Below, piece after piece: positions 1 to 64,000 of a stretch of DNA of 64,000 nt (positions are counted from its first letter, which is position 1; every line of letters starts with the position of its first letter). Made by a program: the position numbers and the translations under genes. The DNA is from a virus, in the IMG/VR virus record IMGVR_UViG_3300017917_003732, positions 22,996 through 86,995 of that record, one strand, 5' to 3'. The notes beneath the pieces were generated by a model. It was not told where the DNA came from and made no database searches. It saw nothing but the letters and a program-made list of their open reading frames with translations.

Positions 1-316
1 CTGTGGACTTCGTAATCGGTGGGACTGAGCTAGGAGCAAGCATGGTTCTAGGTGTAAGGTCCTTGACTTTGACCCATTCTCCAGATTGTGTCAAAAGACG
101 ATGATCTTCAGTACACGTGAGAATTCCATCGGTAACGATGACATGACATAGGGTCTTGACGCCACCGTAATAAAGGTGAGTCGTCGGCTGCTCTGCCTCC
201 CCGTCATATAGCGTGCAAGCATGCTCAACGAAACCCTCCTCACTAGGGAAAGAGCCTAAGCTCTGTAGGGTTTTATACTGACCACCAGAAAATACGATTG
301 TATCCGGGTGAACGCA
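1..316 (-). other. N-terminal part of an intein in PolA
   Basis: The in-frame segment that begins at Cys codon 316-314 does not look like polymerase. It opens with CVHPDTIVFSGG, which matches intein splicing block A: nucleophilic Cys1, then D5 T6. Block B follows at residues 64-75 (GILTCTEDHRLL), with the expected T69-x-x-H72, and then GEWVKVKDLTPRTM, typical of the strand after block B in Hint domains. About 105 residues are inside the window. The endonuclease region, if any, and C-terminal blocks F and G lie outside. Established knowledge: inteins often sit in active-site motifs of replication proteins. Inference: the insertion follows K674, equivalent to Lys758 of E. coli Pol I, so unspliced polymerase should be inactive. 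Confidence 0.93.
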
Positions 317-2338
317 CTTTCCCATCTGTCTCTGTTGTTTGGTGATCTCAGGACCAAAAAATGCCTTCGCTGTAATCGTGTGCAAGTCACCAGTGCCTTC
401 GTTGAATTCCTTGATCCAGACGGGTTCCCGGGAAAGGTTGGTGACGATGCGGAGCTCCTCTCCCGCAAAGTCAATCTTCACCATTGTGTACCCCTCACGA
501 GCAACGAATGCCCTTCGAAGGGCCGTAGCTACCTTAGGCTTTTTTGCATCATACGTCGCCGGGATCCCATGAATTGGAATCCCCCCGTACCCATGCTTTG
601 GTTTTCCAGCAGGGGCCGTAAATCTGCCCGTTGGTGCCCCCGTTTGCTTGAACTGGTACCGGAGTTCGTGGTTATGATCGCAGTTGTTCAGCATCCCCTC
701 AAGATAAGTACCAATGACCTTTTCGACCTGACGATACTTGACGATTACCAAAAGAATTGGATTGATGTTGGGATGCTCTTCAACCAACTTCTCCAGTGTA
801 TCCGCGTCAGTCTTGTATTGATTACTCTTCTCGTTCTTCTCAGGCTTAGGTTCGATGTTTAGAAAAGCCGGATTCCCAAAGAGGAACTCCGAAAGCTGCT
901 GCGTCGAGTTCGGATCGAAATCAGGCCATCCTAAGCTAGCGGCGAGGGACACAATCTGGTTCCGATATTCAGTAGCTTCATTACGAGCTTCAGTGAACAG
1001 GGACCGCACATACTCCTGATCAATCTTAATTCGATTTCGTTCCATCCACCGAAGAACCTGTGCCACTTGCTTTTCCAAACGGTAGGTATTGGAATACTTC
1101 CTGTCCTGAGCAAGCGTCTTTAGTAAGGGACTTTCACAATGCAGGTAGGTACAAATGGCATCCGAGCAAGCATAACGTCTAGCTTCCTCAGGGTACAGAC
1201 TAGCAAAGTCAATTTCCCGTCCCTTAAGAAACAGATCTTCCAACTCAATCATCTTATAGGGGATAGGAGAACCCTTCGGGTCCTCCTTTACGATCTCATG
1301 TGAAGGATTACTTGGATCTTTGAGGATATATCCCAAAATCGGCTTACCCTCTTTATCTAGTACGACCAAGTTAGACTCACTTTTGGCCTTCAATCCAAGG
1401 TCCTTATCTCCAGTATAGTGACAGTAATACAAGAGCAAAGAATCCTCAAATGACTCCGGATGCCAGTAGTCTATGCCCGTAACTGGGTATAGGAATTCCT
1501 GATCGAACTTCGCGTGATGGAAGTAAATCTTTACTCGAGGTGGGGTAGCGAAACAAGGTCCCCCCAAGGGATCTACCTTGAATGATTCCGGGGTTAAAAC
1601 CGGCTGAGCAGCCAAACACAACCGCTTGATTGCCTTACCTGCCCCTACTACATCAACATTGTCCTTTGTTTCCTTGCGATGCCGAACCGGGACATAGTAA
1701 CCAGTATGGCCGTCATACGAGAGACAATAGCCAACAATCTTGTGTTTGGTTTGAGGGATCAAAGCCGGAGAAGGTCCTTCCCAATATACCTCAAAAGGGT
1801 AATCCAGCTCTTCTGGATTGCACATATAAATTCGGTTATCCAGCCCTTCGGTTTCCAAGTCCAAGGCACACCGGCCCGACAAGAGTGCCTTATCCACGAT
1901 ATCCTCTAGTTGCTCCACACTGGTAACAATCACAAATTCGTGGTAGTGCATCCACGCTCGAACAATATCGGCCGCATCGGCCTCTTGTCGAACGCCGCTT
2001 GCTGCCAGAATGCCCTCTGGGGTACCAGGTTGCTCTTCGTCCTCCTCGCTGACAGTACTTAGACTCGGAGGGGGTTCAGAAATAGGAGGGAGCGGAAGGT
2101 CCTCCGTCATGCCGTCCTCTAGTTCTAACTGACTAGAGTCCTCCGACGTGAAACTCCCCACTTGGTTCAAAAGTTCTGCCAACCCATCATCTTCTTCGAC
2201 TATAGGAGGAGGTACCTGTTCTGTGACGGAAACTTTCTCAAGCACAAGAGACAGGCCCAAAGGCACAATTTCGTTGCCACGAAGCCACTCGGAAATTCCA
2301 AGGACTTCACCAACCGAAAAAAATTTATTCATTGGCAT
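1..2338 (-). CDS. polA: Family A DNA polymerase (PolA), intein-interrupted, 3' end outside window
   Basis: This is the phage replicative DNA polymerase. Read from ATG 2338, the frame stays open to the left edge, so the C-terminus is missing. Residues 40-118 form an acidic, proline-rich extension. A DnaQ-like 3'-5' exonuclease follows: Exo I DLETEG with D160 and E162, Exo II HHAKFD with D279, Exo III YACSD with D393. There is no 5'-3' exonuclease domain. The polymerase part shows the TGAPTGRF loop near 566-573, motif A DFAGEELRI with D623 and E627, GDLHTITA, and the start of motif B (QQRQMGK; R670, K674). After K674 the frame becomes an intein (positions 316 to 1). The start overlaps the upstream gene by 14 bases and GTGGTGAC lies just before it; ATG 2332 is an alternative. 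The family call is firm. The residue that sets dideoxynucleotide sensitivity cannot be read because it lies beyond the intein. Confidence 0.95.
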   Translation of the reverse strand, partial: MPMNKFFSVGEVLGISEWLRGNEIVPLGLSLVLEKVSVTEQVPPPIVEEDDGLAELLNQVGSFTSEDSSQLELEDGMTEDLPLPPISEPPPSLSTVSEEDEEQPGTPEGILAASGVRQEADAADIVRAWMHYHEFVIVTSVEQLEDIVDKALLSGRCALDLETEGLDNRIYMCNPEELDYPFEVYWEGPSPALIPQTKHKIVGYCLSYDGHTGYYVPVRHRKETKDNVDVVGAGKAIKRLCLAAQPVLTPESFKVDPLGGPCFATPPRVKIYFHHAKFDQEFLYPVTGIDYWHPESFEDSLLLYYCHYTGDKDLGLKAKSESNLVVLDKEGKPILGYILKDPSNPSHEIVKEDPKGSPIPYKMIELEDLFLKGREIDFASLYPEEARRYACSDAICTYLHCESPLLKTLAQDRKYSNTYRLEKQVAQVLRWMERNRIKIDQEYVRSLFTEARNEATEYRNQIVSLAASLGWPDFDPNSTQQLSEFLFGNPAFLNIEPKPEKNEKSNQYKTDADTLEKLVEEHPNINPILLVIVKYRQVEKVIGTYLEGMLNNCDHNHELRYQFKQTGAPTGRFTAPAGKPKHGYGGIPIHGIPATYDAKKPKVATALRRAFVAREGYTMVKIDFAGEELRIVTNLSREPVWIKEFNEGTGDLHTITAKAFFGPEITKQQRQMGKCVHPDTIVFSGGQYKTLQSLGSFPSEEGFVEHACTLYDGEAEQPTTHLYYGGVKTLCHVIVTDGILTCTEDHRLLTQSGEWVKVKDLTPRTMLAPSSVPPITKST

Positions 2339-2753
2339 GAGTCACCACTAAAACATACACCCCTTGTCTCCATAATCGGACGAGCTCAGCCGCAAGTTGT
2401 CGGGGCTCTGCCTCCTCAATGAATGCAGGCTCGAAGCACCAAGGCATCTTCGGGCTTGTTGGAGCACAAGACTTTTTATCGTAAAATGGGCACACCAGAA
2501 GACGATAACAAAGAGGGTTGGTTAGCTTGCGTATAGCGCCTTCTGGGGGTATCCCTAGTACCTTAACAAGTGGACTAGTCCAGCCTCGAAGAGCGTGATC
2601 CATCAAGTCCTGAGAAACTACCGTGAGTAAGGTAGTAATATGCTCTCGTTGCAGCGGTCTCCACTCTTCTTCCCAAACTTCCCCATACTGATAAATGAGG
2701 TACAGGTCTAAGTCTCCAAGTTCCATCGTTTTTAATGTCAGTCCCCTAGCCAC
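2325..2753 (-). CDS. Unknown protein in the replication operon
   Basis: A 142-residue protein lies between the primase zinc-domain gene and polA. The start is probably GTG 2753: GGAGAGAAGG lies six bases upstream, and the start overlaps the end of the previous gene by 8 bases. ATG 2726 would give 133 residues with a poorer ribosome binding site. The middle carries four cysteines (around LCYRLLVCP, KKSC and MPWCF), which could bind a metal, but the spacing matches no family I recognise. A C-terminal helix-strand segment (LAAELVRLWRQGVYVLVVTH) follows. Its position inside a tight replication cluster suggests an accessory replication role. I do not recognise the family. Confidence 0.75.
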   Translation of the reverse strand: MARGLTLKTMELGDLDLYLIYQYGEVWEEEWRPLQREHITTLLTVVSQDLMDHALRGWTSPLVKVLGIPPEGAIRKLTNPLCYRLLVCPFYDKKSCAPTSPKMPWCFEPAFIEEAEPRQLAAELVRLWRQGVYVLVVTHANE

Positions 2754-3375
2754 CTCGAGCCTTCTCTCCGATCTTATCCAAGATCAATTGCGCATTCTTA
2801 GCAGCCAATTCAATATCAATAAGCTTGTTTTTTACTTGATAATGAAGGTTATCGAGAAGATGGCCCACGATCAAGAATCCCCTCAACTGAAAGTACGCCT
2901 TATTAGCCCTTAGTCTTTTCTCACAGACCTGCAACTTATCGAGGACCTCTTGTTCCTCCTCCGTAGGCCCCGTCTGGATAGTGCCCCGGGTCATATCGGG
3001 GGCTTCCGGAGTTGCGATATTGAAAGCTTTTTCTAGGCCAAAAAGAACAGCTGTGAACTTCAGATCTGGGTCCCCTTGGAACTCCTTCCAGAGTCCGAAG
3101 ATGTCCCACCGCTTGCGGCACACCCAGCAATAAACCCCCGAAGGACTATTTCCTATGGAAGGATAAATTCGTGCAGAAGGGGTCTTATCGCCATGAAAAG
3201 GACAGCAGATTTGCTCTTCATGATCCCCAGAGGACTTCAGGTCAGTTCCGAAGTAACGAAGAACGTCATGCGCTGAGATCTTAGACTTAAGCGTCTCTTT
3301 CCGTTGATTGAGCCACAAAAGAAAGGCAGAATTCTGCTGGCCTTCCTTCATAGCCGTACGAACGGACTCTCGCAT
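2746..3375 (-). CDS. CHC2-type primase zinc-binding domain protein, no TOPRIM domain
   Basis: This 209-residue protein matches the zinc-binding domain of DnaG-type primases, which recognises template initiation sites. The motif is CCPFHGDKTPSARI at 57-70 followed by YCWVC at 82-86; likely ligands are C57 or C58, H61, C83 and C86. A helical preface (ISAHDVLRYFG) matches the start of the DnaG zinc domain. After about residue 110 only helical, charged sequence follows, and no TOPRIM catalytic motifs (EGxxD, DxD) are visible. The protein is therefore far shorter than a full primase of 350-600 residues. The start is ATG 3375, two bases after the helicase stop, with AGGTG upstream. The catalytic subunit may be encoded outside the window. 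Confidence 0.88.
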   Translation of the reverse strand: MRESVRTAMKEGQQNSAFLLWLNQRKETLKSKISAHDVLRYFGTDLKSSGDHEEQICCPFHGDKTPSARIYPSIGNSPSGVYCWVCRKRWDIFGLWKEFQGDPDLKFTAVLFGLEKAFNIATPEAPDMTRGTIQTGPTEEEQEVLDKLQVCEKRLRANKAYFQLRGFLIVGHLLDNLHYQVKNKLIDIELAAKNAQLILDKIGEKARGG

Positions 3376-3377
3376 AG

Positions 3378-4853
3378 TTACACCTGGATTTGAAACATCA
3401 TGTTCTCGATTACTCGGCTATCGTCCATAGAAAGGCCTTTATCGTTAGCCCCATGGAACGTTTCATGATTCAGAATACGCTGGGTAGGCCAGTGCACTTG
3501 TGCCAAAAATGGAGGAAAATGAGGCCCATCACGACGCTTTAGGCAGTCGAACAAAGTCGTTCCCGCCTTTCGATGGTCATCGTTCAGGTAGCTAGTTGTA
3601 ACAACGTCGGCTGACCTCTCGCACTCATTTGAGTAAGAAAGAGCACGAAGTTTATACCTCCCTTCGTTCTTATCTGCATAGTCTTTTCCATCACGATTTA
3701 TCTGAAACAGGACCAAGACTGGAATCTTTTCCCCATGATTGAAGTGAAGAGCGAGCTTTTTTGCGTCTCTAAGAACTGAGTTTAGCTCAATGACGTAATC
3801 CTTACTCCTCTTACGACGCCTAGGTTCGACAAGGCCTCCGTGGTCAATAACCAAGAGGTGCACCTCCTCTTGCTGATGCCGAAGCTCTGCCTGCATCTTG
3901 ATGTCATCAGAGGTGATGTCTTCATCCGGACCCCATACCTCAAAAGACCCATAGTCTTCGTCAGTGCAAAAGTCCTTGATCACTACCTGATAAAATGCCT
4001 CTTCTTCAGGAGTCAGAGTGCCTGCACAAACTTTGTCGTAGTCAAGAGGCTTATAGCCCATAGCCATGAACTTCGGGTTCTCCGAATGCATGACATAGAT
4101 CTTTTTCCGCACTTGCTCGTAAGGCATCTCCAGAGTCACGTAGAAGACATTCGAGCGATACCTTGTGATTAGGTTATAGCTCCAGTTTAAGGCAAAGGTT
4201 GTTTTGAGCTCACCTACGAATGCTGCATGCACCCAGAGCTCACCCCTTTTTATGCCACGAACCACCTTATCTATGTTATTTAGCCCACAGAACTTGCCCC
4301 AGGCTAATGCCTTATTCGTCTTTGCCTCAACATACTCATCCCACACTTCTTGCCCATCTTCACGAATGTTCCCTTGAATTCGTGAGTTATGGTCTTGCAC
4401 AAGAAGGCTATGAGCTGATCGGTTGAAGTGAAGAATCCCATCGCGGAGACCTTGTTTCTTCTCCTCATCGATGACTAGGCCCTTAGTGATTATTTCCTGG
4501 GCCTCTTTCAGAAGGGCAATAGCCTTATAGCGATTCTGTTCTTCAACCGTGTTCGAGATCAGGTAAGCGTAGTTTGATCGAATGTACGCGGGAACCCCAT
4601 CGAAGTCTTTCAGCCTCTCAATTGCTTCGTAGTCCTTACGAGCCTCGAAGTAATCCATCACCGTCTGGCGAGAAGGAAGCTCAAGCCGTTGATGAAAGTA
4701 GGTTTTCGCAAAGGTAAAGATCCGATTATCCGCTGGCTGAGTCCATTCAATCTTCGATGCCAAAAGCTTCTGGAAGTTGAAGATCAGATTCTCTTGACTA
4801 ATCCCCCCATTGATGTCAATGACACTCCGAAGAAGACCCTTCATGTCACTCAC
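3378..4853 (-). CDS. dnaB-like: DnaB-family replicative helicase
   Basis: This 491-residue protein is the likely replication-fork helicase. An N-terminal helical region of about 180 residues precedes a RecA-type ATPase core. The Walker A position reads AFVGELKTTFALN (A211-N223), aligning with the DnaB pattern GRPxMGKTTFALN; K217 and T218 are kept, but the glycine before the lysine is leucine (L216). YVTLEMP (238-244) matches the usual SLEM motif, LLVIDHG (333-339) is Walker B, FQINR (383-387) is motif H3, and ECERSADVV (410-418) is the C-terminal motif near the arginine finger. It overlaps the loader-like gene by 8 bases, which suggests coupled translation. The family call is strong; the unusual P-loop leaves the catalytic details open. 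Confidence 0.92.
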   Translation of the reverse strand: MSDMKGLLRSVIDINGGISQENLIFNFQKLLASKIEWTQPADNRIFTFAKTYFHQRLELPSRQTVMDYFEARKDYEAIERLKDFDGVPAYIRSNYAYLISNTVEEQNRYKAIALLKEAQEIITKGLVIDEEKKQGLRDGILHFNRSAHSLLVQDHNSRIQGNIREDGQEVWDEYVEAKTNKALAWGKFCGLNNIDKVVRGIKRGELWVHAAFVGELKTTFALNWSYNLITRYRSNVFYVTLEMPYEQVRKKIYVMHSENPKFMAMGYKPLDYDKVCAGTLTPEEEAFYQVVIKDFCTDEDYGSFEVWGPDEDITSDDIKMQAELRHQQEEVHLLVIDHGGLVEPRRRKRSKDYVIELNSVLRDAKKLALHFNHGEKIPVLVLFQINRDGKDYADKNEGRYKLRALSYSNECERSADVVTTSYLNDDHRKAGTTLFDCLKRRDGPHFPPFLAQVHWPTQRILNHETFHGANDKGLSMDDSRVIENMMFQIQV

Positions 4854-5751
4854 TCCCCTTGAATCGACTCTTCTTGTACTTCTTAGTACCCTCTCTGCAT
4901 ATGACCGGGTCGTTCTCCATTGCGTAAGGCTGACTCAATTTAGCAGAAGGCCTTGGATTTGACTTCGGTTCGGGCTTTGATGCTGACTTATGATCATCAT
5001 CCAAAGCCAGACCATGGTCATCAGGCTGAAGATAAAGACTTGTCCCACCTGCACCTTGCCTCTTGGTATTACTCTCGCCCCTCGGCAAATCTACTTCGTC
5101 AAACCAGATCTTGATGTACTCCGCTAACTCAGCAGAGTATGCCTCATGCCCTATCTCAAATGGCTTCCCAGGGTCATCCAGAATCCAAGTTGGCTTATTC
5201 AATACTTCACGTATTCTCAAAGATTCCTTTAGCGCCCCGGGCATTGCCACGTTTTTATAGGAAATGATGCCCAACCTGATAATCACCAAGTCCCAAGATT
5301 CGCCAATGAGATCCCCGAGAGAGTTGAATGAGATAACTTCATCTCGTTTTTTCTTTGGCTTAGCCGCATACGCCTCCGAGCCGACAAAAACAGTCTTGAT
5401 TTGTTCGTCAGTAACAAACCGAAAGTGCCATTGAAAACTATGCCGCTCCAAAAGAAACTGAGCAATCAGTCTGAAATGAGGGCGAAAATCTTCCCAGCTG
5501 CACTTAATAAAGAGGTTATCCCCAGACCGATCCACTTCGGGTTCCTCACCCCCATGCTTCGGCGGCACGAATAACGGAGAGGAATGCAGGTATGGCCTGC
5601 ATAGGGCGATATCTTCCCCTAACCTCTTCCGCAAGGTCTTCACGAAAACACAAACGCATTGCTTCGTGTCGTCGTCCTTTCGGATAAAACCGATACCTTG
5701 ACAGTAGGGACAACTCGGATCCCCTATTGTTGTAACAGGCTCGTTCAGCAT
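4846..5751 (-). CDS. Zinc-ribbon protein, possible helicase loader-like
   Basis: A 301-residue protein sits directly upstream of the DnaB-family helicase. Its N-terminus has a CPYCQG...CVC cluster (C14, C17, C32, C34), a zinc-ribbon arrangement found at the start of several DnaC/DnaI-like phage loaders. The middle has a Walker B-like hydrophobic strand (SWDLVIIRLG), and a patch (KPTWILDDPGKPF) that recalls the later strand of an AAA+ fold. I see no Walker A (GxxGxGKT), so it is either a degenerate, ATP-independent loader or another helicase partner. The C-terminal 80 residues are charged, low-complexity and likely disordered, ending in a basic patch (KKYKKSRFKG). Loader is an inference from position and the zinc ribbon. 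Confidence 0.6.
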   Translation of the reverse strand: MLNEPVTTIGDPSCPYCQGIGFIRKDDDTKQCVCVFVKTLRKRLGEDIALCRPYLHSSPLFVPPKHGGEEPEVDRSGDNLFIKCSWEDFRPHFRLIAQFLLERHSFQWHFRFVTDEQIKTVFVGSEAYAAKPKKKRDEVISFNSLGDLIGESWDLVIIRLGIISYKNVAMPGALKESLRIREVLNKPTWILDDPGKPFEIGHEAYSAELAEYIKIWFDEVDLPRGESNTKRQGAGGTSLYLQPDDHGLALDDDHKSASKPEPKSNPRPSAKLSQPYAMENDPVICREGTKKYKKSRFKGSE

Positions 5752-5774
5752 GGGCTTAACCCGCTACACCGAAA

Positions 5775-7508
5775 TCAACCCTTCGCGTCTTCACGCAAAG
5801 AATGCAGCAAATCCTTGATGTCACTCTCGCCACGGTCAAATTTCAAGGCTCCAACCGCTGCCTCGCCGATGATCTGATCGATTAACCCCTTTTTCTTGCG
5901 AAGTTTCTGAATAACCTTGTGGTCGATAGTCTCACCCTTTTTGCCCTTCTCTCCGGGGCGCTTGGCAATTAAGTGAACAGCCAACACATTTTGATGTGGA
6001 CTACCGATACGGATCATTCTCCCCAAAAGTTGTATGTAATTTCCCCAGCTCCAAGGGGTATCAAAGAAAATCATGGCCGAGGCAGCCTGAAGATTGATTG
6101 CCTCGCTTCCCGCATCGGTGATAAAGATGACCGATACCTTCGAGCCGAGGTCCTGGAACTGATCCTGGGCTTTCTTTCGGTCGGCAGCCTTGTTGATCTT
6201 GCCAGTGATGGCAACACTCTTTATTCCCTCTTTTGCGAGGATTTTTTGCAAACGAACGACTAGCTTTTCGAACCGAGTGTAAACAATTACTTTCTCATCG
6301 TCGAACTCCTCTGTGAGGAGTTCAACCAAAGCCGACTCCTTCGAACTACGGCCCTCGAAGGCATGATCCCCGATTTCGTCACCTTCCTTGAACTTGAGAA
6401 GACCCATCGAATCACAGACTTCTTGCGCATAAATTAACCCAGTCATCTGCCGAGTCTCCTCATAATTTTTCAGCTCCCCGTCCCCCATTTCCAGGAGCCC
6501 CGCAAGAGCCTCAGCATACTTCCGATCCTCGGCTGGAGTAAGCTCACAGGTGACCTCTCTAGTAGTTAGAGCCGGAAGCTCTGTGGACACCAAGTGCTTG
6601 GGGCGCCCATAAAAAAATGGATCGATTGTCCTACGAAAATGATCAAGGTTACGGTACCCCACCACAATCGGGATTTTGCCGCCCCCTTTCACCCTCTGAA
6701 GCTCTGTGATACAGTAGGTGTCTAAGAAGGCAGTCTTGGTTGAGAAAGTCTCGGGTCGGATTACCTTGTAGATCCCAAAACCTTCCATGAGGTTGTTCTT
6801 CAGCAATGTAGCGGTAAGCCCCCAAACCCTCTTGGATCGTTGGGAGAGAAACTTACATGTTTGATGGGTCTTGGTACTCGGATTCTTGAAGGCACTGGCT
6901 TCGTCAAAAATCACAGCAAGACTAGCAAACTTCAACGTCAACCCGTCAAGAAATCCACGTCCCGTGACCGGCTGGGTACCAGGTTTAGCGCCAGGGGCAG
7001 GTGCCTCTTTTTTAATTCCATAATCCCAGTCTCGCACCATTCCATGGTAATTGACGATTAGAACACTTGGGCCCGTTTGCTTTTCCCATCGTGAGTACGC
7101 CGCCATTCTTTGCTGAGGAGACCCGGAGGCAATGAACCATTTGATCCCTATCGTGAATTTGTCGATTTCAGAAGCCCACTGACCCATCGCCGACTTCGGG
7201 CAAACCACCATCGCCTTGAGTTCCGAGTCTCTCTCCCAAAGGTAACAAAGTGCTCCAATGGATTGTATTGTCTTACCTAGTCCCGTCCCATCCCCAAGAA
7301 CCATACGATTCACTACCAGGAGATGGTAAATGCCCTGAGCTTGGTAGTACCGTAGCTTAAACGGTTGAAGGGTTCCGTCAAACCCTAGGATGTTATCTCG
7401 GAACATCTTAGTAGGGTTCAACGAAACCGTCTTACTCTCTCGTACTCTTTTAAGCTGTTCGTAGATTTGTTGAAATCGATCAGAAGTGGGATTTTTGGCC
7501 TCTGGCAT
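5775..7508 (-). CDS. SNF2-family DNA translocase/ATPase
   Basis: A superfamily 2 ATPase of SNF2 type, about 577 residues, expected to translocate on double-stranded DNA and remodel protein-DNA complexes at replication or repair sites. Counting from an upstream GTG at 7523, motif I is GDGTGLGKT (77-85), motif II is IFDEAS (205-210; DEAS rather than DEAH), motif III is LTATLLKN (236-243), and the C-terminal lobe carries YTRF and a motif VI LLGRMIRIGSPHQN. The conserved Asn-rich KNPSTK follows motif II, as in SNF2 enzymes. I chose ATG 7508; GTG 7523 adds five residues and neither has a clear ribosome binding site. It begins the run of replication genes after the secreted protein. Confidence 0.92.
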   Translation of the reverse strand: MPEAKNPTSDRFQQIYEQLKRVRESKTVSLNPTKMFRDNILGFDGTLQPFKLRYYQAQGIYHLLVVNRMVLGDGTGLGKTIQSIGALCYLWERDSELKAMVVCPKSAMGQWASEIDKFTIGIKWFIASGSPQQRMAAYSRWEKQTGPSVLIVNYHGMVRDWDYGIKKEAPAPGAKPGTQPVTGRGFLDGLTLKFASLAVIFDEASAFKNPSTKTHQTCKFLSQRSKRVWGLTATLLKNNLMEGFGIYKVIRPETFSTKTAFLDTYCITELQRVKGGGKIPIVVGYRNLDHFRRTIDPFFYGRPKHLVSTELPALTTREVTCELTPAEDRKYAEALAGLLEMGDGELKNYEETRQMTGLIYAQEVCDSMGLLKFKEGDEIGDHAFEGRSSKESALVELLTEEFDDEKVIVYTRFEKLVVRLQKILAKEGIKSVAITGKINKAADRKKAQDQFQDLGSKVSVIFITDAGSEAINLQAASAMIFFDTPWSWGNYIQLLGRMIRIGSPHQNVLAVHLIAKRPGEKGKKGETIDHKVIQKLRKKKGLIDQIIGEAAVGALKFDRGESDIKDLLHSLREDAKG

Positions 7509-7543
7509 GGTGACAGGATACACCAGTCATCTGGTATAGCCCG

Positions 7544-8146
7544 TCACCAAAAAGCAAAGTAGAACCCTACTTGAGGATTATGGGCAAAAATCCACCATGA
7601 AAATCCATAACCACCATAGAATCCAAAATTGCGAGTCAGATCAAGGCCAACTCCAAACCCAATTGACCTAAACCCTGTGGCTAGGTTGAGATTTAGAGGC
7701 TTCCAGTAGATGAAGTCCCATAGGATACCAAACTCCAATCCTTCAGCCGCCACCGAACTCTCCAAGGCATCGACGAACAAGAAACTCCCAGCAAACTTGG
7801 GGCGAAATCGAAGACCCCAAACGGAAGGCTCCTTTTCCGCAACAACGAGAGATACCTTGCCTTCGGCGGTAACCTCATAATTGCACCACGACATCTTCAG
7901 CGCATAGGGGTGTGGATCCGCCCCGGAATAATAGACCCTCCCCTCTTGATCCACCACGATTGTCACTGGATCTAACTGAAACTTCGGCTTCGTACTCTGT
8001 TGACACTGCTTGTCTTGGAGTAGGCGTAGAAAGACCCTCATGTCTTCCGCAGGGACACAAGTTGACCCGGTCGTACAGGCTTCCTGAGCACTTACTGTTT
8101 TTGACAGAAAGAGCCCAAAGAAGACAAAAAGAAACCAGAATCGCAT
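7544..8146 (-). CDS. Secreted protein with barrel-like aromatic C-terminus
   Basis: This 200-residue protein begins with a Sec-type signal peptide: MRF, a hydrophobic stretch FLFVFFGLFL, and a likely cleavage after SKTVSA or SAQ. The mature N-terminus has three cysteines (ACTTGSTC, DKQC) around a short amphipathic helix, and a fourth at SWCNYEV. The C-terminal half alternates aromatic and glycine residues (GFRSIGFGVGLDL, NFGFYGGYGFSWW) and ends in GFYFAFW with a terminal Trp, reminiscent of outer-membrane strands recognised by the Bam machinery. I do not recognise a family. Candidates are an envelope modifier, a superinfection-exclusion factor or a spanin-like lysis partner; the sequence does not decide between them. 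No ribosome binding site better than TAAG precedes ATG 8146. Confidence 0.8.
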   Translation of the reverse strand: MRFWFLFVFFGLFLSKTVSAQEACTTGSTCVPAEDMRVFLRLLQDKQCQQSTKPKFQLDPVTIVVDQEGRVYYSGADPHPYALKMSWCNYEVTAEGKVSLVVAEKEPSVWGLRFRPKFAGSFLFVDALESSVAAEGLEFGILWDFIYWKPLNLNLATGFRSIGFGVGLDLTRNFGFYGGYGFSWWIFAHNPQVGFYFAFW

Positions 8147-8150
8147 TGAC

Positions 8151-8450
8151 TTAGACCAAAGAGGGTTTTTTCTTCTTTGTCAGCCACTTATCAATCTGAC
8201 CAAGAATGTTCTTCGCCGGTGGGAAGTTAGCCTCAAAGTTCTTGCCGATAGCCTTTTTCAAGGCATCCATAGCTTCTGGGCTATCATCTTTGAGGTGCGC
8301 AGCTACTTCGTGCTCGACTTTTTCCTTTGCCTCTAGAAGAAGACCAAGTCGGTAAATATTACCCCCTCCGCCCCGACGAGACTCCTTTTCATACTCTTTC
8401 CTATCGTACTGGGTGATTTTACTTGCCAGTGCCATGAGGAAGGATTCCAC
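8151..8450 (-). CDS. Hypothetical helical protein; start uncertain, may extend to 8540
   Basis: From GTG 8450 this is a 99-residue, charged, helix-rich protein with a glycine run (RRGGGG) and a basic tail (TKKKKPSLV). No family is recognised. GTG 8450 has no ribosome binding site and would leave an 86-base gap in an otherwise tightly packed cluster. The frame is open upstream to a TGA just beyond 8540, and the upstream codons read like protein (LKLNRLDQFIACRVKERY). A CTG at 8540-8538 overlaps the previous gene's stop and follows GGTGA at a usable distance. With that start the protein would be 129 residues. Confidence 0.65.
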   Translation of the reverse strand: MESFLMALASKITQYDRKEYEKESRRGGGGNIYRLGLLLEAKEKVEHEVAAHLKDDSPEAMDALKKAIGKNFEANFPPAKNILGQIDKWLTKKKKPSLV

Positions 8451-8536
8451 AGTTGCATTCGGAAGAGCCGCTGTGATTGTAGACGCATAGCGCTCTTTGA
8501 CTCGACACGCAATGAACTGATCTAAACGATTGAGTT

Positions 8537-9100
8537 TCAGTTCTCACCATACTTTCTTAAAAGGGTGTCAATCTCTTGGGTAGGAATACCTGAGCTATCC
8601 TTAACTGTGACCACTACCACGCTAGGCGTTACTACGATGACCTGATCAACATCCCTATTGGTCACCCCATCCGGAAGGATCACTTCTGTTGGTTTATCTT
8701 CCCCAGGGGGTGTGAAAACAACAGTTTTGGGGTTAGAGAATAATCCGGGCTCTCGAATAGGCACCACTACTGCCTGAGTATCACCCTTGGAGTCCGGCTG
8801 CCCAATAGGGATAATCCTTCCGTTCTTGTCTACTCTATTCGGATCCACCGAATTGGAGATATCGATAGTTTTTCTCCCATCCGATTTTCTCCCAAGAAGC
8901 TTGCTGAGAAGGCCCCCAACCTGAAGCTCCTTGAACCCCATCGAAACCAATAAAACGGCGCCGAGAACTACCACCAAGGCGAAGATAAGCTTCAGGACAT
9001 CAGGAGTTGCCCAACAAAGGAAGCCCCATAGCCTGGACACGGTCGCCTTGCAGGCTTCCCATGCTCGCTTACCACAGGACTTACCGAAAAGATCAGGCAT
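8537..9100 (-). CDS. Single-pass membrane protein
   Basis: A 187-residue protein with one transmembrane segment (LKLIFALVVVLGAVLLVSMGF, about residues 38-58). The N-terminal part is cysteine-containing and basic. The C-terminal part is extended and rich in Val, Pro and Asp, with many short beta-like strands (TVVFTPPG, QVIVVTPSVVVVTVKD). The start is ATG 9100, which overlaps the J-domain gene by 8 bases and has AGGA six bases upstream; a start at 9136 would overlap by 44 bases. No family is recognised. By position it groups with the three-segment membrane protein at 10426-10890 and the secreted protein at 7544-8146, which may act together at the envelope. Confidence 0.75.
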   Translation of the reverse strand: MPDLFGKSCGKRAWEACKATVSRLWGFLCWATPDVLKLIFALVVVLGAVLLVSMGFKELQVGGLLSKLLGRKSDGRKTIDISNSVDPNRVDKNGRIIPIGQPDSKGDTQAVVVPIREPGLFSNPKTVVFTPPGEDKPTEVILPDGVTNRDVDQVIVVTPSVVVVTVKDSSGIPTQEIDTLLRKYGEN

Positions 9101-10409
9101 GAATCGTCCTAAATAAGTCGTACATTGACATTCCAAGAACCTCAGCCGCTTGCCTTAAAGTCATTTCGGAAGCAACAGACAAGAGACTCGATGTCTTCGA
9201 CTCAGGAAGGTACTCCTCAGCAGCCTTTTCCAAAGCAAGATGAAGCCATGAAGGTTCAGAGGTTAGGCAGTCAGTCAGATGAGTGATTGCCGTAGCGGCA
9301 TCAAACTTGAGGCTAAAACCCCCCCGACTCCCTCGAAGACGGCTGAGATTAAAGGGACGACCTTCGGATATCTCCCAATTCATGACATAGGGGATGAAAG
9401 ATTTCTTGAGATTCTCCACTGTAGCATCTGTCAATTGACAGTCCTTACCGTTCACTCGAACGAAAAATTCGTATGAGTCGGCATTATCCATTCTCTTTTT
9501 CTCCGCCTTCATACGACTAATCTTCTCACGACTATACTTTGTATAAACCTCAACCACACTCTTTCGTCCGACTACCGAAGGGTCCTCGTCGTTGAGAAGA
9601 CCACATCCAACAAGGATGTCCTTTAGCGCCGCCCCTCCAGAGCGAGGAATTTTTTTAATGACCTCTTCCGTGGGTCGGTCCCATTGCCAAGCAACAAACT
9701 TCTTGGCGGGTTTAGGGGTTGCCCCGTCAGCCCATTGAGTCCCAATTAGCTTGATGTATTTAGTAGCAATCTTGGCAACGTTCTGAGACAAGGGGGCATC
9801 AACCCAAGAAACTTGCCAATCCTCCATGACCTTGGTACGCTGCCCCATGTCAGTCGGGATTGTCCCCCCACTCTCACCTCTCTCCTTGATAGCAAGGAAT
9901 ATGTGCTTTGATTCGGTACGACCATAAAGAGTCCAAACTCGATGCCCAGGATAGTAAGATTTTTCCCAATACCACTCAGGAATCGATACGAATTTCCACT
10001 CAACCCCTGAGGGGGGTGTATTTGAGGACCAAGCTTTCGAAAAGTTTTGACCCTCCATAACCGAATCTGGCCCAGTCGGAGGCTTTTGACGACTCCACTC
10101 GTAATTCTTGTCCTGAGGGCGACCAGGTTCGTTAGTCGGCCGACTCTTTCCTGTTAGGATATCCTTTGCTACGTTTACCTCCACCATCTTCGCAGGGTCA
10201 CCGCCCCGATCGGGATGGTTTTCAAATGCCTTGCTGCGATAAGCCTTCATGATCTCTTCCGGACTCGGGGAAGAAAGGGGAGGAAATCCCAAGACCTGCT
10301 TGGCTTGCTCCATCGACATCGCAAGCAAAAGACGCGCGTACCGAGCTTCGAATTCGACTTGAGCGTATCGATTCGCTATTTTGTTGATTAGTGTCAAATC
10401 AGTGTGCAC
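9093..10409 (-). CDS. J-domain (DnaJ-like) protein with HTH-like C-terminus
   Basis: This 438-residue protein has a J domain near its N-terminus (about 32-88) with the diagnostic HPD tripeptide at 65-67 in AFENHPDRGGDP. J domains stimulate the ATPase of Hsp70 (DnaK). The Gly/Phe-rich and zinc-finger regions of canonical DnaJ are absent. Instead there is a Trp/Tyr-rich middle (PEWYWEKSYYPGHRVW) and a C-terminal stretch (MTLRQAAEVLGMSMYDLFRTI) that resembles a helix-turn-helix. The start is GTG 10409 with GAGGA six bases upstream; an internal ATG at 10319 would remove the first 30 residues but keep the J domain. The protein probably recruits host DnaK to phage replication or assembly. The HTH call is weaker than the J-domain call. 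Confidence 0.87.
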   Translation of the reverse strand: MHTDLTLINKIANRYAQVEFEARYARLLLAMSMEQAKQVLGFPPLSSPSPEEIMKAYRSKAFENHPDRGGDPAKMVEVNVAKDILTGKSRPTNEPGRPQDKNYEWSRQKPPTGPDSVMEGQNFSKAWSSNTPPSGVEWKFVSIPEWYWEKSYYPGHRVWTLYGRTESKHIFLAIKERGESGGTIPTDMGQRTKVMEDWQVSWVDAPLSQNVAKIATKYIKLIGTQWADGATPKPAKKFVAWQWDRPTEEVIKKIPRSGGAALKDILVGCGLLNDEDPSVVGRKSVVEVYTKYSREKISRMKAEKKRMDNADSYEFFVRVNGKDCQLTDATVENLKKSFIPYVMNWEISEGRPFNLSRLRGSRGGFSLKFDAATAITHLTDCLTSEPSWLHLALEKAAEEYLPESKTSSLLSVASEMTLRQAAEVLGMSMYDLFRTIHA

Positions 10410-10425
10410 GATATCCTCATAAACT

Positions 10426-10890
10426 TTAGGACTTGTCTTTTTTCCCCTCAGCTACAACAAGCGTTGGGCGAGTCTCATCCGCTGGGGGTGGCTCCGTAGC
10501 AACAGGAGGGAGCCCATTATCTTCCTCCGCCTTTGCGGGATTACTCTTGATCCAAGCTCGGATACGATTGTAAATGAAAGCAGAGAATAGGCCGCACACC
10601 GCACCAAACATGATGCGACCACTTCGGGTGCCATTGGTCAATTCCGGCCAAACAAAAGTTTTTGCCATAAGACCCATGAGGCCTCCGACAAAAATCGTGA
10701 GGACTGGCAAACACACCTCATTCCATAGACGAAAAGCAAGGGTTGTCTGCCGTACCCGCCCAGTTTCTACAAGGACCTTCCAAGTCCCTTCAATCAATCG
10801 CCTGACGAAATATGTGACAACATATACCGCCAGACAAATGTAGATAAACTGTTGACTGACTATGGCGTTAACTAGGGAGTCAAGGTCCAT
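10426..10890 (-). CDS. Three-segment membrane protein, possible holin
   Basis: A 154-residue protein with three hydrophobic segments: about 13-33 (FIYICLAVYVVTYFV), 59-79 (VCLPVLTIFVGGLMGLMA) and 92-110 (IMFGAVCGLFSAFIY). A Pro/Glu/Lys-rich, probably cytosolic tail of about 40 residues follows and ends in KKDKS. I prefer ATG 10890 (TGGAG upstream) to GTG 10914. Size, three membrane spans and a charged tail are compatible with a class I holin, but no endolysin gene is visible nearby, so this is only a candidate. It lies between the tail genes and the J-domain gene. Confidence 0.7.
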   Translation of the reverse strand: MDLDSLVNAIVSQQFIYICLAVYVVTYFVRRLIEGTWKVLVETGRVRQTTLAFRLWNEVCLPVLTIFVGGLMGLMAKTFVWPELTNGTRSGRIMFGAVCGLFSAFIYNRIRAWIKSNPAKAEEDNGLPPVATEPPPADETRPTLVVAEGKKDKS

Positions 10891-10954
10891 TATGAGAGAT
10901 CTCCAACGAGGCACAGCTATAAAACGAACCGCACCTCGTTAGAGTCCAGGACCC

Positions 10955-11251
10955 TTAGTCCTCGTCTACCGAGAGGCTCTCAACGACTTCTACCGTATGA
11001 TGTTGAGGCTTTCTCTGTGCCTCATTTTTGGAAGGATTCGGATTGGCCTTTGACTTAGAAGGCACTAAGTTCCCAATATCCAAGCTCTCCCACTTTCCAG
11101 CCCATTTTAGCTGTTCCTGAAGTTCCATCCTCTGAACCGGAGTGAGGTGCGGATTACGGAGGAGAAGTTGAATTTGCCGCCTTGCATTCGCAGCCCCAAC
11201 TGCCCGAACTTCTTTTGGCACTTCATGCAGGGTCAGAGTTCGAATCGCCAT
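10955..11251 (-). CDS. Small hypothetical protein
   Basis: A 98-residue protein starting at ATG 11251, one base after the stop of the 1541-residue tail protein, with a GGGGGG stretch seven bases upstream. An in-frame start at 11305 would overlap that gene by 53 bases and is less likely. The first 60 residues are helical (ANARRQIQLLLRNPHLTPVQ, LQEQLKWAGKW). The rest is polar, Lys/Asn/Pro-rich and ends in an acidic SLSVDED. No family is recognised. It is the last gene of the run that follows the tail cluster. Confidence 0.65.
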   Translation of the reverse strand: MAIRTLTLHEVPKEVRAVGAANARRQIQLLLRNPHLTPVQRMELQEQLKWAGKWESLDIGNLVPSKSKANPNPSKNEAQRKPQHHTVEVVESLSVDED

Positions 11252-11252
11252 T

Positions 11253-14200
11253 TCAGAAACCCCCCATCCTATTGGGTAGCGAAATCGAAGCTGGGTCAAC
11301 CTCATACTTGGTACGGTTCTTCAAAAGAGGGTGGCCTTCGATTCGATACAGATCCGCCGCTGAACTACCCTCACTCGTGCCATTAGTCCCAATGATGACA
11401 GTTGCTCCTGCCGACGTCACATCCAATGTCATAACGCGTGTCACCACTGCCAACAATAGCTCGTCACCCGCACTAGCCTGATTGACTCCGACACTAGTAG
11501 GAGAGTTACGAACAAGGTAAGCACGTCCAATAATCGCCTTGGTGCCTCGACCAGAGCCATTGATGTTACTGTATATCGCACCGATCTCGCCCCCAGGGCG
11601 GTCACCGGAACCAAGAAACATGGAACCGCCTCGGGTCACTCGGAAGTTCGTCAAAAGTTCATACAGGCCTGGCTCACCGTCCACGTGAACTAAGATATCC
11701 CCGGGCACTCCAGTCGAAATAGAGGCGGGCATAAGAGAGATTTCTTCCTGCTCCAAGGTATTCGTTCGACCGAGGCTAGCAGAGATAGAGCCGATTCCGA
11801 TATCTTCCAGATACTGAAGAGGGCAAGCGTTTACATTCGTGAAACGACCACCGTGAAAATCCTTGTCCCGATAGAGAGACCCAAGCGGTAGTCTTTCGGT
11901 GCACCCCAGATACTCAGGATTTGATCCTGGATCAAAGAAATCCCCTCCAGGGTTGAGTGCTCCAATCTTGAGACTTGGGCGATCCTCGACTGAGGAAACC
12001 GGTGGGAAAGAACCGGGGTCCTCATAACCAACATTCCTAAAGTCATAGACGTTTGGCGAAACCAAGTCACCAGATAGTCGGCCCGTCCCAAGTGTGGTGA
12101 TGAAACCAGTCGAAGCCAAAACCTCTAGTGGCTTCTGATTGGGCCTAGTCAAGTTCGAAATATCTAGGAATGACGAGCTAAGCTGATATGCAGTATAACT
12201 CGTCAGAGGTCCCGGAGTGAATCCAAGATCCAAGTAATTGGATTGCGAGCCCCAGGGGTCCCCCTGATAAGGCGTTCGGCTGTAATTGATCAATGCAGTG
12301 TCGAAACTCGTGAGAGGCCCAGGAAGAATAGTTGTAGGACCATGAATAACAGGAGAGGAAATGTTCGCTTCCCGAGTCGCCTCCTTTAGCTCTGTACGAG
12401 TCCTAGACAGAAGAAGCTTGAATGGTTTCCCTAGGTCGAAAGAACCGCGATCAAAGCCAAAGATACTCGCTGTGATCACATAATGCTTCGAGCGGAAACT
12501 ACCGATCGGTACCGGACTCTTGGATAAGTCTAGGGCCTCAGCGTTGAGAACGAAGTATGAGTCGCCATCATCATCAACTTCAATCCACAAGATAGGGCCA
12601 TCAAAATTCTGGCGAAGAAGGTTTTTGGCTCCGGAGCCAGTATACTCTCTCGTGCTAGGATTGTAACTTGGCCCATTGGTCTTGTAGTCAACTGCCTCGT
12701 AAACCGCCCAAAGACGAGCAACCCCATAAAATGGGGGAAGCTGGAGCCCCTGACGGCCAAGACCTCTTGAATCATCAAAGAACTTTATCCCAGCAAACGT
12801 GACACCACTATAAGAGAACGCTGCATTGTATGTTGCATCAACAATTGTGGACCCTGACAGGTTTCCTGTAGAAAATGCAGCATAAGAAGCCGATCCTTCA
12901 TTGGTATAGCTTATATACTGCTTATTATGGTCGGTATCTGTGAGGCTTGTTGAAGATCCCTCATGCGATTGCAGCATGAAGTTGATACCACGGTGAAAGG
13001 TGGCATTGTTTTCAGCAAGGATTGGGAGACGGACCTCCCCCCAACCCGGTACTAGATGCCTCGGCAGAGTAACATAGAAGTTCTTTTCATTTGCTTCTGT
13101 TTGAGTAGACCCCGAAAACAAGTTGAGAGGGTCTGTTGTGGCCCACTTGGCAGTGACACCGTCTGCCTTCTTCAAGGGCATTAACCCTTGCGCATGATAG
13201 ACCGCATATTGAGTGGTCGAAATATCCGGGACAATGGGAATAGGATTTCCGTAAACGGTCAAAGAATTAGAGGTATGTGACTGTATTACGTATTGCCCCT
13301 TAGCCGGACCCGAGAGGATCACCAAAACATCACTTTCGTCAAGTACCGAAGTGAAGTCTACCGCTGGAATTCCCTCATCTGTGAGGGTACTAACTGTTAA
13401 CCCTGTAGGAGTCCTAGGCTCTACGATCGGGGTACCGAAGATATTCTCCCCTGCCCCGTTGAGGGCTGAAACCGAGATCGGGAATCCGATTCTCTGGTAC
13501 GGAGTCAAGATCACAGTTTTTGAACCCAGATCCGCATAAGCCTCAGAAGTTACTGGAAGCATACCCTTATAGGACTGGTTCCGGTACTTACTCCAAAGCA
13601 TTGCCCATGATGTCCGAAGAGGAAAGTTAGTTTGTGGCACACCAGATGGCTGAGTCAAAAGTTCGGCATAGGGGTGATAGAGCGTAATGTTATGAATTGA
13701 GTCCGGACGACGGGATAACCCACGACCCCCACCGTACTGCACATTAACCGTAACATAGAGGTTAGGGTTGCTATTTTTGCTAATTGGGAAAGGTGCCCCA
13801 TTTCCAACGATCTGAATCTCTAGGTCAGAGGAAGATGTCGGAGTAGTTGGGACCGAACGAACAATGAACCTATGCTGAGGAAGAGATTCGGGATACCCAT
13901 CGATACGAACTTGCACTGACCCCAAACCTTTACGCACTTCATAGAATGACCCATCCGTTGCCGGAATAGTCCCCTCCACAGTGAGCTCATCCGAAGCGAC
14001 ACTAGTGATAAGATAGGTCCCCTTGGAGTTGCCATAGAAGATGACGAGTGTGTCCGCTGCTTCTACTCCAGCTGTGACGAAGTTGATAGTATCCGTAAAG
14101 TGCGAGTTCCCAGTTGACACGCCCCCGCTTTTCGAAATAACCACCTCATTGAGTAACCGCACCTGGTCTGCGTCTGCTCCCGGAGTCGTGGTCTTGAAAG

Positions 14201-15878
14201 GAGCCACGGGGATGACAATTTTATCCCCTACCGTTCTCTCTGCGGGATCCACATTCGAAAGAGGTTCGGACGAGTCGGCTGTCCAGGTATCACCGACAGC
14301 CTGTCTGGTAGTGACAGCACTGATTACGTTAAGGGCCCAGCTAGAAGCAACCGGCTGTGCACCACTTGAAACCGCCCCGGTATACGGAGTACAAAGAATC
14401 TCGACAGGTTGTTGAACCGACGCATCTGAGAAGATCATTCGAATGCGGTCAGGCGCATCAAGCTTGGTTATGCCAAGACTATTTGCCTGAGAAGAGCTGA
14501 TCTTGTCTTCGTAAAAAACATAAGTCCCTTGGGTGCCAGACCCAGACCGTTTCCAGTTGGCTCTGAGCTGTCCTCGAAGGAGACGATCAAGGTTGCTCTT
14601 CAATATCGTGTTATAGCCCACCCCATTGGGCGTAACTACATGCCGAAGGTCTAAGATATCCGTTTGGGTGATCTGGTCTGAGAACAAACCATCAGGGCGA
14701 CCGGAGAGAATTTTGACGGATGAGCCAGAGGGATGAGCTTCCGCTTTAGTGCCATTTCTCCCACGAACAACACCACCAATAGTGTTTCCCGTAACCGTGT
14801 TATAGGTCATAATCTCGTCGCCGATCTGAATCAAAGCCGACGACCCGGGGTTTGCTGGAAGTGGGATATCTGTGGACGACATCAGGGTAATCGAAGTCGC
14901 CGAATCCGTAATAGAAGCGGCCAAAGTAGGTGCCGCAGCAAAAGTCTTTACCCCAGACCTATCCGTAGCCGTTGGGTTGCGATTGAATCCACCATTGAGG
15001 TTCTGAGACGGATCTCCGGCCCAAGCTACTGAGTTACGACGAAAGACAACACAAACCGGAACGGCGTACACATATCCATCTACCGTTCCGAGATCATTTA
15101 CTGTTCCATCTCCAGCACGCCAAAGCCCAGGGTCCCCAAGTTCCTCTCGCATATTTACGAATGGGTAGCCACCTGCCGAAGGGGGAGCTGCCATCGTCCC
15201 CTGAGCCTTTACCGCAGTAGCATCAAATCCGTCAGGACAACTTGCCAAACCAATGAGGCCCTTGACCACCCGAAGGCGATACTGAAGTTGAGTTCGTTGA
15301 GAGGTCTCGAAACCGATAGCAGGATCTTGGATGTCATCAGCAAGGTAACTTGCACCACCCTCCACATTCCCGTAACGATATATGGCCGAAGAGCTAGGTT
15401 TGTTCAAGGCTGAAGGTCCCGGTGGAACGCGAGCTTTCCAAACTTCCAAAAACACAAAGTCCGCTCGGAAGTCACCGCTATTCGATGGGGGTGGGTCCAG
15501 TGTTATCTTATTCCAGGTATCAGTATTATTCGGAGATCCAGGAGGGGTTCCAACCTTGGTCCCCACCACAGGGATAAGCCAGCCATTTACCACAGCCCAA
15601 GTAATGGACCTCTTCTCGCCAGCACGCTGGCGACCAAACCGAAACCAATTGGACCAGCTGGCATTGGTCACGAATTCCTTCGATGGGTTGGTATCATTCC
15701 CAAGCCACCCAGAAGGGGTATTGTGCAAAACGAGCTGTTGTCTCCAATCAGCTTCGATCTGCTGCATCAAGTTCAATTCTGAGTCAAGCGGGCACTTTCC
15801 CTGTTGCCAAATTACCTCCACAAAGGCAGAATTCTTGGGATCAAGGACCCTACTCACGCCGCCGCCAAAGTTATCCAT
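11253..15878 (-). CDS. Giant tail/appendage protein, ELNL family (1541 aa)
   Basis: A 1541-residue structural protein. Its N-terminus (AFVEVIWQQGKCPLDSELNL, about 18-37) matches the motif at the start of the 881-residue protein at 26679-29324, and resembles the QQGRVxLDADWN motif at the start of baseplate-associated proteins in phages and contractile injection systems. Both proteins then share PSGW, VVNGWxIxV, VFLEVWxR, VQYRLRVxxGI, GDPGLWxAGDG, LGTVDGYxYAxPxCxVFRRN and RPDGLxSD. Residues about 325-395 hold a GDEIMTY...GVVRGRNGT module, and about 589-649 and 836-896 hold two copies of a small beta module (TLVIFYGNSKGTYLITSV; VLVILSGPAKGQYVIQS). The start is ATG 15878 with GGAG nine bases upstream. 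The likely role is a tail fibre or baseplate appendage. Confidence 0.88.
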   Translation of the reverse strand: MDNFGGGVSRVLDPKNSAFVEVIWQQGKCPLDSELNLMQQIEADWRQQLVLHNTPSGWLGNDTNPSKEFVTNASWSNWFRFGRQRAGEKRSITWAVVNGWLIPVVGTKVGTPPGSPNNTDTWNKITLDPPPSNSGDFRADFVFLEVWKARVPPGPSALNKPSSSAIYRYGNVEGGASYLADDIQDPAIGFETSQRTQLQYRLRVVKGLIGLASCPDGFDATAVKAQGTMAAPPSAGGYPFVNMREELGDPGLWRAGDGTVNDLGTVDGYVYAVPVCVVFRRNSVAWAGDPSQNLNGGFNRNPTATDRSGVKTFAAAPTLAASITDSATSITLMSSTDIPLPANPGSSALIQIGDEIMTYNTVTGNTIGGVVRGRNGTKAEAHPSGSSVKILSGRPDGLFSDQITQTDILDLRHVVTPNGVGYNTILKSNLDRLLRGQLRANWKRSGSGTQGTYVFYEDKISSSQANSLGITKLDAPDRIRMIFSDASVQQPVEILCTPYTGAVSSGAQPVASSWALNVISAVTTRQAVGDTWTADSSEPLSNVDPAERTVGDKIVIPVAPFKTTTPGADADQVRLLNEVVISKSGGVSTGNSHFTDTINFVTAGVEAADTLVIFYGNSKGTYLITSVASDELTVEGTIPATDGSFYEVRKGLGSVQVRIDGYPESLPQHRFIVRSVPTTPTSSSDLEIQIVGNGAPFPISKNSNPNLYVTVNVQYGGGRGLSRRPDSIHNITLYHPYAELLTQPSGVPQTNFPLRTSWAMLWSKYRNQSYKGMLPVTSEAYADLGSKTVILTPYQRIGFPISVSALNGAGENIFGTPIVEPRTPTGLTVSTLTDEGIPAVDFTSVLDESDVLVILSGPAKGQYVIQSHTSNSLTVYGNPIPIVPDISTTQYAVYHAQGLMPLKKADGVTAKWATTDPLNLFSGSTQTEANEKNFYVTLPRHLVPGWGEVRLPILAENNATFHRGINFMLQSHEGSSTSLTDTDHNKQYISYTNEGSASYAAFSTGNLSGSTIVDATYNAAFSYSGVTFAGIKFFDDSRGLGRQGLQLPPFYGVARLWAVYEAVDYKTNGPSYNPSTREYTGSGAKNLLRQNFDGPILWIEVDDDGDSYFVLNAEALDLSKSPVPIGSFRSKHYVITASIFGFDRGSFDLGKPFKLLLSRTRTELKEATREANISSPVIHGPTTILPGPLTSFDTALINYSRTPYQGDPWGSQSNYLDLGFTPGPLTSYTAYQLSSSFLDISNLTRPNQKPLEVLASTGFITTLGTGRLSGDLVSPNVYDFRNVGYEDPGSFPPVSSVEDRPSLKIGALNPGGDFFDPGSNPEYLGCTERLPLGSLYRDKDFHGGRFTNVNACPLQYLEDIGIGSISASLGRTNTLEQEEISLMPASISTGVPGDILVHVDGEPGLYELLTNFRVTRGGSMFLGSGDRPGGEIGAIYSNINGSGRGTKAIIGRAYLVRNSPTSVGVNQASAGDELLLAVVTRVMTLDVTSAGATVIIGTNGTSEGSSAADLYRIEGHPLLKNRTKYEVDPASISLPNRMGGF

Positions 15879-15923
15879 TAGGCATTTCTCCGATTTGCAT
15901 CCGTTCTCGTTAGCTTGCGGCCA

Positions 15924-16583
15924 TTAGTATAGCACCGCCCAAGAACCTAGGAACACCCGAGCAACAGAACTAACATCTGTACTTCGAGTAAATCTAAGGA
16001 TCACCTGAGTACCCCTTGCAGAAATCGGAATCGAAACCAAAGATTTATCAGTTGCACTCAAGAACGTGACCCCGTTGTCGAAACTGATCTCAACCGTGAC
16101 ATGCACATCAGGGGAGAGCTCCTGGTAATAACGCTGAAATGAACCGTCAGCGTCGTCTACGTCAACATAAGTGAACAACTCATAGGTCACAATTGCCTGC
16201 GCAGGGCCCGCACCACCTCCAGACCACGAGATACTGAAGGCATCCGTTTGTAGAAACGGAGTCGGATTGACGAGATCAGTTGGGTACAATCCGATAAGAC
16301 CTCTTTCCCCGGAGAATACACCTTGACTTTGAGGCAAATTGACGTTGGCTGCGTCCAAAAGAGCATCATAGGTGATTTGGGTAAATAGTCCATGAGACCC
16401 TAAAATACCTTGATACTTCTTGGTCAAGAGATCCGCCAAGTCTACCGGATCTTGCACTGAAACATCATCCGGTACTCGCACTACATAATTCCCCGTGACC
16501 CTGGTCTGTGGGGGGTAGGTCGTAGTAGTTACGACATCATTAATGACATCCGTGAACAGATCAATCAGATAGTGGGTGCTCAC
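15924..16583 (-). CDS. Structural protein of unknown role (219 aa)
   Basis: A 219-residue protein between two giant appendage genes. The start is GTG 16583 with GGGAG eight bases upstream, formed by the end of the preceding gene. The first 80 residues appear mixed alpha/beta (LIDLFTDVINDVV). The C-terminal 110 residues are beta-rich (TYELFTYVDVDD, VHVTVEISFDNG, ISARGTQVILRFTRS) and read like a jelly-roll or discoidin-like attachment domain, though I cannot name the family. Its context suggests an adaptor or capping protein for the neighbouring fibre-like proteins. Confidence 0.75.
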   Translation of the reverse strand: MSTHYLIDLFTDVINDVVTTTTYPPQTRVTGNYVVRVPDDVSVQDPVDLADLLTKKYQGILGSHGLFTQITYDALLDAANVNLPQSQGVFSGERGLIGLYPTDLVNPTPFLQTDAFSISWSGGGAGPAQAIVTYELFTYVDVDDADGSFQRYYQELSPDVHVTVEISFDNGVTFLSATDKSLVSIPISARGTQVILRFTRSTDVSSVARVFLGSWAVLY

Positions 16584-16586
16584 GGA

Positions 16587-19500
16587 TTAGGCTCCCTTCT
16601 TAGCCGCTGTGATAAGGTCATATCCGTACCTGCCCCTAGTCTTAGACCGAACATTACTGAATCGCACAAGCTCAACCTTTCCGAGCGGAGTGGCCGTAAC
16701 CGGAGCCACATGAGGTTTTTGACCCATCTGCGCACTAGCGAGAGTATTACCTAGCTTACCTACACACGGACTCCCCGTCTTCCAAAAGGGCCGACCCATT
16801 CTCGGATAGTACTCACACACGTCGGTAGTACCGCTTTGAAATTCGACATTTTCGATACTCACCCCGTCAGCATCAACAACTTCAACCGTAGGGTAAGGGT
16901 CTCCAAACGTGTAGAGCACGATATCTTCCCTCTGAAGGGCAAATACCCGAGAGTTTGTAAGATAATCGTTCCAGTCATCCGGAGTACTGTACACCTCACT
17001 CGCATCGGTGGACGTCACGATAATCGTATCCGAGCTCCCCATTACATGAAACAAATACCTCTTGTCCAAACGCAATACACGTATGTCCTCTAGGTACCCC
17101 CAGCCTATAACAGGGGTGAATGTAAGGGGGTGAATTGCTCCATTAAGAGGCACGTAGTCCACATCGCTATAATCGGTACCCCCGAATGAAACCAATCCTG
17201 CCCCGGGCCAAATAAGAGTATAAGCTGACTTTGCAACCTCAGCGACAACCCTATCAGATCCCTCTGCCGCAGGCATTTCAAGAACATCCCCCTCATTCGC
17301 CAGTCCAACATACGGACCACTGCTCCCACTGGCAAGATAAGAGCCTCCCAGATAACCAAGGTTTCCACTAAATTCAGGAAGTAGGTAAGCCGTAGTTCCT
17401 ATCAAGTGTTCAGCTGCTACGGTATTTTGAGCCCCACGGTAAATAGAAAGAGTAGTGGCTCCACCGCTGACCCCATGTACCAATACAATTTCATCATCTA
17501 TCTTTAGGTAGTACTTTCTTGCCTCTGCATCAGGCAAGTAAGTAGCACTGGAAACTGACATCGTACTATCAGTAGCTAACATAGGGGCCGTGATCTCTAC
17601 GGATGTCTCATAAAGATCTAACGTCGGACCGTTACCAAGAACCGTATAGGGGTAGCGAACAGGCGGCTCATAAGTCAATGTAGTGTCACAATAGTCTGAG
17701 TAGATATTGGCGTAAACACCAACCAATGCACGAATACCGGGCTGAAGTACCGCACCCGAAACTGACCTTGAGAGCACCACATTTGTGTAAGAAGAGATAT
17801 CGAAACTCGGACCAAAGGACAGAGAATTGTAACGACTCCTATCTGTATCCTCATTCCACCAGCCAATCGAAAAGGCAACTTGCCACTTATTGAGCTTAGA
17901 ACTCCAAACTACCGAACAAGCTTGAAACTTGTAGGTGGGAGTATACATGGTATTGGGAGAGCTGTATCCTGGCCCAGGGACATCATTAGTTCCATTTCCG
18001 ATATGCTCGTTCGCGTAACAAAGATGGCCGCAAGACTGAAGTCCCAAGTCTTTTGAAAGAAGCCAGTAGTAGGCTGAGGACCCTACATTATTCAACGCAC
18101 ACACGAAGAAGTCCTGCCCGTTCCAACCAACCGACGCATGTGCATAATCGGAGGAAAGACCCAAGCCAAAGTTGAATTCTGCCGTTGCTTGCCCATCTGA
18201 ACTGATAGCACGAGCCATTAAGTACGCCCCTCGATTATAGAAGAGTACATACTTATCTTGACTCTCGACATAGATCGAAGCCCAGAGATCACTAACCTCC
18301 GTTCCAACTCCCGAAGGGATTCCGTAGACCGACTTCACGATCATACCAGTACCAACAGTTCCAGAAGTCGGACCATCTGACATCCTGGCATCTTTTGCCA
18401 AAGGAGTGACCCCATCCCCAGACAGAATCATGCCATAGACGAGATCCCCTATGTTCACCCCTGGCCGAAGCGGGCTCACCCCTAGCTGCACCTGCCCGTT
18501 AGAGGAGTCATAGGCCACGACGGGGTAAACCCCAGCCAAGTTAGAGCTTGTGGCACTGTTGTACTGGAGCGACAACGCCTCTGCGGATTCCTTAGTTACA
18601 TCAGCTGACGCGCTCGTCTTGGTGACCAGAATAAGGTCTCCAGGCTTGACCACGTATGTTTCTCTGGTGAGGGTAAGACATAACTTACCGTCATTGTTGA
18701 TCCATCCAATAGCCTGGCTGTCACTGGCAGCCTCAGAACTCTCTGCACTATAGGTTCCGTGTGCAGCAACAACTTGGAAGTTTGACCTCAGTCCTTCTTT
18801 CGGGAAGGTGAAGAACTTTAGGTCATAATCAGTCGAAATGCCACTGTCTTGGAACTTATAGATATAGGTGACAGTGAATCCAGAACCATTCCAAGTGATC
18901 TTTGGATCCTTGATTGAGCCATTCCTTGCAGTCTCACCAGGCCACTTATCAATGATATAGCTTGTTGCATTGAAGGCAGAATTACTCCTACCAGAATCAA
19001 AGGACAAGGTGCCTCCCTGCCCCCGACGAAACAGAGTCACTCCAAGAATAGGCCTACCCAACTCGCTATTCATCTGATTTTCATCAGTAAAGGCCTGGAC
19101 TGTCTTATTGAGCCCCGCTAACCAAACTACAGCCAAAACACCCTCGGCATAACAAGCGTCTACCTCAACCATGTCCACGATCTCTAGAGATCGTGTATCC
19201 GCATTACAGGCGTTTTTGTAGAAAGGTACGTTCTTGTTTGGCCCCGGTGGGTTACCACCCCCGTTTCCGATATAAGCGAATGCCTTGATCTTCGGGACCT
19301 CAAACATTTGATAAACCGTGGAATCCCTAACAACAGCCCCTCCAGCCACGGCCTCGTCAAGAATCAAGTCCTCTTCATCAGTTCCCAAGTCGAACAAAAG
19401 AAGGCCCCTCGGGACAATAAGTAGACCTAAGAAGGTTTTTCCGGTCCAAATGGCCCGAGCTCCATAAGTTGGCTTACGTTTTGCGTTAGTAGCGTAAGCT

Positions 19501-22500
19501 GAAGCCAACATATCCTGAGGTAAAGTTCCAATCAAGTAGTCTCTCTGCCACTCGGGAATTCCAACGTTGTACGTTGCCGTGGCATTAACAGTCGTCTGAC
19601 TCGGATACAGGCGAGAGATGTTTGGGAAAGTGAAGACTCTTTTACGAAGGGTATACTTACCCGAGATATCGGTGAAAACAGCGTCAAGGCACATGTTGTA
19701 GCCCCCCGCCATCCTTGGGTCACGTCCGATAAACTTCTGAGCGGATAGGGCTCCGTTCTCTTCCCACTGATGACCGTAAGACCATACTCCAATGTGTAGG
19801 AATACGTTTCGATAGCCATCCGTGGCGAAGTACGGATTTGGGCAACCATTAGTCCCATGGCGAGTGTAGACAACATTGTGCCAGAGGACCTGTTGAAGAG
19901 TTGACTCAGTGCTTTGAATCGAAAGATTTCGAATCCCTGAATTATATGGACCAAAACTCTGACGGAACGCACGAACCTTGACGTTCTGCCCTTCCACTCG
20001 CTCTCGGTCCAAAAATCCATACAGATTGTCACCCCATGAGAGCGCAACCGAATAGACTTCGCTTGTGCCTCCTTTATGCCCATATCGGGAAGCCCCAACA
20101 ACAACACCGCGATAACCGAGATCGGCTTCCAGTCTTGCCCCTTCTACCAGGTCGTTCCAGGTAATGCCATACTGACCATACTTCGTATCTGCAAATGCAC
20201 CCTTTGGAGGGATCGCATCCCAAAGATTGGAGAAGGTCAGACTCGAGTCACCAACGATATCACTGGGGGGAGCGTTAGTTACTCGCCAAACAGTGCCTCC
20301 GTAGGTAGACCCAGAGGAAATGTAGATGTCTGTCCCAGCTACATGGGTCCCACTGGAAAACTCCGCCGCTCGTGCCCAATTTAGTTCACTTGCCACCCAT
20401 ATTCCAGACAACCATCCCCACCCTGTAACGAGAATTCTATCACCAGATTTGATGACAACACCGTCAATGGTGATTCCCAAACCAACACGCCCGTTAGGGA
20501 TCTCAACCCCAGGGTTCGTGGAAACACATCGGGCTGTGACTCTATGAAAAATGGTGTTTCCGAAAAGACCTCGATCCAGGACCTCTTGCTTAGGGCGATC
20601 ACCAACCGATAGGTCATACTCATCCGCAAACGTGGAGTAGGATGAACTGACAATTATCTTTCCCTCGGGGCTCACGCGGAACCCAGGAGACTTCATGCAG
20701 GCCTTCTCACTAGGAGGTTCGAATGAATATACAGGAGGATTCTTAACAAGAACCCAATTGACATCTTGACCGGTGTAACCCCCGTTCACTGCTTGATCCA
20801 AGGTAACTACGTGTTCCGAATTGACGGCACTAACCGTTCGGAATTCCCCGAAGTCGGGGAAGTAGATCGTGTCATTTGGGACAACTGTGTTTCGATAGCT
20901 ACGCCCATTTGGATCTTGATTCCACGAAACATTTGAGAATAGGAAAGTGCCATCCATTAGGTATTGAGTTCCGCCAGAGTAACTCAAGTACCCCGTATCC
21001 GACTTGATAACGTCCACCGTGGGGCTAACTATTACCCAATCAGATCCGTTCCACGTAACGTCGGGAATGAACGAGGGAACATAGGTAGTGATAGGCAATG
21101 AGTAGTTTCGGAGTGAGACATCATCCCAATTATGACTCAGACTCCAAGCCGAATTTGGATAAACATCAAGAGGATCTCTACCCCCAAGAGACCGACGAAT
21201 CAACTCAACATCATTTGACCTGCGAAGCTCGGTCACCGATGTCTCCTTTGACTCATATGCACTTGTAACTGAAGGGGCTTGAACTGCCCAAGACCGGCGT
21301 TCCGCCGAACCTGTCTGACGCAGTGCAAAGTAAGAAGCGATAACGAAATTCGTCGAGAGGTGAACTCTCACAGGATAAGGACTTTGAGCCGGGATACCGC
21401 TCCCATCATCCAAATAGTTACTGTCACGTCCGTTATCGAAGTTTAGAATATGAGGACGGCTGGCCGACGCCCTAGTATCGAAATTCTGATAGACCGCAAT
21501 CACCCTGTCATTAGGTCCAGCAGAAAGCCTAACGAAGTCTGGCTCCCGTTCTTGTAGGTAATACGTGGTTGCAGTCAAGCTTTCATCAGGACCTGAAACG
21601 AGGGTACTAGAACATATAGTAGAACCTTCAATTGCAGTACAGAAGATTCGACTCATTGGGATGATAGCATACCTAAGATTAGACTGACTGGTTATGACCT
21701 CCGCGTCAGAACCTTCGACACCTTCCCATTGAATGTTCAAAGTTGACGTACTCTTTGCACGAACGATCCCTGTTCTTCCATTCGTCCAAACGAAGGTACT
21801 GTTAGTCTGCCTCAACAAAAGAAAGCGGTCGCCAACCTCGACACCCACAGTGTCCCAAGAAGGGTAAGCCACATCAGAGAAGTTTCCACTGCCATCGAAT
21901 GCACCAGTAGTACCCGTAAGGACTGCATGACCCCTTCGGGTAGTTGCCGTTACAAACTTATCCTTATTGACCCAAACACAATCAGTGGAACTATATATTG
22001 CCGCCGCCTTAGTGTCGCCAGACTGTACCACTACGGTTCCACCACCCAGTGAATATATGGATGTATCGAAGATACTAGTAGAAGAGGAAGCCAGATTCTC
22101 TTTGCAGAAGCAAGTTGTACAGACTACTGGATCTGACGGCCACTCACTCGGTGCAACCGAGATACTTGGGTGCATAGAATAAGCATAGTAACCCGATGCA
22201 TACGCTACAGGGGGGTAGAGCAGAGAGTAACGCTTATGCTGTTCCGTTCTCGGAGAATCGGAGTAGCGCAGAGCCGCATAATAACTTCGAGGCCCTAGGA
22301 TAGTGGAATCAGTATATTCCTCAGTCCAACAGAATACATAAGTATCAGTGAACGGGTCATGATCCACCCTTGGGTAATGCCCTGGGGTGTAGTACCCTTC
22401 AGCATTGACATTACTCACAGACTCAAGAGTAAAGAACTTTTCAGAAGAGTCCTTCACATTGATCCCAAGGCCCGGAAGCACCTTAGTTCCGTCTGTTCGC

Positions 22501-24449
22501 ATCTCGTTGAACCAGATCGAATTCGTTGTAGACTCTGCAACGAAAATTCCCCAAACTCGACGCGACTTGTTCCAAACAACATCATATCCTTCGATCTTGA
22601 AGCTCTCTGGGAGCTCGAATATCGTAGGCAATGGGTAAGAACTCATGAGGTTAGTGATGGTAGGGGATGTCACCGAGGCATCATAAGTCCCCCAAACTGT
22701 GTTAGGTCCGATCCTGATTTGACTCTCATTCTGATACAGAATCGTCCCCGAGCCCTCTCCCTCTAGTGTTACGCCAGGGGGAATAAGAAGGTTTCGAGCA
22801 TAACTATCACCAGGAAGGCGATAAACAGAGCGACGGAGATGGACCGTAGAGTATTGACCAGAAAAGGCGGCTTCATTAAGGGCGGCTTGAATGGCATTAG
22901 GTGCCCTCCGCAACCCAGAAGGCTCACCGTAGTATGAATCCCATGCAGGATTGAAGTCCCCACCAGGATGGGTATGCGTTCCAACAACCAAACGAGTCTT
23001 ATCCTCAATTCGAGTTTCCTCCGGAGGAGTAGAATCATTCGCTGTCTGGATCATCCGGATCTTGCCGTCACCTCGAATCCGAAATCCTCTGAAAGCATCC
23101 CGACCAATGTCAAATTGGTCATCACTAAAGACGCCGAAATCAGTCTTCCAAGTGGTATCTTCCCAGAGGCTACCCTCACGACCAGACTCATTGGCACTAA
23201 GGGCCCTTACTGCGAAGTCGTTACCTTCGCCCGTTGCCCCAATTCGGATAAAGTCTTTCCTCCACTTCCCGTATAGGGTATGGCCCTGTTCAAGGTAAAC
23301 CCTAGCTGGGTTCTTATAGGTCGCTACAGTGCTCCGGCTAGTATATATATGGGTTGAGGCTCCCTCAGTCATGAGAGAATCCACAGCCCAGTAGACGGCC
23401 CAAAGCTGAAGGCGACCCGTCGTCGCATTGGTCCCACCGTTACCGCCAGCAGGCTTTACCTCTGACCCCGCTGCTGGAGGGGTAGAAAACCGAAAAACCC
23501 CAGCCTTGTAGTCTATCGTCATTCGCTGGTCCGCGTCCGGAACAGAGGCATCAATTCTAGGATTCTTTGGAAGAGGTGCAGTAAAGTCCGGTCCACTGCC
23601 ATTCGGCAACGAGCGATATAGGATGGGACGGTAACCAACAAGATCCAAGGAACTCCCAGGTCCTGCCGGGGGCTGGAAGATTGCATCCGCACGGTCCACA
23701 GCCTCCCCCGCAGAGAAGGATGGAGGGACCAGATTACGGATACGCTTTGCATTCACTTGGTCAAGGGAGGGACTTTGGATTGAGTGGTCCATATCAGGCC
23801 ACGTCGCGAGAAACGTCTGCTCCCTCCCGAGTGGCCCTGACCCTGGTACTGCCCAAAGCTGAACCGCCGTAGCGCGAACAACAGCATATGTATATTGAGT
23901 GGTGTCAACTTGCAGTTGATTACTCGGACTAGAGCTTGGGTTCACCACAGACGATAGGGTAACTGTCCAAGTTGGAAGTGAACCACCAGACGAGGATACG
24001 TTACTTACGACACCGACCGCATTTGCGTTATCGTCTGGGGATTCCCCTCGTGATTTGATAATCAGAAGGTCCCCGGCCTGAACCCCAGTGAAGTTTGCTT
24101 CTGGACTGTCATCCTTCCAAGTAAGAACCCCAGAAGCATATCCTGCTACCCCAGTCGTAAGGAACGTTGGACCATACCAACGGACTGACTCAGAACTAAG
24201 GTTGCTGGGTTGAGTCCTAGAAAGAACATAAGTGGCAGGGTTTTGTGGGGGTCGGACAGCCCAAACGTCACCACCGTAAACAGTGGGGCCGGTATAGAAC
24301 CTCTCATCATTTATCGAGCCCGCGTTGGACTCATCGCCTACGGTCAGCGCTTTGCCACCCGCAAAAAAGTCAGCCTTTCGCAGCTGCTCCAACTCTCGGC
24401 GAGTCAGGTTCGAATAAGTAGCCCCGGTCGCAATGTGGTTAGTAGCCAT
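16587..24449 (-). CDS. Giant beta-propeller/beta-helix appendage protein (2620 aa)
   Basis: At 2620 residues this is the largest gene in the window. After an N-terminal attachment region, residues about 106-170 and 850-913 carry beta modules (GVQAGDLLIIKSRG; GVEVGDRFLLLRQTN). Residues about 515-570 read like the first turns of a pectate-lyase-type beta-helix (AIQAALNEA, VHLRRSVYRLPG, IPPGVTLEGEG). At least eight scattered strands follow a W-[ND]-G-x-[DGQ]-[WF]-x-V pattern, such as VTWNGSDWVIV, ITWNGSGFTVTY, VGWNGQDFFVCAL and VVWSSKLNKWQVAFS, as in beta-propeller blades. A DDEIVLVHGVSGG...IYRGAQNTVAAEH module lies near 17400-17600. It probably binds a receptor or surface polymer. No catalytic site is recognised. 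Confidence 0.85.
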   Translation of the reverse strand: MATNHIATGATYSNLTRRELEQLRKADFFAGGKALTVGDESNAGSINDERFYTGPTVYGGDVWAVRPPQNPATYVLSRTQPSNLSSESVRWYGPTFLTTGVAGYASGVLTWKDDSPEANFTGVQAGDLLIIKSRGESPDDNANAVGVVSNVSSSGGSLPTWTVTLSSVVNPSSSPSNQLQVDTTQYTYAVVRATAVQLWAVPGSGPLGREQTFLATWPDMDHSIQSPSLDQVNAKRIRNLVPPSFSAGEAVDRADAIFQPPAGPGSSLDLVGYRPILYRSLPNGSGPDFTAPLPKNPRIDASVPDADQRMTIDYKAGVFRFSTPPAAGSEVKPAGGNGGTNATTGRLQLWAVYWAVDSLMTEGASTHIYTSRSTVATYKNPARVYLEQGHTLYGKWRKDFIRIGATGEGNDFAVRALSANESGREGSLWEDTTWKTDFGVFSDDQFDIGRDAFRGFRIRGDGKIRMIQTANDSTPPEETRIEDKTRLVVGTHTHPGGDFNPAWDSYYGEPSGLRRAPNAIQAALNEAAFSGQYSTVHLRRSVYRLPGDSYARNLLIPPGVTLEGEGSGTILYQNESQIRIGPNTVWGTYDASVTSPTITNLMSSYPLPTIFELPESFKIEGYDVVWNKSRRVWGIFVAESTTNSIWFNEMRTDGTKVLPGLGINVKDSSEKFFTLESVSNVNAEGYYTPGHYPRVDHDPFTDTYVFCWTEEYTDSTILGPRSYYAALRYSDSPRTEQHKRYSLLYPPVAYASGYYAYSMHPSISVAPSEWPSDPVVCTTCFCKENLASSSTSIFDTSIYSLGGGTVVVQSGDTKAAAIYSSTDCVWVNKDKFVTATTRRGHAVLTGTTGAFDGSGNFSDVAYPSWDTVGVEVGDRFLLLRQTNSTFVWTNGRTGIVRAKSTSTLNIQWEGVEGSDAEVITSQSNLRYAIIPMSRIFCTAIEGSTICSSTLVSGPDESLTATTYYLQEREPDFVRLSAGPNDRVIAVYQNFDTRASASRPHILNFDNGRDSNYLDDGSGIPAQSPYPVRVHLSTNFVIASYFALRQTGSAERRSWAVQAPSVTSAYESKETSVTELRRSNDVELIRRSLGGRDPLDVYPNSAWSLSHNWDDVSLRNYSLPITTYVPSFIPDVTWNGSDWVIVSPTVDVIKSDTGYLSYSGGTQYLMDGTFLFSNVSWNQDPNGRSYRNTVVPNDTIYFPDFGEFRTVSAVNSEHVVTLDQAVNGGYTGQDVNWVLVKNPPVYSFEPPSEKACMKSPGFRVSPEGKIIVSSSYSTFADEYDLSVGDRPKQEVLDRGLFGNTIFHRVTARCVSTNPGVEIPNGRVGLGITIDGVVIKSGDRILVTGWGWLSGIWVASELNWARAAEFSSGTHVAGTDIYISSGSTYGGTVWRVTNAPPSDIVGDSSLTFSNLWDAIPPKGAFADTKYGQYGITWNDLVEGARLEADLGYRGVVVGASRYGHKGGTSEVYSVALSWGDNLYGFLDRERVEGQNVKVRAFRQSFGPYNSGIRNLSIQSTESTLQQVLWHNVVYTRHGTNGCPNPYFATDGYRNVFLHIGVWSYGHQWEENGALSAQKFIGRDPRMAGGYNMCLDAVFTDISGKYTLRKRVFTFPNISRLYPSQTTVNATATYNVGIPEWQRDYLIGTLPQDMLASAYATNAKRKPTYGARAIWTGKTFLGLLIVPRGLLLFDLGTDEEDLILDEAVAGGAVVRDSTVYQMFEVPKIKAFAYIGNGGGNPPGPNKNVPFYKNACNADTRSLEIVDMVEVDACYAEGVLAVVWLAGLNKTVQAFTDENQMNSELGRPILGVTLFRRGQGGTLSFDSGRSNSAFNATSYIIDKWPGETARNGSIKDPKITWNGSGFTVTYIYKFQDSGISTDYDLKFFTFPKEGLRSNFQVVAAHGTYSAESSEAASDSQAIGWINNDGKLCLTLTRETYVVKPGDLILVTKTSASADVTKESAEALSLQYNSATSSNLAGVYPVVAYDSSNGQVQLGVSPLRPGVNIGDLVYGMILSGDGVTPLAKDARMSDGPTSGTVGTGMIVKSVYGIPSGVGTEVSDLWASIYVESQDKYVLFYNRGAYLMARAISSDGQATAEFNFGLGLSSDYAHASVGWNGQDFFVCALNNVGSSAYYWLLSKDLGLQSCGHLCYANEHIGNGTNDVPGPGYSSPNTMYTPTYKFQACSVVWSSKLNKWQVAFSIGWWNEDTDRSRYNSLSFGPSFDISSYTNVVLSRSVSGAVLQPGIRALVGVYANIYSDYCDTTLTYEPPVRYPYTVLGNGPTLDLYETSVEITAPMLATDSTMSVSSATYLPDAEARKYYLKIDDEIVLVHGVSGGATTLSIYRGAQNTVAAEHLIGTTAYLLPEFSGNLGYLGGSYLASGSSGPYVGLANEGDVLEMPAAEGSDRVVAEVAKSAYTLIWPGAGLVSFGGTDYSDVDYVPLNGAIHPLTFTPVIGWGYLEDIRVLRLDKRYLFHVMGSSDTIIVTSTDASEVYSTPDDWNDYLTNSRVFALQREDIVLYTFGDPYPTVEVVDADGVSIENVEFQSGTTDVCEYYPRMGRPFWKTGSPCVGKLGNTLASAQMGQKPHVAPVTATPLGKVELVRFSNVRSKTRGRYGYDLITAAKKGA

Positions 24450-24506
24450 GCAGTCTTAGTCCTCGCGATAGGCCGTACCGATAAAAAGTTCACGGAAGAA
24501 TATGAA

Positions 24507-26675
24507 TCAGGTTGGCGGCAACCAATCAACCGCTTGCACACTAAGGGTTTCTCCTGTTCCATTTTTGATCAGGGTGACCCTGACGAACAGAATGAACTTA
24601 CCCTCTGAATTCGGTTGCGTCATTGCGCTACCCGTGCTGTAAGTAACAGTTGTAACGCCACCAGCCTCTACTACCCCAACCTTGCAACCACGGAAGTTCT
24701 GGGTTTTGTCGTTATCCGGAACGCCATCAGACCTTCCAAGGTCAAGCCAACCAGTTACACCAGGAACCTTAATTTGAACAATCGCACCACCCGCATGGTC
24801 AGTAAGTTCATTAGGGTCAATAGCAATTGTCGCAGTAAAAGCCGCCGCTGTTAATCCTGTAAGCTGGATCTTTCCGGCGTTCCTCGCGATCCCTGTATTG
24901 AAAGCTCGAACATACCGTCGTTTAGTTCCAGAGGGGTCTCCGGCATAAGTAGCAGAATAATCCCTGCTTGCATCCTGCACCGGACGAATAGAGGAGGCAT
25001 TGAAGTTCACTGTTGGGTACACCAATCGGCCCGAATACAGCTGTAGATCAGCAGAGCTAACAGCATAAGTTGAGCCAAAGACATCTGCACCTTGAGGAAT
25101 GATTGGTGCGGAAGCGAGCGAGGCAGTATAAGAACTGACGTACCGATAGTTTTCCTTGACAAAGGAATCTTTAGTCTCAGTGGTTAGGGTCGCCTCAGCA
25201 TAAGCGGGATCAACCAAGTACCGCTCGGTGCTCGTAGCGTCCACGTAGTTCGAAAAAGAACCCCTCCAACGAACAACGACCTGAGCGTAAGGGTAAACAG
25301 GCTTTGGCAGGGGGCTAACGACTGTGAGTGCCGTTTGGGTTGCGTTGCTAAAAAGAGCTACTGCCGAAGTATCTGGAGGATTAACCAGAGTAAAGGGTGA
25401 ACCTCCAGAGTTATTAACAACATTGGAGCCATCAAACAATGGGAAAGACTGAGTTGCCCCATTGAATCCAGACATTACAGCTTGAACAATCGGAAGCGCC
25501 GATTCAAAACCAGCTGGAACAGAGGCAGAAGCCACCGTATTCGTCAAAAAGGAGTTACTAAAAACGTTTCCCGCCGTCGAAGATACATTCACTCTAAACG
25601 TAGTCGAAGTGTAGTATTGAATTCCGGAGAGGTAATTCGTAACTGTATCCCCTGCTGGAGCCGTAGTAATCGTCAGTCCAGTAGGACCAGACCCACTCAG
25701 AGCATCGGCAAAAACGTTAGTCCTGACCACGTTTTCGTATGCCGCCGAGTCAGCAGGTACTGCGGAATAACACTTTGAGGCAATGAGGTTTCCATTGGTC
25801 AGGTTAATAGGCTCAATTGCCGAAAGGGTCGTGGCGTGCGTTTCCTTCCAATGAACAAAGAGGTAGCTCCCCGTGTTTCCAGAGGAAATAGAAACAGGGA
25901 AGTTATACTTACCAAGTTGATAGGCATAAAAATTCGAACTAAATGCCGTGTATTGCCCTCCAGGATAACTATTCAAGTAGGGCAAACGAGCCGTCAAATT
26001 GACGTAATCCAGGGAGGTGTTGGATGCTACATAATCAGGTTGACCTGTTGCCCTTGTAGCCTCAACAAAGCTAGCACTTGGAATGCCAGCAGGAGCCGAG
26101 GCAGCGCTTCCAAGCCAGAGAGCATAAAGAAGCGTGGTATCCGGGACACCAAAACTACCACTCGTGCTCTTATATACCGCCAAAACACCACGATCTGCTG
26201 GGAAAACCATACCCCCAACCGTCTGATTTCCAACGCTTCCCGCCGGGGTCAAGTACTTCGTCACAATGGCAGCGGTACCAGACTTGAATCCACCGTGAAT
26301 CGCCGTTCCCGAGCCTCCAACAGTCAAAGAATTTGACCAATTAGTGAGCCCAGAATTTGGGATCCCGCCAACATCGTACCCAATTCGATCCGGCTTCACC
26401 GGAAGCAGGTCTGACAGGGCGGTGAGCGCATCCATTACGCTTTCACCATCGTACGGACCCCCAGCAGACGAAAGAAGGGGTTGACCTGTTATGGGGTTAA
26501 GCTCTGGCAGGCCAACCGCCCACGACATGTGAGCGTCAACAGGGTCTTGGATGTGTGTTTCCAAATCTCCAGAACCCCCACCGATGGGAAAAGAAAGCGC
26601 CGAAGACGGGACCATGCCAGCCGCAAGTCTTCCAGGGCCAGAATTGACTACAGTCGGGGACTTGTTGGACGGCAT
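24507..26675 (-). CDS. Appendage/tail structural protein (722 aa)
   Basis: A 722-residue protein starting at ATG 26675 with GGAGGAG seven bases upstream. Its N-terminus has a low-complexity leader and a conserved-looking patch (LETHIQDPVDAHMSWAVG). A long beta-rich body is dominated by Ser, Thr, Ala, Gly and Val, and the end (GWLDLGRSDGVPDNDKTQNF, then KFILFVRVTLIKNGTGETL) looks like a compact beta-sandwich. It is flanked by the 881- and 2620-residue proteins and separated by 3 and 57 bases. In the 57-base gap after its stop the frame stays open for 15 more codons; this may be chance. The likely role is a tail-fibre or baseplate-attached particle component; the family is not recognised. Confidence 0.8.
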   Translation of the reverse strand: MPSNKSPTVVNSGPGRLAAGMVPSSALSFPIGGGSGDLETHIQDPVDAHMSWAVGLPELNPITGQPLLSSAGGPYDGESVMDALTALSDLLPVKPDRIGYDVGGIPNSGLTNWSNSLTVGGSGTAIHGGFKSGTAAIVTKYLTPAGSVGNQTVGGMVFPADRGVLAVYKSTSGSFGVPDTTLLYALWLGSAASAPAGIPSASFVEATRATGQPDYVASNTSLDYVNLTARLPYLNSYPGGQYTAFSSNFYAYQLGKYNFPVSISSGNTGSYLFVHWKETHATTLSAIEPINLTNGNLIASKCYSAVPADSAAYENVVRTNVFADALSGSGPTGLTITTAPAGDTVTNYLSGIQYYTSTTFRVNVSSTAGNVFSNSFLTNTVASASVPAGFESALPIVQAVMSGFNGATQSFPLFDGSNVVNNSGGSPFTLVNPPDTSAVALFSNATQTALTVVSPLPKPVYPYAQVVVRWRGSFSNYVDATSTERYLVDPAYAEATLTTETKDSFVKENYRYVSSYTASLASAPIIPQGADVFGSTYAVSSADLQLYSGRLVYPTVNFNASSIRPVQDASRDYSATYAGDPSGTKRRYVRAFNTGIARNAGKIQLTGLTAAAFTATIAIDPNELTDHAGGAIVQIKVPGVTGWLDLGRSDGVPDNDKTQNFRGCKVGVVEAGGVTTVTYSTGSAMTQPNSEGKFILFVRVTLIKNGTGETLSVQAVDWLPPT

Positions 26676-26678
26676 CGA

Positions 26679-29324
26679 TCAACTCCTCCGATTCAAAATA
26701 TTTCCAGAAACCCGGTACACACTAGCGATAGTGGTATTATTCGTATCGAGGGCTTTGACGCTATTTTCTGCATCAAATTCCGCCCAGCGAACTAAATTAA
26801 CAAGAAGCAAGGTACCTTTTTTTCCTACCGTACCGTCTTCCGCAGTTTCCATCAAGCTTGGGAGAACGACCTTGTGAACCCGAGCGTCAGAAAGCGGTGG
26901 GCCGAACGCATTAGGTTGATACCCTGCCAGAAATCCAGAAAAGAATGTCCGGTCCTCTACATCTGCATCAGACGGACTTCGTGTAAATTCAACCATCTCA
27001 GGATCTGGAACATATGGGATATAAGCAGGTACCTTCAGGAAGCCAGTTGATGCGTTAAAGGTCGAAGTGTAGATTTGTTCAGAACCATCCAGCTCATACT
27101 CACCACCGAAGGATCCCACACTTTTAATTATCCCGCCAATTTGCACATAGGCCTGAGGGTAGGGATACCCCTCTCCTTGAGACCCAGACCCCGTGGTAAT
27201 GGTATAAAGATAAGGAGAAATCCACCTTGGAATAAGCTTCAAAGAGGTTCCAAGGATACTGGTACGGATAGTTTGTGGCGCCCGACTCTGATAAAATATC
27301 GAGAACTGAACCCCTGGTTGCCCTATTCCAAGAGCCTGAGGCATCGGCCGGAGTGCGAAGTAATCGACTTCGATCACGTCACCAGCAGAAGCTGGTGACG
27401 AAAGACGGACGGCCCTTCTTCTCACCGCGTCTAACAATACTGCTCCCGCGTCTGTGAGCCCATTCACCCGAACCTCAACTAAATCCGCAATCCTCTCAGG
27501 GACGAAGAAATCGGTTTCGGTGGTCGAAGATTCAGCAGAAGTCACGAAAGTTAGTAGACCCGTACGATACTGAAGCTGGACCTCTCGGTGAGTAAAATCG
27601 ATGTCCTCTGTCTCCATCGAGGCAAAAGACACCGGAGCCGTAGCAGGCAGGGCAGCGGGATTGTTAATCACAAAAGAGGCACTTCCAAAATCTCCTACAG
27701 GAGTCCTAGTCAAACCCTGCCCGGGAGGGTAAGCCACCAAAAGGTCAAGGTACATCGGCTCGGTACTGATCAATTCAGGGGGAGCCCCTAGGGAAATGAC
27801 AATGTTCCCCGGTGGGTAGCTACCGAGGCCCCAAATAGATTGCACAGGAACCGGAACCGCAGCAACATTCCCAGTAGAGGAGTAACCAACATCAAGGGCC
27901 TTTTCCGGTCCAATAGTCCCTTGGATTCTCGCTCGTAAAACATCCACAATACGAGTGCCCGAAGGCGCCCGAGACATGAACGCAATCGCAGACGGGTAAG
28001 GCCATTGTGCAATGAGAGAAGGACTTATGGTTACCTGAGTTCCTTCTTGCCAGGTCGGAGTAGAGATATTTGGGTCACCCGGAGTGATCTTGAATGTCAA
28101 TACTTCATAGTTCGGACGATCCGTAAAAAACCGACGAGTACAGTCAAACTGCCCGATAAACTCAGCACCAGGGGTGTCCCCTGTAGTGGTACCATCTCCA
28201 GGAAGTGTCCCAATCTCATCCGCCCAAAGTTGAGTATGGCCTGAAACACCACCCCCATTCGGAGTCGTAGTCCATTCAGTTTTTAACTTATTGTCAAGCA
28301 AAAAACCGAAGTTTTTTTCCAAAACTTCCCGATAATCCCACCCATTAACAGAAACCGCTTGCCGAAGGTCAGCAATGTCATCCGCCACGAATATATCACT
28401 GAGTAACCCATCTGGGCGGTCAGATGGTCCCGGACTGGCTACTCCACCATTATGGTTAAGGTTCTTACTAAAAGCAGTTAGATTTCGTCGAAACACGGCA
28501 CACAACGGGATGGCATACATATAACCATCCACTGTACCCAGAGAATTACTAGGAATTCCATCCCCAGCAACCCAAAGACCTGGATCCCCAGCGGTACTTT
28601 GATTTGAATAGCCAAACGTCGAGGCAACCCCATCTGGGCTTGCCGGACTCGTAGGGATTGAGTGAGCAACAACAACTGGGTCATCTATCCCATAAGGATA
28701 AGTCAAGAGGTTAATCCCTTGGATGACACGAAGACGATACTGAACTTGCACTCGTTTTGTTGTTTCGGCCCCAACGATCGCATCAAGCATCTGGTCCTCA
28801 TAGTTGAGGATCGCATCACTCCCGGATGGGACTTTGACGTTCCCATTCCGCCAAATGCGCCCAGATGGACTCTTTCCGTCCGCTGACGTTGGACCTATGA
28901 GACGACGCCAAACTTCTAGAACTACAAGGTCCGTCCTCTTTGCTCCGTTTCCAGTAGGCCCACTAGGCAAGATCAACTGGTTTGCAGAATCGCTACCAGT
29001 ATATTCGACCCAGATAAACCACCCATTTACAAGAGCTCTGAGACTGTTCGACAAGACCAATGTATTTGAAAGGATACTAGGAGTAAAAAACCCTCCCCCT
29101 ACTGGGTCAGATGAGTTGACAGGCTCATCAGTGACCCACCCAGACGGTGCCACGGTCCGTGAAAGATCCAAGGCAAAGCCGCTATCAATACCCTGAGCAA
29201 GGTTCAACTCCTTGTCAAGAACAGGCTTCCCAGCTTGAAATACCGTGGTTTCAAACGCCCTACCCTCAGGAATGAGGTAGCCGCTAACCGCCGGTCCAAA
29301 ATTTCTATCACTCCCTGAAGGCAT
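26679..29324 (-). CDS. Tail/appendage protein, ELNL family (881 aa)
   Basis: An 881-residue paralogue of the 1541-residue protein at 11253-15878. The N-terminal motif AFETTVFQAGKPVLDKELNL (about 23-42) aligns with that protein's, followed by the shared PSGW, LVNGWFIWV, LVVLEVWRR, VQVQYRLRVIQGI, GDPGLWVAGDG, LGTVDGYMYAIPLCAVFRRN and DRPDGLLSD. The two diverge after about residue 330. The C-terminal half is beta-rich with YPYPQAYVQIGG and ADVEDRTFFSGFLAG. The start is ATG 29324 with GGAG eight bases upstream. It probably attaches to the baseplate through the conserved N-terminal third and presents a distinct distal region. Confidence 0.85.
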   Translation of the reverse strand: MPSGSDRNFGPAVSGYLIPEGRAFETTVFQAGKPVLDKELNLAQGIDSGFALDLSRTVAPSGWVTDEPVNSSDPVGGGFFTPSILSNTLVLSNSLRALVNGWFIWVEYTGSDSANQLILPSGPTGNGAKRTDLVVLEVWRRLIGPTSADGKSPSGRIWRNGNVKVPSGSDAILNYEDQMLDAIVGAETTKRVQVQYRLRVIQGINLLTYPYGIDDPVVVAHSIPTSPASPDGVASTFGYSNQSTAGDPGLWVAGDGIPSNSLGTVDGYMYAIPLCAVFRRNLTAFSKNLNHNGGVASPGPSDRPDGLLSDIFVADDIADLRQAVSVNGWDYREVLEKNFGFLLDNKLKTEWTTTPNGGGVSGHTQLWADEIGTLPGDGTTTGDTPGAEFIGQFDCTRRFFTDRPNYEVLTFKITPGDPNISTPTWQEGTQVTISPSLIAQWPYPSAIAFMSRAPSGTRIVDVLRARIQGTIGPEKALDVGYSSTGNVAAVPVPVQSIWGLGSYPPGNIVISLGAPPELISTEPMYLDLLVAYPPGQGLTRTPVGDFGSASFVINNPAALPATAPVSFASMETEDIDFTHREVQLQYRTGLLTFVTSAESSTTETDFFVPERIADLVEVRVNGLTDAGAVLLDAVRRRAVRLSSPASAGDVIEVDYFALRPMPQALGIGQPGVQFSIFYQSRAPQTIRTSILGTSLKLIPRWISPYLYTITTGSGSQGEGYPYPQAYVQIGGIIKSVGSFGGEYELDGSEQIYTSTFNASTGFLKVPAYIPYVPDPEMVEFTRSPSDADVEDRTFFSGFLAGYQPNAFGPPLSDARVHKVVLPSLMETAEDGTVGKKGTLLLVNLVRWAEFDAENSVKALDTNNTTIASVYRVSGNILNRRS

Positions 29325-29389
29325 CAGGAAATCTCCATGACTGAGGTGTTAGCTCGTAGGGGCTTCACGACTCCCTTGATAACTTTCAT
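29324..29389 (-). CDS. Possible 21-residue mini-ORF filling an intergenic gap
   Basis: The 67-base gap between the genes at 29392-30030 and 26679-29324 contains an in-frame ATG two bases after the upstream stop. Its 21-codon frame ends in a TGA that shares a base with the ATG of the next gene (TGATG). The peptide is basic at first (MKVIKGVVKPLR). No clear ribosome binding site precedes it. It may be a leader that couples translation, or chance. Confidence 0.25.
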   Translation of the reverse strand: MKVIKGVVKPLRANTSVMEIS

Positions 29390-29391
29390 GA

Positions 29392-30030
29392 CTAGAAAGA
29401 AAGTCGCCAAGTAATCTCTAAAGTGGACGTGGCAGGCTTATTAATCACAGGGAATGTCAAATAATTGATCATCGTCTCGCGAGTAGTGAGATCCACGAGA
29501 GGACTATAAGGTCCGTTCGGAGGTGTGACTGGATTTCGAACCGAAAGGTTAGTCGATATGTTCCCTCCAAGCAAACCCATTTCTACAAGAGGCCCGACCG
29601 CTTCAGACTCAGTAAATATCGCAGAGAAATCCACGACATTTGTCGGAATAGCAGTGGGGATCCCCCCTGCATCGATAAACTGAGTTTGAGAAAAAGTCTT
29701 TCGAGTTAGTTCCGAGTAGAGAGCCCGCTGCGTATTCGTCGGGGCAGGGGGGGAAAGAGGATTCCATCCAGAGTCCCCTGTTCCAACAGCCAAGACAAAC
29801 AGACTTTTAGAAGGTTCTTGACTATCCTTCATCAATCGTGCAACTAAAATACTAGCGTCAAGAACAATCAAATTTCGATGCGCTCTTTTTTCCAACACCT
29901 CACCCGAACCATCCCGGAGTGTAAGAAACACCTCTCCACGGATGATGCAGCCAACTCTGTCTTCGTACTTGGGTTTTAGGGCGCTGGAAAAGACAGACCC
30001 CATTCGTGAGAGCGCATCTCTAAGCTGCAT
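29392..30030 (-). CDS. Small tail protein, paralogue of the 178-residue protein
   Basis: A 212-residue tail protein. It shares a pattern with the protein at 44264-44800: an N-terminal beta region (GEVFLTLRDGSGEV), NLIVLDASILVARLM (versus NIVTDAGRQRIHTYL), an AVGTGDS-type strand (versus IALSNDA), a polar stretch with ALYSELTRK, a phrase around FTESEAVGPLVEMGLLGG, and a closing TLEITWRLSF (versus TLTVTFAITLS). This arrangement is familiar from small myovirus tail-fibre-associated proteins. I prefer ATG 30030 over ATG 30036 because GGAG is nine bases from the second and only three from the first. The function is structural; the precise location on the virion is unknown. Confidence 0.78.
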   Translation of the reverse strand: MQLRDALSRMGSVFSSALKPKYEDRVGCIIRGEVFLTLRDGSGEVLEKRAHRNLIVLDASILVARLMKDSQEPSKSLFVLAVGTGDSGWNPLSPPAPTNTQRALYSELTRKTFSQTQFIDAGGIPTAIPTNVVDFSAIFTESEAVGPLVEMGLLGGNISTNLSVRNPVTPPNGPYSPLVDLTTRETMINYLTFPVINKPATSTLEITWRLSF

Positions 30031-30084
30031 GTGCATCTACTCCGGTCGGTTTGACTCGCCCACCTAGCGAAGAGCGAGTGCACT

Positions 30085-30123
30085 TCAAACGGCCAGAGAT
30101 ATAAGAAAAACCACCAAGCCCAT
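30085..30123 (-). CDS. Possible 12-residue hydrophobic mini-ORF
   Basis: The ATG overlaps the stop of the 611-residue gene (TAATG) and encodes the hydrophobic peptide MGLVVFLISLAV before TGA. It occupies the first half of an 86-base gap. No ribosome binding site of its own is visible. It is reported only because it sits in a gap within a tightly packed cluster; chance is likely. Confidence 0.12.
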   Translation of the reverse strand: MGLVVFLISLAV

Positions 30124-31958
30124 TACATGGACAGAGACAGACCCTCTGCCACGACCATTGACTCACTGAGACGAATTCCAAGGGCTGTCACCACACTCTC
30201 CAAATGGGTCACTGTCTCAGAAACGTTGACTTGAATCACTCTCTCTCCTGGTGCAAGATCAAAGTCCTCTTGACAAGTAAAGTTGTCTCCTACCCCTAGG
30301 AAAAGTGTCAGATTTGGCGAAAGTGATTCATGAAGCCCCAAAATCTCACGTGGATTAACAAAATGCTTAGTCGGCTGAGACGACGGTACTAAGGGGCTCA
30401 AGTTATCCACAGTAATAAATGGGTAAGCCAGGTGCACAGAAGCTAGATAATCGTCCCAAATAGGGTCCCCAGGAGTGTAAGCCGGAACAAAATCCGTAAC
30501 CGGCGGCATGGGATTTTTGAAAGTCACCCACCCTGGGCCATTTAGCTTGGAGATTCTAACTGGAGTGGCATCTTCACGAAGGTCTACCTCTGAACTAGAG
30601 TCCTCTGGTGACAATAGCACATCTTCTGGGCAGTCCCTTAAGTTGAGCTTAGCCTCTCCGAGGCGATAAAATTCAACGAATAAACTCGCCTGATTTAAAA
30701 ATGTAACGATGGGAGTAGGTGTCACTCCAGCCCCATGTGTATACAAGGGCTTAGGATCAATTGCCTGAGGGAACTTGTAGATGTCTTGAGCTTCAGTACA
30801 CGTTCGAACCTGATCCACTTGGAGAATAGAATTCGCTGCACCCCCGGGAGTAAGCGAAGGGCTGAAAAAAACAAGGCCCTGAGGGTTTCCAAAAAGGTTT
30901 GCCAGCCCCGGATCAACTGTTTTTTCGACAGCTGGGAGAACTTGTAGTGACTCACGCAAGCAAACTCGGTCAGTCAAACTCAACTCAACTGTCGAGCGCG
31001 TATCAGGTCTCCTTGCAGTGTTACTAACTTCCTGAATAGAACCCGGTACACTAAGGGTTATGAGATGATAGCATTCCGGAAATCGACTACCAGATATGGT
31101 GAGGTTTTCGGAAAGACTCAAGATCTCCTTAAGTATCTCAGAAGAAGGTTCAACCCGGTAGGGCACCAGCTCTACCGCGAGAGTCTCCTCTAATCGTAGA
31201 ACCTCAGATACACCTTGATTCGATTCAGGCCCAGGAGACCTTAACTCACCGCTGAACCTTGAGATTGGGATTCGAAGTGTCTTTTTTTCGCTGCAAGGAT
31301 CTATTTTTGTGGTACTCGGAACAACCTTCAACCCTAACGTAGTGCTAATAGTACTTGAGATCTCGATCGAATAGAATCGACCAGAAGTCAAGTCAGCACC
31401 AAGTTGAAGCGTAACCCGGGTAGGATTGACTAAGAGGTTTGGGGTAACACCCGCAACCGAAACCAAAACCCCATCGGAGTCAAAAACCCTGTAACTACCT
31501 GAAGCTAAAAGAGCCGAATCCAGCCGCATCTCTTGATTAAAAAGAACCAAAACCCGATCAGCTCGAATTGCTCGGGCTCGTAGTCTCCCCACCGATGGAA
31601 AACCAGTAAAATCCGCCGAGTTCACACTAGGATCAAGACTAGACCCGAAAACACTCTCAAGTACCTCGTTTACCCTAACGTGATATAGGGTATACTTCTG
31701 TGTATCAGTAATTAAACGTAACTCATTGAGTTCGGACCCAGCAATGATCTTCCTAACAGGCAGAACTTCATAGTTCCCCAGTATTCGCTCAATGAAAAAG
31801 TTAGCAGGGTCTGTAGTACTGGATGATTCTAGGTTAGGAGCTTCAGAAAAAGTAAGAGCTAGCGTGCAAGGGCTGATAGCGGTAGCATCGACCAATTGGA
31901 ATAGAGCAGCTCCTCCGCCAAATGGCGTCATACCGTAAGGCTGATTACCGTAGGACAT
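30123..31958 (-). CDS. Ig-like appendage protein with YGxxPFGG N-terminal tag (611 aa)
   Basis: A 611-residue protein starting at ATG 31958 with GGAGGAG upstream. The N-terminus MSYGNQPYGMTPFGG resembles that of the 1891-residue protein immediately upstream. An Ig-like domain similar to those of bacterial surface proteins (ARAIRADRVLVLFNQEMRLDS) matches a segment of the 1891-residue protein (SLIVSFDKDMRIDS). From about residue 240 to the end, short LxLxExLxL-type strands recur (RLEETLAVEL, LSLSENLTIS, LGLHESLSPN, IRLSESMVVAEG). The product is probably a tail appendage that associates with, or substitutes for, the 1891-residue protein through the shared N-terminal tag. No enzymatic motif is visible. 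Confidence 0.8.
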   Translation of the reverse strand: MSYGNQPYGMTPFGGGAALFQLVDATAISPCTLALTFSEAPNLESSSTTDPANFFIERILGNYEVLPVRKIIAGSELNELRLITDTQKYTLYHVRVNEVLESVFGSSLDPSVNSADFTGFPSVGRLRARAIRADRVLVLFNQEMRLDSALLASGSYRVFDSDGVLVSVAGVTPNLLVNPTRVTLQLGADLTSGRFYSIEISSTISTTLGLKVVPSTTKIDPCSEKKTLRIPISRFSGELRSPGPESNQGVSEVLRLEETLAVELVPYRVEPSSEILKEILSLSENLTISGSRFPECYHLITLSVPGSIQEVSNTARRPDTRSTVELSLTDRVCLRESLQVLPAVEKTVDPGLANLFGNPQGLVFFSPSLTPGGAANSILQVDQVRTCTEAQDIYKFPQAIDPKPLYTHGAGVTPTPIVTFLNQASLFVEFYRLGEAKLNLRDCPEDVLLSPEDSSSEVDLREDATPVRISKLNGPGWVTFKNPMPPVTDFVPAYTPGDPIWDDYLASVHLAYPFITVDNLSPLVPSSQPTKHFVNPREILGLHESLSPNLTLFLGVGDNFTCQEDFDLAPGERVIQVNVSETVTHLESVVTALGIRLSESMVVAEGLSLSM

Positions 31959-31969
31959 GCTCTCCTCCG

Positions 31970-34900
31970 TCAGGGATCGACAAGGAAGTCTATGGCTCCC
32001 TCGCTCACATTCTTGACAAGACGATACGTATGGTAGTCCCCGTCAAGATAATCGAACGAGATTGACCCTAATACTTCGTTACTGTTGAGATCGATCAACT
32101 GCACCTCCCTATCTCCGAGAGGCGTAGCGACAAATGCCAGGGCCGCAGTTAGGCCAAGTGCAGAGAATCCAAACCGAACCCCAGAGTCACCCATCCCAAG
32201 GGTTGAATCACTTAGGAGCCGAAGTCGAAAGTCCACCCTTGTTGTGAGTCCAATTGGATCAGTAAGTGGTGTGGCGTTCCGATAAATCGTTCTAGTCGGA
32301 TTAGAACCTACCGCATAAGTGAGGATTCCTCCAAAAACGGTCGTACTAACCTGGGCTGGATCCTCAGACTGAATCACCCAGGGTGTCCCATAACTAAGAT
32401 CCTGTTCCGGAAGTACATCACCCTGGTAACCGACACAAATCGTATTTTGCCAGGAAAGCTTTCCTAGTTTGACAAGCCCAACCTCATCTGAGATAGGAGA
32501 GATTAGGTCTCGATCCCCAGAAGACTTTTCCAAAACTTGTAGGGAGTTATAGAGTACATCATCTGGCACAACAATAGTCACCTCGTACGTTGCGTCATTC
32601 AACCTGAAGCTTTTCGAGTTAAGTTGATTCGTCGGCTGGTTAAGAATCGACAAGTAACTTACTTCTGGCAAAGGTCTCCTGATCTCGTAAGTTTGAGTTT
32701 GCGGAACCAATGGCGTGCCTTCATTTAGCCTAGTAAAGGCAACAAGTTCCGGGGTCAGGGAGTACTCTTCCCAAGGATACGGAATACCCGTAGACGAACA
32801 TGCAAAATTCGTATGATTGTGCCTAATCGTTCCAAACAAGTGTTCGGGAGACGACATAATGTTGCGTTGATTGAGGACTTGATGCGCTGGAACAATTCTC
32901 ACTTCACTTGGAGGCCTAGTTACTCCGTATCGAACAAAGTCCCAGGCTGTCTGGGAAATATTTTCCGAATCAAAGGCACCCCACGAGACTGACGGAAGAC
33001 CTCGATTGATCAAGTATGGGATACCCACAGAACTAGGAGGGAGGTTCACCTCGCTATAGTCAATAGAAATCAAAGGCTCAGGATTCAAGTCCTGAAAAAG
33101 AGACACGAATCCAGAAGGACTTCGAATCAACTTGTAATGGTGGGAATTCCAGATCTCGTGCAAGACAACCAAGTACGAAACTTCCAGGGGAGCAGTAAAG
33201 CTACCGAGGATTGTCAGGTCGGTCGAAGTCACGGAGGAGATTGGAAAGGTCCCAGCATTGGGCCCGCTCTCGATGACAAGATCATCTCCAGTGCGGACCC
33301 CTAGAGAAACGAAATCCTTACTGGAGTCACTCAATACTGTCAAAGAAGTCGTCCCTATGCCCGTCGTTCTAATCGGAACCTGACTCGTAGCCCTCCAATC
33401 AGTCTGCGCGGGAATCCTATAGCTCACGCTGGTTAATCCCGTTTGGGGAAAGCTATCAGAAAAAGTCAATACCGTTGGGTCAACCGAAAGAATCGAATAA
33501 ACCCCTCGATTCACACCGTGATCGATCACCAAGTCATCGCCCACTTGAACGCCAAGCGCGACAAAATCCGTTAAGGAGTTTGTTAGGGTGTTACCAGCCG
33601 TCATAGCCTGACCACTAGTCCGAAGGGGCAAATGATACCCAATCAAAGAGTTAGGGTCAGACCCTTTCCAAATACCTACATAGTGCCGAACTCCAGATAA
33701 CGATTGCGCTCTCCAAACGTTAGCATAGTGCCACTCGACCACCGAACATGCCGCCATGCTCGAGAGAGTAGATGACCCAAATGAATAAGTGGGATTCCCA
33801 TGAGTCGAGTCAAATAAGTCATATGACAGGGAGCCCTTGTATTGGTTGTCGATGAATAGGCTTACAAGATTACCAGAAGTGCTCTTTACAACACGATAAA
33901 TATGAACCTTACCGTCAAACCAATCGAATGGGATGATCGCAGAAGCGGAGGACCTCACCTGACCATCTGAATGCCAAGCGATTTGACGCTCCCCGGTATC
34001 GGGATCCACTCTAGTCAGAATACCGACTGTATGAGTCCCGTCAAAAATATCTATGGTGGCCCCGGCAAAGTTTTCTGAGGACCCATCCGGAGTGTACGAG
34101 AAAACTTGAAACTTGGCCTCAGCAAACCAATCAAGGGAAGTTTCAATGATTCGAGTATCCGAACCTATTGGCTCTAGGTCATTGATAGCAAATACACGCC
34201 CATCCAGCACTGAGGTATCTTCGATCCGCAAGATACGCCCAACCATATACGCAGTCGCCGTTCCCAGAGAAGTCCAAGGCTTGGGGGAAGCCTCCTGAGG
34301 CAAAGAACGCCCAGGGTAGCTCAGCTTCGGTTGCGGTTTCGAGGGGAAAAAACAAACCTGAACTAATCTCGCTCCATCATCTATCGCCGCCATAACAGCG
34401 TTAGGAGCCACCCCATGTGTATAGGTCCTGAGACAAACCCCTAAGTCAAGAGTCACATCAGAAGACATACCCAATAGTGGCTCGATTCTAGTGAACCCCT
34501 TGAAGTCACCCCCTACAAGCCCTATTTCACTTGCATTTGTGGAAGAAGTGGAATCTAGGTAAAGCTCTCCATCGACCAAAGACTCGTTCCCATGGTAGCC
34601 GACAGGCGTCCACGGAACCATCGCATTTTCGGGATAGGTATCCCCCTCATAAGAAACAAAAACTGATGGAGCACTCTGCTCAGGATTTATCGGTACAGTC
34701 ACATAACGTACAAAATCCCAGGTACTTAGGTTCGTAGCCTGGCGACCAAGAGATCCGAAGTAAACATTCTGGACTTCATTAAAGGGAGCATCCAGCTCAT
34801 CGAGGTAAGGGAGCTCATTTTCGGTAATACGAAGATTTTCGACTATCTCCCCGTCCACATAAAACCGGACAACACCATCACGGTCCCTAAAAAATCGGTA

Positions 34901-35170
34901 CGAGTGAAGGATAGACCAATCAAGTTCAAATGGAAGTCCAGTAGGATTTCCCTCAAAACTTACCCCTCCAGTCCATGCGTCAGGATTTGCCTGGCGATTG
35001 CCATACCCCTGCTTCAAAAAACCAACTTTCCTAACTCCATTGTCCAAAAGGTACCCGAGAACCACCACACGGTTCTCGTCCGAAAATCCCACTGCCACCC
35101 CGGTATTGACCCCATCCGGAGAAGTGGAGTTGATCCTCATGCGCCACGTAGCCGCGTAGACACTCGGAAA
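31970..35170 (-). repeat. Four LamG-like units within the 1891-residue protein
   Basis: Four divergent copies of a LamG-like beta-sandwich are recognisable by HSYRFFRDRDGVVRFYVD, HIYRVVKSTSGNLVSLFID, HHYKLIRSPSGFVSLFQD and HTYRLVKNVSEGAIDFLVD. Two of them are followed by the phrase WDFVRY. Two beta modules lie between the second and third units. The fourth unit lacks everything after the FxVD strand. Confidence 0.7.
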
Positions 35171-37645
35171 AGTTAAGTCCACCGTCCGGGTCCAGAAGAT
35201 ACCTTGCCCCTCTGGGTACGGACCAGACTTGTTATCTTCTACCACCAAGCTCCCAAGTACCACTGAGGCCAGTCCTGCGCCTCGGCGGGACCAAGGTGCC
35301 GTCGGGTCAACCTCAGGTAATACATCCGCAGGGTACGAAACTGTGACTTCCTGCACCTGCCTGGAGAGCGGTGGATAGGCAATTCGGTGAAATGGGGTAT
35401 TAAGGACAAAAAGAGCCGGGTCATTCAGGGCAACAGAGTAAGCCCTTTCGTATGCCCGATAGTGCATGTCACGAAGCAACGGCTGGGCCTGCTCAGCCAG
35501 TACATCATCAGTTCTGTACAACGCTGGAGACACCAAAACACTGCGATATCTATAGATATGCTGGGTAGTCGTATTCACCCCTGCATCATGTAACCACGAA
35601 TTAAGCCTAAACTCTTTTGAGTTCAACCTTCGAAGTTCAACTGTTGGGTCAGGGATCCAGTCATAGTCCACCACCACATCATCTTCAGGAGCGGGCACAG
35701 TATCAACAATAACCTGCCCTAAAAGTCCGGAAACCGCTAATACAGCCACACGATGCCCGTTAATCCTAACTGTGACATCTTCCGGACTATCCGCAATCTC
35801 TCCTGTCCTAGGGTCAAATAGCCTCCAAGGTAAAGTCCCGTTCTCAGGGTCAGGAAGATGAAAACTCGCCTGTACTTTCAAACGATCAGGACCCACCACA
35901 CCCCTAACCAAAAAACTCCCCCCATTTAGCGAACCACTCAACTCAAGAAAAAGTCCAACATAATCTGTGGTAAAATTACCGCCAGAAAGAACCACTTCAT
36001 CCGAAGTCAAAGTCCCAAAGTAAGTTGACGCAGAAACCTGGATTGTAGCCCCCGTACCACTTTGGACAGTCAGGGCCGGTTTTGCAATTGGCCCATGATC
36101 CGTAAAGATGGACCTAGTACCGATCGGAACAGAACCTACAAAAGAGACCTCACAGTGCAGAGGATCAATGGTATTCCCAACCTCATCCAAAGGTCCAACG
36201 GTGCTAACCCGAACCGAGCACAACCCATCGAGCATTCCGGCCGTGAGGAGGAAAACAGTCCTTACATCAATAGCGCGAACCTCTCTAACTCTTATGACTT
36301 CCGAGTGTGGTCCGGTAATAGCGTAGTTAGCGGAGTCAATAAGATCAGAGTCAATCCTCATGTCCTTGTCAAACGACACAATGAGGGACCCGTCATCTGC
36401 TACACAGTTTGCTGCTAAAACTCGCGGGGCTACCCCGAAAGCGATGAACTCAACAGAACCTGAATAAGGTGTCTGGGATGCCTGCTTGATGAGCCCCTCA
36501 ACAGAGCCCATATAAGACTTCCCAAGAGTCGTCTCAGAAACCTTGAGGATAGCTTCTTTTGCTCCCGCCTTCTGTGTCCAATGAAGTGAGCCAGTTCCAG
36601 GGACAAATGACCCAGGGTCCCAAGGAGACAAGGGCGGAACATAGACCCCATTCGCCGGATCTGTATAGGAAACCTCACGGTCTAACGTGACTACAGATCC
36701 TAAGTAAGAACGAATGCGATAGGGTATAGTAGTAGTTAGGTGAGTACCTTGAATGAACAGGTAATGTCCTACGTGTTCTGGAAGAAAGCTACCAGTTACT
36801 GTATCAAAAGTAAAAGAGGTGAAGTTGACTGGTCTCCCGGACAAAGGAGGAATAACCTGCCCACCAGTGCCTTCTTGCACAACCTCTTGCACAGGCGTTG
36901 CGCTGAAAATGAGAACGGGATATGCCCCTGATTGTTTGGGGGTCACATCAAAATGTTCAGGGTCAGAAACCTGCTCGGCTTCCATTACCTCGGGAAACTC
37001 GACCCCAATAGTCGTTTCATCAATGCTGTAAAACCGAAGTGACCCGATCTGAACGCTCTCGAATAAGGAAACATTCTCGTTCGCTTCGAGCGAGATATTG
37101 AAGTCTGTGCTAACTCCTACCGTTTGAGTAAGGGCTTCGGTAGCATTTGCAATAAAAGGGGAAATTCCCTCCTCAAGCACGAACTCTTCTTCTGGTCTTA
37201 CATGGAACCCGAACTGAAGCTCCTCTACAAGAGTGACGGTTTCGACGCCATCGAGGTGAGCCCCGGCAACATTGAATACATAGCTAAAAGTGGCAGTGGA
37301 CCCGGCTAAGGTAACGACCGAGATGTCCACCTGAATCGGATTTCCATCCGGAAAATCAGGGTGTGAAGAAACATCAACCGTTAGGTTAGGACCATCAAAA
37401 ACTACAGTCCCACCAAAAGGAGTGACAAACTCTGAGTCCAAAAGGACACGAGCGCCATTTAGGAAAAGCTGGAGTGTGTAGGACTCAAACTCAGATAAGC
37501 AGTATAAGGTGAATTGGACAGGGGTGTCTACCGGAGAGCCAGAGCTATCAATCGCTGGGTTCGCAGACTCAAGCGATACACCCCCGGACTCGAGAGACAA
37601 CCCTCCATATGGGGTTGTCCCGAATGGGTTAATGCCGTAAGTCAC
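31970..37645 (-). CDS. LamG-like multi-domain appendage protein (1891 aa)
   Basis: A 1891-residue protein starting at GTG 37645 with GAGGTG upstream. The N-terminal tag YGINPFGTTPYGG is shared with the 611-residue neighbour. It then has an Ig-like strand set, LxLxExL strands (about 130-195), a bacterial Ig-like segment (SLIVSFDKDMRIDS), and several beta modules, two of them adjacent at about 1348-1411 and 1432-1495 (GVQVGDDLVIDHG; GVRTGDDLVIESG). Four concanavalin A/LamG-like units are marked by HxYRxxKxxxGxxxxFxxD: about 825-985, 1188-1315, 1492-1572 and 1795-1891. LamG folds often bind glycans, so host surface recognition is a reasonable inference. The last unit stops right after FLVDP, so the C-terminus appears truncated. 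Confidence 0.85.
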   Translation of the reverse strand: MTYGINPFGTTPYGGLSLESGGVSLESANPAIDSSGSPVDTPVQFTLYCLSEFESYTLQLFLNGARVLLDSEFVTPFGGTVVFDGPNLTVDVSSHPDFPDGNPIQVDISVVTLAGSTATFSYVFNVAGAHLDGVETVTLVEELQFGFHVRPEEEFVLEEGISPFIANATEALTQTVGVSTDFNISLEANENVSLFESVQIGSLRFYSIDETTIGVEFPEVMEAEQVSDPEHFDVTPKQSGAYPVLIFSATPVQEVVQEGTGGQVIPPLSGRPVNFTSFTFDTVTGSFLPEHVGHYLFIQGTHLTTTIPYRIRSYLGSVVTLDREVSYTDPANGVYVPPLSPWDPGSFVPGTGSLHWTQKAGAKEAILKVSETTLGKSYMGSVEGLIKQASQTPYSGSVEFIAFGVAPRVLAANCVADDGSLIVSFDKDMRIDSDLIDSANYAITGPHSEVIRVREVRAIDVRTVFLLTAGMLDGLCSVRVSTVGPLDEVGNTIDPLHCEVSFVGSVPIGTRSIFTDHGPIAKPALTVQSGTGATIQVSASTYFGTLTSDEVVLSGGNFTTDYVGLFLELSGSLNGGSFLVRGVVGPDRLKVQASFHLPDPENGTLPWRLFDPRTGEIADSPEDVTVRINGHRVAVLAVSGLLGQVIVDTVPAPEDDVVVDYDWIPDPTVELRRLNSKEFRLNSWLHDAGVNTTTQHIYRYRSVLVSPALYRTDDVLAEQAQPLLRDMHYRAYERAYSVALNDPALFVLNTPFHRIAYPPLSRQVQEVTVSYPADVLPEVDPTAPWSRRGAGLASVVLGSLVVEDNKSGPYPEGQGIFWTRTVDLTFPSVYAATWRMRINSTSPDGVNTGVAVGFSDENRVVVLGYLLDNGVRKVGFLKQGYGNRQANPDAWTGGVSFEGNPTGLPFELDWSILHSYRFFRDRDGVVRFYVDGEIVENLRITENELPYLDELDAPFNEVQNVYFGSLGRQATNLSTWDFVRYVTVPINPEQSAPSVFVSYEGDTYPENAMVPWTPVGYHGNESLVDGELYLDSTSSTNASEIGLVGGDFKGFTRIEPLLGMSSDVTLDLGVCLRTYTHGVAPNAVMAAIDDGARLVQVCFFPSKPQPKLSYPGRSLPQEASPKPWTSLGTATAYMVGRILRIEDTSVLDGRVFAINDLEPIGSDTRIIETSLDWFAEAKFQVFSYTPDGSSENFAGATIDIFDGTHTVGILTRVDPDTGERQIAWHSDGQVRSSASAIIPFDWFDGKVHIYRVVKSTSGNLVSLFIDNQYKGSLSYDLFDSTHGNPTYSFGSSTLSSMAACSVVEWHYANVWRAQSLSGVRHYVGIWKGSDPNSLIGYHLPLRTSGQAMTAGNTLTNSLTDFVALGVQVGDDLVIDHGVNRGVYSILSVDPTVLTFSDSFPQTGLTSVSYRIPAQTDWRATSQVPIRTTGIGTTSLTVLSDSSKDFVSLGVRTGDDLVIESGPNAGTFPISSVTSTDLTILGSFTAPLEVSYLVVLHEIWNSHHYKLIRSPSGFVSLFQDLNPEPLISIDYSEVNLPPSSVGIPYLINRGLPSVSWGAFDSENISQTAWDFVRYGVTRPPSEVRIVPAHQVLNQRNIMSSPEHLFGTIRHNHTNFACSSTGIPYPWEEYSLTPELVAFTRLNEGTPLVPQTQTYEIRRPLPEVSYLSILNQPTNQLNSKSFRLNDATYEVTIVVPDDVLYNSLQVLEKSSGDRDLISPISDEVGLVKLGKLSWQNTICVGYQGDVLPEQDLSYGTPWVIQSEDPAQVSTTVFGGILTYAVGSNPTRTIYRNATPLTDPIGLTTRVDFRLRLLSDSTLGMGDSGVRFGFSALGLTAALAFVATPLGDREVQLIDLNSNEVLGSISFDYLDGDYHTYRLVKNVSEGAIDFLVDP

Positions 37646-37653
37646 GTGTCACC

Positions 37654-38130
37654 TCACACTTGCCAAAGCTCTGCAATTATGATATCCACAAGAGGGCCAC
37701 CGTAAGGGGGAGGATAGGGGTAGGGCTGACTTACGACATTCGTGACCCAAGTGACATAAATAGGACCAGGAGCCCCGGAGTCCCTAGCTCTCTTTTTGAC
37801 ATAGGTGATCATCCCCCCACCAGTGGCATATGCCGTGCCAGCCGTATAGATTGGATGTTGAATACCGATCCTGTTGATTGTTCGATCAACAGCTTCTTCT
37901 TTGGTAATCTGAACATCGGTAGGGTAATTCGATACCATCCGAGGAAGCATCAAGCTTTCAGTATGTGCCGAGGCAAGTATATCATCGAATGGATATTCGG
38001 ATACCTCACGAACTATGTTGACATACCAAGTGGAAGAAGAGATGGAACTCAAAGCTCTGATAGCAACTTGACGGAGAATATCTGTGTACCACCTGGAAGC
38101 GGCCAATTGACTATCGATGACAATTGTCAT
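37654..38130 (-). CDS. Hypothetical structural protein (158 aa)
   Basis: A 158-residue protein starting at ATG 38130 behind a strong GAGGTGAG ribosome binding site and ending 8 bases before the 1891-residue protein. The first 60 residues are helical (LAASRWYTDILRQVAIRALSS). The middle is mixed. The last third (PIYVTWVTNVVSQPYPYPPP) ends in a Pro/Tyr-rich stretch and a strand (LVDIIIAELWQV). No family is recognised. Sitting between the four-paralogue array and the giant LamG protein, it could be a connector. Confidence 0.65.
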   Translation of the reverse strand: MTIVIDSQLAASRWYTDILRQVAIRALSSISSSTWYVNIVREVSEYPFDDILASAHTESLMLPRMVSNYPTDVQITKEEAVDRTINRIGIQHPIYTAGTAYATGGGMITYVKKRARDSGAPGPIYVTWVTNVVSQPYPYPPPYGGPLVDIIIAELWQV

Positions 38131-38138
38131 GTCTCACC

Positions 38139-39371
38139 TCACCCGCATAGTCCGGTCACCCCAAGCCTATTTGGGAAAGAAAGAGGATTAAGGCCTACTA
38201 TCCAAGGGATAAGCATCTTGTAGTTGGTGACAGTCGGAGTACCAATCACCAATTTAGTGCCATCAGAGTTGAAACTCAGGTTAGATATGTTTTGCACTAC
38301 CTGGAAAAACTCAATACTCCCAGCATAACCATCATAGTACTCAGATGCGCAGACCAAACAAGGTAGAGCATCATAGGTAGACGGGTAGAAGCTAAATAAC
38401 CTGTTAGGTGAGCACTGATTCCCACTGAGACCTAGTACTTCAGACAGCATTGAAATCTTGACATTTCTAACCTCATACTGCCCATAGGTATTGAAAGCGA
38501 TCCCACCACTATCTGTAGAAGTACCGGTGATTCCCCCAAAAACTGTACCCGCAGCTGGAAAAGAGACAGTTAGACCACCAATCATGATATAAGGGTCAGT
38601 CAAAACAGGAAGATTCTCTCGCCGAACATAGACACCGGTATAAGTAAAGTGATAGTTCACATCAAATGAGTTATCATGCAGAATAAGCAACCCATCATGA
38701 TCTGCCAAAAAACTATAACGAGTAAGGCTAGCTGTAGGCCCCGTATTGAAAACAAGATTCAAGCTCTGCTTCGATGTTAAATGAGCCCCTCCAGGCTCCG
38801 AGTTGCTCCTAGGGAATACATAGAGACCCAGACCACCTGTTGGCACCTTCCAAACCGGATTTCCCTTTGCTTGGTTACCAAAAGAATTAGGGTCCCCGTA
38901 GGTCCCTAGAGTCCCATTCCACGGGTTTTTATCACCACCGATACCGACCCCCATCTGAATGGCAACCCAATGATCATTTGACCCGTTATTGGCCGACCCA
39001 TTCGCCAACGCCGGACCAGACCCAGGAGCAGCACCCCAAGTATCATTGTACTTCACATACTGAGCCAAAATGTAAAAAGGCTCGTTGCGAATCCCAGCAT
39101 AGCTTGAATTTGCCGGAGTCGTGGTTCCAGTTCTCCACTCGAACAAGTACCAAGCATTAGAGGTAAAAGGGTTCGTTTCATCCCAATAACCTATTGAATC
39201 GGCAGAAGCCGATAGTCCTGCAAACCTAGCCCGAAGAGTCACGACCCCCTGGCTTTCCAAGTACATAAGGAAGTCATAGAGTCCCTTAAAAAACTCCTGT
39301 GCATTCTGGTAAACATTAGTGCCAGTGTACCAAGAGTAACAATCCAACTTCCCAAAGACTTGACCAGCCAT
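38139..39371 (-). CDS. Tandem appendage paralogue 4 (410 aa)
   Basis: The last-transcribed member of a four-gene tandem family. It shares with its neighbours a GxxxCYS start, NAQEFFKGLYDFLMYLE, YWDETNPFTSNAWYLFEW, an IQMGVGIGGDKNPWNGTLG core, PVWKVPTGG, VFPRSNS, YSFLADHDGLLIL, YTGVY, NRLFSF, YDGYAGSIEFFQVV, GTKLVIGTPTV and a closing NRLGVTG. It is closest to the gene at 39391-40623, with which it shares NAQEFFKGLYDFL and the WYLFEWRTG phrase. The sequence looks beta-rich and virion-structural. No catalytic motif is visible. The start ATG 39371 has GAGGG seven bases upstream. The copies could form hetero-oligomers, or different copies could be used for different hosts; the sequence does not decide. 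Confidence 0.82.
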   Translation of the reverse strand: MAGQVFGKLDCYSWYTGTNVYQNAQEFFKGLYDFLMYLESQGVVTLRARFAGLSASADSIGYWDETNPFTSNAWYLFEWRTGTTTPANSSYAGIRNEPFYILAQYVKYNDTWGAAPGSGPALANGSANNGSNDHWVAIQMGVGIGGDKNPWNGTLGTYGDPNSFGNQAKGNPVWKVPTGGLGLYVFPRSNSEPGGAHLTSKQSLNLVFNTGPTASLTRYSFLADHDGLLILHDNSFDVNYHFTYTGVYVRRENLPVLTDPYIMIGGLTVSFPAAGTVFGGITGTSTDSGGIAFNTYGQYEVRNVKISMLSEVLGLSGNQCSPNRLFSFYPSTYDALPCLVCASEYYDGYAGSIEFFQVVQNISNLSFNSDGTKLVIGTPTVTNYKMLIPWIVGLNPLSFPNRLGVTGLCG

Positions 39372-39390
39372 GATTAGACCCTCAAGATGA

Positions 39391-40623
39391 TCAGAGAAGC
39401 GCTCCAGTCGTACCCAAACGATTCACACCAGAAAGTGGAGCAACAGAAGAGTTCCAAGGTATGACTGCCTTGTAAGCTGATACGGTCGGGGAGCCGATAA
39501 CAAGCTTTGTACCAGCTGCATTTCGTTCCAAGTTGGCCGAGTTTTGAATTACCTTGAAAAACTCTATACTCCCGGCAAACCCAGCCACTGTTTCATAAGG
39601 CTGAACAAGATATGGCATCTCATCATAGGTTGGAGTTGCAAATAAACGATTAGGCTGTGTTAGATTCGTGCTCCAACCAAGAGCCTCGTTAAGATTTGAA
39701 ACTTGAATGTTGCGAACATCATAGAAATCGGTGCCAAGAGATGTCCTATTAGCGATCCCTCCTTGATCACCACTAGCACCCGTGAGATCCCCCCAAGTGG
39801 CAGGTGAAGTCGGAAGAGATACTGTCCTGCCTCCGATCATGAGATAAGGGTCCTGAATACCAGCAAGACCACTCCTCAAGGAATGAACCCCGGTATACAA
39901 AAAATGGTAGTTTGCGTCATTCGAATCATCGAACAACAACATTAGCCCATCATGATCAGCAAGAAAATGATATCGTGCTTGCACTCCGCTACTGGGCCCG
40001 ATGAATGTTGCAGCTAAGTTCTGTTTGTTTGTAACGAATGATCCCCCACTATTGTTGCAACGAGGGAAAACGTAGAGCCCTTGCCCACCACTCGGAACTT
40101 TCCAAACAGGTGCTCCCTTAGCTTGGCTACCAAACGAACCCGAATCACCATATGTCCCAAGGGTTCCATTCCAAGGATTATTATCCCCTCCGATGCCTAC
40201 TCCCATTTGTATACTTACCCAAGCTTCAGAATTGGTAATAGTAAGTTGCCCAAAGCTCGCAGAGGGACTCGCCGGTCCAGTTTGTGCCCAATCACTCGCA
40301 TCTGTAGCCCATTGCACAAGAATGTAAAATGGCTCACTCCTACTTCCGGCATAACTTGGATTCGACGGGCTCGTGCTACCTGTACGCCACTCAAACAGGT
40401 ACCAAGCATTGGCTGTAAATGGGGCCGCCTGATTCCAATAATCAATTGCCGCAGCAGATGAAGCACCCGTACCTGCATATCTTGCTCGAAGAGTCACGAT
40501 CCCAAGTGTCTCAAGGTACACAAGGAAGTCGTATAAACCCTTGAAGAACTCCTGGGCATTGACAAATGCAGTACCAGGGTTAGCTGAGACACACTCGATT
40601 TTCCCATAAGCCTGACCTGCCAT
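39391..40623 (-). CDS. Tandem appendage paralogue 3 (410 aa)
   Basis: The third-transcribed member of the four-gene family, 410 residues from ATG 40623. An in-frame start at 40770 would overlap the previous gene by 139 bases and is rejected. It shares NAQEFFKGLYDFLVYLE, TLRARYAG, AWYLFEWRTG, IQMGVGIGGDNNPWNGTLG, PVWKVPSGG, VFPRCNN, YHFLADHDGLMLL, YTGVH, NRLF, FAGSIEFFKVIQN and GTKLVIGSPTV with its neighbour at 38139-39371. Length and order of conserved blocks are the same, so the two are recent relatives. The protein is probably an exposed structural subunit. The most variable stretch is the central loop after GGDNNPWNG and the region around the GASGDQGG segment. Confidence 0.82.
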   Translation of the reverse strand: MAGQAYGKIECVSANPGTAFVNAQEFFKGLYDFLVYLETLGIVTLRARYAGTGASSAAAIDYWNQAAPFTANAWYLFEWRTGSTSPSNPSYAGSRSEPFYILVQWATDASDWAQTGPASPSASFGQLTITNSEAWVSIQMGVGIGGDNNPWNGTLGTYGDSGSFGSQAKGAPVWKVPSGGQGLYVFPRCNNSGGSFVTNKQNLAATFIGPSSGVQARYHFLADHDGLMLLFDDSNDANYHFLYTGVHSLRSGLAGIQDPYLMIGGRTVSLPTSPATWGDLTGASGDQGGIANRTSLGTDFYDVRNIQVSNLNEALGWSTNLTQPNRLFATPTYDEMPYLVQPYETVAGFAGSIEFFKVIQNSANLERNAAGTKLVIGSPTVSAYKAVIPWNSSVAPLSGVNRLGTTGALL

Positions 40624-40631
40624 ACTGCCTC

Positions 40632-41867
40632 CTAGAAGACGAGCCCCTCTCGGGTCAAACCGATACCTGGATTCACATTGGGGGGCCAAGGGACCGAAAG
40701 CTTGACAACATTGGGGATGGCCGTAGACCCACCCACGACCAGACGAGTACCATTGCCGGTTGTGCGGCACCGAGCTTCAGCACCGGCTACCTCGCGAATA
40801 AAATCAATTTGCCCAGCATACCCATACCAATTCGGGGCCTCCCACATAGCAAGAGGGATAGGGAAGTCGTCTAAGACAGGAATAGAAAAGTACTTGTTAG
40901 GCAATCCTAAAACATAGGGTGATAGCGAGTCAAAAAAAGTCTGATAGCGATCAATGAGCAAGCCCTTGACACCATTTACTGCTGGGTCTGGACCAGGGAT
41001 CCCCCCTCCGTTACAAGGGTTCGAAGTTCCATAACCTCTACCGTCAATGCTTCCATACACCTGATTTCGAATAATAGGCAATGGGTTTGTGATCGTATTG
41101 ATCATGACCATCGGATAATCAAAAGTCAGATAAGGTCGCGGGACAAACAACCCGAAGTAGGTCAAAGCCCAAGTTTCAGTATAGTACTGATCCCAGAGGA
41201 TCACGAGGTTATCATCATCTGTAATAATGTGCATCGTAGCTGAAAAGGTAGCATTATTGCCATCCCTATAGGCAATATGGCTCATGTTTTCTCTATTAGT
41301 CACATGAGCCCCTCCCACATTATTGGAACGAGGGTAAACCAAAGCGGCTGAGCCTCCCTCCGGAGTCTTCCACACTGGAGTACCTTTAACATTTTCCCCT
41401 AGGGTCCCACTGCCATTCCATGGGTTCTGATCCCCTCCAATTCCAATGGCAAACTGAATGGCAACACGAGTATTACCCCCACTAGAGTTTGTATTATCCT
41501 CACATTTTCCTGGGTTACCAGGGGCAGACCCAAAAACAGCTTGGTCATCCCTATTCCACTGCACAAGAACATACCAAGGGTATGTTCTAGGTCCAAGGTA
41601 CAACGGATTCTCGGTCAAGGTGTTCATCCGAAAGACGAACCAAGCATTATTCCTGAATGGGTTGGGCTCGTCCCAATAATTGACATCAGCCGCACCACCC
41701 CCGAAACCTCCATGACGGGCAATCTCGGTCATATTCGGGTGAACTTTGAAAGTCTTATAGATAGAGGTAAAAACTTCTTGAGTCGTCTCCCGATACGTCC
41801 CATACCCACCAGAATATGGACGCTGCCCAAAATAACACTCGACCCGTCCTCGAATCGTGCCAGACAT
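40632..41867 (-). CDS. Tandem appendage paralogue 2 (411 aa)
   Basis: The second-transcribed member, 411 residues. Conserved blocks: GTIRGRVECYF, HPNMTEIARHGGFGG, YWDEPNPFRNNAWFVFRMN, IQFAIGIGGDQNPWNGSGTLG, KGTPVWKTPEGG, VYPRSNNVGGAHVTNREN, IITDDDNLVIL, YFGLFVPR, PNKYFS, WYGYAGQIDFIREV, NGTRLVVGG and LTREGLVF. It pairs with the gene at 41877-43082 (RxxECY/GKIDCY start, HPNMTEIAR, IDFIREV/IDLIREV). Several glycine-rich turns and aromatic strands suggest a beta-sandwich or beta-prism fold. No active-site signature is visible. Confidence 0.82.
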   Translation of the reverse strand: MSGTIRGRVECYFGQRPYSGGYGTYRETTQEVFTSIYKTFKVHPNMTEIARHGGFGGGAADVNYWDEPNPFRNNAWFVFRMNTLTENPLYLGPRTYPWYVLVQWNRDDQAVFGSAPGNPGKCEDNTNSSGGNTRVAIQFAIGIGGDQNPWNGSGTLGENVKGTPVWKTPEGGSAALVYPRSNNVGGAHVTNRENMSHIAYRDGNNATFSATMHIITDDDNLVILWDQYYTETWALTYFGLFVPRPYLTFDYPMVMINTITNPLPIIRNQVYGSIDGRGYGTSNPCNGGGIPGPDPAVNGVKGLLIDRYQTFFDSLSPYVLGLPNKYFSIPVLDDFPIPLAMWEAPNWYGYAGQIDFIREVAGAEARCRTTGNGTRLVVGGSTAIPNVVKLSVPWPPNVNPGIGLTREGLVF

Positions 41868-41876
41868 AGAGGGACC

Positions 41877-43082
41877 TCATGGGAAAGTAATACCAGCCCG
41901 AGTGAAATTCGATCGAGGCACCGTTGACCCGTTCCATGGCACGGTCAGCTTCACCCCAAAGGGACTATTAGCTCCAAACGCAGCCCTAGTCCTCCCTACA
42001 TTAGCATCGTGAGGAGAAAATCCAAAAACCTCACGAATAAGGTCAATTTCACCTGCATACCCGTAAAAACTTGGGGACTCATATGAAATGACAGGAATTT
42101 TCCACTCATCGAACTGCTCAGAAGGGAACATCTTGTTCGGCGCTGCATAAGCACTGAAGAACTCGTCATACCTAGAGGTGATCACCCCTCTAACCGATTC
42201 AGTACTCACACTATTCCAGGGAATTCCCCCTCCTGGGGCCACTCCAGTGGTTGGGCCATAAACATTGTTCACCGTAGTGATGGGTAAACTCGATGAGATC
42301 TGAACCATCGGATAATTAATTGTTATCCCAGGTCTAACTGTATAAAGCCCAAAGTAAGTCAAAGCCCAAGTAGACGCATCATCACCTACGTTTGTCAAAA
42401 GAATAAGATCATCATCATCTGCCAAAAAATGATACCTAACAGGGGAAGTAGCGCCTGTATTAAGTACAGTAGAGCAATTCTCACGACTAGTTGCATGAGA
42501 CCCACCAAGGTTACTTGATCTTGGGAAAACGAACGTCCCCTGAAATCCAGAGGGTGACCCAGCAGTAGTCTTCCACACTGGAGTACCTTTGGTGTTTGCC
42601 CCTAACGTTCCACCGCCATTCCATGCCACCTCACTAGTACCCGCAATAGTTCCCACTGGAATAGCAAACTGAATCCCAATGACGCCATTGCTACCTCCAG
42701 GGTTGGTGGCCCCCTCAATAAGACAAGGAGCAGCTGGGGAAGCATTGACATTTTGCCCCCCGTCCGCCCGGTAAAAAACAACATGAACATACCATGGAAA
42801 AGTCCTTGGTCCACTATATCCTGTAGGATTCGCAGACCCATTCTCCAAGGTGGCATCATTCATTCTGAAAACATACCACGCAAGATGCTTAAACGGGTTC
42901 GTTTCGTCGTAATAATCTACACTAGATGCTGAACCCCCAGAACCACCGTTTCGAGCGATCTCGGTCATATTGGGGTGGCTTTTGAAAAAGTCATAAAGTC
43001 CCTTAAATACACATTGAGCCGTGTTGTATTGGTTCAGAGTATTTGAGTAACAGTCAATCTTTCCCCTTAATGTTCCACCCAT
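41877..43082 (-). CDS. Tandem appendage paralogue 1 (401 aa)
   Basis: The first-transcribed member, 401 residues, just after the PKD-like protein. Blocks: GTLRGKIDCYS, CVFKGLYDFFKSHPNMTEIARNGGSGG, YYDETNPFKHLAWYVFRMN, IQFAIPVG, WNGGGTLGANTKGTPVWKT, VFPRSSNLGGSHATSREN, YHFLADDDDLILL, YFGLYTVRPG, PNKMFP, FYGYAGEIDLIREV. The usual GIGGDxNPWNG core is altered here to PVGTIAGTSEVAWNG, so this copy has diverged at the family's most conserved spot. KGLYDFF links it to the other pair and HPNMTEIAR to its immediate neighbour, so it may be closest to the ancestral form. Confidence 0.82.
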   Translation of the reverse strand: MGGTLRGKIDCYSNTLNQYNTAQCVFKGLYDFFKSHPNMTEIARNGGSGGSASSVDYYDETNPFKHLAWYVFRMNDATLENGSANPTGYSGPRTFPWYVHVVFYRADGGQNVNASPAAPCLIEGATNPGGSNGVIGIQFAIPVGTIAGTSEVAWNGGGTLGANTKGTPVWKTTAGSPSGFQGTFVFPRSSNLGGSHATSRENCSTVLNTGATSPVRYHFLADDDDLILLTNVGDDASTWALTYFGLYTVRPGITINYPMVQISSSLPITTVNNVYGPTTGVAPGGGIPWNSVSTESVRGVITSRYDEFFSAYAAPNKMFPSEQFDEWKIPVISYESPSFYGYAGEIDLIREVFGFSPHDANVGRTRAAFGANSPFGVKLTVPWNGSTVPRSNFTRAGITFP

Positions 43083-43085
43083 GTC

Positions 43086-44252
43086 TCAACCCCACTTCGC
43101 AACAATTTTCGCACTCGTGCAGGTAACCCTATCGGCGGGGCCACCAGGAACAGTCATCCAGAGAAGTACTTCATAGTCCTTCGTGCCAGAAGGAAGTGTG
43201 AGGACCTGCTCGACTTGGGTTGGGGTCTCAATGTTCGTGATTAACGGGGTACCCAGGTACTCACCATCTGTCAAGTTATATACCTGAATCGAACAGATTC
43301 GGCCAACCGTCACCTCAATCTGCGCCACAAACTTGAATTGAGTATTAGTTGGAAAGTCATTAGTACTTATACGGCAGGTTCCAATTCGGGTAGGAAGCGT
43401 CTGATCAGTTGTCTTCAAGCCCGCCACCATATCGAATTCACGAACACGCTGAAAGGTCTTATCACCTACCAAAGAAAGTCTAGCTAGGCTCCACTGAGAC
43501 CCATCCGAAACAAGTTCTGCCTCATAGGTCGTAACCCCAATCGGCGGGGCTGACAGGTCTAAGAGCGTAGAACCTCCGACTCCATTCAATACCTGTACTC
43601 CAGCCGCCCCGGACGTAAGACTCACAAGATATCGAAACCTTTTTCCTTCCGATGCCGGAACAACCAATTGTTCGGTATATAAGCCAGAACCAGAACCAAC
43701 CGAAACTACACGAAAGGGCTTGCTTGCTCCGTCTTGGACCTGGAAAGTTTCTTGAGCCCCTGTATGGTTGACCACTTGAATGTGTCCAACATATCGTCCA
43801 ACCCGCGACTTCAGAAACCTGAGGTAGGCATCAAGTTGAAAGTTCGTCGAAGCATTAGCTCGCCCGGCCCACCCACCCCTCTGAGCGTCTGGACTTTGGT
43901 TAGTCATATACCCAGACTGACCCGCAGAAGGCAGTGTCAGGTCATCCTCGTCTGCCACCCCAAAAAACTTGTAGTCCGAAGTAACAACTGTTACCTCAGT
44001 GCGAGTCAACTTGAAAATGTAAACCCCATCAAGTGGCGGTGTAATCGTCGCCACTTGAGAGGTTTCATTCACGATAACCGGAGGTGTCGCTAACGAGGCA
44101 GGCCAAGACAGCAGTTCCCAGAGGTATGACGTAGCGCCCGGACCCCCATCATCCGTACACGTAACCTCTATCCCAGGGGAAAAGCCAAAAACCGACTTAC
44201 CACTACCTCCTACGGTAGACCCTTGGGTAAACTGACAGGTTGCTACTGCCAT
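43086..44252 (-). CDS. PKD/Ig-like structural protein (388 aa)
   Basis: A 388-residue protein. Residues about 20-85 look like a PKD-type Ig domain (SYLWELLSWP, VATITPPLDGVYIFKLTRTE); such domains decorate many phage tail proteins and often mediate surface contact. The remainder is beta-rich, with a helical stretch (FQLDAYLRFLKSRVGRYVG) in the middle and a beta-sandwich-like second half (VAQIEVTVGRICSIQVYNL, YEVLLWMTVPGG). The start ATG 44252 follows GGGAAAT. It lies between the 178-residue tail protein and the four-paralogue array. Its likely role is an adaptor or decorated fibre base. Confidence 0.75.
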   Translation of the reverse strand: MAVATCQFTQGSTVGGSGKSVFGFSPGIEVTCTDDGGPGATSYLWELLSWPASLATPPVIVNETSQVATITPPLDGVYIFKLTRTEVTVVTSDYKFFGVADEDDLTLPSAGQSGYMTNQSPDAQRGGWAGRANASTNFQLDAYLRFLKSRVGRYVGHIQVVNHTGAQETFQVQDGASKPFRVVSVGSGSGLYTEQLVVPASEGKRFRYLVSLTSGAAGVQVLNGVGGSTLLDLSAPPIGVTTYEAELVSDGSQWSLARLSLVGDKTFQRVREFDMVAGLKTTDQTLPTRIGTCRISTNDFPTNTQFKFVAQIEVTVGRICSIQVYNLTDGEYLGTPLITNIETPTQVEQVLTLPSGTKDYEVLLWMTVPGGPADRVTCTSAKIVAKWG

Positions 44253-44263
44253 AGTACATTTCC

Positions 44264-44800
44264 CTACGACAGTGTAATGGCAAAGGTAACCGTAAGAGTG
44301 TCATTCGTGAAAAGTGTGCGAGGGGCGAACTGAATCTCATGAGCCATTTTACCCGACACCGAAGCGTCAAAGAGAGCTGTCTTCTGCACTCCCTGAGGGC
44401 CTGGGACACCTGTGTAGGTAAATATCTTCTGGAGGACTGTTTGAGTCCCAGATCCTGTGGGTAGGGTCACAGTCGCGAGTGACCGGCCCAGCCCAGCCGT
44501 TCCGACATCTTCCTGAATCTCACCCGCAAGCTCTACATCGCTAGCTGCTGGAACTGTTGCGTCGTTAGATAGGGCAATGTAATTTAGTCCACCACCAAGG
44601 TCTGCTCGCTGTGAGCCAGAGCCATAAAGATAAGTGTGGATTCTTTGACGTCCAGCGTCTGTCACAATGTTATGGGACTCTTGCTCGTCGATGACTTTTC
44701 GCACCCAAATGCCACGCTTCTCATCGAAGTCATAGGGACGAGAATGAGTGATGGTGGCCCGAGCCCTGGGGCCCTTAAGATCGCTGACCTGGATGAGCAT
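44264..44800 (-). CDS. Small tail protein, paralogue of the 212-residue protein
   Basis: 178 residues from ATG 44800, which has GGAGGA eight bases upstream; an in-frame TTG at 44866 lacks a ribosome binding site. It has the same layout as the protein at 29392-30030: NIVTDAGRQRIHTYLYG, a short strand (YIALSND), an ELAGEI segment, ATVTLPTG and KIFTYTG, ALFDASVSGKMAHEIQF, and the closing TLTVTFAITLS. Such proteins occur in myovirus tail-fibre regions and are likely structural. It directly follows the gpI-like gene and so marks the border between baseplate and appendage genes. The 86-base gap upstream holds no gene I can support. Confidence 0.75.
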   Translation of the reverse strand: MLIQVSDLKGPRARATITHSRPYDFDEKRGIWVRKVIDEQESHNIVTDAGRQRIHTYLYGSGSQRADLGGGLNYIALSNDATVPAASDVELAGEIQEDVGTAGLGRSLATVTLPTGSGTQTVLQKIFTYTGVPGPQGVQKTALFDASVSGKMAHEIQFAPRTLFTNDTLTVTFAITLS

Positions 44801-44886
44801 GGAAAGGTTCCTCCGTAGGGGTGCTAGGGATAAGTATTTCCCCGGCTGAATTCCCTCGATGCTCAAGAAGGAACCATAGAAGGTTT

Positions 44887-45702
44887 CTAAAAGTCGCTGG
44901 AGTGATCCTCTCCCACGACCTGGTGATTTACCTTGACTCCGAGTCGGTCACGATTCCGCAAACCGCGATTGAACTTTCGAAAATCTTCGTAGTAGTAGTT
45001 CGATAATCGCCACCGAGAAGCATCAAGGATTTTCCCCCCAGAATCCTTATTTGGTTCATACCTATCTCGAAACACATACCGGATTGAAAACAAAGTATGT
45101 GCAGGCCTGATAATGTTGAGAATCAAACGGATATTGGCACCAACCGAAAAAATGTCCGGAGGAAAAGACCCATCCAGACTATCAATGGAGATCTGAAACC
45201 CAAACTGATCCGAAATGTCGTAGCCCGAAGCCCCAGCCCGGACAAGAAGAAAATTTTCGGTAATGGTTATACTACTCGAAACAAAAAGCTGAATACCTTC
45301 TCGAATCGAAGCAGGAACGGACCCTTGAAAGTAGATCCGAATAACATTCAATAGGAAGTTCTTAAATTCCTGATCGTCAAAGGTAGTAGTCGGTAACTTC
45401 CCATTGAGAAATACCATATACCCGATTAGACTGTAAATGAAGTCTGAACGAGTATTTTTGAAGTTTGAGTCGAACTCCACGTCCTCTAGTGCCAACTCCA
45501 AACGCGCAAGTTCCACAGCCACTGCTTTGATCTCTAAGGTATAATTTGGCCCTTGTACCGTCGAGATATAGTTTGACGGAAGAAGGTTCATAAGGTTCGT
45601 AAAAATGACCTGTGCTCGATTGATAAGCCGGAGTTGATACTCCTTACCCACTGGCTGGATCGTAGCATTGAGACGATCTTGCTCTTTGATGAATCGAGCC
45701 AT
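44887..45702 (-). CDS. Baseplate protein, P2 gpI/YmfQ-like
   Basis: A 271-residue protein directly after the baseplate J-like gene, the position that gene I occupies after gene J in P2. Residues about 25-130 are helical, and the C-terminal part has IRPAHTLFSIRYVFRD, a phrase typical of P2 gpI/YmfQ-like baseplate proteins (PAHT followed by a strand). In P2-like phages this protein links baseplate wedge and tail fibre. The start ATG 45702 has GGGGTGA upstream. The tail end (RLGVKVNHQVVGEDHSSDF) is polar. The assignment rests on position and the PAHT strand, not on a full-length match. Confidence 0.72.
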   Translation of the reverse strand: MARFIKEQDRLNATIQPVGKEYQLRLINRAQVIFTNLMNLLPSNYISTVQGPNYTLEIKAVAVELARLELALEDVEFDSNFKNTRSDFIYSLIGYMVFLNGKLPTTTFDDQEFKNFLLNVIRIYFQGSVPASIREGIQLFVSSSITITENFLLVRAGASGYDISDQFGFQISIDSLDGSFPPDIFSVGANIRLILNIIRPAHTLFSIRYVFRDRYEPNKDSGGKILDASRWRLSNYYYEDFRKFNRGLRNRDRLGVKVNHQVVGEDHSSDF

Positions 45703-45708
45703 TTAGAA

Positions 45709-48700
45709 TCACCCCGCAGATCGATAGGTCACCGTGAAATTTCCGAGCTCTATGAACTCCACCCCCGAAGACAAAACATCCTTTGAGCCGGAGTCCCCAC
45801 GAACAACATACGACACCGCATAAGAATGATTGAGGGGTGTATCAGTCAAGCTTCCCGAACTCGAAAGGGAGACAACAACATGGTTGGCTGTCCGCTTGAG
45901 AAGTTCGGCATCTTGTTCTGAGGGTGTAAGAAAACCTTCAGCGTATAGTGTCACAGAGTCAGTATATCCAGGAATAGTAGCTCCAGAAGACCCTATAATG
46001 TACGCCTGCCCAACCACTGTAGCTACTGAAAAGAGAGACGAGCTGAGGGCCATAGCCTCGTCATCCTGGAAGACCCCTTTATGTTCAGTCACAAGTCCCC
46101 CTCCGTCGGTCGTAGGTGACTGCAACGCGGTCGTCAGAATATATGCACGGTTCCCTCCAACACTCAATGAGGAAAGCTCCTTGTTTGCCGAAGTGAGGCC
46201 CTCTCGAAGCTTCCGAGATCCATCCGCATAAGCCATTTTGGCTAGCGGAACAACCTGATAGTCAACCCCATCTGTAGAGTCCACCGCATTGATTATGTCG
46301 GACTGAGCAATCCCCTGACCAATCAAACGCTTGTTCACCTCCAAACTGACAGCAGATCGCGTAGCCGGGTCCACCTTGTCCCTAGTAGTGCCAGAAAAAA
46401 GCTGAACCGTAGTCTCGATATCAATAGAATTCTGAATAGCTTGCTTGACAACCACATCAGCCGTCACATGCCGACGAGAATTGATCGTCCGTTGCAATTG
46501 CTGAAGCAAATCATTGACTACATAAGTGACTGTGAAGTTCTCATCATGTACATAATCCACAGAGACTGTAGCACCGTTCGGAATAGTTGATGTCGAGGTT
46601 CGAACGATCTTGACTGGAGTAGTCGGAGTTCCGTCAATGACTTGATAGTCAGGAAGAGTAGTGTCAGGACCACTGTATTCGGTCAAACGATCTTCGCTAA
46701 AAACACGAAGGGTTTTCGTATTAATTCCAATCGACCCAAGGGGCTCCTCTGTAAACCCTATAAGGGCATGCAACTCATGGTTCACCGGAATGGTCTCACC
46801 AGAAGGGATCCCACCCACTTGACTGATCACCAAGTAATCAGTAGAGACGGTGCTTTCCCCTTCTAGGAGAGGGTCTGATGGTTTGTATAGATCGTAACCC
46901 CCTGAGGGATCCAATGCTCCAGAAACCTCACCTATAACCGACACGAGGCGTCGAACGGGTTGAAATGTGAACTGGAACTGATTGAAAACTCGAAACCTGT
47001 AATCGGCTGTGATAACATCATCCGAGTTTGTGACAACCTGACCGACGATAGTTGGATCTAACTTAAATGTCTGGTAGTCGAGAATTTGGGCCCCCGTGAG
47101 GATGTAATCAACCCCTTGTGTAACATTACGAACCCCAAAACCTTGAGTGGGGTTGTCAAGAATCTCTGTAATTGGCGTATTCACCGTCACACGACTATCT
47201 TGAACGCGGAAAATCAGGTTACTGAGATCGAGAATAACGCATTGGATATCCCGGGCCACCTCAAAAGTAAACGCGAACTTTTCTGTGATCTGACGCTCAC
47301 GGAGCCCCTGGACCCAAATATCAACCTTTCCTCCAATATGCTTACGACGAACAGAGTCATAATCACGCATCATCAATGCATCGCCACTCTTAATGACTTT
47401 GGCTTTGATGATCCCAATCTGCTCGGCCGAGATAGAAGCGTAACCTCCTTCGGTTCCAGTATCAACAGAAACAAACCCGAGAAGGCATCGAGTCGCAAGA
47501 TCTGCATTACTCTCTCGATCCGCACCAAAAACAGTAGCCTCCGTATTTGTAACCAGCAATCCAGTCACACCCGAGGTATTTTTTATTTGCCCAGCCGGAC
47601 GATTTCCGTCAGCCCCGACGGACTCCGCCACGATGTCTACTACTAGCTCCCATCGCTTGGTATCGAAATTGTAATAGGAGTCGGCCTGAGAAGCTGGCAA
47701 CACATAGGTCCCGCCAACGCGAAACCGAACCGAAGGAATCCCGAGTTCTGAATCCGCATTGGTACTTACAATCGTCCCAGAAGGGACCGTCAAGTTGAAG
47801 ACTGGTTTGGAGGTAGTGTAAAAAACAGCTTGTCCAACAGCTGGCCGACCTGGAAGGCGCTTTTTATTGACATTCCCAGCCAACTTGTCAAAGGCAGAAT
47901 CTATGAGTGCCTGAACCGCCTGATTCGTACTATACCCTAGGGCTGCCTTTATCGCAGTCTTGTATGCACTGGACTCAACTAAATCCGATACACCGTTACC
48001 GCTAACATTGTCAAGCTGCATAAGTGTCAGAAAACTCTGGCACTTATGAACAAAGTCGATCAGAAAATAAAGACGTTCCGCCTCAGAACTGAAAGGGTCA
48101 ATTGAAACGTCTCGCGTAGTTGACCCAGGGACAAGACTGACCTCTCGGTTAACCCTTTGAATTGCACTCACATAGTCGGTAACAATTTGAAACTGATTCC
48201 TGGAGGGCAACTCTCGTAGGTTGGTGTCAATGACAAGTGGGGCCCCCAACACTTCTTGCGAATAGGCACTCTCCACTTCCTCACCGGTAGCCGGGTCATA
48301 GTAAACCGCTGTGACAACGTAGTAGATTGGAAGCGAGTCGGGAACACTTGCAAATTGATCAGAATTTATACTGTCAACGGACCCTGTTCGAATGTGCCGA
48401 AAAGAAATAAACTCGATAAGAGAGTAATCCTCTAGGGTAGACGAAAACCTCAACTTGTCCGTATATGGGGAAACATCATATACCTTCTCCAAACGCACCG
48501 TGAGATCATTTCCGAAGTCATCCTGATCAACCAACCGAAGGACAAGGTTAGCTCGATTGTCATTTTCGAAAGAGGTGCTCTCTGAAGCAATCGTCGTAGT
48601 GCTCTCTTCATATACCGTAGACTTAGCTGAAACCACTGAAGAATTGATTTTATAGTACCCGTTAGTACCGCCAGGGGTGGTAGAGGCATAAAAGTTGAAC

Positions 48701-49161
48701 CCCCTGAAGGTATTATCTAACGGTGTCCCGTTAGTACTGAATTGCTGGGATGGGACAGCAACCAATATATCCACAGCGTTCCTTCGCCTACGAACTCGAA
48801 TCCCAGAGGGAGTGTCAACCTGTAACACATCGGACTGCTTGACTTTTGTAACCGAGACAGAAGAGGCTCCACTCACGCTCCCGATAGTATCGATAGTCCG
48901 GATCAGAATGGTATTCAGACCAGGCTCTAAGATGATACCATCAGGGTAGTTGTCCTGGTTTGGAACCGTAAAGTTTGGGAGGTCAAACCGAACAAGAGTT
49001 GGGTCCGAAACAAAACCCCCGCCATTAATCGAGACCTGTATGTCAGCAGCCGACACATCCACCCGGCCCTCGATGACAATCGCCTCTTGGTTGGTCGAAA
49101 AAACGAGATTCTGAGTGTAGCCAGAACCGTCACGGAGCTTAATTTGAGGTGCCGTTGCCAT
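45709..49161 (-). CDS. Baseplate J-like wedge protein (1150 aa)
   Basis: The baseplate wedge protein of the P2 J / Mu gp47 family, about three times the usual P2 length. The diagnostic phrase is VTNTEATVFGADRESNADLATR at about 530-560, which matches the N....GGxDxEsdeelrxR signature, followed by a GTEGGYASI segment and a DALMMRDYD strand. The N-terminal 500 residues are an insertion of beta-rich domains, including an Ig-like first domain (ADIQVSINGGGF) and a helical stretch (RLYFLIDFVHKCQSFLTLMQ). The C-terminal part resembles the end of J-like proteins (RHVTADVVVKQAIQ, VDYQVVPLAKM). It joins the gp25-like wedge in surrounding the hub. Confidence 0.88.
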   Translation of the reverse strand: MATAPQIKLRDGSGYTQNLVFSTNQEAIVIEGRVDVSAADIQVSINGGGFVSDPTLVRFDLPNFTVPNQDNYPDGIILEPGLNTILIRTIDTIGSVSGASSVSVTKVKQSDVLQVDTPSGIRVRRRRNAVDILVAVPSQQFSTNGTPLDNTFRGFNFYASTTPGGTNGYYKINSSVVSAKSTVYEESTTTIASESTSFENDNRANLVLRLVDQDDFGNDLTVRLEKVYDVSPYTDKLRFSSTLEDYSLIEFISFRHIRTGSVDSINSDQFASVPDSLPIYYVVTAVYYDPATGEEVESAYSQEVLGAPLVIDTNLRELPSRNQFQIVTDYVSAIQRVNREVSLVPGSTTRDVSIDPFSSEAERLYFLIDFVHKCQSFLTLMQLDNVSGNGVSDLVESSAYKTAIKAALGYSTNQAVQALIDSAFDKLAGNVNKKRLPGRPAVGQAVFYTTSKPVFNLTVPSGTIVSTNADSELGIPSVRFRVGGTYVLPASQADSYYNFDTKRWELVVDIVAESVGADGNRPAGQIKNTSGVTGLLVTNTEATVFGADRESNADLATRCLLGFVSVDTGTEGGYASISAEQIGIIKAKVIKSGDALMMRDYDSVRRKHIGGKVDIWVQGLRERQITEKFAFTFEVARDIQCVILDLSNLIFRVQDSRVTVNTPITEILDNPTQGFGVRNVTQGVDYILTGAQILDYQTFKLDPTIVGQVVTNSDDVITADYRFRVFNQFQFTFQPVRRLVSVIGEVSGALDPSGGYDLYKPSDPLLEGESTVSTDYLVISQVGGIPSGETIPVNHELHALIGFTEEPLGSIGINTKTLRVFSEDRLTEYSGPDTTLPDYQVIDGTPTTPVKIVRTSTSTIPNGATVSVDYVHDENFTVTYVVNDLLQQLQRTINSRRHVTADVVVKQAIQNSIDIETTVQLFSGTTRDKVDPATRSAVSLEVNKRLIGQGIAQSDIINAVDSTDGVDYQVVPLAKMAYADGSRKLREGLTSANKELSSLSVGGNRAYILTTALQSPTTDGGGLVTEHKGVFQDDEAMALSSSLFSVATVVGQAYIIGSSGATIPGYTDSVTLYAEGFLTPSEQDAELLKRTANHVVVSLSSSGSLTDTPLNHSYAVSYVVRGDSGSKDVLSSGVEFIELGNFTVTYRSAG

Positions 49162-49165
49162 ATCT

Positions 49166-50305
49166 TTACAAGACTGATGAGTAGTTTCGGAGGCTCACGC
49201 CCTTAGTGATCGCATCCTGTTGGCTAGACCCTAGCAAATCCTGAGGAAGCGGAACCCTAAAGCCTCTAGTGAGAGGAATTTGCTTGTAAGAACGATTTCG
49301 AACAATTACGTTGACGAACATAACTGTAGGGTCTTTTTGACTTTGCTCCAAAGTTACGCTTTGAAGTTGGAAAGGATACTCTTCATCAGAAACGTCTTGA
49401 CCCACATTCTCCTCTTGCTGCTTCTTAATAGACTGCCACCGAGAGAACATCGTCTGAATCTCAGCCGTGATTCGACTGTGAATCAGACCTCCGACAGTAA
49501 GCTTTTGCCCGATTTGCTCAACGATCGTAGTGCCATACCAAGGATGAAAGGGATTCGAGCCTCGAACCACATAAAAAGCCTTTTGAATCTCCTGTAGTAA
49601 CAGGCTCTCTTTTTCGGATCGAAGAATATCCCCCCCATTCGTATAACGCCAATCATTTTCAATACCTAGACCACCACACCTCCGACATTCCTGACGGACC
49701 GTAGTGTAGCTAATCTCGACGAAGTCACTATCGGAAGAAAGGTAGTCATCGAAAATAATAGCGCGGGAAGGACGGTCACTGACAGAATTAGGGTAATTGA
49801 CTAAGGTCCAACCAGGAACGATTCTCTTGCCTCTATACTCCCGGTCAACTTTGATCCCAGCTGCAAGAGCAAGAGTACTGTCAGCGTGTAAGTAGAGAGT
49901 GCTAGAACAGCCGGAAAGATTAGTACGGAACTTCAGTAGGTTGCCTTCCGCAAAAAACTGGACTCCCGAGAGTCCAGCTGTAAGCATGTCGGCAATAGCC
50001 TTGACCGAAACACGAATACCTGGAGGAATAACCACAACTTGCCAAGTACCACTATTAATCCTTAGCTTTATGGTGTCATTCACCCCTGTCCTAATGGTGA
50101 AAGGACCCTCGCGGGAACCCCCAGAACTAGCAGGAACATAGAGTCCGTACGAAGGTACTTCAGTCAGTCCATTGACCCTCACTACAACAGAATTAGCCGA
50201 CGAGATGGGCCGCATGGGCAAGACTGTAGCTCGACCTCCCGGAAGAAGAAATTCTTCGACCACAAGATGGGGGCAGACTTGGTCAATTTGACGGTCATAG
50301 CTCAT
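49166..50305 (-). CDS. gp25-like baseplate wedge protein with N-terminal extension
   Basis: A 379-residue protein. Residues about 224-340 match the T4 gp25/gpW wedge family: SEKESLLLQEIQKAFYVVRG, NPFHPWYGTTIVEQIG, helical ITAEIQTMFSRWQ, and a closing strand set with TVMFVNVIVRNRS. gp25 alone is about 130 residues, so the first 220 residues are an extra domain with two beta-rich halves (VVVRVNGLTEV, TIKLRINSGTWQVVVIPPG). A CRRCGG pair (C207, C210) sits right before the gp25-like part. The start overlaps the previous gene by 4 bases (ATGA). The J-like gene follows 4 bases after its stop, a typical baseplate gene order. Confidence 0.83.
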   Translation of the reverse strand: MSYDRQIDQVCPHLVVEEFLLPGGRATVLPMRPISSANSVVVRVNGLTEVPSYGLYVPASSGGSREGPFTIRTGVNDTIKLRINSGTWQVVVIPPGIRVSVKAIADMLTAGLSGVQFFAEGNLLKFRTNLSGCSSTLYLHADSTLALAAGIKVDREYRGKRIVPGWTLVNYPNSVSDRPSRAIIFDDYLSSDSDFVEISYTTVRQECRRCGGLGIENDWRYTNGGDILRSEKESLLLQEIQKAFYVVRGSNPFHPWYGTTIVEQIGQKLTVGGLIHSRITAEIQTMFSRWQSIKKQQEENVGQDVSDEEYPFQLQSVTLEQSQKDPTVMFVNVIVRNRSYKQIPLTRGFRVPLPQDLLGSSQQDAITKGVSLRNYSSVL

Positions 50306-51051
50306 GCAACCTCTCCTTCTCCAACAACGACTGCCCCATCACCAGTACGCTCTACCACAAGGCCATCAGCACCAGTCCGAGTTGGCCCCGAATCGTAAGA
50401 AGACATAGGTGCATGGGTCAACTTTCCGAATGGGTCCTTCCCCTGATCATCAAAGATAGACCTATAACTCGGGTCAGAAAACAAAACACTCATCGTGGAT
50501 ATCAAATTTTCAAGTGATCCATCCACCTCAACAGAAGACTTAATTTTTTTGAGAAGGTCGATCTCATCCTGCAACTGGTCCGAATAATCGATCGCTCTCC
50601 TGACCTTACGCTCCAATCGATCCAACAGGTCAAGGTGGTCGCCCATCCACTCCCTAATGTTCCGCACGGCGTTACCCGAAGGGGCATCCGCTAGACCTGG
50701 TTGAGGCACTGGCTCCCCATTGCTCAAAACCTTAGCCGTAGCAACCTCATCACCTTTCAGGTAATAAACAGGATCAGACTTAGACCGAACCTGGAGATCA
50801 TAGAACGGGTCTCCACCTAAGACCTCGTAAGCGGACATAAGCTTGCCAATATAGGTATTAAATCCCGGACTACCGGTGAGATATGACGTGGGCTTTCCAG
50901 CTGTGTCATAAGAAAACTTCAAAAACCCTACCCTCTGTTGCTCCACAGTAAGGTGTTGAATTCGAGCATCGACATAGGCGAGACGTGCTCGTGCATAAGC
51001 TACCAACCTTTCAAACTGTGATCGATTGAAAGTGCCCAGCCAGTCGAACAT
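50302..51051 (-). CDS. Coiled-coil baseplate-region protein (249 aa)
   Basis: A 249-residue protein starting at ATG 51051 with GAGGTTCAGAC upstream. The N-terminus has a helical segment (FERLVAYARARLAYVDARIQHL) that resembles the C-terminal end of the 2083-residue protein (KRYAWIDARINLEKGILVKQQ). A central coiled coil (HLDLLDRLERKVRRAIDYSD, then QLQDEIDLLKKIKSSV) and a Gly/Val-rich tail follow. The likely role is a baseplate assembly or bridging protein. It overlaps the gp25-like gene by 4 bases, so translation is likely coupled. Confidence 0.72.
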   Translation of the reverse strand: MFDWLGTFNRSQFERLVAYARARLAYVDARIQHLTVEQQRVGFLKFSYDTAGKPTSYLTGSPGFNTYIGKLMSAYEVLGGDPFYDLQVRSKSDPVYYLKGDEVATAKVLSNGEPVPQPGLADAPSGNAVRNIREWMGDHLDLLDRLERKVRRAIDYSDQLQDEIDLLKKIKSSVEVDGSLENLISTMSVLFSDPSYRSIFDDQGKDPFGKLTHAPMSSYDSGPTRTGADGLVVERTGDGAVVVGEGEVA

Positions 51052-51077
51052 GTCTGAACCTCACCAAAGAGTGATAA

Positions 51078-53273
51078 CTAGAAGATTAAGCCGAAAGCGG
51101 TCGAAAAAGCATCCACATTCGTCCCAGAATAAGCAAGCGCTATTCCAGCCGAATATCCACCTGGGCCAGACGGGGGGCGAGTGCCTCCAGCAGTATCAAC
51201 AGCCTCAATCCACCCCTGTACTCCCTTATCCGTACTCGGTAAGTTCAAAAAGTAAAACCCAGCGGAGAATGAGTCCAGGTAATTGAGTATCTCAATGAGG
51301 TACTTGATAAACTGTTCCAAAACGTCAATCTTGCGAATAAGCGTATCGATAAATGCTTTGATTTCAGAGATGGCTGACTTGAACGCATCAGCTAATGCCT
51401 CGATTCGGTTGAGTAAGTCATAGATGAACTGTCCACTCCAAGGAATGATATCTCGTAGGAGACTGACAGAAATCCAATCCGGAGGCGTACCACCAAGAGT
51501 GAAACTCTTAATGAATTGAACGGCATCAAGCAAATTTAGTCGAGTATTTGGATCAGAGAAGGCAGCCTCGTAGGTAGTGTAAACGTTCAAACTGTAGCTT
51601 TTCGGGAAGGTATCTGGGATATTATTGAAGGCATAAACAACATCCTTAAGTGTCCTACATCCCAAAAGATTGCCCTTGTCAGGAACTGAACGAGGCAGTG
51701 TTGCTAGGTACAAATCCCGCAAAGGTACAAGCATCCCGCTATTCTCCAAGAGTGACGAGCCTACTGCGTCCGCTAGCCTGGCAGAATGAGCCTTCACCGA
51801 GAAGTAGTTATGTGTGACATCTGGGTACTCCCCAGATGTCGGATCCGCCGTAACTTCAGATACTCCCGTACTACTAAAAGAGACTCCAGCTGTTTCCCCA
51901 GTCGAGGAGGTAGACTTCGAGTTGGCAAATCCAAGTGTGACAGCAGGGAGGACTTGTGATAGGGGGCCCCCAAGACCAGTAAGAGACCCTTTGCCTATTT
52001 CTGTGGCCGGGGTATTTCCCGTATTCCTACCAGTCTCGTCGAAAGTAGCAGTAGAGGACAGCTCCAAATGAAACCCTAACGCGAAAGCCATCCTAAAAGT
52101 GTATTGAAGAACAGTGATGACATCAAAATCTGAAGGAATGTTCGGAATTCTCCCTGTAACGATAGGACTTGGGCGCCCCATCACAACGGGGTCATCTGGG
52201 TCCGTCGTCGGCCATCGTTGTACCCATTCATTACGAGTGGTAGCATAGACGGGCTCCCCAAGAGCAAGAGTGCCGTCTGAGTTAACACTCAACGAGCCGC
52301 TAAAAGCCCGAATCCGGTAATGATAAGTCTTGTTCTTTTCTACACTTGTGTCAATGTACCTGAAAGTTCCGAGCTGACCCATAAAAAAAGTCGAACCGTT
52401 ATTTGAAGGCTCGATAACAATGTACTTCTCAAAACTTCGGAAAAGATCCCCATTCTCATCTCGGACCTTGATTGTCCTCTTGAGACGAGTACCTTTCTTA
52501 CTTTCGAAGTTAGTCGTGACCAACTTCGTAACCGTGGTAGGGCCTTGTGGATTGCTAGTTTTTTCGATCAGCCACTTCTGAGGGATCAGTTCGCTGGAAA
52601 CGGTTCCCAAAAGATTCTGATATCCCGGGTCAGGGGGGTACTGATTCGTCGCAAGTGACCATTCAATCGCAATCCCATTAAGCGTCGCCCCGAATACCGA
52701 AGCAACCTGAAGAATGGGGTCATAATCTGTACCCCCCATAGCCTTTGGTTTTCTTCCAGCAGGAAATGCCTTCACATTTGCAGGAGCCGTGTACTTAGCG
52801 GAGCTAAGCTCCCTGCCAAAGAAACGAAGCAAAATCTTGATAAGCCGAAGCAAGCCAAAAACCGTCTGTGCGTCAGCCACAATGAGAACGAACCCGCTCT
52901 TATTCACACTTGGAATAGGCTGAGGCCGAAATGGGTCCTTGGGGTCAAAAAGGCTAGCCTTGAACCTTTCCGTAAGCGCTTGGTAGCCACCTTTCCAACG
53001 ATCAAAGTTCGGGTCCTGTAATGGGTTAGGTATGTCGTACCAACCATAAAGTCCCGTTTGCTTCAGGGACTCAAACAACTGCATGACCAATTTCAGGAGC
53101 GCTTCGACAATTGGACGAATGGGGTTACCAAAGTCGATCAAAAAAAGACTGATCGTCTCAAGAAGGGCCTTAATGATCTCCATGAAGGTGACAAGGGCCT
53201 CAAGAGAACCCCTCACCTGTTCAAGCAGGTCCTTGCCCGGAACCTTAATTCGTAAGGCCGTCCAGTCAGACAT
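51078..53273 (-). CDS. Tail/baseplate structural protein with Fn3-like domain (731 aa)
   Basis: A 731-residue protein from ATG 53273, two bases after the previous stop, with GGGAG upstream. Residues about 15-65 are a hydrophobic helical region (VTFMEIIKALLETISLFLI) that can associate with membranes or bundle helices. A fibronectin type III-like segment lies near 260-330 (TYHYRIRAFSGSLS), and the C-terminus has a second amphipathic helix bundle (DVLEQFIKYLIEILNYLDSF) before a Gly/Ala-rich end (YSAGIALAYSGTNVDAFSTA). The length and hydrophobic ends recall tape-measure or hub-associated proteins, but the position after the spike fits a baseplate component better. The family is not recognised. 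Confidence 0.75.
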   Translation of the reverse strand: MSDWTALRIKVPGKDLLEQVRGSLEALVTFMEIIKALLETISLFLIDFGNPIRPIVEALLKLVMQLFESLKQTGLYGWYDIPNPLQDPNFDRWKGGYQALTERFKASLFDPKDPFRPQPIPSVNKSGFVLIVADAQTVFGLLRLIKILLRFFGRELSSAKYTAPANVKAFPAGRKPKAMGGTDYDPILQVASVFGATLNGIAIEWSLATNQYPPDPGYQNLLGTVSSELIPQKWLIEKTSNPQGPTTVTKLVTTNFESKKGTRLKRTIKVRDENGDLFRSFEKYIVIEPSNNGSTFFMGQLGTFRYIDTSVEKNKTYHYRIRAFSGSLSVNSDGTLALGEPVYATTRNEWVQRWPTTDPDDPVVMGRPSPIVTGRIPNIPSDFDVITVLQYTFRMAFALGFHLELSSTATFDETGRNTGNTPATEIGKGSLTGLGGPLSQVLPAVTLGFANSKSTSSTGETAGVSFSSTGVSEVTADPTSGEYPDVTHNYFSVKAHSARLADAVGSSLLENSGMLVPLRDLYLATLPRSVPDKGNLLGCRTLKDVVYAFNNIPDTFPKSYSLNVYTTYEAAFSDPNTRLNLLDAVQFIKSFTLGGTPPDWISVSLLRDIIPWSGQFIYDLLNRIEALADAFKSAISEIKAFIDTLIRKIDVLEQFIKYLIEILNYLDSFSAGFYFLNLPSTDKGVQGWIEAVDTAGGTRPPSGPGGYSAGIALAYSGTNVDAFSTAFGLIF

Positions 53274-53275
53274 TC

Positions 53276-53452
53276 TCAACTCCCATATGTCAACCGTTCC
53301 AACTTCCGGCGAAGACCTTCAAGCTCCATCTCAGTTGCTTGTTTCGTCAGGAGGACTACTTTCCTCAACTCCCCAACAAGCCCAAACTCCGTCTTGTATT
53401 TCCATTCACAAGCCTCAGCCTGAGATTCATTTGACTTGGATTCATCAGACAT
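53276..53452 (-). CDS. Small helical protein (58 aa)
   Basis: A 58-residue, charged, helical protein (LVGELRKVVLLTKQATEMELEGLRRKLERLTY) in the narrow space between two large baseplate genes, two bases from each. The start ATG 53452 follows GGGGTGATC; a GTG at 53458 is possible. The heptad pattern suggests a short coiled coil, perhaps an assembly chaperone or a clamp in the baseplate. No family is recognised. Tight packing on both sides supports a real gene. Confidence 0.6.
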   Translation of the reverse strand: MSDESKSNESQAEACEWKYKTEFGLVGELRKVVLLTKQATEMELEGLRRKLERLTYGS

Positions 53453-53454
53453 GA

Positions 53455-56400
53455 TCACCCCACGGACAAGAGCTTAATAAGCTGGTTATACATGTCAGCC
53501 TGAGCCTTTAGGCGCTCAGAAACTGCTCGCTGTTGCTTCACTAAAATGCCCTTTTCCAAGTTGATCCTCGCATCGATCCATGCATAACGCTTATCATAAA
53601 GACGATCCGAAGAAGCCAAGATCGCCTCCAAATCTGCAACACTGGTGGATATCGTTCCCTGACGACTCGACAAGTCAGTATACCAGGTCGTAACACTCAA
53701 AGGTCCAAATCCCCTGGCAAAGTAATCTGGGTCCACAGAACCACTAGGCCCTAGAACCGAGATATCTGTTGAGGCTAATGACTGCCACCCCGAAGGTTTA
53801 GAGACGAAATCCAGAGCCGACTTGCGAACAGCATAGACTGCCTTCAATGACTTCTCCGTCACCCCAAAGGCACTCGCAACCTGAAACGAAGCTCCCCCTG
53901 GAGGGGGAGGATCCTTGACCCTCAAAACGTTAGCGCTTATTACCTCCACCACTTGGAAAACCCCCGCGCTTCCCTGAGGGTAAGAAGCATAGACATAGTC
54001 CCCTGCTTGCACGTGATTTGCCTGGAAATCTACTCCGCCTGCTCCAGTGAGGAGGGAACCCGAAAAAGTACCGGACACCAACCCCGGAAACCTTGCAGTG
54101 AAGACACTACTGAAAAATGCATCAGCAGAAGCAATCTCATCATTGAGAATTGCCACAAGCCCCCCAGCCGCTGAAGATAGCTCAACCAGATTGTCCGTAT
54201 GGCTGTAAGTACTAAGAGGGTTACAGATGCGGTACGTCTCAGGGAGAACCACTCCTATGAAGTCGAAGTCCACCTGAAGCTGAGTCTCAGAGAGAATTGC
54301 CACAACCTGACGTCTTTGGTACTTTGCAGTATGAGAGGAGTTTGTTAAAACAACGGTATACCCAGGCTTAATCCCATTGGCAATAAACTGCCCAGTAGGA
54401 TCCGTAAGTGTTGTTCCGCTCATTACGGTAAAAGATCCGATTTTCAAGTTATTCGAAGTAGTGATAAGAAACTGGAAACCAGAAGTAGGCTTAACTCCGA
54501 AAGCGTTTTCGACTAGTACCCAGTTAGACCCAACGGACAGGACCCGATGGAACGAAGAGGGTCCGTTCGCCCCATCAAGCACTCGAAGGAGATCCCCAGC
54601 TTGTGGTGCGGGACTTGGGAACGAACCAGAGGCAAGCGTGACCGTAGTTCCGACAGCATTTAGGGCACCGGTCCCGACAAATGGCGCCGGAAGCGTACCC
54701 AAATGCCCAGTAGGAGCTACATATTCCAACTGGATATCAGAGTAGCCAGAATTTCCAGAGTTTCCCTCGCATTCCAATTCAGGGCCTATGAGAGGAATCC
54801 GTTGGTCACCGTCGTCATCAAGGTCCTGTCCATATAGGGCTGGAATCTTTTTTGGAGCTGTCAACCCGTTGGAAAAGTTAACGGCTCCTTGCAAAAGCTC
54901 ATTTTGATTGGGAGCTTGGATACAAAGCTGTTCCGGGACTGATGGAACCGACCCGTCAAGGGGAGGATATGGTTTGACATAAAGCAAGTAGCCCTTTTCG
55001 TTGTCGAGAGCCACATCTGTCCCAACTCGGTAACTTTTTTGATATGTCTGGTCCTTGACCCCTAGAAAAACTGTTGCTCCCGCCGGAACGGCTTGTGGAA
55101 GGGCGTCAACAGTCAGGCTTGTCGTTGTCACCAAACCAACCGTCAAAGGCGTCTCCTGGGGCACGTAATAGGTTCCAGAGGGGTCCTGAATAACAACCTT
55201 CATTCCAGACACGAACCCAGGTCGAAATGGGGGAGCGTCAAAAGCTTCCGTGGTGTCCACATGCAGAGTTGTACTTCCAGCTTTGGCAGATCGAATGATT
55301 CGAGCGCGAGGGAAACGACGAAATACAGTGGGGTCAGACCCCGTGATACTTTTAACTTCAAAATCCATTAACTGGGCACCTGTCTCGGCATTCTGATCTT
55401 TGCCAGTTAACGTCTTTCCCACCCCAGTCTTGTGCATTGGGAAGAATCTGCTTTGTGCCCCTGGCTGATATGCCTGAACGTAGGTCCCCAGAAAAGTAGG
55501 CGTGGGGTCAAATACGACAGGAAATTCTGAAATCTTCACTCGGTCATCAATCTGATTGCTTGCCAAAGAAAAATCAGAAACTACTGAGCCAGTAGTCCCG
55601 TCAAACCTAAACCTCCCGTCCCAATCCCCCACAACCCTCCCATCAATAGAACATAGTATATCCTCAACCGTATTGATCGTGTCATTGTAATTCTTCAGAG
55701 TGGTTCTCGCGACTATATCCTCATTTGAGTAAGCCCCCTCATCGAAAAAGACCGATTTCTGACCTTGTTCGTGAAGCTTTGGTTGAGAGGCGTTATCCAC
55801 TCGTGGACCACTTGAGGGAACAGATGACTTTGCTTCATCACTGTACTTCTTTGCGAGCTCACCCCTGTAGTTTCCCATGGTCTCAACACGGAAGTAAAAC
55901 GAATCTGGGACCAAAGTTGTAAAAGTCCCAACAAGAATTTGATTCAGGAGCCCATTCTCTGAGTTTGGCGAAATGGTATGAGTATAGGATGCCCTAAGCT
56001 GCCCAGGATTAATGGCACGATACCTAGAATACAGAATCGAGATTTCCTCACCAGAAATCAAAGGCGAAGAAATCTCAACCTTACCAGCATCGTCAATCTT
56101 GAAGTCTACTGGAGAAGAGAGGATGACCCCAGGTGCACCCTCAATACGACGATATACCGTAACCGTATCAAGTAGGGTATAGGGGTCTACCCCCACTGGG
56201 GACGGTGGAATCACTGGAGAGGAAGACGTCTGTATTTTAGTAAGCGAGTCCTCATAAATTGGCCGCACCGACCTACGTAAAACAACCTGACCCAACGTGT
56301 ATTGTCTAGCAGCTGTTTGCGTAAAGGTAACCTCGGTTCGATCTACCTCTGCCTTGTACTTGGAGCCAGAAACCAAGTAAAACTCACTATAAGAAACGCC

Positions 56401-59400
56401 ACTAATACTGCCAGAGAAGTTGAGGACAGTTCCAGTACGGTAACTTCCAGAAACATCCCCAAAAAAGAGAACCCTCGTCATTCCCCTCGGCATGCTCTCA
56501 AATTGGGTGATATCTGGAACAAAGTATGCCGGACTTAGGTAAAACGAATTGAGTCTAGTAGGTCCCGAAGAACGATACAGCCTTGGGTTGGTGAAGTCAT
56601 CACGGAAGCCTTGCCCTAATGCCAAGTTCACCGTAGTAGTATCTGACGGGGGATCATAAGAGGGCTCCCCCAAATAGTAGAGCTGTTCCTGCTCAATCCG
56701 GAGCAGGTAATCAGCTGCAAATAGTGATCGAAAATCACCCCTGACCGTGAAACTAGTACCCCCTTCTCGAATCGTAACCGGAGTGATGACAAAAGGAGGC
56801 TTCTGCACAGTAATGGTGTTTTCTCCACCCAAAGCCTCGTAAATGTTGTAATCGATATAAACTCTCTCACCTGCACCAACCACAGACCCGTGAGGGAGAG
56901 CATCAGTGATTCGGAGCATACCGGTCGGAGTGGGAAGTGAGTCCGGCAAAAACGAAATCACAGATCGTGCGGGGTCTACAGCAACCTGAGTCTCATCTTG
57001 CGGGCGACCTCCACGGAAAACCACCGGTTTAGGAGTTGGAGCCACGGTCCGACCATGCAAGTTAAACGAAATTGTTGAAGTGTCCGTCGGGTGTTCCGTC
57101 AATTCCTTCCGTATTAGGAAGGTCCCTCGTTCCTCGGTGAGTGTAAGAGGACTCACAGTAAGATCTGGGTTGTCTTCCTCCGACGGATACGTCAAAAAGA
57201 CCTCATCTAGTGCCAGAAGGCGCTCACTAAGCTGAAACATTCCGAGTTCAGCACTGACCCTATAATCCCTTCCCTGGGATAGTGTCCAAACTTGATAAAC
57301 CTGAGAACCCAGATCCCCATCGAAAAAGTTAAGACTTCCTGTCTCTAGGCTTATCTCGACCACTCCAGAACTCGCAATGGTCGTGAAGTCCATATCAGTC
57401 GAAACCAAACGGGTTTCTGTCGAAAACCTATTAGAACCAAAACGAAATCTAGTGACTGAAGCCAAGGATTTTTCGATGACGATTCTTGTACTATTATCTG
57501 CCACTCCAATTAACCGGATTTTCTCTACTCTAACATTCGGGTCCACCAAAGTGACCTCTGAGAAAAACCTATCAGCCAAAACCTCATGATCCTCACGAAT
57601 CTCGTAGCTGATACCAGAGTGAGCACCTGACAGGGGTGGACTGAAAGTCAAGTGCGTTGTATCAGGAACTGTCTCGACCGTGTAAACACCCTTATGTTCC
57701 CCAGAGGTGATTAGAAGCAGATTGTTCGGGATAACTGAGCTGAAGTCAGCTCCTGCGTCGTAAAGGATCCCAAGCTGCCCAGACGCAACCTCACCTCCCG
57801 AACTTGATAATACAAGAGTTCCAACTTCATCAACAAATGACAGAACCCCAGAGTTGGAATCCAAAATAGCATCACCTGCATTAAGGCTAACTTCAACAGG
57901 GTCTCCAACCAGATGAATAGGGAGAAATCCGCTACCCTGGTCCAACTCAAAAGAGGCATTCAAGCTATTAATCAATGGCTGAAGAGCCCATGTACCGGTG
58001 ATAGTTGGAATTTGATGAACTTCATTATTTCGACGAAACGAGTAAACGAGTTGCTTACTATCAAAATCAAGGGTATACCCATACCCCAAAGGGGGATTTT
58101 CTACGTCGAGTCTTGGGAGAAGTCCAACGAAACTACCAGTACCCTGCCGAACCTCATAGACAATAGGGTAGGCTGGGTCATCAACAGGAAGGACTGGTAG
58201 GAAAACCATCGGAGCCCCGATGACTGGATTTGCAAGCTGGGCATCCTCTGTCGGATAGAAAGAAGAGAAGTCCTTAGCCAGGGGGTCTACCCCCTCTAAG
58301 TCCACAGGCGACCGAAAGAAACGGAGCGAGAGGCCGCGTTCCAAAACTAGGTCCCCATTGATGGCTTCCACAGCCCAGCTCCCATACGTAATCTGGTCCG
58401 GCAAAGAGAACTGAACAGCCCCGGTAGACTCATGAACCTGAACAGCTCCTGTAGCCCCCGGAGGCGTAAAGGCTGTAACCCTAGTGGTGATTGGAAACTG
58501 ATGCACCGAAGCAGCTACTTCTACACGATAACCGACCGAACCAACCCCAGGAAATGGGGGAGATACTTGAAGTGTCGTAGCATTTACGATTGTAACAAGT
58601 CGCCTAGCACCAACATAGGGACCTGAAGTGATAAGAAGAGAGTCCCCAACAGAGACCCCAGCCGCACTAAAGTCAGCACCAGAGTCTGTCAACAAAGACG
58701 TGTGAGTCAACGTTCCAGTACCAGAAGGGCACGCCGAAGTATTAACCGCCCGAAAGACGAGATCGCCTCCAGCTAAAGGAATAGGGTTCACAATCGAAGG
58801 AGAGGAAACCGTCCCAATAGCCTGCTTTGAAAGGCCTTTACCTTTCTCGAAAAGAACGCCATCATAATAGACAGGCTCTCCATCATTCTCGACTAAGTCC
58901 TCGGCATTGAAACGAACTTTACCCGTATCTCGAGACCATTGAAATGACCCCTTTATAGGCTCCGAAAACGATACTTCGTTCACTACAGAGATCGGAGTCA
59001 GGTAAAGACCAAAACCGAATCGAAGAAGGGGCGCCTGGTAACTCCCTCCAGTTGGGCCTTGCCCTGGGATAGGGTTGAGCAGAATCGTGTCTACCCCTGT
59101 CACCCCGAGATGTCCCTTGGACTCTCTTAGAGTAAAGAAACTTTGTTGCTGATAAAAGACCTTTTGGCCGAGATTCACCGTTAGATCTGTTTCATTCCAA
59201 TTCAGATTCCCAGTCTCCAAACTGAGCTGCACAACGTTCGGAGTCGAAATCACCGTGAATTCGGAATCGAAGTCAACCAACGACACAGACAAGGTACTGC
59301 CACTTCCAATCTCTCCTAAAGAAAGACGAAAAGGAGACGTAGCGGCGGGGAAGACTGGCTTCGACGAAACCTTTAGGCGATTCGCATTGGAGTCGAGAGC

Positions 59401-59706
59401 AAGAGACCCAACCAAAACGCGCGTACTTCCCGGAAGGGGTCGAAACTTTCCTTCCGTACCATCATAGTCAAAACGCTGAAGGCCACCCTCATTCTTAGTC
59501 CAACCGAACTCGGCAACCGGAAAGTCACCATCCACCAAAACAAGCGTCAGATACTCAGTCCGCCCAGGCGTACTTTCGTCACTTCCATAAATCGACGAAT
59601 AGGCAGAGTAATCAGAGATGAAGTTATCAGGACTGGCCGTAAATGAACTATTTGCGGCACCAACACGAGGTTTTTCGACTACGTAACCAGAAAGCGAAAA
59701 TCCCAT
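53455..59706 (-). CDS. Giant multi-module baseplate/tail protein (2083 aa)
   Basis: A 2083-residue protein starting at ATG 59706 behind a strong AGAGGAGGAAAAG site. It is built of repeated beta units. One pattern is xxTGxLxFxxxDL, seen in SLETGNLNWNETDL, DTGKVRFNAEDL and SLETGSLNFFDGDL. A second is the GVxxGDxLxIxSG module: about 329-395, 639-705, 1685-1749, 1762-1829 and 1885-1945. A third, starting GSTTLHVDTTEAFD, lies near 1469-1559. The C-terminal 75 residues form a coiled coil (YDKRYAWIDARINLEKGILVK). A region near 56470-56600 is aromatic-rich (YLSPAYFVPD). It follows the spike and hub genes, so it is probably part of the baseplate periphery. No enzyme motif is visible. Confidence 0.82.
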   Translation of the reverse strand: MGFSLSGYVVEKPRVGAANSSFTASPDNFISDYSAYSSIYGSDESTPGRTEYLTLVLVDGDFPVAEFGWTKNEGGLQRFDYDGTEGKFRPLPGSTRVLVGSLALDSNANRLKVSSKPVFPAATSPFRLSLGEIGSGSTLSVSLVDFDSEFTVISTPNVVQLSLETGNLNWNETDLTVNLGQKVFYQQQSFFTLRESKGHLGVTGVDTILLNPIPGQGPTGGSYQAPLLRFGFGLYLTPISVVNEVSFSEPIKGSFQWSRDTGKVRFNAEDLVENDGEPVYYDGVLFEKGKGLSKQAIGTVSSPSIVNPIPLAGGDLVFRAVNTSACPSGTGTLTHTSLLTDSGADFSAAGVSVGDSLLITSGPYVGARRLVTIVNATTLQVSPPFPGVGSVGYRVEVAASVHQFPITTRVTAFTPPGATGAVQVHESTGAVQFSLPDQITYGSWAVEAINGDLVLERGLSLRFFRSPVDLEGVDPLAKDFSSFYPTEDAQLANPVIGAPMVFLPVLPVDDPAYPIVYEVRQGTGSFVGLLPRLDVENPPLGYGYTLDFDSKQLVYSFRRNNEVHQIPTITGTWALQPLINSLNASFELDQGSGFLPIHLVGDPVEVSLNAGDAILDSNSGVLSFVDEVGTLVLSSSGGEVASGQLGILYDAGADFSSVIPNNLLLITSGEHKGVYTVETVPDTTHLTFSPPLSGAHSGISYEIREDHEVLADRFFSEVTLVDPNVRVEKIRLIGVADNSTRIVIEKSLASVTRFRFGSNRFSTETRLVSTDMDFTTIASSGVVEISLETGSLNFFDGDLGSQVYQVWTLSQGRDYRVSAELGMFQLSERLLALDEVFLTYPSEEDNPDLTVSPLTLTEERGTFLIRKELTEHPTDTSTISFNLHGRTVAPTPKPVVFRGGRPQDETQVAVDPARSVISFLPDSLPTPTGMLRITDALPHGSVVGAGERVYIDYNIYEALGGENTITVQKPPFVITPVTIREGGTSFTVRGDFRSLFAADYLLRIEQEQLYYLGEPSYDPPSDTTTVNLALGQGFRDDFTNPRLYRSSGPTRLNSFYLSPAYFVPDITQFESMPRGMTRVLFFGDVSGSYRTGTVLNFSGSISGVSYSEFYLVSGSKYKAEVDRTEVTFTQTAARQYTLGQVVLRRSVRPIYEDSLTKIQTSSSPVIPPSPVGVDPYTLLDTVTVYRRIEGAPGVILSSPVDFKIDDAGKVEISSPLISGEEISILYSRYRAINPGQLRASYTHTISPNSENGLLNQILVGTFTTLVPDSFYFRVETMGNYRGELAKKYSDEAKSSVPSSGPRVDNASQPKLHEQGQKSVFFDEGAYSNEDIVARTTLKNYNDTINTVEDILCSIDGRVVGDWDGRFRFDGTTGSVVSDFSLASNQIDDRVKISEFPVVFDPTPTFLGTYVQAYQPGAQSRFFPMHKTGVGKTLTGKDQNAETGAQLMDFEVKSITGSDPTVFRRFPRARIIRSAKAGSTTLHVDTTEAFDAPPFRPGFVSGMKVVIQDPSGTYYVPQETPLTVGLVTTTSLTVDALPQAVPAGATVFLGVKDQTYQKSYRVGTDVALDNEKGYLLYVKPYPPLDGSVPSVPEQLCIQAPNQNELLQGAVNFSNGLTAPKKIPALYGQDLDDDGDQRIPLIGPELECEGNSGNSGYSDIQLEYVAPTGHLGTLPAPFVGTGALNAVGTTVTLASGSFPSPAPQAGDLLRVLDGANGPSSFHRVLSVGSNWVLVENAFGVKPTSGFQFLITTSNNLKIGSFTVMSGTTLTDPTGQFIANGIKPGYTVVLTNSSHTAKYQRRQVVAILSETQLQVDFDFIGVVLPETYRICNPLSTYSHTDNLVELSSAAGGLVAILNDEIASADAFFSSVFTARFPGLVSGTFSGSLLTGAGGVDFQANHVQAGDYVYASYPQGSAGVFQVVEVISANVLRVKDPPPPGGASFQVASAFGVTEKSLKAVYAVRKSALDFVSKPSGWQSLASTDISVLGPSGSVDPDYFARGFGPLSVTTWYTDLSSRQGTISTSVADLEAILASSDRLYDKRYAWIDARINLEKGILVKQQRAVSERLKAQADMYNQLIKLLSVG

Positions 59707-59724
59707 CTTTTCCTCCTCTACATT

Positions 59725-60294
59725 TCAAACAATCTTGCCGGTACCCACCCCACCAGAAGAAACTGGAGAGCCAGAACCTACGATAGGAATGGGAAAGACA
59801 AGAGCTTGTAAAGTCATCATCAAAGCCGTAGAAATAGCCTGTGCCTTCAACGCTGCTCCCTGACCTGTAATACCCACGCTACCGAAACCCTGAATCAAAG
59901 ATGGAAAAGCTGGAGGTCCTATGACACGGCCGACCCCTACTCCTGTCCCTACTGTAGGATGTATCGTTTTTAGTAAGCCTTGCATCAAACCGAGTGAGAG
60001 GCCGTTCGCAAGCCCGGTAGCCTCCAGGGGCGCCATCGGCCCAAATATTCCGGTTGAACCATAGGACCCCAGCAAATTAACCAGAAGAAGTGGCTGAGGG
60101 ATTAAAAACGGAAGTTGTCCACTGCCTACGCCGAGAACCCCGGCATCAACCGTCGAAACGGTTTGTTGTTGCGCCCAAAGACAAATACCACTTGCAATTC
60201 CAGAGGCCATCTGGGGCACCGCAGACCCAAGCATCCCACAGGAAACTAAGCCCGTCGTAATCACCACTGTAAATGCAGGGGCCACCAAAGGCAT
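59725..60294 (-). CDS. Hydrophobic baseplate companion of the spike (189 aa)
   Basis: A 189-residue protein rich in Gly, Ala, Val, Leu and Pro, starting at ATG 60294 with GGGAGGAGGAAG upstream; an in-frame start at 60363 would overlap the spike gene. Two related halves share (P/G)xMAPLEATGLANGL-type and SAVPQMASGIASGICLW-type phrases plus TVSTVDAGVLGVGSG / TIHPTVGTGVGVGRV, which suggests internal duplication. Similar small hydrophobic proteins often sit beside the spike gene in myoviruses and may cap or seal the central tube. That role is an inference from location. The family is not named. Confidence 0.7.
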   Translation of the reverse strand: MPLVAPAFTVVITTGLVSCGMLGSAVPQMASGIASGICLWAQQQTVSTVDAGVLGVGSGQLPFLIPQPLLLVNLLGSYGSTGIFGPMAPLEATGLANGLSLGLMQGLLKTIHPTVGTGVGVGRVIGPPAFPSLIQGFGSVGITGQGAALKAQAISTALMMTLQALVFPIPIVGSGSPVSSGGVGTGKIV

Positions 60295-60311
60295 CTCCAG
60301 CTTCCTCCTCC

Positions 60312-62498
60312 CTAAATGCTCCGAACCATCGCGGATCCCTGCAACGGGAGGCCGGTGAGCCAATCCAACGACGGGGACCCTGGAGGGTGCATGGGAGATC
60401 CTCGGGCCACCCCAAGGATGGCTGGAGGACCCCCCAGAAGAATCTGTGGCGCCACGATCGAAACCAAAGTTGCCGCTGTGAGAGTCATACCAAGTCCTGC
60501 CGTAATCGCAATTACACCCCCTCCAGCGGTCAATGACAAAGCGCCGGCGCCGGTCGAAACGGTAACAGCTCCTGCACCAGTGGTTAAGGACAGCGCGCCG
60601 GTCCCCACCGTGACAGCGTAAGCCCCTGCTGGGCAGTTGACCGCTACAGCCCCAGCCGCAACCGTCGTGGTCTTAGCTCCAGCCAAAATATTTTCTATGT
60701 GCCCACCCGCCAAAATAGTGCAGAGCTTTCCGCCAAGCGCCACCGTCTCTTGGTAGAGCAGGGCGTAATAATTCTGGGTTTTCCCAGAAACTAGAGTATT
60801 CCACCCACCAAAGTTACCTGAAAATCCGTTCAATCCATTCAAGGCGACTGAACTAGCCTTGACCGTATAGCCCCCATCCACAGTTTTCTGGTACGAGCCC
60901 TTCACCGTCTGGGTATCGGTACCACCTACGTGTGTCTCAGTATTTCCCTGAACATCGATACTATGGGCCACATCATCAACTGAATTAGACCCTCCTTGGT
61001 AGATGTTCTTGATCGCGCCCCGGAAATTCGTGGTGACACATTCCCCATTGGCATTAGCACCAATATCGAGGAATACCCCTCCATCACAAGTAAGATGGAG
61101 AGAATAACGATCTGGAGTCATGGCGCCCAAAAACATCTTAAGGGCACCTTCCATATTGACCTCAGCTGAGACATTTTTCGCCTGATAGTTCTCGTTCGAG
61201 CTCCCGGGAATGTTGACAAACAGTTTTCCCTGTTTCGATACCGATACCCCATATGTATTCTTAGAAGCCGACCTAGGAGGCGAAATTCGAAAGAAATAGG
61301 CCGCCGCCATTGTCGTGGCTTCATCTACAGCCGTTGCGGGAGGGCGAAGACACTCCTCTAGGGTAAGCCCATTTCCGGCCGAAGAAGTCTGATCAAAATC
61401 CTCAAAAAGCTTGGGCTTAAGTACCCTCCCATACTGACGTTGACCAAGAGTCGAAAAAGGATCATTTCCGACGTAAGTTCCGAATACATGCTCAATGTAT
61501 GCCCTCGGGCGATCTACTCCGAAACCATCAATCTCCTCTAGGACTTCCTGCTCCATATCCGTCTCGTGACGGATTTCCATACGACGCTCAGTGTATGCAC
61601 GAAGAGAGCCCCCATTGAGAGCGTCCTCAAAGTTAGTAGCTGGGTTAGAGCTAGGGTAGAAAACTTGGCGTCCGTTAGAGTAGACGACAGGTGGGAATTC
61701 TTCGTTACTGTTTATTCGGTCAAGACATTCAAATGTAGAAGGACTAATGAAGGTACTGCCATTAACACCCGTAGTTGAGAGGTCATCCCGTCCAAAATAA
61801 CGAACATCCGGCCCACGCACTTTTTTGGTGGCTGTACCGCTCTTAGGGTCAACCACAAAAATCTCAACAGGAAGGTTCATCGCCCCACGACGAATGGGAC
61901 CTGAATAGAGGTAACAACCTGCATCGGACTCAACCCGATGAATGGTTTGCGTCACCAGGGTTCGGTCTACATCCCGAAGCTCGAATAGGTCTCCTGCGCG
62001 GTTGGTAAATCGAACATCTTTGGAGAGAAGCATCTCAGACCCGGAAGAAGACATTCCGAAGATATCACCTTGCTTACCCTTGATACGCTTATATCGGATC
62101 GTCTTTCCAAGCAGCTTCTGCGCATCCTCTTGATCTTCAGGAGTCACTTCCCCAGGGGGGACCGCCGCGAAAGGATCGAACTTCAACCCAAGTCCACTAC
62201 CCATTGGGATATAACCAAGTATCACAGCGTCAGCGATCTGCTTGCTTCTCTTACGGTAGCCAATAACAACCATCGAGCCGACCTCTGGGATACCCCCGAG
62301 GAAACTCCTAGGTCCCGCCATAGCGGAAGTGAGATCCAACTCAAAACGGTTTTCCTGCCCCGTGATCACCTTCACATCGGCTTTGAGGTGATGCTCATCG
62401 ACCCGAGTAATAATCCCAACTCGAAGACCTTCGAAGGGATTATCATTACTCGCGAAGTCTTTATTGGGTACTTGCCCGGGAAGGAATTTACGGGCCAT
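60312..62498 (-). CDS. Baseplate central spike / VgrG-like protein (728 aa)
   Basis: A 728-residue protein that probably forms the trimeric needle under the baseplate. The N-terminal region (about 24-100) is OB-fold-like (VGIITRVDEHHLKADVKV, GGIPEVGSMVVIGY), as in gp5/VgrG-type spikes. Residues about 580-685 are a run of short Gly/Ala/Thr/Val strands (AVTVGTGALSLTTGAGAVTV, ALSLTAGGGVIAIT) typical of the intertwined beta-helix of spike tips. The C-terminus (DWLTGLPLQGSAMVRS) resembles tip segments. No lysozyme motif is visible, unlike T4 gp5. The start ATG 62498 lies after two tandem TGA stops of the previous gene. The T/G-rich end makes strand-level alignment uncertain. Confidence 0.82.
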   Translation of the reverse strand: MARKFLPGQVPNKDFASNDNPFEGLRVGIITRVDEHHLKADVKVITGQENRFELDLTSAMAGPRSFLGGIPEVGSMVVIGYRKRSKQIADAVILGYIPMGSGLGLKFDPFAAVPPGEVTPEDQEDAQKLLGKTIRYKRIKGKQGDIFGMSSSGSEMLLSKDVRFTNRAGDLFELRDVDRTLVTQTIHRVESDAGCYLYSGPIRRGAMNLPVEIFVVDPKSGTATKKVRGPDVRYFGRDDLSTTGVNGSTFISPSTFECLDRINSNEEFPPVVYSNGRQVFYPSSNPATNFEDALNGGSLRAYTERRMEIRHETDMEQEVLEEIDGFGVDRPRAYIEHVFGTYVGNDPFSTLGQRQYGRVLKPKLFEDFDQTSSAGNGLTLEECLRPPATAVDEATTMAAAYFFRISPPRSASKNTYGVSVSKQGKLFVNIPGSSNENYQAKNVSAEVNMEGALKMFLGAMTPDRYSLHLTCDGGVFLDIGANANGECVTTNFRGAIKNIYQGGSNSVDDVAHSIDVQGNTETHVGGTDTQTVKGSYQKTVDGGYTVKASSVALNGLNGFSGNFGGWNTLVSGKTQNYYALLYQETVALGGKLCTILAGGHIENILAGAKTTTVAAGAVAVNCPAGAYAVTVGTGALSLTTGAGAVTVSTGAGALSLTAGGGVIAITAGLGMTLTAATLVSIVAPQILLGGPPAILGVARGSPMHPPGSPSLDWLTGLPLQGSAMVRSI

Positions 62499-62501
62499 TC
62501 A

Positions 62502-64000
62502 TCATCCGAGCAGTGCTAGCTCGGCCTCCTTGTTGATCACCTGCTGCTTTGCTTCGTTGATCTGATTCTGAAGATCCCCGGGATCTTCACCTATAGAAAT
62601 AGTGACAGAGCCGGACTTTGTAATGTCCTCTAATCGCGTTTCCAGCCGATGGATCTTCATATTTAGATCGTTAATCTCCTGACGAAGCTTGGCCTTATTT
62701 TCGTTTTTCTTTAGGTTGGCACTATAATCTGAAAAGCTCTTTTTCAGGTCCCCCTTAGCGGAGTTCACTTGTTGAGCAGCTGCGATCGGATCTCCAAGGC
62801 TAGCTCTATTTGGAGAACTAAAGGGAGGTGTAAAGTTTCCCTGCCCGAATGCTTCAGCCCCAGAGAAAAGATCTGGGATTTGCCGATCTCCAGACTCAGA
62901 TCCTGAAGGATTCCCCCTAAGAGCGTTCTCATAATCCTGATGTGGAGTATCAAGCGCTTGATAGAGCGTTCGAAGATATTCTTCCACTCGCTGAATAACC
63001 TCCCTAGCCTTTAACGTAGCGGGCTTAACCGGCACCTCAAGAGTTGAAGACCCACCGGATTCAGAGGATCTGTATCCGAAAACAGTGGAAGAACCATCTG
63101 ACTTTATCGCGCCAGCAAGTGTCTGACCAAAAATAGAATCCGGAGCAGGAGCTGAGGAATTGATCGTCTTGACTTGATACCCAACATTGATGAAAGCCAA
63201 GTCAGCTCGCATAGACTGACAAGGACAGTCAGCCTCACCAGGAACCAAATCCCCCCTAGGACTCATTTCAGCTAAAGTAAGGGCCCGTGAAAGTTGACTG
63301 GCCTCCACGCTAGAAGGAACACCATTCGCCTCAGGGGACCCGAGGGGGGCAGAATTGACAAAGTTCTCGCCCGTATTCTTAAATTGGTAACTCTTCTCTC
63401 CACCAGACTCAGTAGTCCAAGTCCCAGCCGTCTGAAGATCCTCAGGAAGCATCCTAGAAACCGCATCGGCTGGGTTTGCGTATGCGGTAACAACTGAAGT
63501 GAGACCTTGACTTTGAGCGGTCAGCGTAGCAAACAAATCCCCACCTAAAGCAAGCTGGGTCCCCACTTCGGCTTTTTGGTTGACCTGCCCCTCGTTATAG
63601 ACCAAAGAACCATCTCGTAATGCTACCCCACGCCCGTACCGAAAATGACCGATAACCTCAAATCCTCGTTCATCTGAAACTGGTCGGATCATCGAACTAG
63701 GATTCTCTAGTTTGATCCCCTCATCAGTAAATGGACTCTCTCCCTTGGTAACTGTGACATTCCTCGAAGGAATAACGGAAAGTTGAGTAATTGACTTATC
63801 AACGTCATGCGCGTAAACATATACCCCAGCAGAATTGAGCCCGTACGAATAACGATTGTGGGCATACCTGTTCTGGAGTTCAACAGTCCGGTCAAACGCC
63901 GAAGAAGCCTTCACTTCTTCTTGCACCTTCTTTTGCCGTTCCTCGACCTGTTGCTTATTGGCCTTATTTACATACTTGTTCTGCCCTGGCTGCTTCTCAC
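62502..64000 (-). CDS. Baseplate/hub-like protein, 5' end outside window
   Basis: The frame is open to the right edge with no start inside; the visible 499 codons are the C-terminal part. A GTG at 63926 is within the frame but upstream codons (KYVNKANKQQVEERQKKV) are clearly coding, so the real start is beyond 64000. Mid-portion strands include GFEVIGHFRYGRGVALRDG and the CPCQSMRADLAFINVG stretch with a Cys pair. The C-terminal 90 residues are a coiled coil (KLRQEINDLNMKIHRLETRL, ending NKEAELALLG). It precedes the spike gene, the place of the gp27/hub protein in many myoviruses. Hub is an inference from position. Confidence 0.75.
   Translation of the reverse strand, partial: EKQPGQNKYVNKANKQQVEERQKKVQEEVKASSAFDRTVELQNRYAHNRYSYGLNSAGVYVYAHDVDKSITQLSVIPSRNVTVTKGESPFTDEGIKLENPSSMIRPVSDERGFEVIGHFRYGRGVALRDGSLVYNEGQVNQKAEVGTQLALGGDLFATLTAQSQGLTSVVTAYANPADAVSRMLPEDLQTAGTWTTESGGEKSYQFKNTGENFVNSAPLGSPEANGVPSSVEASQLSRALTLAEMSPRGDLVPGEADCPCQSMRADLAFINVGYQVKTINSSAPAPDSIFGQTLAGAIKSDGSSTVFGYRSSESGGSSTLEVPVKPATLKAREVIQRVEEYLRTLYQALDTPHQDYENALRGNPSGSESGDRQIPDLFSGAEAFGQGNFTPPFSSPNRASLGDPIAAAQQVNSAKGDLKKSFSDYSANLKKNENKAKLRQEINDLNMKIHRLETRLEDITKSGSVTISIGEDPGDLQNQINEAKQQVINKEAELALLG

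Follow-up and report, generated by a model that had tools for sequence, protein, structure and literature searches.

How can a phage obtain a working DNA polymerase from a gene whose reading frame runs without a stop from catalytic motif B into the conserved blocks of an intein? The gene, polA, lies at the left end of the window, i.e. the 64,000-nucleotide stretch analysed here, which corresponds to positions 22996–86995 of an 86,995-base viral record (record coordinate = window position + 22995).

The polA frame encodes a polymerase precursor with two inteins

The polA frame begins with the start codon at window position 2338 on the minus strand, passes position 1 without a stop and continues leftwards in the record as a single open frame (Table 1). 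Its product consists of extein 1 (residues 1–674), intein a (675–937, 263 aa), extein 2 (938–1029, 92 aa), intein b (1030–1438, 409 aa) and extein 3 (1439–1697). Joined exactly, the three exteins give a complete PolA of 1025 aa. The N-extein contains the 3′–5′ exonuclease motif ALDLETEGLD, the palm/thumb region and motif A KIDFAGEELRIV, and beyond intein a motif B resumes as SANFSLVYGG, with Phe at the Phe762 position, and motif C (VHDE) is reached. Thus, the continuation of the C-extein that the initial annotation had asked for is present, and after extein joining the protein carries motifs A, B and C together with the 3′–5′ exonuclease domain of a family A DNA polymerase, all catalytic motifs being intact. 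The Pfam DNA_pol_A model matched the whole protein in three stretches, together covering model positions 2–379.

Table 1. Positions of polA, its inteins and further genes discussed in the text (window coordinates unless marked otherwise)
Feature	Position	Strand	Evidence or remark
polA, whole frame, 1697 codons	record 20240-25333	-	including stop
PolA N-extein, residues 1-674 (up to motif B QQRQMGK)	317..2338	-	Pfam DNA_pol_A 442-676, E = 1.7e-59
Intein a, first 105 residues: block A CVHPDTIVF, block B TCTEDHRLL	1..316	-	remainder outside the window
Intein a, whole	record 22523-23311	-	C-terminal end FISHN
Intein b, whole	record 21020-22246	-	between PIQG and SGAD; outside the window
CHC2 zinc-finger (DnaG-like) protein	2746..3375	-	Pfam Zn_ribbon_DnaG 2e-6
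DnaB-like helicase, intein-free	3378..4853	-	Pfam DnaB_C 4e-18
SNF2-type helicase, intein-free	5775..7523	-	Pfam SNF2-rel_dom 4e-28
Intein-bearing AAA ATPase and SNF2 helicase loci of L007	L007:11629-14598 and L007:3-2522		
DnaB helicase of L090 with intein	L090:2-1852		SYANE/CLVEGT
PolA of L067 with third-site intein	ORF starting L067:4935		

The first insert (intein a) starts with a Cys codon that reaches up to window position 316, directly after the Lys674 codon (317–319), and its junctions read QQRQMGK/CVHPDT...NGFISHN/SANFSLVYGGG (slashes mark splice sites). Besides the blocks A and B already described, block F and the terminal His-Asn were found in the record to the left of the window, and all splice residues of a class 1 intein are kept: the Cys1 nucleophile, TxxH of block B (TEDH), the Cys, Asp and His of block F, and HN/S with Ser at +1. 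The Pfam Intein_splicing model matched the whole precursor with E = 4e-7 and intein a alone with 1e-3, both below the curated cut-off. As a single-sequence query, intein a found no match in IMG/VR and none among solved structures; alignment queries did match, and other phages have homologues at the identical codon (E = 5e-16 to 2e-12). An intron was rejected as the frame stays open and protein blocks of an intein are present; a split gene was also considered and rejected.

The second insert (intein b), lying outside the window, was absent from the initial annotation. Its junctions are LNYPIQG/CLQSSS...DGVITKN/SGADVMK, and its splice residues are likewise kept (C1, CDxRH, the His of block F, and KN/S), so that Cys1, the terminal Asn and the +1 Ser of class 1 inteins are all there. 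Two positions deviate from the usual pattern: in block B (CDTRH) Asp replaces Thr while His is kept, and the penultimate residue is Lys instead of His. However, CDxxH is invariant in nine aligned members of the subgroup, and the site-b inteins of L006, L007, L090, L096–L099 and L102 combine a CDxxH block B with a Lys-Asn end, whereas a second subgroup (L009/L050/L066) has the usual residues in both places. Since most relatives share both deviations, including ones with intact endonuclease motifs, this suggests that CDxRH with penultimate Lys is a working variant. The L066 intein b (204 aa) is devoid of any endonuclease domain and represents a natural mini-intein at this site.

Both inteins interrupt helices of the active site

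Structure models were made from the intein-free relative L005 (polymerase) and from L090 (site-a intein) in place of the window-phage proteins. The L005 polymerase (pLDDT 77) superimposed on the Klenow fragment with TM 0.87 and E = 7e-33. The alignment of L005 to Taq polymerase (QQGKMANFSLVYG paired with RRAAKTINFGVLYG, E = 8e-39) places Lys674 at the motif B lysine and GKMANFSLVYG over AKTINFGVLYG of Taq; hence intein a follows the motif B lysine, as had been proposed, at the very coordinates given earlier. This residue corresponds to Lys663 of Taq and Lys758 of E. coli. In the L005 model it is residue 631, within helix 624–638 (O helix). Site b splits the QG/TAAD motif (NYPIQGSGAD of L005 aligned to NMPVQGTAAD of Taq) and lies directly after residue 723, within helix 706–743. 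The nearest solved folds of the L090 site-a intein model were the TliVMA and PI-SceI inteins; the confidence of this model is low (pLDDT 55), so these matches were taken as support only.

The unspliced protein could hardly form either active-site helix, and the precursor is therefore expected to be inactive. This part of the earlier proposal stands, as deduced from the position of the site in the O helix of the modelled L005, while the idea that splicing gates DNA synthesis was not supported as it had been put: an inactive precursor can be expected for most inteins placed in active sites and is no evidence of regulation.

Empty and occupied sites in related polymerases

The insertions are missing, in frame, from homologous genes, and the exteins align end to end and join exactly. 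Both sites are empty in L005 (183 kb; GK/MANF, PIQG/SGAD), L007 (512 kb) has intein b only with site a empty, and L090 (147 kb) has both inteins with intact endonuclease motifs. Among 79 viral loci from the polymerase alignment search, in-frame inserts of more than 100 aa occupy site a of L066 and L085 and site b of L034 (from the L007 phage), L050, L051, L066 and L085. Intein scans added L121, with intein a alone, and L096–L100 and L102, which carry intein b in distant family A polymerases. Altogether, site-a inteins occur elsewhere in LR745208/L009, L066, L090 and L121, and site-b inteins in L006, L007, L009, L050, L051, L066, L090, L096–L100, L102 and the MAG contig L115; the deposited huge-phage genome LR745208 has both. 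Given the block A and B residues, the homologues at the same codon and the empty site in relatives, chance resemblance is excluded and the insert at site a is an intein, as originally recognized. For bacterial and archaeal genomes a profile of nine b inteins proved too diverse, and a four-row alignment was used instead, which gave one match: a Pol I with intein b on a contig assigned by binning to a gammaproteobacterium. A third site is occupied in L067, another of the 79 loci (MAA/CFAKGSL...LAHN/CDFGGVELRI), just before the catalytic Asp of motif A.

In the intein tree, the site-a and site-b groups form separate clades (support 100/100). As the inteins cluster by site and not by phage, a and b represent distinct elements. 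The extein tree shows intein carriers scattered among intein-free polymerases. Between L090 and L009, intein a agrees by 44% over its splicing part and by 41% over its endonuclease part but the extein by only 34%, and the inteins b of L006 and L007 share 39–42% compared with 23% for the exteins. Inteins of distant phages are thus more alike than their host exteins, which points to horizontal spread.

The +1 residue after intein a is Ser or Thr in 5/5 carriers, while in genes without this intein it is Ser or Thr in 6/67 and Ser in 1/67 (some rows that are nearly duplicates and one evident false match, L084, are part of these counts), the nearest relatives having Met. Fisher's test with four carriers gave p = 5e-6 when Ser was counted and 2e-4 when Ser, Thr and Cys were counted together; the rows are related, so that these values overstate their independence. 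The simplest reading is that the arrival of intein a converts the flanking +1 codon too, so that a host codon would change together with the intein. Most intein-free genes already have Ser or Thr in the +1 position of site b.

The endonuclease parts have decayed

The homing endonuclease expected to the left of the window was found only in degenerate form, in both inteins, so the presence of an active endonuclease was not borne out. Neither LAGLIDADG endonuclease of the window phage retains its catalytic aspartates, whereas relatives have intact motifs. In intein a about 100 residues are missing, including the first LAGLIDADG motif, and the second reads GLFDIHG where others have DTDG (the L090 intein a has GLYLGDG and GLLDTDG); in intein b, GYYLGNG replaces the GDG and GIWDGNKY the SDG of other members. 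Loss of the aspartates of LAGLIDADG motifs normally abolishes cleavage. Both endonucleases having decayed, the window-phage inteins should therefore no longer home unaided.

In relative-rate tests of intein b, changes unique to the window phage were counted against those unique to L007 with L090 as outgroup. The endonuclease part showed 81 versus 12 unique changes (p = 8e-13), the splicing part 12 versus 9 (p = 0.51) and the extein 60 versus 43 (p = 0.09); the corresponding branch lengths were 2.03 versus 0.36 for the endonuclease and 0.47 versus 0.36 for the splicing part. Thus, the splicing part of intein b is constrained and the endonuclease part is not. Replacing the outgroup by L006 weakened the contrast but left its direction unchanged (endonuclease 41 versus 20, splicing 6 versus 16). 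The splicing part of intein a had 23 versus 9 unique changes with one outgroup (p = 0.013) and 21 versus 14 with the other (p = 0.24). As both parts of intein a have evolved faster, the rate contrast is clean for intein b only, and splicing of intein a may be weakened.

How the inteins probably came to stay in polA

Considering these results, we concluded with good confidence that polA carries two once-mobile inteins, now immobilized, which are retained since the polymerase must splice. The gene would encode a 1697-aa precursor of a replicative family A DNA polymerase, interrupted by two cis-splicing inteins of class 1, each of which would be excised by an N–S acyl shift at Cys1, transesterification to Ser+1, Asn cyclization and extein ligation. 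Splicing would restore the O helix at Lys758/Ser759 and the Q-motif helix at PIQG/SGAD, yielding the 1025-aa polymerase. Both inteins would formerly have spread between viral polA genes by LAGLIDADG homing and their endonucleases would have decayed since in the window phage, leaving the inteins immobile. They probably persist because only exact deletion removes them and splicing failure leaves no polymerase. It is very probable that the phage relies on protein splicing to obtain the single DNA polymerase detected: searches of four records (the window phage and three relatives) yielded no second family A polymerase and none of families B or C. For the essentiality of polA this search is only suggestive, because the window-phage record is a fragment and a second polymerase could lie beyond its ends. 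Further points against immobilized but splicing inteins are the block B Asp and penultimate Lys of intein b, though common to most of its family, the drift of the splicing part in intein a, and the weaker contrast for intein b with outgroup L006.

It is possible that splicing regulates replication. One or both inteins could have been co-opted as a switch of DNA synthesis responding to a redox, temperature or DNA cue, for which the apparent loss of mobility with retention of the splicing residues, the location of both sites in active-site helices of the modelled L005, and the stress-responsive inteins known from literature cited in PMC7156551 can be quoted. Such conditional splicing appears unlikely, as any intein in an essential gene is expected to keep splicing, no regulatory feature was identified and none of the findings calls for a regulatory role; moreover, a switch would be dispensable for the clade because close relatives have no intein (L005) or only one (L007). 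Domestication of the two immobilized inteins as a maturation step of the only polymerase, with the timing or conditions of splicing under selection, seems to us quite unlikely. If polA were not productively spliced and degenerating, with replication served by another polymerase, decay of both endonuclease parts and the somewhat accelerated splicing part of intein a would be explained, but the extein evolves no faster than in L007 (69 versus 87, p = 0.15) or L005 (88 versus 83, p = 0.7), and the intact 1697-codon frame and catalytic motifs, besides the failure to find another polymerase of family A, B or C, make this very improbable. An assembly artefact fusing unrelated sequences might be suspected in a single metagenomic record; its likelihood is negligible, given that double inteins occupy the same two codons in the independently assembled L090, L066 and LR745208 and that the junctions are exact to the residue.

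Within one polymerase family, L005 (no intein), L007 (b only), L090 (a and b, endonuclease motifs intact) and the window phage (a and b with degenerate endonucleases) represent stages of the homing cycle. With these genes, viral family A polymerases join the hosts of inteins, with at least two recurrent insertion codons in catalytic helices and, in one relative, a third beside motif A. Gene callers and marker-gene surveys based on viral polA may misread intein-bearing genes as oversized or broken.

Comparison with known inteins

Phage proteins with two inteins are already known, and so are inteins that follow a catalytic lysine. VMA-b and one MCM intein are inserted behind the conserved lysine of Walker A in their host proteins (PMC10643990), much as intein a follows the motif B lysine, and the VMA inteins (PI-SceI, TliVMA) and archaeal MCM-a likewise combine a Hint splicing domain with a LAGLIDADG endonuclease; they reside in other host proteins, however, and the window-phage copies, by contrast, have lost the endonuclease motifs. 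In Haloferax, MCM-a and MCM-d occupy independent sites, and MCM-d converts the +1 Pro to Ser (PMC10643990). Thus, this MCM resembles the window-phage PolA in having two inteins in one replication protein, and Pro to Ser parallels the Met/Ile/Gly to Ser difference seen here, but it is an archaeal helicase with active endonucleases, whereas our case is a phage polymerase with both endonucleases degenerate. The terminase of cyanophage Mic1 is likewise an essential phage protein with two inteins, of which only one has an endonuclease domain, and a role of the stress-responsive type was proposed for the two (PMC7156551); it differs in being a terminase and not a polymerase. The DNA polymerase I gene of SPO1 contains a group I intron between Asn675 and Leu676 (as numbered in PMC2814812), again a mobile element that splices itself out at a conserved position of a phage PolA, but spliced as RNA and located elsewhere. 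No intein in PolA or DNA polymerase I was described in the literature searched (subscription papers and intein databases lay outside this search), and we do not claim priority.

Inteins in other genes of the relatives

In the window phage, polA lies downstream of two neighbouring genes of replication, those of the CHC2 protein and the DnaB helicase, with the SNF2 helicase further up, all in the same direction. L007 has an intein in its SNF2 helicase and another in the Walker B region of an AAA ATPase (SP/C...THN/CIMWIDEAEKS), both of which are missing from the window-phage copies. In L090, an intein interrupts the DnaB helicase (Table 1), and additional Intein_splicing matches are present in the same record.
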